Virus record (IMG/VR): IMGVR_UViG_3300021139_000043
Coordinates: 1 to 40,612 of that record
Reading direction: 5' to 3' (one strand)
Source of the DNA: a virus
DNA length: 40,612 nt
Made by a program: the position numbers and the translations under genes. The notes under the pieces are model-generated. The model saw only the letters and a program-made list of their open reading frames with translations. It made no database searches and was not told the DNA's origin. Below are positions 1-40,612 of the stretch, piece after piece; position 1 is the first letter of the stretch, and each line of letters begins with the position of its first letter.

Positions 1-49
1 CATATGGAAACCACCTCAAGAAATTTATTCGAAATTATTTGGGAGTTAA
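1..49 (+). CDS. 3' end of the DUF7694 gene (duplicate of 40257-40562)
   Basis: The first complete codon is at base 2 and the stop is at 47-49. These are the last 15 codons of the DUF7694-like protein encoded whole at 40257-40562, repeated here because the window ends overlap. It is not a separate gene. Confidence 0.85.
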   Translation, partial: IWKPPQEIYSKLFGS

Positions 50-99
50 AAAAATGAAAGGATTGCTATTCGTTGCTTGTTTATTGCTATGTAGTTGTG
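1..99. repeat. Left copy of the 99-bp terminal direct repeat
   Basis: Bases 1-99 are identical to the last 99 bases of the window (40514-40612). The repeat starts inside the last codons of the DUF7694 gene and stops inside the lipoprotein gene, so it respects no gene boundary. An exact overlap of this size is what a de Bruijn assembler leaves when it closes a circle with k=99. I therefore read it as evidence that the map is circular (unique length 40,513 bp), not as a biological terminal repeat. Confidence 0.9.
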
Positions 100-197
100 G
101 CTCAAAGACCTATAACACCGATGATGTTATAGGAGAAATCATAATTAACGATAGTTCACAAAAGGGCTGTCTTAACTATGAGGCTTGTGAAAATTAA
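54..197 (+). CDS. Small lipoprotein
   Basis: A 47-residue protein starting 4 bases after the stop of the DUF7694 gene, with GGGAG just upstream. The N-terminus has one lysine, a short hydrophobic stretch and a lipobox-like LLCSC, so signal peptidase II cleavage would leave a mature lipoprotein of about 33 residues ending in a Cys-containing acidic tail (KGCLNYEACEN). In phages such proteins serve as outer-membrane spanins (Rz1-like) or exclusion lipoproteins. It lacks the Pro-rich character of Rz1 and no Rz partner is nearby. Two exported proteins follow, so the three genes may act together in the envelope. The function is not recognised. Confidence 0.7.
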   Translation: MKGLLFVACLLLCSCGSKTYNTDDVIGEIIINDSSQKGCLNYEACEN

Positions 198-225
198 AAA
201 TAACATAAGGAGATAATAGTAGATA

Positions 226-639
226 ATGTTTAAACGTGTAAAAAGTGGATTATTAATAACTGGGATGTTATTAGGAGGGATTCAAGCCGCTCATGCGGGA
301 ATGGTTGCGCCAACTGCTCATAGTAGAGCTAATTGTGCGGGATTCAACGAATCGGTTACTTGGCATTTTGGGCACTCATATTATTGGAGAGTTGAAAGTC
401 ATCATATGATTGATGCTAACCACCCAAAGCCGGTACATATTTTAAATACTGGAACCAATTTAACTTGGAGAGCTGCAGCGTATCATGCTACTGAAGCATA
501 TAGCTCAAGAGGCGATAAATGGACGGTTACAGGATATCATTTTTACCACCCGCATGGTTTGCCTAATGAACGGGAAGCTTTAGACGTTATCACATTTGCT
601 GTTGATTGTGATATTTACGACGGTTGGTGGGATCATTAA
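226..639 (+). CDS. Exported His/Trp-rich protein
   Basis: A 137-residue protein. Residues 1-24 form a convincing Sec signal peptide: positive MFKRVK, hydrophobic core, then an AHA cleavage site. The mature part is rich in His, Trp and Tyr, with two Cys (residues about 37 and 128) that could form a periplasmic disulphide. AAGGAG lies 11 bases or so upstream of the start. The next exported protein begins 15 bases after the stop. I do not recognise the family. A secreted or periplasmic phage protein is usually a moron gene (exclusion, conversion) or an envelope or lysis factor; which one cannot be told from sequence. Confidence 0.75.
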   Translation: MFKRVKSGLLITGMLLGGIQAAHAGMVAPTAHSRANCAGFNESVTWHFGHSYYWRVESHHMIDANHPKPVHILNTGTNLTWRAAAYHATEAYSSRGDKWTVTGYHFYHPHGLPNEREALDVITFAVDCDIYDGWWDH

Positions 640-654
640 TAAGGAAAAAATAAA

Positions 655-1398
655 ATGAAAAAAAAACTGATAGCTGCTTTTATTGCTGGTGCTGCTGTTA
701 ATGTCATTGCCGCAGAAATTCCAGAAGCTAATTTACAATGGGCGCGTGAACATTTTGAAAAACAAGGTGTTCCAATTCCTGATGGTGGTATAACTGTTCG
801 TCCTTTATCGACCATGAAAGGTTACGCAGAAGGACAAGACGAAAGAAACAAAATAAAAAAACAAGTAGCTAAACTTGGTTATGCTGAGCAATACAACGAA
901 CGTGCTGAGTTTTTGCAAAACATAGATAACATAACTAAAGAAGCTTATAAAAATCAGACTGTAAGTTTTAACGCTGAATCAGACGATTTAAAGCACTCTA
1001 TAGACGAAATAAAAATGGCCTATACTTTTGTTCCGGTTTCTCAATCAGACACAGAAAAAGTATATGGATTCGCCCCCTATCTTACTTATATCAAGGGTCA
1101 AGGTTGGGTTGGTGTTATGGAATACTTTAAGAGCAAGTTTGCAAACTGTGCTTACAGCGAAAACAATGTAAAACTTAGTCATGGTGCTATTGTTATTGCG
1201 GAAGAAGACGCAAAAAATTTAGTTAATGGCAAAGTAACTATAGTTGAAGCTGTAGGAAATGAACAGTCAGGATTTGTTTATAACGTTGAATGGTTCGATC
1301 AGACTTTCTTTAGAAAGTTAGAATGCGCAAGTAAAACTTTTGACAAAGACGGATTAAACAAAACAATAGAGCTAGCAAAGTCTATTGATAAACTATAG
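655..1398 (+). CDS. Exported protein of unknown function
   Basis: A 247-residue protein with a Sec-type signal peptide (MKKK, hydrophobic segment, cleavage near VIAAE at about residue 20). The mature part begins with a charged, probably helical region (residues 30-110). A more beta-like part follows, with YLTYIKGQGWVGVMEYF and two Cys (about residues 162 and 224). AAGGA precedes the start. It follows the His/Trp-rich exported gene closely, and a strong terminator at 1414 closes the group. I recognise no family. At about 750 bp it is one of the largest genes in the early operon, an unusual investment in an exported protein for a 40-kb phage. Confidence 0.75.
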   Translation: MKKKLIAAFIAGAAVNVIAAEIPEANLQWAREHFEKQGVPIPDGGITVRPLSTMKGYAEGQDERNKIKKQVAKLGYAEQYNERAEFLQNIDNITKEAYKNQTVSFNAESDDLKHSIDEIKMAYTFVPVSQSDTEKVYGFAPYLTYIKGQGWVGVMEYFKSKFANCAYSENNVKLSHGAIVIAEEDAKNLVNGKVTIVEAVGNEQSGFVYNVEWFDQTFFRKLECASKTFDKDGLNKTIELAKSIDKL

Positions 1399-1413
1399 TG
1401 ATATTTATACAGT

Positions 1414-1442
1414 CGACACGTTATTTTGACGTGTCGATTTTT
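1414..1442 (+). terminator. Rho-independent terminator after the exported genes
   Basis: A perfect 7-bp stem CGACACG/CGTGTCG (1414-1420 and 1430-1436) with a 9-base loop, followed by ATTTTTT. It lies 15 bases after the stop of the 247-residue exported protein, so the lipoprotein and exported genes can form a unit partly separated from the small genes downstream. Confidence 0.8.
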
Positions 1443-1457
1443 AATGGGAAATTAAAC

Positions 1458-1574
1458 ATGTTTGATATATGGTCAATGCTGGTTTTGAATTTATCTGTAT
1501 TTATCGGCGGTGGTTTCTTTGGTTATGGCGTTCGATGTTATGTCGAAAACAAAAACAGAAATAAAATTAGGTAA
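1458..1574 (+). CDS. Tiny membrane protein (38 aa)
   Basis: The ATG at 1458 encodes MFDIWSMLVLNLSVFIGGGF followed by a short basic Cys-containing tail (NKNRNKIR). One hydrophobic segment spans about residues 5-25, then a positive C-terminus, giving an N-out/C-in single-pass inner-membrane prediction. It is the first gene after the terminator and is followed 6 bases later by another tiny membrane gene. Holin, antiholin or exclusion roles are possible, but nothing identifies one. Confidence 0.5.
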   Translation: MFDIWSMLVLNLSVFIGGGFFGYGVRCYVENKNRNKIR

Positions 1575-1580
1575 TCATAA

Positions 1581-1667
1581 TTGAATAACAATGTTGCAAT
1601 AATTTGTATTACTGTGATTGCAGTAGCTTGGATTGTGGTTATGGGAGTGTGTGCATATCATGCTTAG
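1581..1667 (+). CDS. Tiny membrane protein (28 aa, TTG start)
   Basis: A TTG start at 1581 gives a 28-residue peptide that is nearly all transmembrane (VAIICITVIAVAWIVVMGV). The reading overlaps the start of the next gene at 1660 by 8 bases, typical of translational coupling in this operon. The non-ATG start and small size make it uncertain, but the position and hydrophobicity support it. Confidence 0.4.
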   Translation: MNNNVAIICITVIAVAWIVVMGVCAYHA

Positions 1668-1845
1668 TGCTTTTTATCATTGGCTAGATGAATCTATACA
1701 AGACAGCAAAAAACGATTAGTTAAACTGTCACAAAAAGATCATGATACAACATATCCAACCATGTACACCGAGGGATATATTAAAGCATTGCAAGACGTA
1801 AGAAAATTTTTTGAACCGGAGATTGATGACTATGAGCAATTTTAA
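1660..1845 (+). CDS. Hypothetical protein, 61 aa
   Basis: I prefer the ATG at 1660, which overlaps the end of the upstream tiny gene, over the upstream in-frame ATG at 1633. The product is MLSAFYHWLD...EQF: hydrophilic, amphipathic-helical, with a TEGYIKALQDVRKFFE helix near the C-terminus. This resembles many small phage proteins of about 60 residues with unknown roles. It overlaps the next gene by about 14 bases. Confidence 0.55.
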   Translation: MLSAFYHWLDESIQDSKKRLVKLSQKDHDTTYPTMYTEGYIKALQDVRKFFEPEIDDYEQF

Positions 1846-2047
1846 AATCGGTGATAATATTTTTACGATTAGTATTTGTGAATACGGTTTTATATTTCCA
1901 GAAGATATTTATATTCGTACAAAAACCATAGTTAGTGATTCTGAAATTTCACGCTTTGAAGGACACGGCGTATATTCTACTCGTAGACAAGCATTGGAAG
2001 CTTTGTCACAGAGACTTAAACAGTTAATTGATGAAGATGAAAGCTGA
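1832..2047 (+). CDS. Hypothetical protein, 71 aa
   Basis: Start taken at ATG 1832, placed 10 bases from GGAG (1818-1821); an ATG at 1826 is the alternative. The N-terminus FKIGDNIFTISICEYGF looks like a small beta-barrel or KOW-like fold, followed by a helix (TRRQALEALSQRLKQLIDEDES). A similar 'KIGDKL' opening recurs in the gene at 2950. It overlaps the following gene at 2028. The family is unknown. Confidence 0.6.
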   Translation: MSNFKIGDNIFTISICEYGFIFPEDIYIRTKTIVSDSEISRFEGHGVYSTRRQALEALSQRLKQLIDEDES

Positions 2048-2633
2048 TAGATATTTAATTAAAACACCAAGAGTAAAAGAAAGTTTTTTAACAAAATATG
2101 TATTTGAACCAGAAGATAACATATTAGATTACACTCCCTATAACTTAACTTACGTCCCTTATTGCGGTGGAACAGCACCACAAAAAAAAGCAATCGAAAC
2201 AATCGCCCGATATTTTCAGCGTGAGTTTAAATATGATTTTGTTCAATATACTAGACTTACCGAAAAGTTTAATGAAGACGCAATAACAAAGCCTTTTTTG
2301 TTCACAAAACCCGATTATGATAATTATATGATTTGTACCGGCGCATGTGTTTTTAGATACCGAACTCACTTTATTGACTTGCCGCCACATTGGGCTTTAC
2401 AGTGGATCTGGCTTCATCCTTACGAAAGAAACAAAGGCATTTTAACTAGTGTTTGGGAATATTTCGAAAAAACGTTTGGTGAATTTATTGTAGAAACTCC
2501 TATAAGTAAAGCAATGCAATCATTTTTAGAAACCTATGATCCGAATAAAAGACATTCGTATCAAGTGCATCTACTACCAGAAGAAGACAAACAGCCTATA
2601 ATTATTTTGGATAAATCAAATGAAAGAATATGA
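2028..2633 (+). CDS. GNAT-like acetyltransferase-related protein
   Basis: A protein of 201 residues (198 if the ATG at 2037 is used). The segment at residues 120-165 (WALQWIWLHPYERNKGIL... then a helix, then a beta strand and ETPISKAMQSF) follows the strand-loop-helix-strand order of GNAT motif A/B, with RNKGI in the acetyl-CoA pyrophosphate-loop position. The usual second glycine of Q/RxxGxG/A is absent, so catalysis is uncertain. It overlaps both neighbours by a few bases. If active it would acetylate a small molecule or a host protein; the substrate is unknown. Confidence 0.5.
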   Translation: MMKMKADRYLIKTPRVKESFLTKYVFEPEDNILDYTPYNLTYVPYCGGTAPQKKAIETIARYFQREFKYDFVQYTRLTEKFNEDAITKPFLFTKPDYDNYMICTGACVFRYRTHFIDLPPHWALQWIWLHPYERNKGILTSVWEYFEKTFGEFIVETPISKAMQSFLETYDPNKRHSYQVHLLPEEDKQPIIILDKSNERI

Positions 2634-2784
2634 AGTTTATTATAATCAAAAACCACAACTGTATACTTTGACAGATGCTATTAATTCGATGATTGCGATT
2701 GAAAAAATGATGCAATCTTTGTGCCAAGACATTAAAGAAATAAAAGAAAATTTGGTACCCTCACAAATAAAGGAACCAAAATGA
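2620..2784 (+). CDS. Hypothetical protein, 54 aa
   Basis: The ATG at 2620 lies inside the end of the GNAT-like gene and the stop overlaps the next ATG (ATGA at 2781-2784). The product (MKEYEVYYNQKP...KEPK) has a beta-like N-terminus and an amphipathic helix with heptad-like hydrophobics (INSMIAIEKMMQSLCQDIKE), suggesting a small coiled-coil partner. Position and overlaps on both sides support real translation. Confidence 0.5.
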   Translation: MKEYEVYYNQKPQLYTLTDAINSMIAIEKMMQSLCQDIKEIKENLVPSQIKEPK

Positions 2785-2981
2785 CTAAAAAGATATTAAC
2801 TCCAGAAGAACAATTGATGTATAGAAAAAACTTTATTGGCAATGACGGAAAACTTTATTTGGTTTATTGCTTTCAATGTGACTCTGAAAACTACGCTAGC
2901 TCTGTTGCTTCTGGTGTTTGTGTCTGGTGTGGATGGGGAGAAAAAAAGGATGCCAAAGAACAAGTTCAAGATAGGGGATAA
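2781..2981 (+). CDS. Small zinc-ribbon-like protein
   Basis: A 66-residue protein with CFQC (about residues 30-33) and CVWC (about 47-50) separated by 13 residues, the arrangement of a treble-clef or zinc-ribbon knuckle. AAGGAACC precedes the ATG and the coding region overlaps the next gene at 2950. Small zinc-binding proteins recur in this operon (see 39902 and 40117). Likely a protein- or nucleic-acid-binding early protein; the target is unknown. Confidence 0.6.
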   Translation: MTKKILTPEEQLMYRKNFIGNDGKLYLVYCFQCDSENYASSVASGVCVWCGWGEKKDAKEQVQDRG

Positions 2982-3159
2982 ACTAAGTTACGTGCATTTA
3001 AACGGCGATACTTCACCATGTGAAGTTATAGCAACAGATGGAAAAGGGTACATTTGGGTTAAATGGGAAAAAGACGGATTTATTAACTGGTGGCCCGATG
3101 AAAAAAGATTTTTTAAAAAAGCGAAAAATAAGCCCCAGTCTGATGAAACGGGGGCTTAA
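2950..3159 (+). CDS. Hypothetical small beta-barrel-like protein, 69 aa
   Basis: The start at ATG 2950 (after AAAAGG) is preferred to the long upstream extension, which only shadows the zinc-ribbon gene in another frame. The sequence KFKIGDKLSYVHLNGDTSPC followed by EVIATDGKGYIWVKWEKDG looks like a Tudor/SH3-like small barrel. The leftward protein at 3204-3380 has a comparable pattern (VGQEVWIMYKKKPEKWRVVE). The last codons overlap a terminator-like hairpin. Confidence 0.6.
   Translation: MPKNKFKIGDKLSYVHLNGDTSPCEVIATDGKGYIWVKWEKDGFINWWPDEKRFFKKAKNKPQSDETGA
3122..3157 (-). terminator. Terminator hairpin between convergent genes
   Basis: A perfect 7-bp stem AAGCCCC/GGGGCTT (3130-3136 and 3151-3157). 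Read on the minus strand it is followed by TTATTTTTC, a reasonable U-tract. It therefore stops leftward transcription coming from 3613-3204, and the stem could also slow the rightward operon. It overlaps the last codons of the 69-aa gene. Confidence 0.6.
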
Positions 3160-3178
3160 CGTTATAAGGAGATAACGT
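3159..3178 (+). promoter_or_regulatory. Hairpin presenting AAGGAG in a hexaloop
   Basis: ACGTTAT / ATAACGT (3159-3165 and 3172-3178) form a perfect 7-bp stem with loop AAGGAG. A GGA in a six-base hairpin loop is the preferred CsrA target, and this phage encodes a CsrA. The loop is also a Shine-Dalgarno sequence, followed at 3180 by ATG CGA GTG TAA, a three-codon reading with no gene behind it. The structure is seen directly; CsrA binding is inference. Confidence 0.45.
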
Positions 3179-3203
3179 AATGCGAGTGTAAAATTATATT
3201 ACA

Positions 3204-3380
3204 TTACTTGCAAGATTCCTTTGTACGAAAGCATTTATCAAAAGTTGTTAAAGTAAAATCGTTGTTTTTTCTAAGCTTGATAAATTTATTTCCCATCCAA
3301 TTATAATCAGGCTCAACAACACGCCATTTTTCAGGTTTTTTCTTGTACATTATCCAAACTTCTTGGCCTACACTAAGCAT
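3204..3380 (-). CDS. Hypothetical small barrel-like protein, 58 aa
   Basis: A leftward gene with its start at 3380 and AAAGGTG upstream on the minus strand. The product MLSVGQEVWIMYKKKPEKWR... is basic, beta-rich and ends with two Cys (DKCFRTKESCK). It follows the 73-aa leftward gene by 11 bases, so both are probably read from the promoter at 3645-3673. Its N-terminal pattern is reminiscent of the rightward protein at 2950. Function unknown. Confidence 0.55.
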   Translation of the reverse strand: MLSVGQEVWIMYKKKPEKWRVVEPDYNWMGNKFIKLRKNNDFTLTTFDKCFRTKESCK

Positions 3381-3391
3381 TTAACACCTTT

Positions 3392-3613
3392 CTATTGTTC
3401 CCATTCTGGTAAAAAATCACATTTAGTACAAAATTTTAGTAAACATGAATCTTGATCAAACGCATGATCGCATGAGTTTTTAGGATCTAAATTATAAATA
3501 TCATTAAAAATATTTTGCGTAATTAATTCTATAGCTGATGACTCCAAATTATAACTAACAAGATTACTTTTAATAACTGATTTTATTTTAGTATTCAGTT
3601 CATCCCGTGTCAT
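3392..3613 (-). CDS. Hypothetical protein with a Cys/His cluster, 73 aa
   Basis: A leftward gene with AGGGAGATAAT before its ATG. The first 45 residues look helical (MTRDELNTKIKSVIKSNLVS...). The C-terminus holds SCDHAFDQDSC followed by FCTKCD, a CxH...C...CxxC cluster like a small zinc knuckle. The layout, a helical N-terminus ending in a Cys knuckle, parallels the FTKEEL-type genes at 7380-7801. It is the first gene of the leftward unit opposite the recombination operon. Function unknown. Confidence 0.6.
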   Translation of the reverse strand: MTRDELNTKIKSVIKSNLVSYNLESSAIELITQNIFNDIYNLDPKNSCDHAFDQDSCLLKFCTKCDFLPEWEQ

Positions 3614-3644
3614 TTTTTATTATCTCCCTGTTTGTTATTTAATT

Positions 3645-3689
3645 ATTATATGCAAAACTGTTTACAGAGTAAAGATGTTTGCATATAAT
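3645..3689. promoter_or_regulatory. Back-to-back sigma70 promoters with a 12-bp inverted repeat
   Basis: Rightward promoter: TTTACA (3661-3666), 17-base spacer, TATAAT (3684-3689), feeding the exonuclease/RecT operon. Leftward promoter on the minus strand: TTTACT (3673-3668), 17-base spacer, TATAAT (3650-3645), feeding the two small leftward genes. The -35 boxes are separated by one base, so two polymerases cannot bind at once. The -10 regions lie in a perfect 12-bp inverted repeat, ATTATATGCAAA and TTTGCATATAAT, which may also be an operator. Confidence 0.8.
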
Positions 3690-3719
3690 ATGATTGAGTA
3701 AAACAAAGGAGATTACACA

Positions 3720-4613
3720 ATGACACAGTTTTTAAATGGGGTACATGCTATCAGTAGCGAAGCTTATCATGCTAGTGATGCTATATCGCGCAGTAACTTA
3801 ATGGATTTTAGGAGAACACCATATCATTATTGGTACAATAAGTTAAGCGGATTAGCAGAAACAAAAGAACCTACACCAGCAATGATTTTAGGTGAATTGG
3901 TTCATACCGCAATATTAGAACCACAAGAACTATCAAACAGATTTTGGATTTATCCCGAACTTGATAAATTGCCAGAAGTTGGATTATTAAAAGATTTGGG
4001 GCGAGCGGAATATGATAGACAAAAAGCAGAGCGCGAAAAACAATCTTACATAAATAAAGAAGCTCTTGCGGCATTCGAACGCAATTCAGCAGGTAAAACT
4101 ATCATTAAAAGTGAAGATTTAAAAATCGCTAGTCTTATGGCTGAATCAGTTAGCAATCATGAAATAGCACAATCTATTTTGAAAGATTCTAAAATAGAAC
4201 AATCTATTTTTTTTACTCATGAACAAACAGGTATTCAATGTAAAGCACGACCAGACATTTGGAAAGGTCATATAGTTGGCGATTTAAAAACAACCGATGA
4301 CGCAAGTTATAGAGGTTTTCAACGTTCAGCAATTGATTACGGCTATTTTATTCAAGCTGGCATGATGGATTGTGCTTTAAAATCTTTAGGTTTAGAAATG
4401 AATGCTTTTGTGATAATTGCTGTTGAAAAAAAACGGCCTAACATGGTTGCAATATACACGTTAGATATACAAGCCATAGATTACGGAATTATGCTTTTTA
4501 ATAAATTAATGTGGGGTGTTGCTGAATGTATGGAAAAAAACGAATGGCCAGGATATGAAACAAAGTTTTTAAATGTACCGGCGTGGGCTTTGAACGATCA
4601 ACAGGAGATATAA
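3720..4613 (+). CDS. RecE/exonuclease VIII-like PD-(D/E)XK nuclease
   Basis: A 297-residue protein matching the phage PDDEXK exonuclease family (DUF3799, RecE C-terminal-like). Visible motifs in order: GELVHTAIL with His62, Glu160 in KIEQSIFF, KARPDI with Asp179, the catalytic VGDLKTT (Asp188, Lys190), and QAGMMD with Gln212. It should resect double-stranded DNA 5' to 3', leaving 3' overhangs for the annealase encoded 4 bases downstream. AAGGAG lies 8-9 bases before the start. The pair makes this phage independent of host RecBCD/RecA for end joining and probably for circularising or concatemerising its genome. Confidence 0.9.
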   Translation: MTQFLNGVHAISSEAYHASDAISRSNLMDFRRTPYHYWYNKLSGLAETKEPTPAMILGELVHTAILEPQELSNRFWIYPELDKLPEVGLLKDLGRAEYDRQKAEREKQSYINKEALAAFERNSAGKTIIKSEDLKIASLMAESVSNHEIAQSILKDSKIEQSIFFTHEQTGIQCKARPDIWKGHIVGDLKTTDDASYRGFQRSAIDYGYFIQAGMMDCALKSLGLEMNAFVIIAVEKKRPNMVAIYTLDIQAIDYGIMLFNKLMWGVAECMEKNEWPGYETKFLNVPAWALNDQQEI

Positions 4614-4616
4614 AAA

Positions 4617-5537
4617 ATGTCAAACGAATTAACAACAAATGTTAATCAACAAAACTTAGTTAAAGTAACCGATGACAACAGCTTGTTTTCATCTAAAAAC
4701 TTTAAACATTATCACGAAATGGCCCAGCATTTAGCAAAATCCACCATGATACCTAAAGGTTATAGTGGTAAACCAATGGATATACTTATAGCCATGGAGA
4801 TGGGGGCGCAATTAGGCATACCAACAATTCAAGCTATTCAAGATATAGCAGTTATTAACGGTAAACCTTGCATGTATGGTGATGGTCTTTTGGCTGTTGT
4901 TCAGGGACACCCACATTATGAATATATAACCGAAACACCAATATTAGAAAGTAATAAAATCATAGGGTATCAATGCGTAGTTAAACGAAAAGGACATCCC
5001 GAGCATATTAGTGTATTTACCGCAGAACAAGCCAAAAAAGCCGGTTTATGGGGCAAACAAGGGCCTTGGTCTCAATATCCCGAAAGAATGCTACAAATGC
5101 GTGCTAGAGGTTATGCGTTGCGTGATACTTTTGCCGATGCTTTGCGAGGCATTAAACCAGCAGAAGAAGCTAGGGATTATATTGACGTTACGCCAGCAGC
5201 CAAAAAACCAGCTAAAGATTTTATTAATGACTTAGTTAAAAAGCCTATTAACGAACCAGTAAAAGTAATTGCCGACGTTGCGGAAATTGCGGATGTAGAA
5301 CAGCCAAGAAACAGACTTGATTTGATGGCTTATGTTGAAGAATTATTAATCTCTGTTGAATTTCCTCAAGAAAGATTAGTAAAAGCTCTAAAGCATTATA
5401 ATGTTTCTGATTTAGAAAATCTTACAAAAGACCAGTTGTTCGATTTTTCCTTAATACTTCAACGTGAATTATTAAAAAAATCTGAAGAGTTTTCAGCTCA
5501 AGAAATAGATCCAGAAACCGGGGAGGTTATCCAATGA
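4617..5537 (+). CDS. recT: RecT-family single-strand annealing protein
   Basis: A 306-residue RecT homologue. Characteristic blocks: IAMEMGAQLGIPTIQAIQDI, AVINGKPCMYGDGLLAVVQ, and the C-terminal core PWSQYPERMLQMRARGYALR followed by DTFADALRGI. It anneals complementary single strands made by the upstream exonuclease. The last roughly 110 residues (after RDYIDVT) are a more variable, Pro/Lys-rich then helical extension ending ETGEVIQ. The start is 4 bases after the exonuclease stop, with GGAGATA at the expected distance. A 19-codon reading starts inside the stop (5534-5593) but looks incidental. Confidence 0.93.
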   Translation: MSNELTTNVNQQNLVKVTDDNSLFSSKNFKHYHEMAQHLAKSTMIPKGYSGKPMDILIAMEMGAQLGIPTIQAIQDIAVINGKPCMYGDGLLAVVQGHPHYEYITETPILESNKIIGYQCVVKRKGHPEHISVFTAEQAKKAGLWGKQGPWSQYPERMLQMRARGYALRDTFADALRGIKPAEEARDYIDVTPAAKKPAKDFINDLVKKPINEPVKVIADVAEIADVEQPRNRLDLMAYVEELLISVEFPQERLVKALKHYNVSDLENLTKDQLFDFSLILQRELLKKSEEFSAQEIDPETGEVIQ

Positions 5538-5630
5538 TAACCAATCAAAATCAAGTGCTATTTACAAATGATTCGATTAATCAAAGCAGTTAAATTTTTT
5601 ATCTTAAATAACAAAATAGGAGTACCAGAA

Positions 5631-5903
5631 GTGAGTTTAATTGATGATGCTAAGGAATTGGTAGAGTTTGATAGACGCGCAGATTATGGCGATGTTAACG
5701 AATCATTTACCCGTATAGCTGGAATGTGGGCAGCTTATCTTGGAATAGATATCAAACCACTTGATGTTGCACAAATGATGATTTTATTAAAAGTCTCAAG
5801 GTCAAAAACATCCCCTTTTAAGATTGATAATCTACAGGATATTGTGGGTTATACATTATGTTATGAACAACTAATGGGAAAAGTTCCAGAAACTGAAAAA
5901 TAA
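5631..5903 (+). CDS. DUF6378-like phage protein
   Basis: A 90-residue protein from GTG 5631. TAGGAG ends 8-9 bases upstream, which decides against the longer in-frame ATG at 5568. The core FDRRADYGDVNESFTRIAGM, LDVAQMMILLKVSRSKTS and NLQDIVGYTLCYEQLM matches the DUF6378 domain found in many phages, an all-helical D/R-rich domain usually near recombination or nucleotide-metabolism genes. The role is unknown. It closes the exonuclease-RecT unit; a terminator-like hairpin follows 11 bases after the stop. Confidence 0.75.
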   Translation: MSLIDDAKELVEFDRRADYGDVNESFTRIAGMWAAYLGIDIKPLDVAQMMILLKVSRSKTSPFKIDNLQDIVGYTLCYEQLMGKVPETEK

Positions 5904-5913
5904 TGATTAAGTT

Positions 5914-5942
5914 CCCCCGCTAAAAACGAGCGAAAGCGGGGG
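5914..5942 (+). terminator. Terminator-like hairpin after the recombination genes
   Basis: A perfect 8-bp GC-rich stem CCCCCGCT/AGCGGGGG (5914-5921, 5935-5942) with a 13-base loop, standing out in AT-rich sequence. The trailing bases are TTCTATGG, a poor U-tract, so termination may be partial or Rho-assisted, or the hairpin may protect the mRNA 3' end. Confidence 0.6.
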
Positions 5943-6008
5943 TTCTATGGAGATTTACTATTTGATTGTAGTTTATCTTTTGTAGTTATACCAACGAGAT
6001 TTAAACAA

Positions 6009-6314
6009 ATGGATATAGATATTAAAGATGGGTCACAAGATGAATTGGCAGCATTTCTAATTTTAATTAAGAACACATTAACATTTAAAATTTTTGAAAT
6101 GTCACAAGAAAGCCAAAGAGGTTTAATTGATGTTGCATTAGACATGCTTGTAACAATGAATTTAAACGTGTTGCATGACATTATTGAAGCTATAAAAGCC
6201 GCTAAAAATGATACAAATTCTAATGCTTTAAGGGCTTACGATGACGCAATTAAATCAATGTTTCATAATTTATCTGGTGACTTACCAAGAAGTATATTTG
6301 CAGAGAAACACTAA
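6009..6314 (+). CDS. Hypothetical all-helical protein, 101 aa
   Basis: Acidic and predicted entirely helical (DELAAFLILIKNTLTFKIFE, QRGLIDVALDMLVTMNLNVL, HDIIEAIKAAKND). No family recognised. The stop (TAA 6312-6314) is immediately followed by the ATG of the next gene at 6315. Such helical early proteins are often inhibitors or adaptors, but nothing here identifies a target. Confidence 0.6.
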   Translation: MDIDIKDGSQDELAAFLILIKNTLTFKIFEMSQESQRGLIDVALDMLVTMNLNVLHDIIEAIKAAKNDTNSNALRAYDDAIKSMFHNLSGDLPRSIFAEKH

Positions 6315-6437
6315 ATGGATAGATTAGAACGAAGATTAATCAAAAAATATCATGAAAAAGGTTTTGTTGCTATTGTTGAAAAAACTCAAAACCAAAAAAG
6401 AAGAAAAGTTAAGCTTATACCAAAGGACAAAAAATAA
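6315..6437 (+). CDS. Very basic small protein, 40 aa
   Basis: MDRLERRLIKKYHEKGFVAI then QNQKRRKVKLIPKDKK: about a third Lys/Arg, suggesting nucleic-acid binding. Start immediately after the preceding stop; its TAA overlaps the ATG of the lipoprotein gene at 6437 (TAATG). The tight coupling on both sides supports a real gene despite its size. Confidence 0.5.
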   Translation: MDRLERRLIKKYHEKGFVAIVEKTQNQKRRKVKLIPKDKK

Positions 6438-6778
6438 TGAAAAAATCAGGAGCAATTTTATTATCATTAATTTTGATTGGTTGTGATTCTTCTCCCCCTC
6501 CCCCGCCACAACAAAATAATGAACAATCACAAACATTGCCATTACCACCGCAACAATCAGGAGGGGAGGGCCATAATTTTGTAGATACTATGGCTAATTC
6601 TGCTATTGCTGGAGCTTCTGCCGGTGCTGCTGGAGCTATCGCTCATAACATGGTTAATAGGGCTTTTGAAAGAAGAGCCGAAAGAAAAGAATCATTGCAT
6701 GTTTACCATCCGCCAACCTATAGACCAGCTCCAAGACCTGTATATCGTCCTAGATATACTTTTAGGGGTAGAAGATGA
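6437..6778 (+). CDS. Proline-rich lipoprotein with a glycine zipper
   Basis: A 113-residue protein with a type II signal: MKKSG, hydrophobic core, lipobox LIGC (Cys16). After the Cys comes a Pro-run (SSPPPPP), a Gln/Pro linker, then a Gly/Ala-rich stretch ANSAIAGASAGAAGAIAHNM that looks like a membrane-inserting glycine zipper. The C-terminus is Arg/Pro/Tyr-rich (RPAPRPVYRPRYTFRGRR). The Pro-rich lipoprotein design recalls Rz1 spanins, but the zipper and basic tail are closer to envelope stress or exclusion lipoproteins. No Rz partner is adjacent and the endolysin is 31 kb away. The role is unresolved. Confidence 0.65.
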   Translation: MKKSGAILLSLILIGCDSSPPPPPQQNNEQSQTLPLPPQQSGGEGHNFVDTMANSAIAGASAGAAGAIAHNMVNRAFERRAERKESLHVYHPPTYRPAPRPVYRPRYTFRGRR

Positions 6779-6817
6779 GTTATCCAAAATAAAAAATAAC
6801 AATTATGTGAGGTTTAA

Positions 6818-7003
6818 ATGATTATTAGCGAAAAACAAATAATGCAACTGATTAAAATAGCGTATGACCATTTGAGTATTATAAGTTTAGATATTGAAGA
6901 CGATGACAATGCTCGTTCTTGTTACTCGTCGTTATCATCTTTTTTAATGGAAATTTCATCCCAACAATCTCAAGAATTAAAGGAAATAAAGAAAGATGAA
7001 TGA
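6818..7003 (+). CDS. Hypothetical helical protein, 61 aa (ISEKQ type)
   Basis: MIISEKQIMQLIKIAYDHLS, an acidic NAR segment, then SFLMEISSQQSQELKEIKK. Two or three helices with a conserved-looking QQSQELK tail. I believe similar small phage proteins beginning ISEKQ exist in other gammaproteobacterial phages, but I cannot confirm it here. It overlaps the next gene by 8 bases. Unknown function. Confidence 0.6.
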   Translation: MIISEKQIMQLIKIAYDHLSIISLDIEDDDNARSCYSSLSSFLMEISSQQSQELKEIKKDE

Positions 7004-7379
7004 TTTCACGAAAGAAGAATTAAACGACATTTTTTTAATGGCGTGTTTTTTTGCCGGATTTCCAGAAAATCAAACAGAAAAACAATCCAAAATAATGCTT
7101 AAAATCCAATCCATGATTGAAAACTATCCACTACAAGATAGTTCTAAATTTAACCATAAAACACCAATAGGTGCGGTTATACCCTTCCCTTATGAATCAT
7201 TGTCAGAAGCAATGAAATTACCTTATTTATTTCCAGATGGAAGGGCGATATCTCGATCGAAATATACCGAATTGTTTGATGTTTTAGGTACTATTTATGG
7301 TGAAGGAGATAGAAAAACTACTTTTAATATACCAAATTTTCCAGGATATATTATTAAAGCATTACCTACTGAGGATTAA
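6996..7379 (+). CDS. FTKEEL module fused to a tail-collar-like domain
   Basis: A 127-residue protein in two parts. Residues 1-45 (MNDFTKEELNDIF... KIQSMIENY) form the helical FTKEEL module that recurs in the next two genes. Residues 55-121 read PIGAVIPFPYESL, a glycine-poor linker, FPDGRAISRSKYTELFDVLG and TIYGEGDRKTTFNIPNF. That is the pattern of the phage Tail_Collar domain (pfam PF07484), normally found in fibre proteins such as this phage's own at 30937. Finding it in the early region, attached to a regulatory-looking module, is unusual. It might be a decoy or receptor-related protein, or a recombination product between a fibre gene and a FTKEEL gene. Confidence 0.7.
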   Translation: MNDFTKEELNDIFLMACFFAGFPENQTEKQSKIMLKIQSMIENYPLQDSSKFNHKTPIGAVIPFPYESLSEAMKLPYLFPDGRAISRSKYTELFDVLGTIYGEGDRKTTFNIPNFPGYIIKALPTED

Positions 7380-7496
7380 ATGATGAATGACTTCACGAAA
7401 GAAGAGCTAATTTGTATTAGAGATTACCTAGTTGTTCCTGAATCCGATGAAAAAAAAAGAATTATCTATAGCGCATACCATAAATTAAATCCATGA
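7380..7496 (+). CDS. FTKEEL module, short copy
   Basis: 38 codons from ATG 7380 (or 37 from 7383): MNDFTKEELICIRDYLVVPE...YHKLNP. The first nine residues are nearly identical to the preceding collar fusion (MNDFTKEEL), so the two are paralogues. Compared with the sister copies, the frame shifts just before the KIQSMIDNY segment, which continues in a different frame as the ORF at 7493. The reading stops at TGA 7494-7496, overlapping that ATG (ATGA). Either a split pair under coupling or a decayed gene. Confidence 0.5.
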   Translation: MMNDFTKEELICIRDYLVVPESDEKKRIIYSAYHKLNP

Positions 7497-7606
7497 TTGA
7501 TAACTATTGCGAGCATGATTTAGCTATAGATTGCGAATCAAATAATTGTGAATGTATAGCTGTTGAATGCTTCAATTGCGATAAAAAATTTAAACGGTGG
7601 TCTTAA
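7493..7606 (+). CDS. Cys-rich tail of the FTKEEL family (37 aa)
   Basis: MIDNYCEHDLAIDCESNNCE then CIAVECFNCDKKFKRWS. The MIDNY start corresponds to the SMIENY/SIIDNY end of the FTKEEL module. The rest is a Cys/His knuckle (C-x-H ... C ... C-x-C ... CxxC). It overlaps the upstream ORF by 4 bases (ATGA) and the next by one. It is probably the second half of a protein that is continuous in other phages; here it can be made only by restart or a -1 shift. Confidence 0.45.
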   Translation: MIDNYCEHDLAIDCESNNCECIAVECFNCDKKFKRWS

Positions 7607-7761
7607 TGGATATTTTTACAAAAGAAGAGTTACAGCATATTTTAAAAATTATGGATAATTGTTATTTGGATTTATGCGGTCAAAAGCTTGGCAGAAAAAT
7701 TCAATCTATAATTGATAATTATGATAACCATAACGAGAATAACCTCGAATTCGTGTGCTAA
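7606..7761 (+). CDS. FTKEEL module, third copy
   Basis: 51 residues: MDIFTKEELQHILKIMDNCY, then LDLCGQKLGRKIQSIIDNYD and NHNENNLEFVC. FTKEEL and KIQSIIDNY align with the two copies upstream, giving three tandem paralogues in 770 bp. It starts on the last base of the preceding stop. It ends just before a CAKCG knuckle that lies in the +1 frame (see 7721), so the knuckle is again detached from the helical module. Unknown function. Confidence 0.55.
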   Translation: MDIFTKEELQHILKIMDNCYLDLCGQKLGRKIQSIIDNYDNHNENNLEFVC

Positions 7762-7801
7762 ATGCGGCGTATTATTTAATAAAGATGCACATTTAAGCTA
7801 A
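7721..7801 (+). CDS. Detached CxxC tail (26 aa)
   Basis: A reading from ATG 7721 in the +1 frame of the third FTKEEL copy encodes MITITRITSNSCAKCGVLFN and ends KDAHLS. The CAKCG knuckle looks coding, but the first residues are unlike anything natural, so an independent gene is doubtful. More likely it is the original C-terminus, reached by frameshifting or lost by mutation. Confidence 0.25.
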   Translation: MITITRITSNSCAKCGVLFNKDAHLS

Positions 7802-7820
7802 CAAAAAGGAGCTGTTATAA

Positions 7821-8054
7821 ATGGTAATGAGTACGACAATTGATCAATTAGTTACATTGAGCGTCGAAGTTGAAGAGATTCTTTGTCAAATTTCAGGGAT
7901 TTTTAAAATAAGTGAAAACAACAATCAACTTAAATTATTTTCTGAATTTATGCTAAAAGAACTTGGCAATGTTAGTGATCAATTAAACTGGATTACTCAC
8001 GAATTAAAATCCCAATCAACAAGTAATTTTACTCACAATAAGCCGATATGTTGA
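7821..8054 (+). CDS. Hypothetical helical protein, 77 aa
   Basis: AAAGGAG lies 10 bases before ATG 7821; an in-frame ATG at 7827 is an alternative. The protein (STTIDQLVTLSVEVEEILCQ ... FSEFMLKELGNVSDQLNWIT) is acidic with long amphipathic helices, probably a helical hairpin. It is the last gene before the replication initiator. A TTGACA element overlaps its final codons (8051). Unknown function. Confidence 0.6.
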   Translation: MVMSTTIDQLVTLSVEVEEILCQISGIFKISENNNQLKLFSEFMLKELGNVSDQLNWITHELKSQSTSNFTHNKPIC

Positions 8055-8306
8055 CATTAATTTTTTGTAACACATTGATTATTTAAAACATAAGGCGGAG
8101 AATGTACGACGGGCCACAGTCTCAAGCTATGGCCGGTCGCTGCCCGTCGGGCATTGAAATTTCAACCTAGTAACGATAGGTCAAAACATGACGATATTTT
8201 ACCCACCAAATAAAACATACGCAAGGACTTTTGATATATGCTTTTAACTAAGTAGGTTTTTTATCGCCTAAATTTTGACGGATTTATATTTTATAAGGAT
8301 TTTTAC
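8051..8306 (+). promoter_or_regulatory. Leader region of the replication gene, with a GC-rich hairpin
   Basis: This 252-base gap contains TTGACA at 8051-8056 with a loose -10 (TTGATT or GATTAT, 18-20 bases on). A GC-rich inverted repeat follows: CGACGGGC (8107-8114) and GCCCGTCG (8142-8149), enclosing GGCCA/TGGCC. Then come the palindrome TTGAAATTTCAA (8154-8165) and CCTA/TAGG (8167-8181). Its GC content contrasts sharply with the flanks. ATAAGGA precedes the initiator ATG. A 22-codon reading at 8102-8170 overlaps the hairpin. The region could be an antitermination or control RNA. Confidence 0.45.
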
Positions 8307-9314
8307 ATGACAAAATGCAACGCCACAGCTACATTTAATCGCGATTTTATCTATTCAATTCCCTCAAAAATACTTTTCAATTATGACTTAACTTTTTTAG
8401 AAATCAAAGTTTATATGATTATTCGTTCGTTTATGGATACGACCGGAGATTGTTATCCTAGCAATAATTGGATAGCTGAAATATGCAAAGTTGAAAAGAG
8501 ATCGATCATTCGGGCCATTAATTCACTTGTGGATAAGTCGTTAATAGAGCGAATAACTATAAAAAATCAACGCTATTTGGTCATAAAAAGAACCCCTTTA
8601 CCCGATGAAGGGGTGACATTTCCGTCACCCCCCAGTGACACTGGTGTCACCCCCCCCCGTGACACGGATGTCACCCAATTAGATCAAAATAATATTAATA
8701 CAAATATATTAACTGCTAGTAACAGCAACATAGATTTTTCTGATTGCAAAAAAACAGAATTAGAGGTTTTACAAAATACCTCTGAGAAATTGGAATTTGA
8801 GAAGAAACAAAAAGAATTTAAAAAGATTTGCCTTGAAAACTATCAGTGCCAAGAAATATACAAAGCGCGGTTTTCTGAGTTTGATATAAGCTTAGAGCAA
8901 CTCTATCAAGATTGTTGTGATTACTGGAGTCAAAAAAATCAGTTAGTATTTGTTCAGAGATTTTTAGCTCATTTGAGAAAAGCTCCGCTTAACAGTTACC
9001 AAAAGAAAAACACGCCATTAGCGCAAAAAACATCAATTACCCCCGACGAAGACAGGTTGATTCAAGAATATTGTTCATTAAAAAGGGCGAAAAGAAAACC
9101 ATCGGAAGAATTGAACAATAAAATTATAAATTTGGTTTTGAGATTGAAAGCATGTCATTTACCCAAGGCAAAAGAGGCATTAGCGGCTATAGATAAAGCG
9201 AACGAGATATTTGATAGCCGTATCTACACGTCATTGATTAGCGAGGCTAAAAACAGGGTTAAATCGGCTCAGGCAGATAATTGTTTAAAAGCCATGAAGG
9301 ACGCTCTTAAATGA
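8307..9314 (+). CDS. Lambda-O-like replication initiator with winged helix
   Basis: A 335-residue protein. Residues 15-95 read as a winged helix-turn-helix (LTFLEIKVYMIIRSFMDTTG, CYPSNNWIAEICKVEKRSII, RAINSLVDKSLIERI), the type found in phage O-like and plasmid initiators. Residues 99-127 are a Pro/Thr/Asp repeat (GVTFPSPPSDTGVTPP then RDTDVTQ) encoded by three DNA iterons, then a poly-Asn linker and a helical C-terminal half that would recruit the host helicase or loader. As in lambda, the origin lies inside the initiator gene. No helicase, primase or polymerase gene is evident, so the host replisome is needed. Confidence 0.8.
   Translation: MTKCNATATFNRDFIYSIPSKILFNYDLTFLEIKVYMIIRSFMDTTGDCYPSNNWIAEICKVEKRSIIRAINSLVDKSLIERITIKNQRYLVIKRTPLPDEGVTFPSPPSDTGVTPPRDTDVTQLDQNNINTNILTASNSNIDFSDCKKTELEVLQNTSEKLEFEKKQKEFKKICLENYQCQEIYKARFSEFDISLEQLYQDCCDYWSQKNQLVFVQRFLAHLRKAPLNSYQKKNTPLAQKTSITPDEDRLIQEYCSLKRAKRKPSEELNNKIINLVLRLKACHLPKAKEALAAIDKANEIFDSRIYTSLISEAKNRVKSAQADNCLKAMKDALK
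8613..8712. other. ori: Predicted replication origin: three dyad iterons plus AT-rich region
   Basis: Three 16-bp dyads share the form GTGACA-N4-YGTCAC: GTGACATTTCCGTCAC (8613-8628), GTGACACTGGTGTCAC (8635-8650) and GTGACACGGATGTCAC (8659-8674). Their centres are 22 and 24 bp apart, about two helical turns. An AT-rich stretch (about 8677-8712) follows at once. In lambda, O dimers bind dyad iterons inside O and melt the adjacent AT-rich DNA; the layout here is the same. Confidence 0.75.
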
Positions 9315-9562
9315 AAAATATAAATCGTTACAAAGCTTTTTTGATTAAGAAATTGCAAACTAATACTGAGTCGGAGTTAAGCGTTATTTTAAAAGGCGTT
9401 AATGAATTTTTATTAACCGACGAGGGGAAGAAAGGTTTTTTGTTTTGGGAAATAAAACAACTTAGAACAAAAAGACGTGATCCAATTAGGCGACTAGGTA
9501 TGGAATTATGGGATGTTGTAGACAAAACAAACCCTATTGCAAGCCAAGATATCAATTTTTAA
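9311..9562 (+). CDS. Hypothetical basic protein after the initiator, 83 aa
   Basis: The ATG overlaps the initiator stop (ATGA, 9311-9314), so it is translationally coupled. The product (MKNINRYKAFLIKKLQTNTE ... FLFWEIKQLRTKRRDPIRRL) is basic and helical. The position matches lambda P or other helicase loaders, but it is far too short for a full loader and lacks a P-loop. It may be a small replication accessory protein. Confidence 0.5.
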   Translation: MKNINRYKAFLIKKLQTNTESELSVILKGVNEFLLTDEGKKGFLFWEIKQLRTKRRDPIRRLGMELWDVVDKTNPIASQDINF

Positions 9563-9798
9563 TTCCTGTGAATTCGAGGTAATAAGAATTTATTGTTTTT
9601 TATTCGTGATTCTAAAATATGGAATGATACAATGTAATTGACTGGCCGTTCGATTCGGTCTCGCTTGCCGAGAATCTGGTGACGTGAAATAGGGTTCGAT
9701 TCCCTCGTTGTGAAGTTGGTAGCTTCGTTAGGCACGTTTGGCCTTCGTAAAAGGCTAGCCGTATGTTGTCCCGTCAAAAACATTCGAGGGGGTTTATC
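9563..9798 (+). ncRNA. Structured, more GC-rich intergenic region
   Basis: 236 bases without a convincing gene but dense in hairpins. GGCCG-TTCGATT-CGGTC (9644-9660) and GGG-TTCGATT-CCC (9692-9704) both imitate tRNA T-arms with a 7-base TTCGATT loop. TCTCG/CGAGA (9659-9673) overlaps the first of these. GAAG/CTTC (9712-9726) and GCCTT/AAGGC (9741-9755) follow, the latter next to palindrome GGCTAGCC (9752-9759). No complete tRNA fold fits: the acceptor stems do not pair and CCA is absent. A structured leader or small RNA is the best guess. Confidence 0.4.
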
Positions 9799-10155
9799 AT
9801 GCGTAGATTTTTTGGTACTTCTGATTTGCATAGACAAATACAAAGAGTGAATGGTTTTGCGGAAGTTGCGGGGGTTGTTGTCCCTGGTTCCGATTTACCT
9901 GTTCGTGTGGCGCAAACTCTTAGCTCTGCTACAGTATTTTTTAAACCGCGAGCTAAGCCATTTGAAAAATTTGTCAACGGTATACAGGCCGTTATATCGT
10001 TGGTTGGAATAGGTATACAGGTTGGGATTATGTTTAACCATAATCATGTTTTAGAAACGTCATTAAAAGCCCTAGATTTGATTTATCAGGGTACTTTGTT
10101 GGGTGTGTGGGGGCACAGTGAGTTTTTAAGAGAAAAAAGCTCTCCAAGGCCCTAG
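9799..10155 (+). CDS. Orphan protein, 118 aa
   Basis: I choose ATG 9799, preceded by GAGGGGG, over 9763, which runs through the structured region. The product begins MRRFFGTSDLHRQIQRVNGF. It has a valine-rich stretch (AEVAGVVVPGSDLPVRVAQT), then a hydrophobic segment VNGIQAVISLVGIGIQVGIM (about residues 55-74) that could span or associate with the membrane, and a basic end. Base composition is richer in G than the neighbouring early genes, suggesting a different origin. I recognise no family. Confidence 0.5.
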   Translation: MRRFFGTSDLHRQIQRVNGFAEVAGVVVPGSDLPVRVAQTLSSATVFFKPRAKPFEKFVNGIQAVISLVGIGIQVGIMFNHNHVLETSLKALDLIYQGTLLGVWGHSEFLREKSSPRP

Positions 10156-10171
10156 TTAAGTTTTATATGTA

Positions 10172-10246
10172 TGCTATGATTATTTTGCTAATGATGACAT
10201 TCGCCCCCAAGCCTCTGGCTCATCCAACCAAGCTTAAATCGGGGGC
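10172..10246 (+). promoter_or_regulatory. Extended -10 promoter and structured 5' leader of the cold-shock gene
   Basis: TGCTATGAT (10172-10180) is an extended -10 (TGnTATGAT) with no good -35. About 85 bases of leader follow before the csp-like ATG. They hold a hairpin GCCCCC/GGGGGC (10203-10208, 10241-10246) with an inner AAGC/GCTT pair. Long structured leaders are typical of cspA-type genes, where they control stability and translation with temperature; that role here is inference. Confidence 0.5.
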
Positions 10247-10267
10247 AATCAATCTACTGAGGTTTTT

Positions 10268-10489
10268 ATGCTAGGTTCTGTAAAATGGTTTAATGATGCA
10301 AAAGGTTATGGGTTCATAATTGCAGGTGTTGAAAGTTATTTTGTGCATTTTAAAGAAATTTTAGGCGAGCCAGGATTTAAGACATTAAAACCAGGGGACG
10401 AAGTAGAATTCACCCCCTCTAAATCCGAAAAAGGATTAGTTGCTAAAAACGTTCGATTAGTGAACCATATAAGCGATGAACAAGATTGA
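10268..10489 (+). CDS. CspA-like cold-shock domain protein
   Basis: A 73-residue single cold-shock domain: GSVKWFNDAKGYGFI carries RNP1 (KGYGFI), and ESYFVHFKEI is the RNP2 region (usual form DVFVHFS). It ends with EFTPSKSEKGLVAKNVRLV, matching the family's last strands. Such proteins bind single-stranded RNA or DNA, melt secondary structure and act as antiterminators or RNA chaperones. It lies between the structured island and the CsrA operon. Compared with CspA, RNP2 has Tyr for the first aromatic and the loop is slightly altered, but the binding face looks intact. Confidence 0.9.
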   Translation: MLGSVKWFNDAKGYGFIIAGVESYFVHFKEILGEPGFKTLKPGDEVEFTPSKSEKGLVAKNVRLVNHISDEQD

Positions 10490-10512
10490 TACTGTAAAGC
10501 CGATAAATAGAA

Positions 10513-10743
10513 TCATATTTCTTCGATGTTAGACAGTTTTGATTCTATTTTTTCGCATGAGTCACGTACAATTTTGTTTAATTGTTTTCCAAAAAAATCA
10601 TCAATTGTGGTAACATATACGGCGGCTATCATTTGTTCGTCTTGCTTTCCCATATTTAATTTATCTCGAATTGTTTCTATATATTCTTTCATTCCGTCTA
10701 GCGCATTATTTGCCCATTCTTTAAATATTTCTTTTGAATCCAT
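10513..10743 (-). CDS. Hypothetical helical protein coupled to CsrA, 76 aa
   Basis: A leftward gene whose ATG shares one base with the stop of csrA (10743), so the two are co-translated. The product ([20 protein letters not shown] ... DDFFGKQLNKIVRDSCEKIE) is acidic and entirely helical. A small protein always made with CsrA could be a modulator, as FliW antagonises CsrA in other bacteria, but there is no sequence resemblance to FliW. It is the last gene of the leftward operon. Confidence 0.6.
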   Translation of the reverse strand: MDSKEIFKEWANNALDGMKEYIETIRDKLNMGKQDEQMIAAVYVTTIDDFFGKQLNKIVRDSCEKIESKLSNIEEI

Positions 10744-10925
10744 TAGCTAGCTCTCCTCAATTCTTCTTTTATTTTGTTATGAATTTCTTCTCGATGTATA
10801 ATAACATCCTTGGGAGCATCAAGCCCAAGTCTGATTTGATTTCCTTTGACACCTAAAACTGTTAATATAATTTCACCATCATTTATTATTAGTCTTTCGC
10901 CAATACGTCTTGTTAAAATTAACAT
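10743..10925 (-). CDS. csrA: CsrA/RsmA-family post-transcriptional regulator
   Basis: 60 residues, the normal CsrA length: [60 protein letters not shown]. The RNA-contacting LTRR (residues 4-7) and the IHREEI segment with Arg45 (E. coli Arg44) are intact, so it should bind GGA-containing hairpins and block ribosome access or change mRNA stability. AAGGAG precedes its ATG. It sits in a leftward operon after DUF7352 and before a coupled 76-aa gene. Close similarity to host-type CsrA suggests capture from a gammaproteobacterium. Confidence 0.95.
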
Positions 10926-10955
10926 CGCTGTTATCTCCTTTTTGTTGTGTAAAAT

Positions 10956-11225
10956 CTAGCTAATAACTTTAAAAATATGCCAAACATATATGCCATTTTG
11001 AATTGTTTTTAAGTAGGTTAAATTTAGTAGATCATCAATCTTCCATCCCGTACCAAAAATCTTTAAAAAAATACATTCGGTTGGCTGTTCATCATCAACT
11101 AACGCCCATAAGCAAGGTTTTTTTGATTGATAATCAATATGCAAAATTTGCGCATTTTTAGGCATTATTAATTTGTAATCACCGTCCGCGTTTTCAAGTA
11201 ATTCATATTTAAGAATTGTGTGCAT
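10956..11225 (-). CDS. DUF7352-like protein
   Basis: 89 residues: MHTILKYELLENADGDYKLI, MPKNAQILHIDYQSKKPCLW, ALVDDEQPTECIFLKIFGTG, ending YVWHIFKV. The order 'I-KYEL ... MPK-A-ILH ... PCLWALVD ... TE ... F-IFGTG ... WH-F' is that of the DUF7352 proteins common in phages and mobile elements, a small beta fold of unknown role. Its start overlaps the stop of the upstream 31-aa membrane gene by one base. CsrA follows 30 bases downstream. Confidence 0.8.
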   Translation of the reverse strand: MHTILKYELLENADGDYKLIMPKNAQILHIDYQSKKPCLWALVDDEQPTECIFLKIFGTGWKIDDLLNLTYLKTIQNGIYVWHIFKVIS

Positions 11226-11320
11226 TAAATAACCTTAAAAAAATGTAATGAGTAAAAAGTTACAACGTATATTGTGCCTATCCCTACCCAGCTATCTATA
11301 AATTGATTAAATTTGTCCAT
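11225..11320 (-). CDS. Tiny membrane protein, 31 aa
   Basis: A leftward reading MDKFNQFIDSWVGIGTIYVV then TFYSLHFFKVI with a single hydrophobic segment over the last 20 residues. Its start overlaps the stop of the 55-aa membrane gene and its stop overlaps the DUF7352 start by one base. The chained TAATG-type overlaps on both sides argue that it is translated. Unknown role. Confidence 0.5.
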   Translation of the reverse strand: MDKFNQFIDSWVGIGTIYVVTFYSLHFFKVI

Positions 11321-11487
11321 TATCCGCCCATCCTGTTATTGCTGTTTGGTAATTTATACGCAATTATTCCAAGTAAAATTATGATTATTCCCATTGCTGC
11401 CATTGGTTCGTTAAAATAATTGATGTAACAAGCAGTTTTAAAACCTGCTAAACCAAAAAATAATGCTGCTAGTATTTTTGAAAACAT
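11320..11487 (-). CDS. Small two-helix membrane protein, 55 aa
   Basis: A leftward reading with hydrophobic segments at about residues 4-22 (KILAALFFGLAGFKTACYI) and 30-45 (AAMGIIIILLGIIAYKL), and a hydrophilic NSNNRMGG tail. GAGGATT precedes the ATG. The hairpin topology and length fit a small holin or antiholin, yet the endolysin is 26 kb away and the operon looks early, so an exclusion or signalling role is equally possible. Confidence 0.55.
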   Translation of the reverse strand: MFSKILAALFFGLAGFKTACYINYFNEPMAAMGIIIILLGIIAYKLPNSNNRMGG

Positions 11488-11488
11488 T

Positions 11489-11752
11489 TTAATCCTCTAA
11501 ATTTAAAGCGTTTATTGCGCCTGCTATTTTTAAACAAGTTCTTTTTAGTGATTGCAAAGCCATTGGGTGCATATCAATAAGTTTTATTTCTTCTGTTTCA
11601 TCGTCATTAATTAGGTTCAAGCTGTAAATGCTTCTTGGCTCTTTTAAAATGCCATACTGTTTTTTATGTTCATGACAGCTTGTTACGTCCCAATCTTGTC
11701 CGCCTAAATCGTACAAACTTATATCAGTTAAATAATTTTTATCGTCAGTCAT
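11489..11752 (-). CDS. Hypothetical protein, 87 aa, first gene of the leftward operon
   Basis: Start set at ATG 11752, since AAGGAGG lies 11 bases upstream on the minus strand; the longer in-frame start at 11809 falls inside the promoter. The product (MTDDKNYLTDISLYDLGGQD ... DMHPMALQSLKRTCLKIAGA) is acidic with a C-terminal helix. It is read from the promoter at 11786-11814 and starts the six-gene unit ending after csrA. No family recognised. Confidence 0.65.
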   Translation of the reverse strand: MTDDKNYLTDISLYDLGGQDWDVTSCHEHKKQYGILKEPRSIYSLNLINDDETEEIKLIDMHPMALQSLKRTCLKIAGAINALNLED

Positions 11753-11785
11753 AGTTTGTTTTGCCTCCTTAATTAATATAAAATC

Positions 11786-11814
11786 ATTGTATAGTAATTG
11801 TGTTTGCATGTAAA
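11786..11814 (-). promoter_or_regulatory. Leftward promoter of the CsrA operon
   Basis: On the minus strand TTTACA (11814-11809), a 17-base spacer and TACAAT (11791-11786) make a near-consensus sigma70 promoter about 35 bases before the first gene of the operon. The -35 and spacer overlap a TTTGCATGT repeat, a possible operator. Confidence 0.7.
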
Positions 11815-11827
11815 GCTTTTTGCATGT
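11803..11827 (+). promoter_or_regulatory. Tandem TTTGCATGT operator-like repeats
   Basis: TTTGCATGT occurs at 11803-11811 and again at 11819-11827, 16 bp apart, over the -35 region of the leftward promoter. The same TTTGCAT core flanks both -10 boxes at 3645-3689. A shared operator for one of the phage repressors (Cro-like or XRE) is the simplest explanation, but short AT-rich motifs can recur by chance. Confidence 0.45.
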
Positions 11828-11867
11828 GAATAAGTTAGCTTTACCTAAAAATATTTGGGCTATTTTT

Positions 11868-11897
11868 TTGCACCGACATTAGTCTAGGTTTTATATA
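11868..11897 (+). promoter_or_regulatory. Probable rightward late promoter
   Basis: TTGCAC (11868-11873), an 18-base spacer and TATATA (11892-11897) lie about 120 bases before the XRE/TerL genes. It is the best sigma70-like candidate in the gap and diverges from the CsrA-operon promoter. Confidence 0.5.
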
Positions 11898-11920
11898 GAG
11901 TTTACGATTTTGTTCACAAA

Positions 11921-11945
11921 GTTATTAACAGAAAATGTTAATAAC
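11921..11945. promoter_or_regulatory. Perfect 9-bp inverted repeat before the XRE gene
   Basis: GTTATTAAC (11921-11929) and GTTAATAAC (11937-11945) form a perfect dyad with a 7-base centre, just after the probable late promoter. The size and symmetry suit an operator for a dimeric helix-turn-helix protein, most simply the XRE product encoded at 12021. The rest of the 11753-12020 gap holds nothing else I can name. Confidence 0.5.
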
Positions 11946-12020
11946 AGGTGGGTTTTTTCGGGACATTTTGGACAATAATAACTTTTAACGTACTGGCCTT
12001 AGTGGTCATTTGGGCAATAT

Positions 12021-12263
12021 GTGGTTGTTGATGATTTAAACACATGTTTTAATCTAAAAGAAATTAGAGAAAGGTTCGGCCTTAATCAAAAACAATTTGC
12101 AGACATTCTTTGTATTGAAACAAAAAGATACAAAAGATATGAAAGTGGAGAAACAGAAATACCCCGCGTTGTTTTTGAACTACTCAAATATAAGGTTTTC
12201 GAGCTACACTTCTGCTTAACTGAACTTCACTATAAAAAATATGCCGATTCCTTCAAGCCTTAA
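12021..12263 (+). CDS. XRE-family helix-turn-helix protein
   Basis: 80 residues from GTG 12021. [20 protein letters not shown] followed by [20 protein letters not shown] is a classic Cro/CI-type helix-turn-helix; the second half is short. It overlaps TerL by 23 bases and starts the late operon. Small XRE proteins just ahead of the terminase probably time late transcription. An ATG at 12019 exists in another frame and is not used. The non-ATG start is plausible, but no strong Shine-Dalgarno is visible. Confidence 0.75.
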
Positions 12264-13872
12264 CTTTGATTTTAAAAATCCTGATTATCACGCGGTTAAT
12301 AAACATCGAATTTATACCTTGCAAAAAATAAGAGAAAACAAAGATTGCTTGCCTGCTCTTCGCGATTTTTATAGAAAGAATCCCGCGCAATTTATAATTG
12401 ACTGGGGAGTAACCGCCGACCCTAGAAACGTTGAGCGAGGATTGCCCGCAGTAATACCGTTCTTATTATTTCCCAAACAGGAAGAGTGGGTCATATGGTT
12501 CATGGAGCGTTGGAAAAATAGAGATCCAGGAATCACCGAGAAATCACGAGACCTTGGCTTAAGCTGGCTTACTCTTGCGGTTGCTTGCACTGTTTGCCTT
12601 TTTAATGACGGTGTTGTTGTTGGCTTTGGTTCTCGTAAAGAGGAATACGTCGACAAACGAGGAGACCCAAAAAGCTTGTTATTTAAAGCTAGGCAATTTG
12701 TTAAATATCTTCCTGTGGAGTTTCGCGGAGAATGGAACGAAGATAAACACGCCCCCTATATGCGAATAGAATTTCCCATGACTCAGTCAGTAATAACAGG
12801 TGAGGCAGGAGACAATATAGGCCGAGGTGCACGTAGTTCAATTTACATTGTAGACGAGTCCGCATGGTTGCCACGACCTGAGCTTGTAGACGCTGCTTTG
12901 TCTCAAACAACAAATTGTCGTCAAGATATAAGCACGCCGCGAGGCATGAACAACCCATTTGCAAGAAAACGCTTTAGCGGGAAAATTCCCGTATTCACTT
13001 TTCATTGGCGAGATGACCCAAGAAAAGACGACGCTTGGTATTTAAAACAATTAAATGATATTGATGATCCCGTAATTATTGCGCAAGAAATAGACCTAGA
13101 TTATAGCGCATCAATGGAAGGTATTTTAATTCCTGCCGTGTGGGTGCAAGCGTCTGTTGACGCTCATATCAAATTAAATATAACACCCAGTGGTATAAGA
13201 AAAATAGGTTTTGATATTGCAGACGAAGGCGCAGATAAAAACGCTGTCTGTATGCGTTATGGTATATCAATTGAATATCTTGAAGCATGGTCAGGTAAAG
13301 GTGCTGACATCTTTGAAAGCGTTGAAAAAGCAATTAGTTTAGCCGAACAATACGATTACGATTTAATTGATTATGACGCTGACGGTGTAGGGGCTGGCGC
13401 AAGAGGAGACGCTAAACGCATAAATGAAAAAAGAAAAATCGAAGGGTATCATGAAATAGAATTTTCTCCTTTTCGTGGTTCAGGCGAAGTTGTAGACCCA
13501 GAAGGAAACCCGTTTAAACTCACCAATGAATTAAATGAAAGAGGAAAAGGCAGAACAAACCAAGATTTTTTTTCAAACGCAAAAGCACAAGCGTGGTGGT
13601 CATTAAGAAAAAGATTCCAATTAACTTATCGCGCTGTTAACGGCCATAAAGATTATGCACCAGATGATTTGATAAGCATTCCAAGCACTTTAAATGATTA
13701 CAAAAAGCTAATAATTGAATTAAGCCAACCAACATATAAAGAAAGCGAAAGTACTGGTAAAATGATTGTCAACAAGAAACCCGAGGGCGCACGTTCCCCG
13801 AATATGGCCGATGCTGTTATGATAGCCTTTGCACCACTTAAGCCTAAACGTAGGAGTATATGGGATGTTTGA
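12241..13872 (+). CDS. terL: Terminase large subunit
   Basis: 543 residues. ATPase part: a degenerate Walker [10 protein letters not shown] (101-109), Walker [10 protein letters not shown] (201-209) and the STPRG coupling motif (231-235). RNase-H-like nuclease: [10 protein letters not shown] with Asp325, [10 protein letters not shown] with Asp379/381, and a C-terminal [10 protein letters not shown] Asp. It cuts concatemeric DNA and drives it into the prohead through the portal encoded directly downstream. It overlaps both the XRE gene and the portal. Unusually, the probable small subunit is not adjacent but near 32 kb. Confidence 0.95.
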
Positions 13873-15406
13873 TAAACTAAAAGGATTGTTTAAGCCTAAT
13901 GCTAAATTAAGCGAAGAGCCTAAAATAGAAAAGGCAGAACGCCCAAGGCAAGTATTTTTAACAGATGATTTGACCCAGCAAACCATTACTAATCAATTAG
14001 AATCTCGTTGGGAAAGCATATTTAAAAATTCTGTTCATCCCTCTATAGCTATGGATTCAGGAAAGCAAAAACCTACCTTTGCAATGGATAATCAGCTATC
14101 AACAAAACGAGCTTATTTCAATGAAGTTTTGCCAGAAGGTCAAATACTGTGGTACGCAAACCAATCTTTTATAGGGTATCAACTGTGTTCTTTGCTAGCT
14201 CAACAATGGTTGGTATCTAAGTGTTGTCTAATGCCCGCAAAAGATGCAACCCGTAATGGCTATGAAATAACGGTTAACTCTGGGTCTGATGAAGTACAAC
14301 CCGAAGTATTAGATTACATTCGAAAAGCTGATGTGCGTTTTGCTTTAAACAAAAACCTAATTCAATTTGTTCAAATGGGTAGAGTGTTTGGAATCCGTCA
14401 TGCAATGTTTATTGTAGAAAGCGACGACCCCGATTATTATTTAAAGCCTTTTAATCCTGATGGTGTCATGCCAGGAAGTTACAAAGGAATATCACAAATA
14501 GATCCTTATTGGATAACTCCACAATTAGATGCGGACGCAGCGGGAAACCCTGCCGCCATAGATTTTTACGAACCTACTTGGTGGGTAATAAATGGCAAGC
14601 CAGTACATAGAACACATTTAGTTATTTTTAGAACCGAAGAAGTCAGCGACATTTTAAAACCGTCTTATATTTTTGGGGGTGTACCAATCCCTCAAAAAAT
14701 CGCAGAGCGAGTATATGCAGCGGAAAGAACGGCCAATGAGGCCCCAATGCTTGCTTTAACAAAACGCGCTGATGTAATGAAAATTGACTTAGCACAAGCC
14801 GCCGCCAATCCATCAAATGTTGCTCAAAGATTAAATGAATATGTTGCTAGACGAAATAACTACGGCGTTAAGCTTATTGGTCTGGAAGATGATTACCAAC
14901 AGTTTGACACGTCATTAGCTGATTTAGACGCGGTAATTATGACGCAATATCAAATTGTCGCTGCTGCTGCTAACGTACCGGCTGTTAAACTTTTAGGAAC
15001 ATCACCTAAAGGATTCAATACAACTGGAGAGTTTGAAGAAGCAAACTATCATGAGGAGTTGGAAAGCATACAGAGACATGATTTAACCCCGTTAATTGAA
15101 AGGCATCATTTGTTATTGATTCGCTCAGAAGTCGCGCCCGAATTTAACATACAACCTTTTCATACAACCGTTACATGGAATCCATTAGATGCTATGACAG
15201 CTAAAGAGCTTGCAGAGCTTAACAAAATTAAAGCGGATACAGCGGCTGTACTAATGCAAGCAGGGGCAATTGATGGTCATGACGAAAGAGAGAGAATTGC
15301 GGCTGACCCAGATAGCGGATACAACGGATTGCTTGTTGATGAAGAGTTTACAGAATCTCACGGCAATGAAGTGGAAAGCGATTTAGGCGGTTCGGAGTTT
15401 GACTAA
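13865..15406 (+). CDS. Portal protein (DUF1073 family)
   Basis: 513 residues from ATG 13865. AGGAG (13852-13856) and overlap with the TerL stop decide this start over 13829. The block [20 protein letters not shown] followed by [12 protein letters not shown] is diagnostic of DUF1073 portals, and [20 protein letters not shown] is the conserved crown-side segment. It forms the dodecameric ring at the head vertex that docks terminase and the neck. DUF1073 proteins are sometimes labelled 'anti-CBASS Acb1 family' in databases; location and length make this one a portal. Confidence 0.9.
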
Positions 15407-16296
15407 TGCCTAAGAGTCCGCCTCTAACAAAGAAAAAACTAGCATGGGCAAGAAATAGAAACGTAAATTTACGTGGCACTAATCTAGCCCATAATGCCGC
15501 TCTTGAAGATAAGTATGCTAGAGAATTGCAAAAGTTAACGCGACAAATGACTAATGAAGTAAAAAAAGAAATTACAAAATTATTTAAAGACGAATCAGCA
15601 AAAGAATTTATTAAAAATCAAAAAAAAGTTGCTGCTGTTGATGCTAATGTAGGCTCTCAGGCAAGAATATTGCTTAATTATTTAACAGATAAATTTACTA
15701 AATTATTTTCAAGTAAAGCTAAAACAATATCTGAAAAAATGTTTGAAGGAATAGACAAAGTAAGCACCTCTAATTTGCATTCAAGTTTAAAGCAATTGAG
15801 CGGTGGACTATCTCTTAAAACAAGCATAGTTCCTAAAGGATTTGAAGATATAGCAAGTGCCACAATAGCTGAAAATGTTTCTTTAATTAAATCTATACCA
15901 GAAAAATATTTAAACGATGTTACTGGTTCTGTAATGCGCTCAATTACACAAGGCAAAGGATTGTCGGATTTAATCCCGCAAATACAAAAATATGATGGAC
16001 AAAGTTACAGAAGAGCCAAGTTAATAGCTTTAGATCAAACGAGAAAAGCGTACAATACTATCAACAAGCAAAGATTGACTTCATTAGGAGTTAAAAAATT
16101 TGAATGGCTTCACACTGCCGGTTCTGCTTCTCCTCGTGAATCGCATCAAAAAATTGATGGCCATATTTTTACCTTTGAACATTTGGAAGCAGAGCAAGCC
16201 GCTTTAGGAGTTCCGATACAAGATAGGGGCTTACCCTCTATACCTCCTAATTGCAGATGTACTATACTACCTATAATTGATTTCGATGATGAATAG
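15406..16296 (+). CDS. Mu-F/SPP1 gp7-like minor head protein
   Basis: 296 residues starting on the last base of the portal stop. A long helical N-terminal half is followed by the family core: RRAKLIALDQTRKAYNTINK, FEWLHTAGSASPRESHQKID, and the Cys-containing PPNCRCTILPI at the end. Proteins of this family associate with portal and scaffold in the prohead and may be ejected with DNA. The usual gene order portal-MuF-protease/scaffold is kept. Confidence 0.9.
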   Translation: MPKSPPLTKKKLAWARNRNVNLRGTNLAHNAALEDKYARELQKLTRQMTNEVKKEITKLFKDESAKEFIKNQKKVAAVDANVGSQARILLNYLTDKFTKLFSSKAKTISEKMFEGIDKVSTSNLHSSLKQLSGGLSLKTSIVPKGFEDIASATIAENVSLIKSIPEKYLNDVTGSVMRSITQGKGLSDLIPQIQKYDGQSYRRAKLIALDQTRKAYNTINKQRLTSLGVKKFEWLHTAGSASPRESHQKIDGHIFTFEHLEAEQAALGVPIQDRGLPSIPPNCRCTILPIIDFDDE

Positions 16297-16304
16297 AAAT
16301 AAAA

Positions 16305-16343
16305 AGGTATAACTTAAGTATAAAACATTTAAAGTTTATACCT
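16305..16343. other. Inverted repeat in the gap after the Mu-F-like gene
   Basis: AGGTATAA (16305-16312) and TTATACCT (16336-16343) pair perfectly around a 23-base loop that contains TTAAGTATAA. The same 10-mer appears in the gap at 32048-32057. It may be an mRNA-processing or weak termination hairpin, or part of an internal late promoter. Confidence 0.35.
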
Positions 16344-16385
16344 ATTCAATAAGAAGATAGCAACAAACAAACGGAGTTTGTAACT

Positions 16386-17798
16386 ATGCCATTAATAAAA
16401 GGCAAGTCAGATAAAGCTAGGTCACAAAACATAGCAGAGCTTATAAACTCAGGTTACGATCCTAAACAAGCCGCAGCGATTGCTTATTCAACACAAAGAG
16501 AAGCAAAAGCAAATGATGCCGTAAGCTCGCGAGAATATGATGTTAACGGGTGGCCAGAAATAAAAGGGAATCCAATATCTAAAGTTGGTGTATTCCCTTA
16601 TTCGGGGGCGCAAATAGGTAGCCCAGAACTCGAACCCGATAAAATCTATATGGTTTATCGTCCAGAAGCCGAACTGTCAGACCCTCAAACAATAGAATCT
16701 TTTAAATTATTACCCTTCACCGATGAACACGCCATGCTAGGTTCAACTGACGAGGGGCTTTTGCCAGCGGAAAGAAAAGGAATCCACGGAGTAGTGGGAG
16801 AAGATGTTTACTTTGATGATGGTTACTTAAAAGCAAACATAAAAGTATTTTCCGAAGAGCTAGCAAATTTAATGAACCAAGGTAAAAAAGAATTATCGAT
16901 CGGTTATCGGTGCTTGTACGATATCACGCCAGGTGTATATAATGGTCAAAGATATGATGCCATTCAGCGAGAAATCAGAGGTAATCATCTAGCTTTGGTT
17001 GAAGAAGGCCGCTCGGGTCATGATGTAGCCGTACTCGATAACTTTAAATTCACAATGGACACCAGGGAGTTAATTATGCCGGATTATGAAAAACCCGACT
17101 CTATGCTCGAAGAAGAAATCAAAGCCGAAAAAGCAACAGAACGTTTTGAGGCCGATGACGAAATGAGCTTAGAAGAATGCGCGAAAATGATTAAAGAGCT
17201 ACAAGCCAAAGTTTCTAAGATGATGGCTGCTGAAAAATCAGAAGCTGAAATCATGCAAGACGAAGAAAACGAAGGCATGAAAGAATTGTCTAAAAAAGCC
17301 GCAGAAGAAGGCGACGCAAAAGACATTATGCCCGATGAATTTGTCAACAAAGCTGAAGTGACCGATGATGACGAAGACCCATCGGAAATGGAAAGCGAAC
17401 GAAAGGAAAGAGAACTAATGCGTGATGAAGAAATGTCAAAACGCGAAGGCGAATATTCAAAGCCTGGCGCAATGGATGCAAAACTAAAAGAACTTACACG
17501 CGAAGTAATGGATATGAAGAAAACTCGTACCAAAGCTTTGTTACGTGAAATTTCTCGCCGTGACGCATTGGCACAAAAATTATCACAGCATATTGGAACT
17601 TTTGACCATTCAGAAAAAACAATGGCGGAAGTAGCACAATACGGAATTAAAAAACTTGGTTTGCGTTGTAAGCCAGGACACGAAGAGTCTGTATTAGCTG
17701 GTTATTTGGCTGCTGCTAGAGCTAGTCGCGTAGCATTAGCGCAAGATTCAGCTTTTAAATCAAGCTCAATTGATGCGTACTTACAAGGAGTGAAATAA
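16386..17798 (+). CDS. DUF2213 prohead protease fused to scaffold
   Basis: 470 residues. The N-terminus ([20 protein letters not shown]) is the short 'KQAAAIAY' helix typical of these proteins. Residues about 45-215 form the DUF2213 domain ([50 protein letters not shown]), with His118/Ser and His in the HAM and NHLA segments as candidate protease residues. The last 250 residues are a highly charged, Glu/Lys/Met-rich coiled coil (scaffold). It should guide capsid assembly and mature it by cleavage. It lies just before cement and capsid genes, with an 89-base gap upstream. Confidence 0.85.
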
Positions 17799-17800
17799 TT

Positions 17801-18322
17801 ATGGGCTTTCAAAATACAGTTTATATTGAGCTAGGCTCTGGTGTACCTGGTGAAATGTTTAACGATTCACCGTGGATTGTTGAAAGTTATACAATCAACA
17901 GTGCTTTAGCCTCTTACAACGTAATCGGTGCAACTGCTTGTACCGTTACTTCAGAAGGTTTTTGTCAAGCTGGTTCAGGTGGTACTTATGGTTTTGCTGG
18001 TATTCTAGTTGATCCAAAAGATATCGCTTTGTTTGGTGCTGGCGGTATTCCATTAGCTCCAACTTTGGTTGTTCCTAATTTCTCAATTGTTGAATGTGCG
18101 ACAGCAGGTAAATTCTTTGTTACATTGCCAGGTGCTGCAAATATTGGCGATTATGTAATATATGACAACACGACCGGTGCATTATCAACAATTAGCCCAA
18201 CAACTCCTTTACCAGTCGGTAAATCATTTGCTAATGCTGTTGTTGATTTTTACCAAGTTGGGGGCGCAGGTTTGGCAGTTATTAATATGTCTCAAACCTT
18301 TATTATTCCACAACCGGCCTAA
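17801..18322 (+). CDS. Head decoration (structural cement) protein
   Basis: 173 residues, Gly/Ala/Val-rich and beta-rich (GFAGILVDPKDIALFGAGG, AGKFFVTLPGAANIGDYVIY, VDFYQVGGAGLAVINMSQTF). This resembles the cement proteins that lie between scaffold and capsid genes in DUF2184-capsid phages. It would sit on the outer capsid surface and stabilise the expanded shell. The start is 2 bases after the protease/scaffold stop, with AAGGAGTG overlapping that gene's end. Assigned mainly by gene order and composition. Confidence 0.7.
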   Translation: MGFQNTVYIELGSGVPGEMFNDSPWIVESYTINSALASYNVIGATACTVTSEGFCQAGSGGTYGFAGILVDPKDIALFGAGGIPLAPTLVVPNFSIVECATAGKFFVTLPGAANIGDYVIYDNTTGALSTISPTTPLPVGKSFANAVVDFYQVGGAGLAVINMSQTFIIPQPA

Positions 18323-18337
18323 CTAATATAAGGACTT

Positions 18338-19459
18338 ATGATCATGCACGTACAAAAAGAACGTTCCTATATCAGCGGACGAAAAATCACAGCGTTAGAC
18401 AATTTTGACGTAACACAATATGAAGGGTTAAACAAAATTGGTATTAACCTTAATAGACATGCCGTTAAAATGATGATGGACGGAAGACAAGCTATTGACC
18501 GTATGTATGGTATGGATGCTTTGCAACCTACTGTAACAACCGGAAGCGTTGGCACACCTGTACAGTTCTTACAGGAATGGTTGCCAGGATTTGTTTTCGT
18601 TATCACTGCCGCTCGTAAAATCGATGAATTTATCGGTATTTTGAATACCGGTTCATGGGAAGACGAACAAGTCGTTCAAGGCATTTTAGAACGTACCGGT
18701 GTAACATTGCCTTACGGGGATTATACCAACGTTCCGCTTTCTTCTTGGAACACAAACTTTAACTACAGAACTGTAGTTCGGTTTGAGGAAGGAATGAAAG
18801 TAGGCGTGTTGGAATCTGCGCGAGCTGCAAGACTTCGCGTTGATGACCAAGGTATGAAACGAGAAGCTGCCGCTCTTGCTCTTGAAATTACACGTAACCT
18901 AGTAGGTTTCAATGGTTTCAATGCTGGCGATAACAACACTTACGGATTTTTGAACGATCCAGGTTTAGGTGCTTATGTTCAAGTATCAACCGGTGTTGGT
19001 GGTTATTTGTGGTCACAAAAGACTTTCTTAGAAATCTGCCGCGATATCCGCACCGCAATTGTTGCTCTTCGTACGCAATCACAAGATACGATTGATCCTG
19101 AAACAGTAGATTTGACTTTAGCAGTAGCAACAAACTCTGTTGACTGGCTATCTACAACTTCAGATTTTGGTATCTCTGTACGTGATTGGCTAAAACAAGC
19201 ATATCCACGAATTCGCGTAGTAAGTGCTCCTCAGTTGAACGGAGCTTATTCTAGCGATAACGTATTTTATTTGTATGCTGATGTTATCCAAGATATGAGT
19301 ACAGACGGTGGCCGAGTATGGATTCAACCAGTACCTACAAAGTTCCAAGTATTGGGCGTTCAGCAATTGGCAAAAGCTTATGAGGAAGATTACTCAAACG
19401 CTACCGCTGGGGCTATGTGTAAACGTCCTTATGCTGTAGTACGTTATTATCATATTTAA
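18338..19459 (+). CDS. Major capsid protein (DUF2184 type)
   Basis: 373 residues matching the DUF2184 capsid family: VTTGSVGTPVQFLQEWLPGF, TAARKIDEFIGILNTGSWED, EGMKVGVLESARAARL and NTYGFLNDPGLGAY. An HK97-fold shell protein. Start at ATG 18338 after AAGGAC; a second ATG two codons on is possible. A strong Rho-independent terminator follows directly, which should make this the end of the most abundant late transcript and keep tail genes lower. Confidence 0.92.
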   Translation: MIMHVQKERSYISGRKITALDNFDVTQYEGLNKIGINLNRHAVKMMMDGRQAIDRMYGMDALQPTVTTGSVGTPVQFLQEWLPGFVFVITAARKIDEFIGILNTGSWEDEQVVQGILERTGVTLPYGDYTNVPLSSWNTNFNYRTVVRFEEGMKVGVLESARAARLRVDDQGMKREAAALALEITRNLVGFNGFNAGDNNTYGFLNDPGLGAYVQVSTGVGGYLWSQKTFLEICRDIRTAIVALRTQSQDTIDPETVDLTLAVATNSVDWLSTTSDFGISVRDWLKQAYPRIRVVSAPQLNGAYSSDNVFYLYADVIQDMSTDGGRVWIQPVPTKFQVLGVQQLAKAYEEDYSNATAGAMCKRPYAVVRYYHI

Positions 19460-19483
19460 CGTTTAAAGTTTCCTCGATTAATT

Positions 19484-19522
19484 AATGACGCTATACTGAA
19501 TAAGTTAGCGTCATTTTTTTTT
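19484..19522 (+). terminator. Strong Rho-independent terminator after the capsid gene
   Basis: AATGACGCTA (19484-19493) and TAGCGTCATT (19506-19515) form a perfect 10-bp stem with a 12-base loop, running into nine Ts (19514-19522). It is the best terminator in the window. Located between capsid and tail genes of one operon, it probably attenuates rather than blocks. Confidence 0.9.
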
Positions 19523-19536
19523 GGAGATTATTTGTT

Positions 19537-19938
19537 ATGACTTATTATGTGTACAGTACTGCTACTTGCTCAGGGACTTATATTTGTTATGAAGACAACC
19601 CAAAAGCTGATATTGCAGTGCCTAAGAGATGGCCAAACGGCGAACCCATGAAAGTAACCATACAAGGTGGTCACGGTGTAGCCAATAAACATTTTGTTAC
19701 GCCTAAAGGAGTTGTGACCGCAGTTACTGATCAAGAATTTGAAATGCTACAACAAAATCCAGATTTCAAAAGACATGTTGACGCTGGGTTTTTAAGCTAT
19801 GATAAGAAGAAAGTTGATCCAGAAAAGAAGGCTGCAAACATGGCCCCTAAAGATGGATCGGCACCTTTAACACCTAAAGATTTTGAAGAAAGCGCAAATA
19901 GCTCTAGCGAAAACAAAATCTATAAGAAAAAGGCGTAA
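19537..19938 (+). CDS. Hypothetical head-region protein, 133 aa
   Basis: GGAGATT precedes the ATG, downstream of the capsid terminator. The N-terminal 80 residues look like a compact beta/alpha domain (YVYSTATCSGTYICYEDNPK, HGVANKHFVTPKGVVTAVTD, EFEMLQQNPDFKRHVDAGF). The last 50 residues are Lys/Ser-rich and disordered, ending YKKKA. The position between capsid and DUF4054 connector suggests a minor head or vertex protein. Not recognised with confidence. Confidence 0.65.
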   Translation: MTYYVYSTATCSGTYICYEDNPKADIAVPKRWPNGEPMKVTIQGGHGVANKHFVTPKGVVTAVTDQEFEMLQQNPDFKRHVDAGFLSYDKKKVDPEKKAANMAPKDGSAPLTPKDFEESANSSSENKIYKKKA

Positions 19939-19941
19939 ATT

Positions 19942-20397
19942 ATGGCGAGTCCCGCAATTATTACCTTTGACTATGCTTCCTTTATTGCACAGATTCCGCA
20001 ATATTCAGACCCAATTTTATACCCAGAAGCTGCCGTACAAGCTTATTGGAATACGGCTGTAAACTATGTATCTAATATTGGAAACTTTGGAGTTATACAA
20101 GGTAGTGCGAGACAATGCGCTTTAAACTGGATGACCGCCCACTTAATATTTATTTCAAATTTAGCTACTGCAAAACAAGTTCCCTCGTTAATGCAGAATG
20201 CTACAATTGCAAAAATAAGTATTGGTGTTACGCCCCCACCATTACCTAATCAATGGCAATGGTGGCTTGATTTATCACCATATGGGCAACAACTTCTTGC
20301 CCAATTGCAAAGTCAAACAGCAGGTGGTTTTTTTGTTGCTGGCCCATATCCTGGCATTCAAGGATTCGCGCCAACTTTTGGTTTTGGTGGTTATTAA
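19942..20397 (+). CDS. DUF4054 head-completion (connector) protein
   Basis: 151 residues. FDYASFIAQIPQYSDPILYP followed by VQAYWNTAVNYVSN, and CALNWMTAHLIFISNLATA, match DUF4054, the helical head-tail connector that binds the portal (gp6/gp15-like). A Pro/Gly-rich tail ends GFAPTFGFGGY. It lies 3 bases after the preceding stop and overlaps the next ATG by one base. Confidence 0.85.
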   Translation: MASPAIITFDYASFIAQIPQYSDPILYPEAAVQAYWNTAVNYVSNIGNFGVIQGSARQCALNWMTAHLIFISNLATAKQVPSLMQNATIAKISIGVTPPPLPNQWQWWLDLSPYGQQLLAQLQSQTAGGFFVAGPYPGIQGFAPTFGFGGY

Positions 20398-20918
20398 TGA
20401 GTACTAAACTAGAAATCAGCGCAGATGCTAAAAAAATACTAGAATCTATAAAAAAGGCTCATAGTAAAAGCGTCAAAGTTGGTTGGTTTGAAGGTTTAAC
20501 TTATGATGACAAAGACAAAACTCCAGTCGCAGCAGTTGCGGCACAAAATGAATTCGGGAACCCGTCTAAAAACATCCCCGCCCGTCCTTTTTTAAGACCT
20601 ACCATAATTCGAGAAGAAAATAACTGGATTAAAATAGCAGAAAAAGGCGCGGGTGAATTTTTGAAAGGAAAACAAACTATTGATGGCGTGCTTGAACTTT
20701 TAGGACGGAGAGCCGTTGGAGACGTGCAAAGGTCAATAAGACAAGTTTATAGCCCTGCACTTAAAGAACAAACAATATTGGCACGAATACAAAAAAGCAA
20801 AAGATTGTCAAAAATCACAGGCCAAATTGGTTATAAAGCATTAGGTAATATAACCAAGCCCTTAGTTGATACTGGGCATATGATAAGTACTGTTAGCTAT
20901 GAATTGTCGGACGAATAA
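20397..20918 (+). CDS. Neck/tail-completion protein (HK97 gp10-like)
   Basis: 173 residues. The signature VGWFEGLTYDDKDKTPVAAV followed by AAQNEFGNPSKNIPARPFLR is shared by phage virion-morphogenesis and tail-completion proteins of the gp10/HK97 kind. The middle part is helical (RAVGDVQRSIRQVYSPALKE) and the end is DTGHMISTVSYEL, where family members close the fold. It joins head connector and tail. It shares one base with the upstream stop. Confidence 0.8.
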   Translation: MSTKLEISADAKKILESIKKAHSKSVKVGWFEGLTYDDKDKTPVAAVAAQNEFGNPSKNIPARPFLRPTIIREENNWIKIAEKGAGEFLKGKQTIDGVLELLGRRAVGDVQRSIRQVYSPALKEQTILARIQKSKRLSKITGQIGYKALGNITKPLVDTGHMISTVSYELSDE

Positions 20919-20921
20919 AAA

Positions 20922-21302
20922 ATGAATCCAGGAATTCCAGGAAGTAACATTTTAAACATGGCGTTTAGGTTAATAAACCAAAACACCGTTACCTATTATC
21001 GGTATGTATCAAGAACACTAAATGCTATTGGCCAAGATGTAACAAGCTATGATTTAGGAACGCCAATAATGGGAAGTTTTCAGCCTGTAGAAAGAAGCAT
21101 GTACGAAGCTTTAGGATTGGACTTTCAAAAAAGTTATTACTACTTTTATGTGTCAAGTGATTTTATTGACGTTGGACGAGATGTATCGGGCGATCAAATT
21201 GCATTTAATGGCAGACGTTTTCAATGCCAATCAAATGAAGAATGGTTCCAAATTGACGGATGGCAACAGGTGCTTTGCGTTGACATAGGGGCTAACTCAT
21301 GA
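20922..21302 (+). CDS. Head-tail stopper/collar protein
   Basis: 126 residues with a short linker and a beta-rich domain: VTYYRYVSRTLNAIGQDVTS, GSFQPVERSMYEALGLDFQK, GDQIAFNGRRFQCQSNEEWF, GWQQVLCVDIG. The 'QPV...Y..LGLD..K.Y..FY' pattern and the strand pattern are those of collar or stopper proteins found between gp10-like and terminator genes in similar phages. It overlaps the next gene (ATGA, 21299-21302). Confidence 0.7.
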   Translation: MNPGIPGSNILNMAFRLINQNTVTYYRYVSRTLNAIGQDVTSYDLGTPIMGSFQPVERSMYEALGLDFQKSYYYFYVSSDFIDVGRDVSGDQIAFNGRRFQCQSNEEWFQIDGWQQVLCVDIGANS

Positions 21303-21838
21303 ATGATAACGATATAATTCAAATATTTCTGCCCATAATAAATACCGCGTTAATTGCAGATGGTTTCACGGATGTTATTGTGAAACAAGCAAACCAACCG
21401 ACACAACAGGGCGTTAACACAACTCCATCATTATATTTTTTTAAAGTAGGAAACAAACGATACGGATTCTTAGGACGCAATGACGTTTGGGATGCGATGA
21501 GTTCTCAAATGGTTCACAAAGAATCGCAGTACATAGAGTCTACTTGGCAGTTTCAGGCGTTGGTATTACAAAATCCATTAACACCGAATCAATATACAGC
21601 GTCTGATTTAGTAAACGAGGCGGCTAGTATTATGCAAAGCGATAACACGCGAGCTATACTAAACAACTCAGGCATTGGTATACTACGAATCAGTGATGTC
21701 ACTAACCCTTATTTTGTAGATGATAGAGACAATTTTGAGGCTAGCCCATCATTTAACTTTACGTTAGTCTATCAAAATATAAGAGTATCTCAGAATCCTA
21801 TAATTGATACATTTACCACCAATGTAATTGGGATATAA
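21299..21838 (+). CDS. Tail terminator protein (LIC_12616/neck-terminator type)
   Basis: 179 residues. SLYFFKVGNKRYGFLGRNDV, SQYIESTWQFQALVLQNPLT, DLVNEAASIMQSDNTRAILN and FVDDRDNFEASPSFNFTLVY follow the pattern of contractile-phage tail-terminator proteins of the LIC_12616 family. It caps the tail tube and sheath and joins them to the neck. Its position immediately upstream of the sheath gene supports this. Confidence 0.8.
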   Translation: MNDNDIIQIFLPIINTALIADGFTDVIVKQANQPTQQGVNTTPSLYFFKVGNKRYGFLGRNDVWDAMSSQMVHKESQYIESTWQFQALVLQNPLTPNQYTASDLVNEAASIMQSDNTRAILNNSGIGILRISDVTNPYFVDDRDNFEASPSFNFTLVYQNIRVSQNPIIDTFTTNVIGI

Positions 21839-21856
21839 AATAAAGGAGTATAAAAG

Positions 21857-23863
21857 GTGAGCATATCTCTCTCTCGTTATATAAATATAACATCCCAGGT
21901 TGGGGCCGGTAATGTAGTGCCGACAAGGGATTTAATAGGAAGACTTTTTACCGATAATAATTTGCTTCCACCAGGGACATTTTTACAATTTTCAAATGCT
22001 GCTGATGTAGGTAGTTATTTTGGGGTTACTTCAGAAGAATACTATCGAGCAGTTTTTTATTTTGGATGGGTTAGCAAGAATTTAGAACAACCACAAGCTA
22101 TACAATTTGCTAGATGGGTTCCTTCATTAGTGACGACACAAACCGGTGACACCACTAGTGGAATGAATACCGTAGCTAATTTGCAATCAACAGCGGGTTT
22201 ATATGTTGGTGCTGGGGTTTCAGGTTCAAGTATTGCGGGCGGCACAACAATTGCGTCAATCACAGGCCCAACTAGCATCACGCTTTCAATTAACGCTACG
22301 GGAACAGTAACAGGTGAAACGCTTACCTTTACAAGTACTGGCGTTGCCCCTATGATTTTCCCTTCCCCTTCAAGCACAACTGTACTTGCTGATTGGACTT
22401 CAATTACTTCAGGTTCTTTTGGTTTAACCATTGGCGGAGTATCTAATACCTTTGGTAGTTTAGATTTTTCTGCTGCGGGTAGTTTGTCTGCTGTTGCATC
22501 AATTATTCAAACTGCAATACAAGCTATTTTAGTACCTGATTGGGAATATTGTAGCGTTACTTATGTTCCTACTGGTGTTCACGCTGGTTTTCAATTTGTT
22601 GGTGGTGCTAGTGTGGCCGCAACAATATCTGTTCAACCAGGTCTAACCGGTACAGATATTACAGGAACAGGTTTGTTAGGTTGGTTTCCTGGAGCTGCTT
22701 ATAACAATTCATTGTTTGATAAAGTTTTATTTAACAGCAATGCTATTTGGTCAAGCGGTGCACTTTCACAAACCATAACCCAATGCCTAACTGCTTCCGC
22801 AAGTGGCAACAATAATTTTGGTTCATTCCTGTTCTTAAATAACTTGAACATAACTCTTGCTCAAGCTGTAGCTGCTGCAACATGGAATCAGTCTCAAAAC
22901 GTAGAATTTTTATATACGGTTCCTGTTACTATCGCAAACGCAACAAACAACACATGGACTAATCCATCAACAGGATTAGGCTTGATTGGTGGTTGCTCTT
23001 TAACAGCATCGCCTATTTCAATTTCTTTGTCAGGAACAACGACAGCAACGGCAAATACAGTATCAAGTTTAGTAAATGCTAAAACTCAACTTGCTGTAGG
23101 TATGTTAGTTCAAGGCCCAGGAATCCCAACAGGCACAACAATTGCTAGTATTGTAAATGATGCAAATATTACTTTGTCAGCAAATGCAACCTTGAGCGCA
23201 ACTTCAACATTAGTGTTTTTCATATCTCAATATCCTGAAATGTGCCCAATGATGATTGAAGCCGCGACAAACTATTCACTTGCTAACTCAGTACAAAATT
23301 ACATGTTCCAAGTGTTTGATTCTGTAGGATTGAATCCAATAGTATTTGATGACAGCACGGCAAATTCATTAGATAGCGTTAATGTGAATTATTACGGACA
23401 AACGCAAACTGCCGGAGCTCCTTATAACTACTATCAACGTGGATTAATGCAAGGCCCAGCAAGCGCACCTCTTGATCAAAATACTTATGTTAATGAGATT
23501 TGGTTAAAAGATGCTTTAAGTGCATCATTGTTGCAATTGCTGCTTAACTTGAATCAATTACCAGCCAACGCGCAAGGCCAAGCTTTAGCACTGTTAACAA
23601 TTCAAGGTGAAATTGACCAAGCATTGAATAATGGTTCAATCTCTGTTGGTAAAACTTTAACGTCTGCTCAGATTATGTATATAACGAATATTACTCAAGA
23701 CGCTAACGCATGGTATCAAGTGCAAAATAGCGGATATTGGGTTGATTGTGTCATAAGCATTATACCAGCTAGTAGCCCTCCTCAGTATCAAGCGGCTTAT
23801 ACATTGGTTTATAGCAAAGATGATACAATTCGTTTTGTGTCTGGAAAGGATATCTTAATTTAA
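21857..23863 (+). CDS. Tail sheath protein (DUF3383-like) with inserted beta modules
   Basis: 668 residues from GTG 21857 with AAAGGAG about 10 bases upstream. The N-terminus ([45 protein letters not shown]) and the C-terminal part ([48 protein letters not shown]) match the DUF3383 sheath family. It is longer than usual because of two Gly/Thr-rich insertions, at residues about 95-160 and 380-455, each with the motif G-x-G-x-x-x-GTTIASI-x(5)-ITLS-NAT. These probably decorate the sheath surface. This gene identifies the virion as a contractile-tailed myovirus. Confidence 0.9.
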
Positions 23864-23876
23864 GGGAGTAAAAGCT

Positions 23877-24323
23877 ATGTTTAATATTTCGGGCTTTGGC
23901 TTAAGTGTTAACTTGATAGCCTCTGTTACTTATCCTATCGGACTGCAAATAACCGAATTCGCGGATGATTCAGATCCTGTTGACGTACCATCAATTCAAA
24001 TTGGTGATACGGCTATGGGGTTAAACGGAGACTTGATAACTTGGTCTAAAGCATCACCCACAAAAGTAACTTTAAACGTAATACCTGAAAGTGATAATGA
24101 TACTGCGCTTTCAATATTATTAGCCGCAAACCGTGTTGGACGAGGAAAAGTTAGTAGCAGGGACATAATCACAATGACGATTATATACCCCAACAACACT
24201 AACTTTATCACCCTTACTAATGGTGTCATCACAAATGGTGTGCCATTTTCTCCAACACAAAGTAGCGGACGTTTAAAAACTCGTTCTTATCAGTTTGATT
24301 TTGAAAATTATATCGGAGTGTAA
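23877..24323 (+). CDS. Tail tube protein (DUF3277-like)
   Basis: 148 residues directly after the sheath: [60 protein letters not shown] and [19 protein letters not shown]. Size, beta-rich pattern and gene order match the DUF3277-type tube of simple myoviruses. It stacks as hexamers inside the sheath. GGGAG lies 10-11 bases before the ATG. Confidence 0.85.
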
Positions 24324-24326
24324 TAA

Positions 24327-24773
24327 GTGTTGTTAGAACCTATTGAGAAAGTAATTGACGGTAAAACTTATATTTTATCTAAGTTTCCAGCGGTAGCAGG
24401 TAGAGAGATATTAACCCAATACCCTTTGTCTGCCGCTCCAAAAATAGGTGATTACGCAACTAATGAAACGATGATGTTAAAAATCATGTGTTATGTAGGC
24501 GTACCAATGGAAGTTGGAATACCTACATTAATGCTTAATACAAAAGCATTGATTGATAACCATGTTCCAAACTGGGAAACATTACTAAAAATTGAATGGG
24601 CAATGATGGAGTACAACTGCTCTTTTTTTCAGAACGGGAGGATCTCAACTTTCTTAGACGAATGCGTTCAGATGCTCCCACGGTGGATTACAGAAACGTT
24701 GACCCCTTTATTGGCACAATCATTGCAGACGGAAAAGCCACGCTCAAAGAACTCAAAGAAACGTACACCTTAG
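24327..24773 (+). CDS. Tail assembly chaperone, short (zero-frame) form
   Basis: 148 residues from GTG 24327, 3 bases after the tube stop: MLLEPIEKVIDGKTYILSKF, PAVAGREILTQYPLSAAPKI, LIDNHVPNWETLLKIEWAMM. This is the short member of the tail-chaperone pair that coats the tape measure during tube assembly. The last 47 codons, after the poly-T run at 24623, are read only by ribosomes that do not shift; that end (SLQTEKPRSKNSKKRTP) is low-complexity. The longer frameshift product is listed separately. Confidence 0.85.
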   Translation: MLLEPIEKVIDGKTYILSKFPAVAGREILTQYPLSAAPKIGDYATNETMMLKIMCYVGVPMEVGIPTLMLNTKALIDNHVPNWETLLKIEWAMMEYNCSFFQNGRISTFLDECVQMLPRWITETLTPLLAQSLQTEKPRSKNSKKRTP

Positions 24774-24868
24774 AAGAGGCTTTCGACTTGTGGGAAATTA
24801 TCGCAGTTAACCGCTATAATGAATATTTGGCGGTTGAATATGCAAAGAAGCAAGGAGCGAATAAGTAA
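24327..24868 (+). CDS. Tail assembly chaperone, long (-1 frameshift) form
   Basis: Shares the first 101 codons with the short form, then slips -1 on TTTTTTT (24623-24629). It continues SEREDLNFLRRMRSDAPTVD, TIIADGKATLKELKETYTLE and EAFDLWEIIAVNRYNEYLAV to the stop at 24866-24868, for about 180 residues. The continuation frame has no good start of its own, and its EAFDLWEIIAVNRYNEY block is typical of second-frame chaperone domains. The stop overlaps the tape measure ATG. This G/GT-style pair is a conserved phage strategy for making the two forms in fixed ratio. Confidence 0.85.
24623..24629 (+). promoter_or_regulatory. -1 ribosomal slippery site TTTTTTT
   Basis: In the zero frame the run is read T TTT TTT C (codons TCT TTT TTT CAG), the X XXY YYZ arrangement needed for tandem -1 slippage. 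The next codon in the shifted frame is TCA at 24629. It lies at the point where the zero-frame protein loses its chaperone-like character and the -1 frame gains it. Confidence 0.85.
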
Positions 24869-26139
24869 TGGCTTCACCACTTGAAACTTTATATATACTT
24901 TTAAAAGCCGACGTTTCCGACTTAAAAAAGAAATTCGAAGACTCAGAAAAAGAAACCAAAAAGCTACAAGGTAGCTTAGACTCTCTTGACAAAACAAACG
25001 AGAAAGTTGGACATTCTTTTTTAAATATTGCTCGGTCAGTAGGGCAATTAATAACGGCTTCTGCTGCTGCAACATTTGCCATTTCTGGCATAAAACATGC
25101 TTTAGATTTTGGAATAGATTTAAATAAAACCTCTCAATTACTAGGTGTTAGTAGTGAAGAATTAAATGCCTGGGGTAATGCTGTTGAATTAGCAGGAGGG
25201 GACGCTAAACAATTTCAAGGTACATTAAAGTCATTGGCTGATAAATTCGGCGCAAGTCCAACCGTGGCCTTAAAGGCACTCCCACTTTATGCCGATTTAT
25301 TTAGTAAGCTAAGTCCAGCACGCGCCCAACAAGTAGGTAAACAATTAGGTATAGACGAAGGCACTATTTTGTTATTACAACAAGGTAGGCGTGAGATTGA
25401 AGACGTTATTAAACGACAAAAAGAATTAGGTGTTGTTACCGTCCAAGATTCTGAGCTTTACGGAAAATTTAGAGTTTCATTAACTGAAACGAATCAAGCC
25501 AGTCAACGATTTTTTAATGAGCTTGCAATATTAGCATTGCCTACTCTTATTCGATTTCAAGAAGTGTCAGCAAACGCATTCAATTACTTTACAAAACATC
25601 CTGATTTTTTAGCCGGAGCGTTAAAAGCAATTGAAATAGCGGTAGGTGGATTATCTGCGGCTTTTGTTGTTGCTAATCCGTTAATTGCGGCTTTTGCCGC
25701 TTCTCTTGCTGCTATTGCCGCAGCCTATGAAGATATTAAGGCTTTCTTAAAAGGTGGAAAAGAAAGCTTGTTAGGTGAAATAACAGGCGTTGGCACTGGT
25801 GGTTATCCCGCATTCAAAAAAGAAAATGATGCCGTTGAAAAAGAATTAAAAAAATTATCTTTTGGTAAGCAATTATTGTATAGATTTGTACCTGGATATA
25901 ACCCTAGAGATTTATTGAAGCATAACGAAGAAGCACAGCAATATTCGGGATTGTTAAGCAGAAATTCTTTGCTAAGTTCAACAACAAATAACAGCCCGCA
26001 AATTAATTATCATTTAGGGCCTACAACTATTGAAACTCAAGCTACAGATGGCGAAGGATTGTTGACTAGCTTACAGAACTACACAAATGGTCAATTCGCT
26101 CAAGCTAATAACTTTTATTCTAATGGGGTTAAAGCTTAA
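24868..26139 (+). CDS. Tape measure protein
   Basis: 423 residues starting on the last base of the chaperone stop. The N-terminus is a coiled coil (DLKKKFEDSEKETKKLQGSL). A hydrophobic stretch and the LGVSSEELNAWGNAVELAGG block follow, typical of tape measures. Residues 255-285 are a hydrophobic Ala-rich segment (VGGLSAAFVVANPLIAAFAA). At roughly 0.15 nm per residue the tail would be about 60 nm, short for a myovirus. No peptidase domain is seen at the end. Confidence 0.9.
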   Translation: MASPLETLYILLKADVSDLKKKFEDSEKETKKLQGSLDSLDKTNEKVGHSFLNIARSVGQLITASAAATFAISGIKHALDFGIDLNKTSQLLGVSSEELNAWGNAVELAGGDAKQFQGTLKSLADKFGASPTVALKALPLYADLFSKLSPARAQQVGKQLGIDEGTILLLQQGRREIEDVIKRQKELGVVTVQDSELYGKFRVSLTETNQASQRFFNELAILALPTLIRFQEVSANAFNYFTKHPDFLAGALKAIEIAVGGLSAAFVVANPLIAAFAASLAAIAAAYEDIKAFLKGGKESLLGEITGVGTGGYPAFKKENDAVEKELKKLSFGKQLLYRFVPGYNPRDLLKHNEEAQQYSGLLSRNSLLSSTTNNSPQINYHLGPTTIETQATDGEGLLTSLQNYTNGQFAQANNFYSNGVKA

Positions 26140-26141
26140 TC

Positions 26142-26708
26142 ATGGCCATTAACATATTAGACAACATAATTAATGCTGTATTGCCAAGTTATTTATATGA
26201 CCAAGTGGCAGTATTTACACAAGACTTTACACAAGTTTTTAGAAATGCCAGGGCTTTAAAAGCAGTTGTAAAAGAAAACGCTAAAGTGATGGAGCATCCA
26301 GTAGAGACAGGCGCGACAATTGTAGACCACAGAATTATACTACCTGTTGAAATTGATTTATCTATGATTCTTTCTAAATCTGATTATCAAAATGTTTACA
26401 ATCAGATTAAAGAATATTATTTAAATAGTACATTACTTGTTGTTCAAACAAGGTCTGGTGTTTATACCAATCAATTAATTCAGTCAATGCCACATGAAGA
26501 AGACCCTTCACAATACAACGTATTAACTTTAGCTTTAAGTTTGAAGCAGGTTCAATTTGTTACTGCTCAATACGGCACAACACCTATGAACCCATCAAAT
26601 ACAAATACAACAGCAAGAGGAACTCAACAAGGAATGGCTGCTAATCCTGAACAAATGAAAACAGCGGCACAAGATTTTAAAAACTGGGTTGCGGGGTTTT
26701 TTAAATGA
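26142..26708 (+). CDS. Dit-like baseplate protein
   Basis: 188 residues. MEHPVETGATIVDHRIILPV followed by EIDLSMI is the hallmark of the Dit-like/DUF6046-type N-terminal domain of tail proteins between tape measure and baseplate hub. SMPHEEDPSQYNVLTLALSL is also typical. The last 40 residues are Asn/Thr/Gln-rich. It probably links the tube end to the baseplate. The stop overlaps the next start by 4 bases. Confidence 0.75.
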   Translation: MAINILDNIINAVLPSYLYDQVAVFTQDFTQVFRNARALKAVVKENAKVMEHPVETGATIVDHRIILPVEIDLSMILSKSDYQNVYNQIKEYYLNSTLLVVQTRSGVYTNQLIQSMPHEEDPSQYNVLTLALSLKQVQFVTAQYGTTPMNPSNTNTTARGTQQGMAANPEQMKTAAQDFKNWVAGFFK

Positions 26709-27052
26709 TTAATATTCCATTACAAGCTATACCGAATCAATCATTATCAGCGCAGCTTGATTCTAGCAATTATCAAATTAGAATACATTCGTGTAACAAC
26801 ACACCATTAATACCTAATACGGCAATAATGACGTTTTCTATTACAAGAGATGGCGTTTTGTTAGTTGATAACGTTCGAGGCGTGCCAAACTCTCCTTTGA
26901 TTCCTTATCCTTATTTGGCAACAGGTAATTTTGTTTTAATTACAGATAACGACGCATACCCAGATTATACACAATTTGCAAATACTCAGTTTTTGATTTT
27001 TGCATCACAGGCGGAATTGGAGGCAATAAAAAATGGCTCTTTCTTCAATTGA
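26705..27052 (+). CDS. Baseplate plug-like protein (Pam3 gp18/DUF6983 type)
   Basis: 115 residues: MINIPLQAIPNQSLSAQLDS, YQIRIHSCNN, FSITRDGVLLVDNVRGVPNS and PLIPYPYLATGNFVLITDND match the small beta-sandwich plug proteins of simple contractile baseplates. It overlaps both neighbours (by 4 and 20 bases). In Pam3-like structures this protein surrounds the hub beneath the tube. Confidence 0.75.
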   Translation: MINIPLQAIPNQSLSAQLDSSNYQIRIHSCNNTPLIPNTAIMTFSITRDGVLLVDNVRGVPNSPLIPYPYLATGNFVLITDNDAYPDYTQFANTQFLIFASQAELEAIKNGSFFN

Positions 27053-27884
27053 TCCGCGCTTAATATCGGTTGATATTTTAGTTAATGGAGTAACAAAAAC
27101 TTATACTGCTGAAGGCTTTGAACCTTTAAACATTAAAGCAACAGGTACAAAGTATGCTAATGCTTTGCAAAATGAGGCAACAATCACATTAACCAATCTG
27201 GATAAAGCAACGCAAGATTATTTATTGTCCGAAACAACGCCTTTTAATCTGAGCAATTCTGCAAAAACAATTACTTTAAAAGCAGGTCGTGAATCTTATG
27301 GAACCGCTGTATTGTATACCGGCAATATTGTTAGTTCTTCTGTAACCCAACCACCTGATATTGGAATTATTTTAAAATGTTTGACCGGAAACTTTCTTAA
27401 AACAAATGTTATATCTAGGAATCAACCAGGACAGGCAACATTAAGTCGTATTTCAAACCAAATAGCTCAAGATACAAATACAGTTCTTAATTTCCAAGCC
27501 ACAGATAAAAACATCTCAAATTATAATTATACTGGCAGTTCATTAGGACAGGTTCAGTTACTTAACTCTATGGGTGGGGTTAATGCTTTCATTGACGGTA
27601 ATACATTGGTTGTTAAAGACGCATTGATACCTATAAAAAATACCACTCGAATATTGAGTGCTGAAACTGGGTTGATTGGAATACCAGAATTTACAGAGCA
27701 AGGATTAAGAGTAACTTATTTATTGGATAATAAAACGGTGATCGGGGGCGGTCTTCAAATAACATCGACGGTATATCCCGCTATTAATGGAAACTATGTA
27801 ATTTATAAACTTGGGTTTAATATTACAGCACGAGAAGTTCCATTTTATTACATAGCCGAAGCGGCAAGGATTAGCGGCATATGA
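27033..27884 (+). CDS. Baseplate hub protein
   Basis: 283 residues: RLISVDILVNGVTKTYTAEG, EATITLTNLDKATQDYLLSE, YTGNIVSSSVTQPPDIGIIL, AFIDGNTLVVKDALIPIKNT and GIPEFTEQGLRVTYLLDN. This is the gp27/gpD-like hub pattern in which the tube-like domains flank a cleft. It binds the spike encoded next. The ATG lies 20 bases inside the plug gene, with GGAGG upstream at the normal distance. Confidence 0.8.
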   Translation: MALSSIDPRLISVDILVNGVTKTYTAEGFEPLNIKATGTKYANALQNEATITLTNLDKATQDYLLSETTPFNLSNSAKTITLKAGRESYGTAVLYTGNIVSSSVTQPPDIGIILKCLTGNFLKTNVISRNQPGQATLSRISNQIAQDTNTVLNFQATDKNISNYNYTGSSLGQVQLLNSMGGVNAFIDGNTLVVKDALIPIKNTTRILSAETGLIGIPEFTEQGLRVTYLLDNKTVIGGGLQITSTVYPAINGNYVIYKLGFNITAREVPFYYIAEAARISGI

Positions 27885-28594
27885 CAATTAATAATCCAAA
27901 TATCGACCCAGCAAATAATTATAGTTTAGTCGGGGTTTTGCAAACTGCATTACAAAGCTTTCAGCAAGCTATGCAAGGAATGTTACCCGCACAAGTAATT
28001 AATTACGACAGAACAACTAATCGAGTTTCTGTTCAACTTATGGTTAATATAATTACAACGGGTGGGGAGCAAATACAAAGGGCGCAGCTTTCTAGTATTC
28101 CGGTAATGATACAAGGTTGCGGAGCTTTTTCTATTAGCTTCCCTGTGCAGCCTGGCGATTTCGGTTGGGTTTTGGCAAATGATAGAGATATTTCTCTATT
28201 CTTACAAAATATAGAAAATAATTATACTGACCCAGCCGCGCCACCAACAAATACAAGCTTGCCAAATACAACAAGAATGAATAATTTTGCTGATAGTGTT
28301 TTTATTCCTGATGCCATGAAAAGTTATAATATAAATGATTCAAATAAAAACTTGATGATTATACAAAGCAACGACGGAACTATTAGCATAGAGCTTGGAA
28401 TTGATACAACAAATAACAATGCGCCAAGCGTTAATATTAATTCCGAAAGAATAAATTTAAATATTACTGACCCAACGCCAATAACTGGCGGGTGGGTAAT
28501 AATAAATGGTAATTTGTGGGTAAGCGGTGAAGCAACCAGCACAACTGGTACTTTTGGCCCTGCCGTTCCTATAAAGCCACCTTATCCACCATAG
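27881..28594 (+). CDS. Baseplate spike protein (Gp138 N-terminal domain)
   Basis: 237 residues. MLPAQVINYDRTTNRVSVQL, SSIPVMIQGCGAFSISFPVQ and PGDFGWVLANDRDISLFLQN are the Gp138 N-terminal OB-like spike domain. The rest is repetitive beta structure (INLNITDPTPITGGWVIING) that would trimerise as a needle and pierce the outer membrane. It overlaps the hub stop (ATGA). Confidence 0.85.
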   Translation: MTINNPNIDPANNYSLVGVLQTALQSFQQAMQGMLPAQVINYDRTTNRVSVQLMVNIITTGGEQIQRAQLSSIPVMIQGCGAFSISFPVQPGDFGWVLANDRDISLFLQNIENNYTDPAAPPTNTSLPNTTRMNNFADSVFIPDAMKSYNINDSNKNLMIIQSNDGTISIELGIDTTNNNAPSVNINSERINLNITDPTPITGGWVIINGNLWVSGEATSTTGTFGPAVPIKPPYPP

Positions 28595-28605
28595 GAAAAT
28601 ATAAA

Positions 28606-29004
28606 ATGGCTATTACTCTTTCCTCAAATGTAAATAACAATATTCCAGGCGTTGCGCCAAATGATATTTATTTAGATTCTTTGGGAAATATTGCCCTAGC
28701 TTATGACTTAGAAGCAATCTTACAAGAATGTACGCAAGCAGGAAGAACGCTATTAGGTGAATGTATTTTTGATACAACTATAGGCATTCCATATGAACAA
28801 GTTGTTTGGGTTGGTGTTCCTAATATTTCTCAATTTATAGGCGCATTGAGGCAAGCTTTTTTAAATGTGGCGGGTGTTCTTGAGGTGGTTTCTTTAATTG
28901 TGTCACAGACAAATGAGCCGAACAGTTCGTCACAATCTGCGGACATGCTAACATATACTGCAATTATAAGAACGATTTATGGATCAGGGGCAATAAATGG
29001 CTAA
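28606..29004 (+). CDS. Baseplate wedge protein (gp25/W-like)
   Basis: 132 residues: DIYLDSLGNIALAYDLEAIL, FDTTIGIPYEQVVWVGVPNI, SQFIGALRQAFLNVAGVLEV. The layout follows the gp25-like wedge subunit that starts sheath assembly, placed as usual before the J-like gene. It overlaps the next gene by 8 bases. Confidence 0.8.
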   Translation: MAITLSSNVNNNIPGVAPNDIYLDSLGNIALAYDLEAILQECTQAGRTLLGECIFDTTIGIPYEQVVWVGVPNISQFIGALRQAFLNVAGVLEVVSLIVSQTNEPNSSSQSADMLTYTAIIRTIYGSGAING

Positions 29005-30220
29005 TGTTTATAGTTTTATTGATAGCTCAGGCGTGATTGTTGCTGATGCTGCCGAAATTCAAACACAAGTACAAAACGAATATAACGCAGTATTTGGAGC
29101 TGATTTTAACACAAATTACGCAAACACCCCTCAAGGGTTGTTAATTAATGCTGAAACTCAAGCGAGAATCGCTGTAGCTGATAATAACGCAACATTAGCG
29201 AATCAAATTAATCCAAATTATGCAGGAGGCGTTTTTTTAGATGCAATATTAGCTTTGCTTGGTGCGCAGAGAAACGCGCAATCCTACACTACTGTTACAG
29301 CAACATTAACAGGAATACCAGGAACAAGCATTCCGTCAGGTTCTCAAGCAAAAGACACTAACGGGAATTTATGGCAATTAATAAGCACTACTGTTATACC
29401 TTCCCCATCAAATTCTATTAATACCGCATTCCAAGCTGTAGAACCAGGCCCAATTATGGTTGCTCCAGGTGAGCTGTCTATTATTGTAAGTGCCGTGTTG
29501 GGTTGGGAAACAATAACTAACGCAGCCGCTTCTAATTTGCCAGGTGGACAATTAACCCAATCAGATGCAAGCGCAAGGCAATATAGATTAAATACTTTAT
29601 TTTTGCAGGGTAATTCTTTGTCAGGTGCCGTAATTGCCGGACTTTATGCAACTAATGGGGTTACAAGTTTAACATTTCTTGAAAATGCAACAAATGCACC
29701 TGCCACAATTAGCGGCGTTACTATGGTTGCTCATTCTATATATGTTTGTGTGGCTGGTGGAACCGATCAAGATGTTGCGGCAACTTTAACAGCAACAAAA
29801 AGCGGCGGTTGCGCATACAATAACGGAGCAAGCGGAACACCTGTAAGCGTTGCTTATAGTGTGCCACTTAGCGGCCAGGTAATTAATGTGTTGTTTGATA
29901 GACCCGATGAAGTGCCAATCAAAGTTGAAATTACAGTAACTATTAATGTTCCAGTTCAAGACCCTACAGTATCGATACAAAATGCAATTTTAAATTATTT
30001 TGCAGGACAAGTTAGCGGTTTAAATCAAGTCGGAGTTGGTCAAAGCGTTTCACCTTTTGAAATTGCCGCTGCTGTGGGTATTCAATATCCTGGTATTTAT
30101 GTTTCTGACTGTCAAGTCGCCACTTATCCAAGTGGTAGTTTTTCTCCTTCGGAGTTGGCTATTGATAAATGGCAAATTGCTACTTTAATGGCTGCCCACA
30201 TTACGGTAAACATATCATGA
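28997..30220 (+). CDS. Baseplate J-like wedge protein
   Basis: 407 residues. AEIQTQVQNEYNAVFGADFN, TPQGLLINAETQARIAVADN, GGVFLDAILALLGAQRNAQS and GTSIPSGSQAKDTNGNLWQL are characteristic of the baseplate J family (PF04865), together with TQSDASARQYRLN in the middle. It forms the wedge ring that triggers contraction. It overlaps the preceding gene by 8 and the following by 4 bases. Confidence 0.92.
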   Translation: MANVYSFIDSSGVIVADAAEIQTQVQNEYNAVFGADFNTNYANTPQGLLINAETQARIAVADNNATLANQINPNYAGGVFLDAILALLGAQRNAQSYTTVTATLTGIPGTSIPSGSQAKDTNGNLWQLISTTVIPSPSNSINTAFQAVEPGPIMVAPGELSIIVSAVLGWETITNAAASNLPGGQLTQSDASARQYRLNTLFLQGNSLSGAVIAGLYATNGVTSLTFLENATNAPATISGVTMVAHSIYVCVAGGTDQDVAATLTATKSGGCAYNNGASGTPVSVAYSVPLSGQVINVLFDRPDEVPIKVEITVTINVPVQDPTVSIQNAILNYFAGQVSGLNQVGVGQSVSPFEIAAAVGIQYPGIYVSDCQVATYPSGSFSPSELAIDKWQIATLMAAHITVNIS

Positions 30221-30924
30221 ATATTGAAAGTTTCGATTTTTCTACTGATTTATTGCCAGTTATATTGTGGCAATATGACAATGCAAAAAATTTGGTTAGT
30301 TTGTTAAAGGCCAAGCAATCTTGGTACGATATAAACCAGACTGAATTTTGGGAAAATTGGACAACAAATATTTTTAATCTTGCCAATACTGACGTTACCG
30401 ATAACGCAACAAATTTATTTCGATTGGCGGTTTGGTCAATAATATTAGATGTGCCGTTGTTTGTTCCGACTGGTGATATAACACCTACACCAATTTGGGG
30501 ATTTAATAACACTGTCCCAGAAAACGCCTATGTAAACTTCACACATGGTGTCTTTTCATTTAGTGAATTAATTTATTTAACGTTACCACAACAGCAATAT
30601 ATATTATTGTTAAAATATTTTAACTGCATTACTCGCGGGTCAATTCAACAATTTATTGATGCTAAAATAAAACCCTCCGCGCCAGATGCTTATCTACATA
30701 ACTTCCCAATAAGTATTAATAATTATTTTGCATATTTGCAAGTTATTTTAGGCGATCAAATTGGATATGGCGGACAAACCGTATACTGTTACGATAATCT
30801 TAATATGACAATAACGTATCATTTTAGCGGCGGCCTAGGTTCATTTCCTGCCCCTTTATTTAATGCGATAACACAATTGGATTTATGGCCTCGCCCTGCT
30901 GGCGTTACCGTACTATTTGCATAA
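30217..30924 (+). CDS. DUF2612 baseplate wedge protein (gpI-like)
   Basis: 235 residues from ATG 30217, which overlaps the J-like stop (ATGA); the longer start at 30169 only shadows that gene. INQTEFWENWTTNIFNLANT, ATNLFRLAVWSIILDVPLFV, LTLPQQQYILLLKYFNCITR and MTITYHFSGGLG match DUF2612, which fills the place of P2 gpI/T4 gp7-like wedge partners and anchors fibres. Confidence 0.85.
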   Translation: MNIESFDFSTDLLPVILWQYDNAKNLVSLLKAKQSWYDINQTEFWENWTTNIFNLANTDVTDNATNLFRLAVWSIILDVPLFVPTGDITPTPIWGFNNTVPENAYVNFTHGVFSFSELIYLTLPQQQYILLLKYFNCITRGSIQQFIDAKIKPSAPDAYLHNFPISINNYFAYLQVILGDQIGYGGQTVYCYDNLNMTITYHFSGGLGSFPAPLFNAITQLDLWPRPAGVTVLFA

Positions 30925-30936
30925 GGACTAAATAAA

Positions 30937-32034
30937 ATGCCTATTACCCCTAATCCGTATATTTTAAACCCTTTCGGTATAGATGGAGACGGCACACCTA
31001 TTGATAATGCAGGCGGTGGAAACGCGGGGACTGTAACTTATCAATATGGCTGGACTCCTAACTACGAAGAGCCAAGCTCTACACCTGGATATTTGCCAGT
31101 TCCTAGATTGCAAATGAATCAAGTTTTATGTGATATAAGCTACGGCGTGCAAACGTTACAAACTCAAGGTTTCCCATTTTGGATTGCTCCTAGTGGTTCA
31201 CCAACGGCTAGTGGCCCCGCAAGTTATCCAATTTATGCTTATGTTGCTTATGACGCAGGAAGTGGCGTTCAAATATGGGAAAGTCAAGTAGCATCAAATA
31301 CTAGTGTTCCAGGTGCTGATTTAAATTGGGTGGTAGTAAGCGGAAACGCACAAGGTATACGACCTGGAACAATGGTAGATTTTGCAGGGCCAATCGTACC
31401 GGCAGGTTATTTATGGTGTAACGGCATAGCAGTAAGTCGAGCAATTTATTTTAATTTAGAGTCTGCAATAACAATGAATCAAAGTTCTGTGCTTTCTATT
31501 GGTGTGCCAACATTTACAGTAACAACAACATTAACTTTTGATCCAACTCAAATTTACATTGGAATGCCAATCGAAAGTACGGGATTTCCTGCGGGAACAA
31601 CAGTAATAAATTATGCTGCTGGTACTGTAACGGCTTCTCAAAATGCCTCTGCAAATGATGCGCATAATGTAACGTTTTTTCCTTGGGGTAATGGTGACGG
31701 TTCAACAACTTTTAATGTTCCTGATTACCGCGGTTATGTAGCAATGGGAAATGGTGGGCCTGTTATTGTTAATGTTATTGGCAGTTCTACTGGTCAAGGT
31801 GGTGGCGAATCAGCTCATACCCTAACTGTCTTAGAAATGCCAAATCATAATCATCCAGGCAGTACAGTGTCATTTAATAGAGTTAATACACAAGTTCCTT
31901 ACCAAGGTTCAAGCCCCGCTATTTATCCTGTCAGTGCATCGGCAAGTGGTGTAACAATTTCCCCTGAAGGTGGAAGCGGCGCACACAACAATATACAACC
32001 TTCACGAATTTGTACTAAGTGTATTAAATACTAA
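30937..32034 (+). CDS. Tail-collar fibre protein with inserted module
   Basis: 365 residues. Residues 140-180 (GTMVDFAGPIVPAGYLWCNG, AVSRAIYFNLESAI) and 249-270 (WGNGDGSTTFNVPDYRG) are the two halves of a Tail_Collar domain. Between them (about 180-249) lies an insertion of the G-M-x-I-x-x-x-GFPAGTTV type also found twice in the sheath. The C-terminal part (HTLTVLEMPNHNHPGSTVSF) is the His-rich trimeric end typical of short tail fibres. It should attach to the baseplate and contact the host. Confidence 0.85.
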   Translation: MPITPNPYILNPFGIDGDGTPIDNAGGGNAGTVTYQYGWTPNYEEPSSTPGYLPVPRLQMNQVLCDISYGVQTLQTQGFPFWIAPSGSPTASGPASYPIYAYVAYDAGSGVQIWESQVASNTSVPGADLNWVVVSGNAQGIRPGTMVDFAGPIVPAGYLWCNGIAVSRAIYFNLESAITMNQSSVLSIGVPTFTVTTTLTFDPTQIYIGMPIESTGFPAGTTVINYAAGTVTASQNASANDAHNVTFFPWGNGDGSTTFNVPDYRGYVAMGNGGPVIVNVIGSSTGQGGGESAHTLTVLEMPNHNHPGSTVSFNRVNTQVPYQGSSPAIYPVSASASGVTISPEGGSGAHNNIQPSRICTKCIKY

Positions 32035-32035
32035 T

Positions 32036-32077
32036 TTATAACTGAAATTAAGTATAACCTAGTATAAATAGTTATAA
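32036..32077. other. Inverted repeat in the gap before TerS
   Basis: TTATAACT (32036-32043) and AGTTATAA (32070-32077) pair perfectly. Inside lies TTAAGTATAA, the same 10-mer as in the gap at 16305-16343, plus a second AGTATAA. It might hold an internal promoter for the TerS/fibre group or an mRNA hairpin. Confidence 0.35.
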
Positions 32078-32094
32078 GTAGAGGACACTTTGTC

Positions 32095-32535
32095 ATGATA
32101 GAAGAGCCTCAAACATTTAAACCAAACAAAAAAAAGATAAAGTCTTTTGTTGTTAATGATGCAATTTTAAAGAAAATAAAAAGACTTTCTTTTGTTGGAA
32201 TGACACCAACACAAATTGCAGAATATTTCGGGTTAGAATGGTATGATTGGTTAATAAAGACTACAGAACATCCAGAGATTAAAACCGCTATTATGTCCGG
32301 TAAATCGCAGGGTGTTTTTGAAGTTGCCGAAAAATTATTTGAACATATTGATAATAATGATTTAAGAGCTACTACTTTTTTCTTAGAGACAAAAGGCGGA
32401 TTTAATAAACCAGATCCAAAAGCAAAAGATGTTGAGGAAGAACGAGACCAAGAGAAAATAACTGATAGAATCGATGGTGCTACCGATCAAATTGATTCAT
32501 CAAGAATCTATCAAGACATTATGACAAGGAGTTAA
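32095..32535 (+). CDS. Probable terminase small subunit
   Basis: 146 residues. ILKKIKRLSFVGMTPTQIAE followed by YFGLEWYDWLI is a helix-turn-helix. IKTAIMSGKSQGVFEVAEKL and the block DNNDLRATTFFLETKGGF are typical of phage TerS proteins, where 'A..F.LK...G.W' recurs. A charged tail follows. It would recognise the packaging site and hand DNA to TerL. The odd location, 18 kb after TerL between two fibre genes, lowers confidence slightly but is known in some phages. Confidence 0.7.
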   Translation: MIEEPQTFKPNKKKIKSFVVNDAILKKIKRLSFVGMTPTQIAEYFGLEWYDWLIKTTEHPEIKTAIMSGKSQGVFEVAEKLFEHIDNNDLRATTFFLETKGGFNKPDPKAKDVEEERDQEKITDRIDGATDQIDSSRIYQDIMTRS

Positions 32536-32539
32536 GAAG

Positions 32540-32734
32540 ATGAGTTCTACTGTCCAGGCTACAGATGGCACAATGATACCCCTTGATAGCGTACAGCAAA
32601 CGATTGTTTATGCCGCTGGTTTTATTAGCACAATCACCGTTAACTATCAGGGAAATACCGCTAGTCAATATGTGCAGACCTTCACTAATAATGGTACTAA
32701 CATTACCGGCATTTCACAATGGGAGCCTGTATAA
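32540..32734 (+). CDS. Small virion-type protein, 64 aa
   Basis: SSTVQATDGTMIPLDSVQQT, IVYAAGFISTITVNYQGNTA, SQYVQTFTNNGTNITGISQW: beta-rich, Thr/Asn-rich, resembling small structural or fibre-associated proteins. Located directly upstream of the large fibre, whose ATG overlaps its TAA (TAATG). It may be a fibre chaperone or adaptor. Not recognised. Confidence 0.6.
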   Translation: MSSTVQATDGTMIPLDSVQQTIVYAAGFISTITVNYQGNTASQYVQTFTNNGTNITGISQWEPV

Positions 32735-35700
32735 TGATAGTAGCCAGTGAATTTTTAGAATACTTATCGATTTTTAATGTCCCTTATGGCCCTCGTGCGA
32801 ATCCAACAGCATTTACTTGTTATGCAGCTTCAACAGCAAATTTAACAGGGTATGTTTATTACAATGGCCCTGCAAATGATGGAATTGGTGCTACTTTAAC
32901 AGCTCCATCAAATGGAGCTTTTGTAGTAGATGGCAAAACACCAGCATTAGACGCAAAGATTTTATATAAAAACGATACAACAGGAAGCGGTGCATATAAC
33001 GGTATTTATACGTTAACCACGGTTGGTAATGGGTCAACACCTGCTGTTTTGACTCGTTCAAGCACATATAATACACCCGCAGCAATTAACAACGGCGGTA
33101 TAATACCGATAATAACCGGTACTGTTAACGGCGGCACCGCATGGTTTAATACTTCTGCTGTTGTTACTATTGGTGTAACTCCGATTGTTTACCAAGAATT
33201 TAGCCCGTTTCAAGGTATTTTGTCCCCTGCGCAAGGGGGTACAGGCGTTAATAACGGCACAAATACATTAACACTTTCCGGCAATACTTCTTTTGTTGGT
33301 GGCCATACATTTACCGGAACTTTGACAGCAAATACAAACGTAACGTTTCCCGTTGCTGGTACTCTTGTTTCCCAAGTACAAGTACAAACAAGTGCATTTA
33401 ATAGCGGTGTTTCAAGCGGTAGCTTAGATTCTTATACTGTTGCTTTGAATCCTGCTGTTGCTAGCTTGACTGATGGCTTAATTATAGCCATGACAGCAAA
33501 TCATACTAACTCAGGAACAACGCCTACATTAACGGTAAATTCTTTAGCTCCTGTAAATATCGTTTTGTGGTCAGGAAATGTTATACCTGGAGATATTGAG
33601 AACGGCTATACTTATTTGTTTGTATACAACGGCGTTAGCGGTGAATTTGAATTAATCAACCCAAGTATTTCTAGTGCTAATACAATGCTTGTGCAAGGCT
33701 CTGCATATAACTTAGCTGCGGATACAGGTATAGCTAGCAATACATATGTTGCAAATTTAACACCAGCCCCTTTAGTTCCTAATCAAGCAGGTGTTTTTGT
33801 ATATTTGGAAGTGGCCAACACAAACACAGGCGCATCTACTCTAACTCTTAATGGTGTTACAAGCCCGATTGTTACTAATGGTAATGCGGCTTTAACTGGC
33901 GGGGAAATGTTGGCTAATGGAATTTCTTTATTATTCTTTAGCTCAACCTATAACGCTTATGTTTTGATTAATTCGGCTTTACAGGTAGTCATTCCTAAAA
34001 ATGGTGCCTCAAGATATGTTGTTGACGCGGGTGGCAGAGGCGAATATACAACGATTCAAGCGGGTATAGATGCCGCATTAGCCAATACTCCAACAGCTAC
34101 AACACCAGGCTTAGTTTATGTTTGGGCTGGTACTTACACAGAAAATCTAACGTTACATGATTATGTATATTTGGTCGCCGCTGGATATGGTGCCGTTAAT
34201 GTTGTAGGCACTATGACTTACGCAGGAACTGGCGCATTTTATATGCAAAAGATTTTTGCTAATCAAACCGGAGGACCTGCTACATTTGTGGCAAGTGGAA
34301 CCGGTAAGCCTACATTGTCAGGATGTAATCTAACCAATACAGGCGGTACATGTTTTGTTGGTTCTGCTGTAAGTAGTCCTTTGTTAATAGACACAGAATT
34401 AACAGCTAATGCCGGAGCTAAACAATTCGATTTAAGCGGTGGTTGTATTGTTGGTTGGACCAATGCGCTGGGTAATTATACGGATACTGCATCAACATTA
34501 AATAACGCAGGGCTTGTAATTGAAAATGGTTCATTGGGTGGTGCTTTTGTTCTTGTGTCCTCCGTTCTTGAGATGGCAAATACTGGCGGTTCCGTATTTA
34601 GTGAAAATTTAGCGTTTTGTGCTATGGATGTTTCTTCGGTATTTACCGCTCAAAATTGTCAAATATATTCTGATTCTCCCTCTGCTGCGGTGGTTACTGG
34701 CCCGGGTGTTTTTGTTGCTGATATGGTTAGTTTAACGGGTAGTAATCAAAGCATTGACCCACTAGTTCAAATCCAAGGTCACGTAAACTATTTGGGTTAT
34801 ATTGCCCGAGCAAATACTTTTGTACCTGGTTTTGTTGCGGTTGTAACAGGTTCTACAGGTGGAATAACTGCAATCAATCCTGTCTTAGCTTCGTATTATG
34901 AATTTACAGGAACGACCAATCAAATAGCAGTTTTACCTAATGCTAATTTTTGTTATCAAGCACAAGAATATACTTTTGATAATCAGTCAACGGGCATTAT
35001 TACTGTTCAAAATAATGGTGGAACAACATTATTTACAATGCAGCCTTATACTAAAGTTGTGATTACGCTTTATAGCAACGTCGGCAGTAATGGTATATGG
35101 ATGTGGAATTGGGCTATTAATCAACAATCAGGCGGTTATAATCCTGTTGCAAACTACGTTGTATCTTCTATACCAGGACAAGCGCAATATCAAACCGTTC
35201 AATCTGCAATTAACGCAGCTTTGGCAGCTTCTCCTAGTTCTTCCGCCCCCGCGCTTATTTGGGTTTTTGGTGGAAACTATACAGAAAATTTAACATTATA
35301 TCCCTGGATTGATTTAGCCGCCGCAAGCGACCCAAGCACTGCGGGAGTAAATGTTATTGGTAATGCTGTATACGCTGGAGCCGGAAATATTTCTCTAAGC
35401 AACATTGGATTTACAACAAATAACACAAATGCGGCTTTATCTTTTCAAAGCTCTGGTTCTGCTGATGTTCATTTGCAATCTGTTGCTATTGATGCTGCAA
35501 GTGGTAAAGGCTTGGAATGTACTAGTGGAACTACAACCATTAATGGTTCAATCGGTTCTATATCCGCAGCCACTGGCGGAAAATGCTTTAATATTACCGC
35601 GGGTTTTGTTGAGATTCTGGCTTCATCCACAAGTTATACTGATACTGCATCAACAATTTCAGGTGGTGAATTTAGAGTATTTAGCTGCGACTTGGCAGAT

Positions 35701-36591
35701 GCCTATAATGTTACGGGCGGTATCGCTGAATTTGTAGGTGGCACTTATGTTAACTCTGGTTCTTTGCCATGTTTCAATATTGGGCCGTCTGGCACTGTAT
35801 ACACTCAAGACGTTATTTGTAATTCGTCTTCTGGTACAGACAACTTTGTCACAGGTACAGGCACATTTATTTACTCAAATGTTTCTGCCGTTGGTGGTGC
35901 TCAAGGAATTGATCCAGGATTAACATTAAATGGACAACCACAATACACAGGGACTCAAAACGTTTTAGGGTTTGTTAATGCTACAACGGGAAATGGAAAC
36001 GGTAGTTTAAATTGGGTTCCACAAACCAATACTGTTGGCGATTTTATTTGTCAAGTTAGTAACGCCACAAACATAGCGCAAAGCCAAATATGTACTATTC
36101 CTGATGTTGGCCCAAGCGGTGCTGCTCAATTTATTATGAGTTCCAGTGCTTCTGATACGCAAAATATTGCGGGAGCTTTGACGGTTGGGGGAAATCCTTT
36201 AGTTACTGAAATTGATGGTACTTTTAGTCCTCAGCTGCAATTTGGCGGTGCAAATGTTGGTATGACAGGTTCTTATCAAGGTGTTTATTCGCGAGTTGGA
36301 AATACAGTTACGTTTGCAATTACGATTACCTTGTCAAATAAAGGAAGCTCAACGGGTTCCGCAACAGTAACGGGATTGCCAGTTGCTGGAAGAAGCGCTG
36401 TTATTAATCAAAACTTTTACGCGGCAGGTAATGGCCTGACATTTACGAGCTTTCCTATCGGTGCGCTTGCCGGGGCTACAACATATCTAGGTCTTTATGA
36501 TGTTATTTCGGGAACTGGTGGATTGCCATTAGATGACACCAACTTTAGTAATACAACACAATTATTTGTATCAGGAACATATCTAGTATAG
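32734..36591 (+). CDS. Large tail fibre/spike with duplicated beta-helix module
   Basis: 1285 residues from ATG 32734. GGGAG 9 bases upstream and the TAATG overlap support it over 32719. The N-terminal quarter has beta-rich fibre repeats. Two copies of a pectate-lyase-like right-handed beta-helix module follow. Copy A (about 34009-34800) opens RYVVDAGGRGEYTTIQAGID and continues YVWAGTYTENLTLHDYVYLV; copy B (about 35148-35960) has AQYQTVQSAINAALAAS and WVFGGNYTENLTLYPWIDLA. A C-terminal jelly-roll-like knob (YQGVYSRVGNTVTFAITITL, GSATVTGLPVAGRS) ends it. It is the likely receptor-binding or polysaccharide-degrading protein and the largest gene in the window. Confidence 0.85.
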   Translation: MIVASEFLEYLSIFNVPYGPRANPTAFTCYAASTANLTGYVYYNGPANDGIGATLTAPSNGAFVVDGKTPALDAKILYKNDTTGSGAYNGIYTLTTVGNGSTPAVLTRSSTYNTPAAINNGGIIPIITGTVNGGTAWFNTSAVVTIGVTPIVYQEFSPFQGILSPAQGGTGVNNGTNTLTLSGNTSFVGGHTFTGTLTANTNVTFPVAGTLVSQVQVQTSAFNSGVSSGSLDSYTVALNPAVASLTDGLIIAMTANHTNSGTTPTLTVNSLAPVNIVLWSGNVIPGDIENGYTYLFVYNGVSGEFELINPSISSANTMLVQGSAYNLAADTGIASNTYVANLTPAPLVPNQAGVFVYLEVANTNTGASTLTLNGVTSPIVTNGNAALTGGEMLANGISLLFFSSTYNAYVLINSALQVVIPKNGASRYVVDAGGRGEYTTIQAGIDAALANTPTATTPGLVYVWAGTYTENLTLHDYVYLVAAGYGAVNVVGTMTYAGTGAFYMQKIFANQTGGPATFVASGTGKPTLSGCNLTNTGGTCFVGSAVSSPLLIDTELTANAGAKQFDLSGGCIVGWTNALGNYTDTASTLNNAGLVIENGSLGGAFVLVSSVLEMANTGGSVFSENLAFCAMDVSSVFTAQNCQIYSDSPSAAVVTGPGVFVADMVSLTGSNQSIDPLVQIQGHVNYLGYIARANTFVPGFVAVVTGSTGGITAINPVLASYYEFTGTTNQIAVLPNANFCYQAQEYTFDNQSTGIITVQNNGGTTLFTMQPYTKVVITLYSNVGSNGIWMWNWAINQQSGGYNPVANYVVSSIPGQAQYQTVQSAINAALAASPSSSAPALIWVFGGNYTENLTLYPWIDLAAASDPSTAGVNVIGNAVYAGAGNISLSNIGFTTNNTNAALSFQSSGSADVHLQSVAIDAASGKGLECTSGTTTINGSIGSISAATGGKCFNITAGFVEILASSTSYTDTASTISGGEFRVFSCDLADAYNVTGGIAEFVGGTYVNSGSLPCFNIGPSGTVYTQDVICNSSSGTDNFVTGTGTFIYSNVSAVGGAQGIDPGLTLNGQPQYTGTQNVLGFVNATTGNGNGSLNWVPQTNTVGDFICQVSNATNIAQSQICTIPDVGPSGAAQFIMSSSASDTQNIAGALTVGGNPLVTEIDGTFSPQLQFGGANVGMTGSYQGVYSRVGNTVTFAITITLSNKGSSTGSATVTGLPVAGRSAVINQNFYAAGNGLTFTSFPIGALAGATTYLGLYDVISGTGGLPLDDTNFSNTTQLFVSGTYLV

Positions 36592-36641
36592 TGATATACT
36601 TTTACGAGATTTATTTTTTATAACTAAAAGGAGTTTTTGAG

Positions 36642-37247
36642 ATGACATTATTAGAAAAGACTTTACAAACAGTTGGCGAAGCTAGACCAACAGTTGGTGT
36701 AAATGATGACGATTTGCAGGCAGGTTATGACGGTGTTGCTGGTGGTTTTTTATCTTACCCATTAGGTTTGAATTTAGGTTCTCACAAATGGTTTGCTAGT
36801 AACAATGCCGGTAATTATGCTTGTTCAACAACAAACGCGGCTTTTGGACAGGCAACAGTTTTAACAATTCCTGATCCAGGTGTGGGGGCAGCTAATTATT
36901 TGTTGACTGGTGGAACTCAACAAATGTTGGCTAATAGTCAATTAAACTTTGCTAAAGTTAACGGCACAGAAGCCGCAAACGCCGTGACTGCAAGTGGACA
37001 ATCTGGGGTTATTACAACTTCAGCTTTGACAACTGCCGGAGCTGCTAGTTATGCCATTACATGGACAAACACCCATATTACGGCAACATCAACAATTCTT
37101 TTGACAATCTCAGGCGGAACAAATACCACTGAAAATGTCACATTAAAAGTCACTCCAGGTGCTGGAACTGCAACATTGACCATTTATAACAATACTGCTG
37201 CTACTGCGTTAAACGGTACATTGTTAATCAGTTACTTGGTTTGTTAG
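36642..37247 (+). CDS. Fibre-associated or accessory virion protein, 201 aa
   Basis: AAAGGAG lies 11 bases before the ATG. Residues 1-60 resemble a small virion domain (NDDDLQAGYDGVAGGFLSYP, LGLNLGSHKWFASNN). Residues about 60-120 are Ala/Thr/Asn-rich. The end (TWTNTHITATSTILLTISGG, ENVTLKVTPGAGTATLTIYN) is the beta-sandwich often seen in phage surface proteins. It probably decorates the fibre or capsid. It is the last late structural gene before the terminator-like hairpin at 37262. Confidence 0.65.
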   Translation: MTLLEKTLQTVGEARPTVGVNDDDLQAGYDGVAGGFLSYPLGLNLGSHKWFASNNAGNYACSTTNAAFGQATVLTIPDPGVGAANYLLTGGTQQMLANSQLNFAKVNGTEAANAVTASGQSGVITTSALTTAGAASYAITWTNTHITATSTILLTISGGTNTTENVTLKVTPGAGTATLTIYNNTAATALNGTLLISYLVC

Positions 37248-37261
37248 TAAAAATATGTAAA

Positions 37262-37297
37262 ATTAAACATGCTCGATTGTTAATGGGCATGTTTAAT
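37262..37297 (+). terminator. Hairpin at the end of the structural genes
   Basis: A perfect 11-bp stem ATTAAACATGC/GCATGTTTAAT (37262-37272, 37287-37297) with a 14-base loop. The symmetrical AT-rich outer pairs give U-rich sequence on both strands, so it could work in either direction, though no long U-tract follows. Confidence 0.6.
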
Positions 37298-37325
37298 AGC
37301 TATAACTTATAAGGAACGATAACAC

Positions 37326-37634
37326 ATGAATCTTACAATGATTACTCAAAGAATTAAAACGCTTGAAGGATTAATCGCTAAAAGTGTTGACGGGTATAAC
37401 AACCTTGAAAATAACTTAAAACAACATTTAGCTAATCACAATGCTTTGCTAGGTGCTTTAAACGAGTCTAAAACATGGCTAGACATGGCAACTAAAACCG
37501 CCGATGCAATCGCACCAGAAAGCCCAGTTGCTGGCGTATTAGATGCCGTTGATGCTGCCGCAAGTGCTATTAGTGATGTAGCTTCACCAGAAGCACAACA
37601 AGAACATGTTGCCGTAAAAAATCCAGTAAGTTAA
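37326..37634 (+). CDS. Hypothetical helical protein before the lysozyme, 102 aa
   Basis: AAGGAACG precedes the ATG. Residues 1-50 are a coiled-coil-like helix (TQRIKTLEGLIAKSVDGYNN, LENNLKQHLANHNALLGALN); the rest is Ala/Val/Pro-rich without a strong transmembrane span. Its position 2 bases upstream of the lysozyme suggests a lysis-cassette or virion-associated partner, but it does not look like a classical holin. Confidence 0.6.
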   Translation: MNLTMITQRIKTLEGLIAKSVDGYNNLENNLKQHLANHNALLGALNESKTWLDMATKTADAIAPESPVAGVLDAVDAAASAISDVASPEAQQEHVAVKNPVS

Positions 37635-37636
37635 AC

Positions 37637-38068
37637 ATGGATTCCCAACTACAAGGCCGTATTATTACGGGCGAAAGTTTTAGATCTAGCGTCTATCAAG
37701 ATATTTACGGATATTGGACGCTAGGCTATGGCACTTGTGTTGACGAAAAAAAGAATTGCGGAATTACAAAAGACGAAGGATTGTTTTTATTGAACAATCG
37801 AGTCAATACTTTTATAGACCAATTAAAAAAATATAGCTGGTATAACAATCAAGACCCTATAAGACAAGGTGTTTTGATTGAGCTATGTTATACAATGGGC
37901 GTTGATGGATTGTTAGGGTTTGCTAAATCTGGAGGAATGATTGATTTGATGACCCAAAAAAAATATGATTTGGCCTCTCAGCATTTATTAGCTAGCAAAT
38001 GGGCGCATGATGTTAAATCAACTCGCGCTTTAGATGTTGCTAATCGTCTAAAATATGGCAAATATTAA
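37637..38068 (+). CDS. T4-type lysozyme (GH24 endolysin)
   Basis: 143 residues. The catalytic triad is visible with the T4 spacing: Glu13 in ITGESF, Asp22 in YQDIYGYWTLGYGT, and Thr28 (E-x8-D-x5-T). It hydrolyses peptidoglycan beta-1,4 bonds. There is no signal-arrest-release segment, so a separate holin is required; none is adjacent. Candidates are the small membrane proteins at 11320, 39482 or 1458. It overlaps the VRR-NUC gene by one base. Confidence 0.93.
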   Translation: MDSQLQGRIITGESFRSSVYQDIYGYWTLGYGTCVDEKKNCGITKDEGLFLLNNRVNTFIDQLKKYSWYNNQDPIRQGVLIELCYTMGVDGLLGFAKSGGMIDLMTQKKYDLASQHLLASKWAHDVKSTRALDVANRLKYGKY

Positions 38069-38442
38069 TGGCAATATACAAAGAAACAAAAACCCAAATT
38101 GCAATATTAGAATGGCTTGCTTGGCAAAATCCAGAAGCTAGAAAACACGTCGTTAAAATCAGAAATGAAGGTGCTTTCAAAGGCGGTGGTTTATTTACTG
38201 CAATAAAAGCCGGTTTTCAGCCTAAAGCAAGTGATTTTCTGTTGGCTTATCCTATAGCACCTTATCATGGTGCATGGATTGAAGTTAAACCAGACGGCTA
38301 CAAAGTAACTAAAAGCAATCAAGAACATCACGACGGACAAATTGAATTTTTAAAATTAATGCGACTTCAAAATTATTTTGGTGAAATGGTCATAGGTGTT
38401 GACCACGGAATAGCTACACTTAAATCTTATTTGAGAATATGA
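38068..38442 (+). CDS. VRR-NUC domain nuclease
   Basis: 124 residues. VVKIRNEGAFKGGGLFTAIK, AGFQPKASDFLLAYP with the metal-binding Asp, AWIEVKPDG (E-x-K) and the QIEFLKLMR helix form the complete VRR-NUC (PF08774) fold. Stand-alone phage VRR-NUC proteins act as Holliday-junction or branched-DNA resolvases, useful before packaging and together with RecE/RecT recombination. It shares one base with the lysozyme stop; its end overlaps the convergent leftward gene by 16 bases. Confidence 0.9.
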   Translation: MAIYKETKTQIAILEWLAWQNPEARKHVVKIRNEGAFKGGGLFTAIKAGFQPKASDFLLAYPIAPYHGAWIEVKPDGYKVTKSNQEHHDGQIEFLKLMRLQNYFGEMVIGVDHGIATLKSYLRI

Positions 38443-38624
38443 AATAGATAAAACAAGCCTTCTCTTGCAATGGTAGAAAGCAAACAACCTAATGCAAAAC
38501 CAACATGAAACCCATTATGCCAACGTTGTTTGCCATAGACTTCTATAGTTTTGTTATATAGCTTTTCGGCTTCACGCAAAATATAAGTTTTTTTTATTGG
38601 AAACAATATAACGTTTTTGTTCAT
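38427..38624 (-). CDS. Hypothetical protein with a C-terminal hydrophobic helix, 65 aa
   Basis: Leftward. MNKNVILFPIKKTYILREAE, then a basic helical part, then HVGFALGCLLSTIAREGLFY, possibly membrane-associated. It overlaps the VRR-NUC gene tail-to-tail. It is the second leftward gene after 38707-38949. The 82-base gap between them is AT-rich and holds the weak hairpin GCAAAAA/TTTTTGC near 38656. Function unknown. Confidence 0.5.
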   Translation of the reverse strand: MNKNVILFPIKKTYILREAEKLYNKTIEVYGKQRWHNGFHVGFALGCLLSTIAREGLFYLFHILK

Positions 38625-38706
38625 AATATTTAGTTAAAGTCTATTTTAATTAAACAGCAAAAATAGTTATATTTTTTGCGTAAAAGATACAAAAACACAA
38701 TTTATT

Positions 38707-38949
38707 TTAATGCAAATCATCAAAATTATTATTTTGTATTGTTTCCAAAGAACATAATCTCATTTTTATTTGTACAATATCATCATACATTTTTTTATAA
38801 TTTAACGAATTTGTTAAATCATTTTGAAGCAAGTTTTTTTGTTTGAAAAATTTATTCCAATATTTCTCAGCCATTAAAAACATTGCTATTGAAGCTATAG
38901 AACCTCCTGTAAATCCCATCATTAAGCTTTGTACTTCGTGAGCATCCAT
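38707..38949 (-). CDS. Membrane-anchored coiled-coil protein, opposite Cro
   Basis: 80 residues, leftward. Residues 10-30 form a hydrophobic segment (MMGFTGGSIASIAMFLMAEK) and the remainder is a hydrophilic helix (NDLTNSLNYKKMYDDIVQIK, MRLCSLETIQN). It diverges from the Cro-like gene across the operator region, exactly where a lambdoid phage would place CI. It has no helix-turn-helix and does not look like a repressor; an exclusion or holin-like protein is more plausible. Confidence 0.55.
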   Translation of the reverse strand: MDAHEVQSLMMGFTGGSIASIAMFLMAEKYWNKFFKQKNLLQNDLTNSLNYKKMYDDIVQIKMRLCSLETIQNNNFDDLH

Positions 38950-39025
38950 TTGTAACCTTTGTTATTCTTGTTACATGATATTGTTACATAATTGCGTTGA
39001 CAGGTAAAGGGTTTTGATGTAAATT
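38950..39025 (+). promoter_or_regulatory. Cro promoter with iterated TTGTTACAT operators
   Basis: TTGACA (38997-39002), a 17-base spacer and TAAATT (39020-39025) make a near-consensus promoter for the Cro-like gene. To the left lie TTGTTACAT at 38968-38976 and 38981-38989, 13 bp apart, with looser TTTGTTATT and TTTGTAACC copies closer to the leftward gene. An array of related half-sites between divergent genes is the layout of a lambdoid OR region. Confidence 0.65.
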
Positions 39026-39050
39026 AGTTTGCACACACTGGGGGTTTGAA

Positions 39051-39242
39051 ATGACGTTAGACGATGTAATTAATTATTTTGGTACCAGTTATCAGCTCCA
39101 AAAACAAATAAACATGGCTCACCAAAATTGGGCAAACTGGAAGAAGATCGGATATATCCCGATAATGACACAATTAAAAATAGAGAAATTAACAAAAGGA
39201 AAACTTAAAGCCGATTTAGCTCATGTCCTAAAAAAAGATTAA
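39051..39242 (+). CDS. Cro-like repressor
   Basis: 63 residues: MTLDDVINYFGTSYQLQKQI, NMAHQNWANWKKIGYIPIMT, QLKIEKLTKGKLKA. The pattern 'DVI..FGT...L...L...Q....W.K...IP......IE..T.G.LK' is that of small lambdoid Cro proteins (434/P22 type), whose helix-turn-helix ends at the Trp-containing recognition helix. CTGGGGG precedes the ATG. It is the first gene of the rightward operon that runs across the circle junction, and probably represses both divergent promoters. Confidence 0.8.
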   Translation: MTLDDVINYFGTSYQLQKQINMAHQNWANWKKIGYIPIMTQLKIEKLTKGKLKADLAHVLKKD

Positions 39243-39257
39243 AAATAAGGGGATAAC

Positions 39258-39485
39258 GTGACAGAGCTAGAGTTACAAGAAGAAATCACCAGATTAAAAA
39301 AAGAAAATAGTCAATTGAGGGCTTACAAAGAACAAACAGAAGGCACAGCACGACAAAGAGCTTTTAGCAGATTAAGACAATTGCTAGAAATGTCTGCTTA
39401 CGACCCTATCATAAGCATAAGAGCTTTTCGGGTGATGGCTGAATGCCTCATGTGCATTAACGACGAATTGGATGCGCGAAAGTGA
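39258..39485 (+). CDS. Coiled-coil early protein, 75 aa
   Basis: GTG 39258, preceded by AAGGGGAT. A leucine-zipper-like start (LELQEEITRLKKENSQLRAY) is followed by a helical domain (FSRLRQLLEMSAYDPIISIR, AFRVMAECLMCINDELDAR). It follows Cro by 15 bases and overlaps the next GTG. It may dimerise and act as a regulator (a CII-like place in the map, but without a helix-turn-helix I can see). Confidence 0.6.
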   Translation: MTELELQEEITRLKKENSQLRAYKEQTEGTARQRAFSRLRQLLEMSAYDPIISIRAFRVMAECLMCINDELDARK

Positions 39486-39694
39486 ACGAAATAAAAAAAG
39501 AAATAGAAAGACTCATAAGAAACATAAATTATTCTATTGCATGGCGAAAAATAACTTATTACTGGAAAAAAACCCGAGACATCATATTAAACTCATTAAT
39601 GCTTGCCATTGTTGGCTTTATATTTTTATTGCCTTTTATGTGGTGGGCTTTTGTTGTTTATGTTGTTGTTCATTTTGTTAGTAAATATTGGTGA
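39482..39694 (+). CDS. Small membrane protein, 70 aa
   Basis: GTG 39482 overlaps the previous stop (GTGA); the reading from 39472 is a shadow. Residues 1-35 are basic and helical; residues about 37-65 are strongly hydrophobic (SLMLAIVGFIFLLPFMWWAF, VVYVVVHFV), one long or two short transmembrane helices, ending SKYW. A basic-then-hydrophobic design could suit a holin or inner-membrane exclusion protein. Confidence 0.6.
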   Translation: MNEIKKEIERLIRNINYSIAWRKITYYWKKTRDIILNSLMLAIVGFIFLLPFMWWAFVVYVVVHFVSKYW

Positions 39695-39698
39695 TATT

Positions 39699-39902
39699 AT
39701 GAAATTTAAATGGGAAAGAATTAATCAAAGTACTGTTACCCTTTCTGGATGGACTAATACTTTTAGAGCCAAAGTCATTGGTGGTTGGATTATTAAAGAA
39801 CATACTTTCGAGCCAGCTGGTGATGAATCCGAAGAAGCTCACGGCGTATCTATTTCTTTGGTTTTTATACCTGACCAAAACCATGAATGGGTAATAACGT
39901 AA
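39699..39902 (+). CDS. Hypothetical beta-rich protein, 67 aa
   Basis: ATG 39699 is preferred to 39603, whose extra N-terminus only shadows the membrane gene. The product (MKFKWERINQSTVTLSGWTN, TFRAKVIGGWIIKEHTFEPA, VSISLVFIPDQNHEWVIT) is a small beta-sheet protein reminiscent of the DUF-type 'WxIK' phage proteins. Its TAA overlaps the next ATG (TAATG). Function unknown. Confidence 0.6.
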   Translation: MKFKWERINQSTVTLSGWTNTFRAKVIGGWIIKEHTFEPAGDESEEAHGVSISLVFIPDQNHEWVIT

Positions 39903-40117
39903 TGACGTATAAAATAGAAATTCTTTGCGATTGGTGCGAAGCTAATTTGAGATATACAAAATTAGCTACTAATTACAGATTACATTTAACTTCGGAATTA
40001 ATCAGAACCAAAGACCAAGAGTTTGATACCGTAGCTAAAGACCCACTAGATGACGATAAACATTTTTGCGATATATGCTGCCTTAATGATTGGTTAACTC
40101 AAGAGTTCAACAAATAA
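39902..40117 (+). CDS. Zinc-knuckle-like protein, 71 aa
   Basis: ATG 39902 overlaps the preceding stop. CDWC (residues 9-12) and CDICC (residues 56-60) with a conserved DDDKHF before the second pair make a treble-clef-like Zn site. The middle is helical/beta. It overlaps the next gene by one base. Probably a small nucleic-acid- or protein-binding early factor. Confidence 0.6.
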   Translation: MTYKIEILCDWCEANLRYTKLATNYRLHLTSELIRTKDQEFDTVAKDPLDDDKHFCDICCLNDWLTQEFNK

Positions 40118-40260
40118 TGTTAAAACGAATTTGGTGTTTTTTATGGGGACATGATTTTGATTTTGAAGATTCTAACTATCTTCAAGTTTGGCATAAGTTT
40201 GAGTCATCCAGCAAACATTTATTTTGCAAAAGATGTTGTAAATATAGGTTAGTAGAATGA
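40117..40260 (+). CDS. Small Cys-containing protein, 47 aa
   Basis: MLKRIWCFLWGHDFDFEDSN, LQVWHKFESSSKHLFCKRCC. The combination of an N-terminal C-x-LWGHD with a C-terminal FCKRCCKY is typical of small phage zinc-ribbon proteins, in which CxxC pairs with the N-terminal Cys/His. It shares single-base or 4-base overlaps with both neighbours (TAATG, ATGA). Confidence 0.55.
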   Translation: MLKRIWCFLWGHDFDFEDSNYLQVWHKFESSSKHLFCKRCCKYRLVE

Positions 40261-40562
40261 ACTTTCCAGAACGATATTTATTTAAAAAATATCCACATTT
40301 AACTTTTATCATTCCCTACAAAAGGGATAGATTGCAGGTAATATCGTCGATAGATGAAGGGTGGGAACATGTTTCGGTTTCTTTATTAACACGCTGCCCA
40401 ACATGGGCTGAGATGTGCCACGTTAAAAGTATTTTTTGGAATGATGACGAAGCGTGTATACAAATTCATCCTGAAAAAGTTAATTATGTTAATGCTCATC
40501 CGTTTTGTTTGCACATATGGAAACCACCTCAAGAAATTTATTCGAAATTATTTGGGAGTTAA
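40257..40562 (+). CDS. DUF7694-like protein
   Basis: 101 residues. GWEHVSVSLLTRCPTWAEMC followed by HVKSIFWNDDEACIQIHPEK, then VNYVNAHPFCLHIWKPP, is the DUF7694 signature ('W-HVS-S---RCPTW-EM---K--FW---E---Q-HP----YVN-HP-CLH-W-P'). It is common in phages and mobile elements, with unknown activity. It overlaps the upstream gene by 4 bases (ATGA). Its last 16 codons fall in the terminal repeat, and the lipoprotein gene follows 4 bases later. Confidence 0.85.
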   Translation: MNFPERYLFKKYPHLTFIIPYKRDRLQVISSIDEGWEHVSVSLLTRCPTWAEMCHVKSIFWNDDEACIQIHPEKVNYVNAHPFCLHIWKPPQEIYSKLFGS

Positions 40563-40612
40563 AAAAATGAAAGGATTGCTATTCGTTGCTTGTTTATTGC
40601 TATGTAGTTGTG
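40514..40612. repeat. Right copy of the 99-bp terminal direct repeat
   Basis: Identical to bases 1-99. It contains the 3' end of the DUF7694 gene and the first codons of the lipoprotein gene (start at 40567, cut off by the window end). Joining the two copies restores both genes intact and connects the rightward early operon that begins at the Cro-like gene with the genes at the left end. Confidence 0.9.

Follow-up and report, generated by a model that had tools for sequence, protein, structure and literature searches.

The window, the whole stretch of DNA that was analysed, consists of one IMG/VR virus record of 40,612 bases from a tailed phage, whose large terminase shows 61% identity to its counterpart in Burkholderia phage Magia. 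Its early region encodes a nuclease and RecT, followed by a series of small genes that includes three genes with an FTKEEL module and then by a helix-turn-helix gene at 8307 (Table 1). The initial annotation had reported that the same module opens three consecutive genes, and (M)NDFTKEEL or MDIFTKEEL was indeed found at all three starts. Profile matches of copies 1 and 3, together with more than 100 relatives, placed the module far beyond chance. A search of INPHARED phages with 2 kb of DNA around the array gave no match, a search of viral contigs with a replication-protein query gave no relative, and Rfam gave no hit.

Table 1. Features of the early region and of the three FTKEEL copies in the window.
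Feature	Position	Strand	Evidence or remark
DUF3799/PDDEXK nuclease (exonuclease candidate)	3720-4613		early region, upstream of FTKEEL genes
RecT	4617-5537		early region, upstream of FTKEEL genes; E 2.7e-9
Copy 1: FTKEEL module and phage Tail Collar domain, 127 aa	6996-7379	+	ORF; module HMM E 1e-16; PF07484 E 5.2e-13
Copy 1, anchor A (MNDFTKEEL)	6996-7022	+	codon-conserved anchor
Copy 1, anchor B (KIQSMIENY)	7101-7127	+	DNA among the commonest anchor B haplotypes
Copy 1, Collar domain as swapped-in tail	7170-7352	+	match covers 1-56 of the 57 PF07484 profile positions
Copy 2, 5' part: anchor A (7383-7409) and middle; TGA in anchor B stops the frame	7380-7496	+	ORF, frame census
Copy 2, frame break: one base lost (net) within anchor B	7481-7494	+	sole overlap of the two open frames
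Copy 2, 3' part: (M)IDNYCEH and Cys-rich tail, other frame	7493-7606	+	ORF
Copy 3: unbroken module MDIFTKEEL ... KIQSIIDNYDNH, shortened tail	7606-7761	+	HMM E 4e-15; frames
Copy 3, anchor A	7606-7632	+	
Copy 3, anchor B	7696-7722	+	
Copy 3, 3' part: CAKCG knuckle, +1 frame	7712-7801	+	break within 7712-7758

Copy 1 is intact, with a collar domain serving as its tail. The Tail Collar fusion described from the sequence was corroborated by a near-complete match to PF07484 (residues 59-119; 49.2 bits against a curated cut-off of 24). Anchor A, variable middle and anchor B followed each other in one frame in copies 1 and 3, and copy 2 fitted the same plan apart from a one-base break. Because the IDNYCEH of the copy 2 knuckle sits in a second frame, the module is unbroken only in copies 1 and 3. 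Knuckles in other frames were recovered for copies 2 and 3, as annotated, and none of the three copies had an in-frame CxH...CxxC tail, owing to the collar domain in copy 1 and to frame breaks in copies 2 and 3. The Cys-rich tail of copy 2 was similar to tails that other members carry in frame (L219 scoring best, at 43).

Family members were collected from viral contigs by a scan with copy 1, a scan with an alignment of members, and degenerate DNA patterns for each anchor. For 43 anchor B loci identified by DNA pattern, an upstream in-frame A-like motif was found by pattern in 39 and by eye in the other four (FTKGEL, FKKYEL, FTKGEL, and FTKGDL). In total, 246 distinct full-length modules were obtained from about 123 viral contig groups. 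In these proteins of about 60-80 residues, two fixed sequences, MNDFTKEEL (anchor A) and KIQSMIDNYC[ED]H (anchor B), enclose a middle that varies and spans about 20-35 residues, and a tail comes after anchor B. An in-frame CxxC knuckle was usual, if not universal (201 of the 246 copies), and judged by its motif the CxH...CxxC knuckle probably binds zinc. AlphaFold2 predicted a two-helix hairpin (helices 6-18 and 25-39, pLDDT 77) with a less certain tail. Copies are arranged head to tail in tandem arrays of up to eight (L187), and 42 of 49 junctions between copies were 8- or 4-base overlaps, with the stop of one copy falling within the initial 8 bases of its successor (ATGA or ATGAATGA).

Pfam yielded no consistent match to the module, PHROGs only weak unnamed matches (best E 1.5e-4), and PDB and fold searches no relative and nothing informative. 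Structure matches in BFVD were annotated as 'uncharacterized protein, uncultured Caudovirales phage', which suggests that family members are already present in databases without annotation. A tblastn search of INPHARED with two members detected no convincing relative; at the sensitivity of tblastn, the family therefore looks absent from isolated phages. Two metagenome-assembled contigs, one labelled Planctomycetota and the other Bacteroidetes and both perhaps mis-binned phage, were the only hits of the genome scan. Within a partial coverage of the literature, no description of the family was found. The FTKEEL genes are an undescribed, widespread phage family of small early proteins.

For analysis of inheritance within the module, 190 modules were split into middle and tail, and all 17,955 pairs were compared. 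A part was counted as shared when its score lay well above shuffled controls, and clonal phages were not counted because exact duplicate proteins had been removed beforehand. A common middle was found in 73 pairs, a common tail in 136 and both in 4, with 0.55 expected under full independence. Clearly different tails accompanied a common middle in 43 pairs, and the reverse was observed in 124 pairs. The 99.99th percentile scores of the shuffled controls were 38 and 43, while observed scores reached 133 and 226. Tail sharing was also detected within single arrays (L232, 3729/4213; L200, 3995/6664; L183, 3626/4001). In DNA alignments of pairs with a shared middle, identity started at anchor A and ended at anchor B, and in those of pairs with a shared tail it extended from near anchor B through the next start anchor. 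Convergence, by which like tails or middles would have arisen independently, might be invoked for zinc knuckles, which are short and stereotyped, as tails are short and CxKCG is common among phage proteins. Scores so far above the shuffled controls refuted it for the high-scoring pairs, and DNA-level agreement over the whole length of the shared parts, up to the anchors, left it with hardly any likelihood at all.

Synonymous codons in the anchors of otherwise dissimilar genes agreed 1.26-1.31 times as often as expected, a measure unaffected by the choice of loci through anchor peptide patterns, which biases the conservation of the anchor protein sequence. Control families from the same contigs, at 25-85% identity, showed a synonymous agreement of 1.05-1.15 times expectation, and the anchors thus behave as shared DNA and not merely as shared protein. 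The pair counts and the DNA identity that stopped at the anchors therefore indicated that middles and tails are separate cassettes, shuffled at anchors whose codons are conserved. At the level of sequence comparison, their reassortment as separately inherited cassettes was shown both across and within arrays. Swapping of C-terminal partners, postulated in the initial annotation, was thereby found to be stronger than claimed; the accompanying notion of one fixed module did not hold as stated, only the two anchors being fixed while middles and tails both swap almost independently.

Some copies showed unusual joints. The copies at 1613-1984 and 1977-2270 in L235 represent a recent tandem duplication, in which the module and the first 15 tail residues are identical and the tails then differ, apparently an exchange caught in progress. 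At 4264 and 4400 in L187 and at 6924 in L025, no middle was present and anchor A led straight into Cys-rich tails or a stub, which resembles out-of-register use of the joint.

As for the C-terminal partners, whose tabulation had been proposed, most tails were zinc-knuckle types, alongside DUF551, the collar domain and several unnamed types. The KIYREEILPKYDNDPDKVPP tail, which is devoid of CxxC, recurred on two different middles, and one middle was combined with a zinc tail in L037 and with DUF551 in L271 (PF04448, E 1.3e-8). Since the collar domain of copy 1 sits at the junction used by other tails, the collar fusion represents one more tail exchange; it was detected only in the window record. 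A near-complete Collar domain could in principle make copy 1 a virion-attached or fibre-binding protein. However, this is a single case, located between RecT and the helix-turn-helix gene in the early region, and it lacks the structural gene position and fibre architecture of a tail fibre. The tail-fibre gene of the phage itself was not the source of the collar part (29 residues at 38% identity), and in the structure prediction of the fusion, which had been proposed and was run, this part was modelled poorly. A virion-associated role for copy 1 is accordingly regarded as quite improbable. In two other copies (L032, 5882-6130; L200, 6942-7178), a likely membrane-spanning segment after anchor A replaces the end of the module and the knuckle.

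The frame breaks in copies 2 and 3 had been placed near the same codons and interpreted as possible programmed recoding or coupled translation, and lack of conservation of the break in relatives had been named beforehand as evidence against that interpretation. In the census of anchor pairs, 185 of 186 copies ran straight from anchor A to anchor B, and the sole exception was copy 2 of the window. A break conserved in relatives, as in a programmed frameshift gene, was thus not observed, and the breaks are therefore private to the window record, which points to recent decay or a read error and not to conserved recoding. Nor do the two breaks coincide. The open frames of copy 2 overlap only within anchor B, which would fit the loss of one base, on balance, from an A-rich stretch, whereas copy 3 continues in frame through KIQSIIDNY and 12 more residues before a net gain of one base downstream of anchor B. 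In an earlier, smaller set, 31 modules lacked an in-frame CxxC, and an out-of-frame CxxC occurred in only 3 of these, those of the window included.

Under programmed recoding or termination-reinitiation, module and knuckle would arise either from a frameshift, as one product, or as a pair of peptides with coupled translation. The TGA stop of copy 2 overlaps the ATG of (S)MIDNY as ATGA, and an in-frame ATG, together with stops in the two other frames, is found in most anchor B sequences. Those stops, however, were no commoner than predicted from synonymous codon choice, no -1 slippery heptamer preceded the copy 2 break when the sequence was read by eye, and shifting by +1 at the stop of copy 3 would yield CKC instead of CxxC. 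With two breaks that differ in place and have opposite sign, and with the other 185 copies unbroken between the anchors, recoding is considered very improbable. Selection on anchor B for out-of-frame stops with a restart ATG was likewise rejected, given the synonymous expectation. Anchor A did show an excess of out-of-frame stops, with AAT in 98%, which fits its double use as the stop of the previous gene.

Copies 2 and 3 thus appear to be decaying members of the family, or to carry single-base read or assembly errors in the record. That both breaks are errors in a metagenome contig and not real mutations is a real possibility, held somewhat short of even. The copy 2 break lies within an A-rich run, its middle contains an A9 run, and the two breaks occur about 280 bases or less apart in one record, as opposed to none between the anchors of the 185 other copies. 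Independent coverage of this stretch was sought in an exact-match scan with a 21-base piece from the collar part of copy 1, which found no other record, and one near-identical contig (L090) ends before reaching the FTKEEL genes. Odd lone frame breaks in metagenome contigs should be compared with the family before recoding is claimed. The joint reading, in which an FTKEEL family shuffles its middles and tails and copies 2 and 3 have decayed, is considered rather probable.

Middles and tails may be exchanged when anchors anneal or recombine homologously as the phage replicates. Unequal exchange between tandem copies would at times change copy number, and foreign domains, such as the collar domain in the window and DUF551 elsewhere, might occasionally be captured. 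The swapped parts would contact changing host targets, in defence or take-over, with the anchors as scaffold. A role at a fast-changing host interface is tentatively suggested by how extremely the sequences vary around a fixed scaffold and by their early position, a proposal that is plausible without reaching an even chance. That the arrays form an evolved system for combinatorial diversity, with anchors as recombination joints that generate small zinc-knuckle proteins with new combinations of middles and tails, or occasionally with new domains, against changing host targets, is a more far-reaching proposal and is regarded as doubtful.

An alternative is a passive mosaic, with anchors kept for the fold, generic recombination of tandem or horizontally shared copies, and no selection for diversity. 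Mosaicism by phage recombinases at short homology is well documented (PMC3945230), and many copies of the family are truncated or degenerate. On the other hand, the 185 unbroken inter-anchor frames argue for function, anchor synonymous conservation exceeded that of other shared genes, and independent shuffling of two halves, combined with extreme variety, does not obviously follow from background turnover. A purely passive origin is therefore judged rather unlikely, if still to be taken seriously. If the swapped cassettes face host defences or machinery, the arrays would constitute a natural library of hundreds of middle-tail combinations, in which the anchors mark the joints.

The PeSL elements of T4-type phages are reportedly promoter stem-loops located between genes, whereas the joints of the FTKEEL genes are coding sequence inside each gene. 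In the plastic regions of T4-type phages, short repeated elements act as joints at which small genes are shuffled (Arbiol et al., 2010, as cited in PMC4503421), and they are to that extent comparable to the FTKEEL anchors. Variable segments flanked by repeats are also known from the DOMO system of HsdS, where they move by recombination at the repeats (x-TRD1-y-x-TRD2-y) and units are gained or lost (Furuta et al., 2011; PMC3077401). The variable segments of FTKEEL genes likewise lie between conserved sequences, but HsdS is one large protein with a known function in DNA recognition, whereas the FTKEEL genes are separate and small.

Fragment sharing between otherwise unrelated phage proteins through ongoing shuffling has been read as the outcome of an arms race, with emphasis on large receptor-binding, lysis and replication proteins; more cases were expected among unknown accessory proteins, a class that was not surveyed there (Smug et al., 2023; PMC10684548). 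FTKEEL shuffling is one case of such domain mosaicism, distinguished by genes of about 70 residues, tandem early arrays, two fixed anchors and exchange of both halves. The arrays also allow intragenic shuffling to be measured in very small accessory genes.

Rad52-like recombination (Red-beta, RecT, Erf) in temperate phages tolerates divergence and uses short identical runs, with a minimum of 23-27 bp for Red-beta (De Paepe et al., 2014; PMC3945230). With RecT encoded in the window, it is a candidate agent of FTKEEL shuffling. However, in a profile search RecT exceeded the cut-off in 11 of 36 carrier records, about a third, and ERF in none of the 36. Exact identity runs of at least 23 bases were present in only 3-11% of anchor pairs. 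Anchor identity thus lay mostly below the reported minimum, and exchange through the anchors would have to be infrequent or rely on relaxed annealing.

Several other small genes were observed in the window. A 73-residue gene on the minus strand (3392-3613) has a similar helical start and a C-D-H...CxxC end (DELN ... SCDH ... CTKC) without the FTKEEL anchor, and is possibly a distant relative of the family. At 6437-6778, a small lipoprotein-like gene of the early region gave a weak match to an Rz-like spanin in PHROG (E 0.0018). A homologue of CsrA, a global regulator of the host, is encoded at 10743-10925 on the minus strand (PF02599, E 2.4e-20), in the same region as a cold-shock domain protein at 10268-10489 on the plus strand (PF00313, E 5.5e-19).
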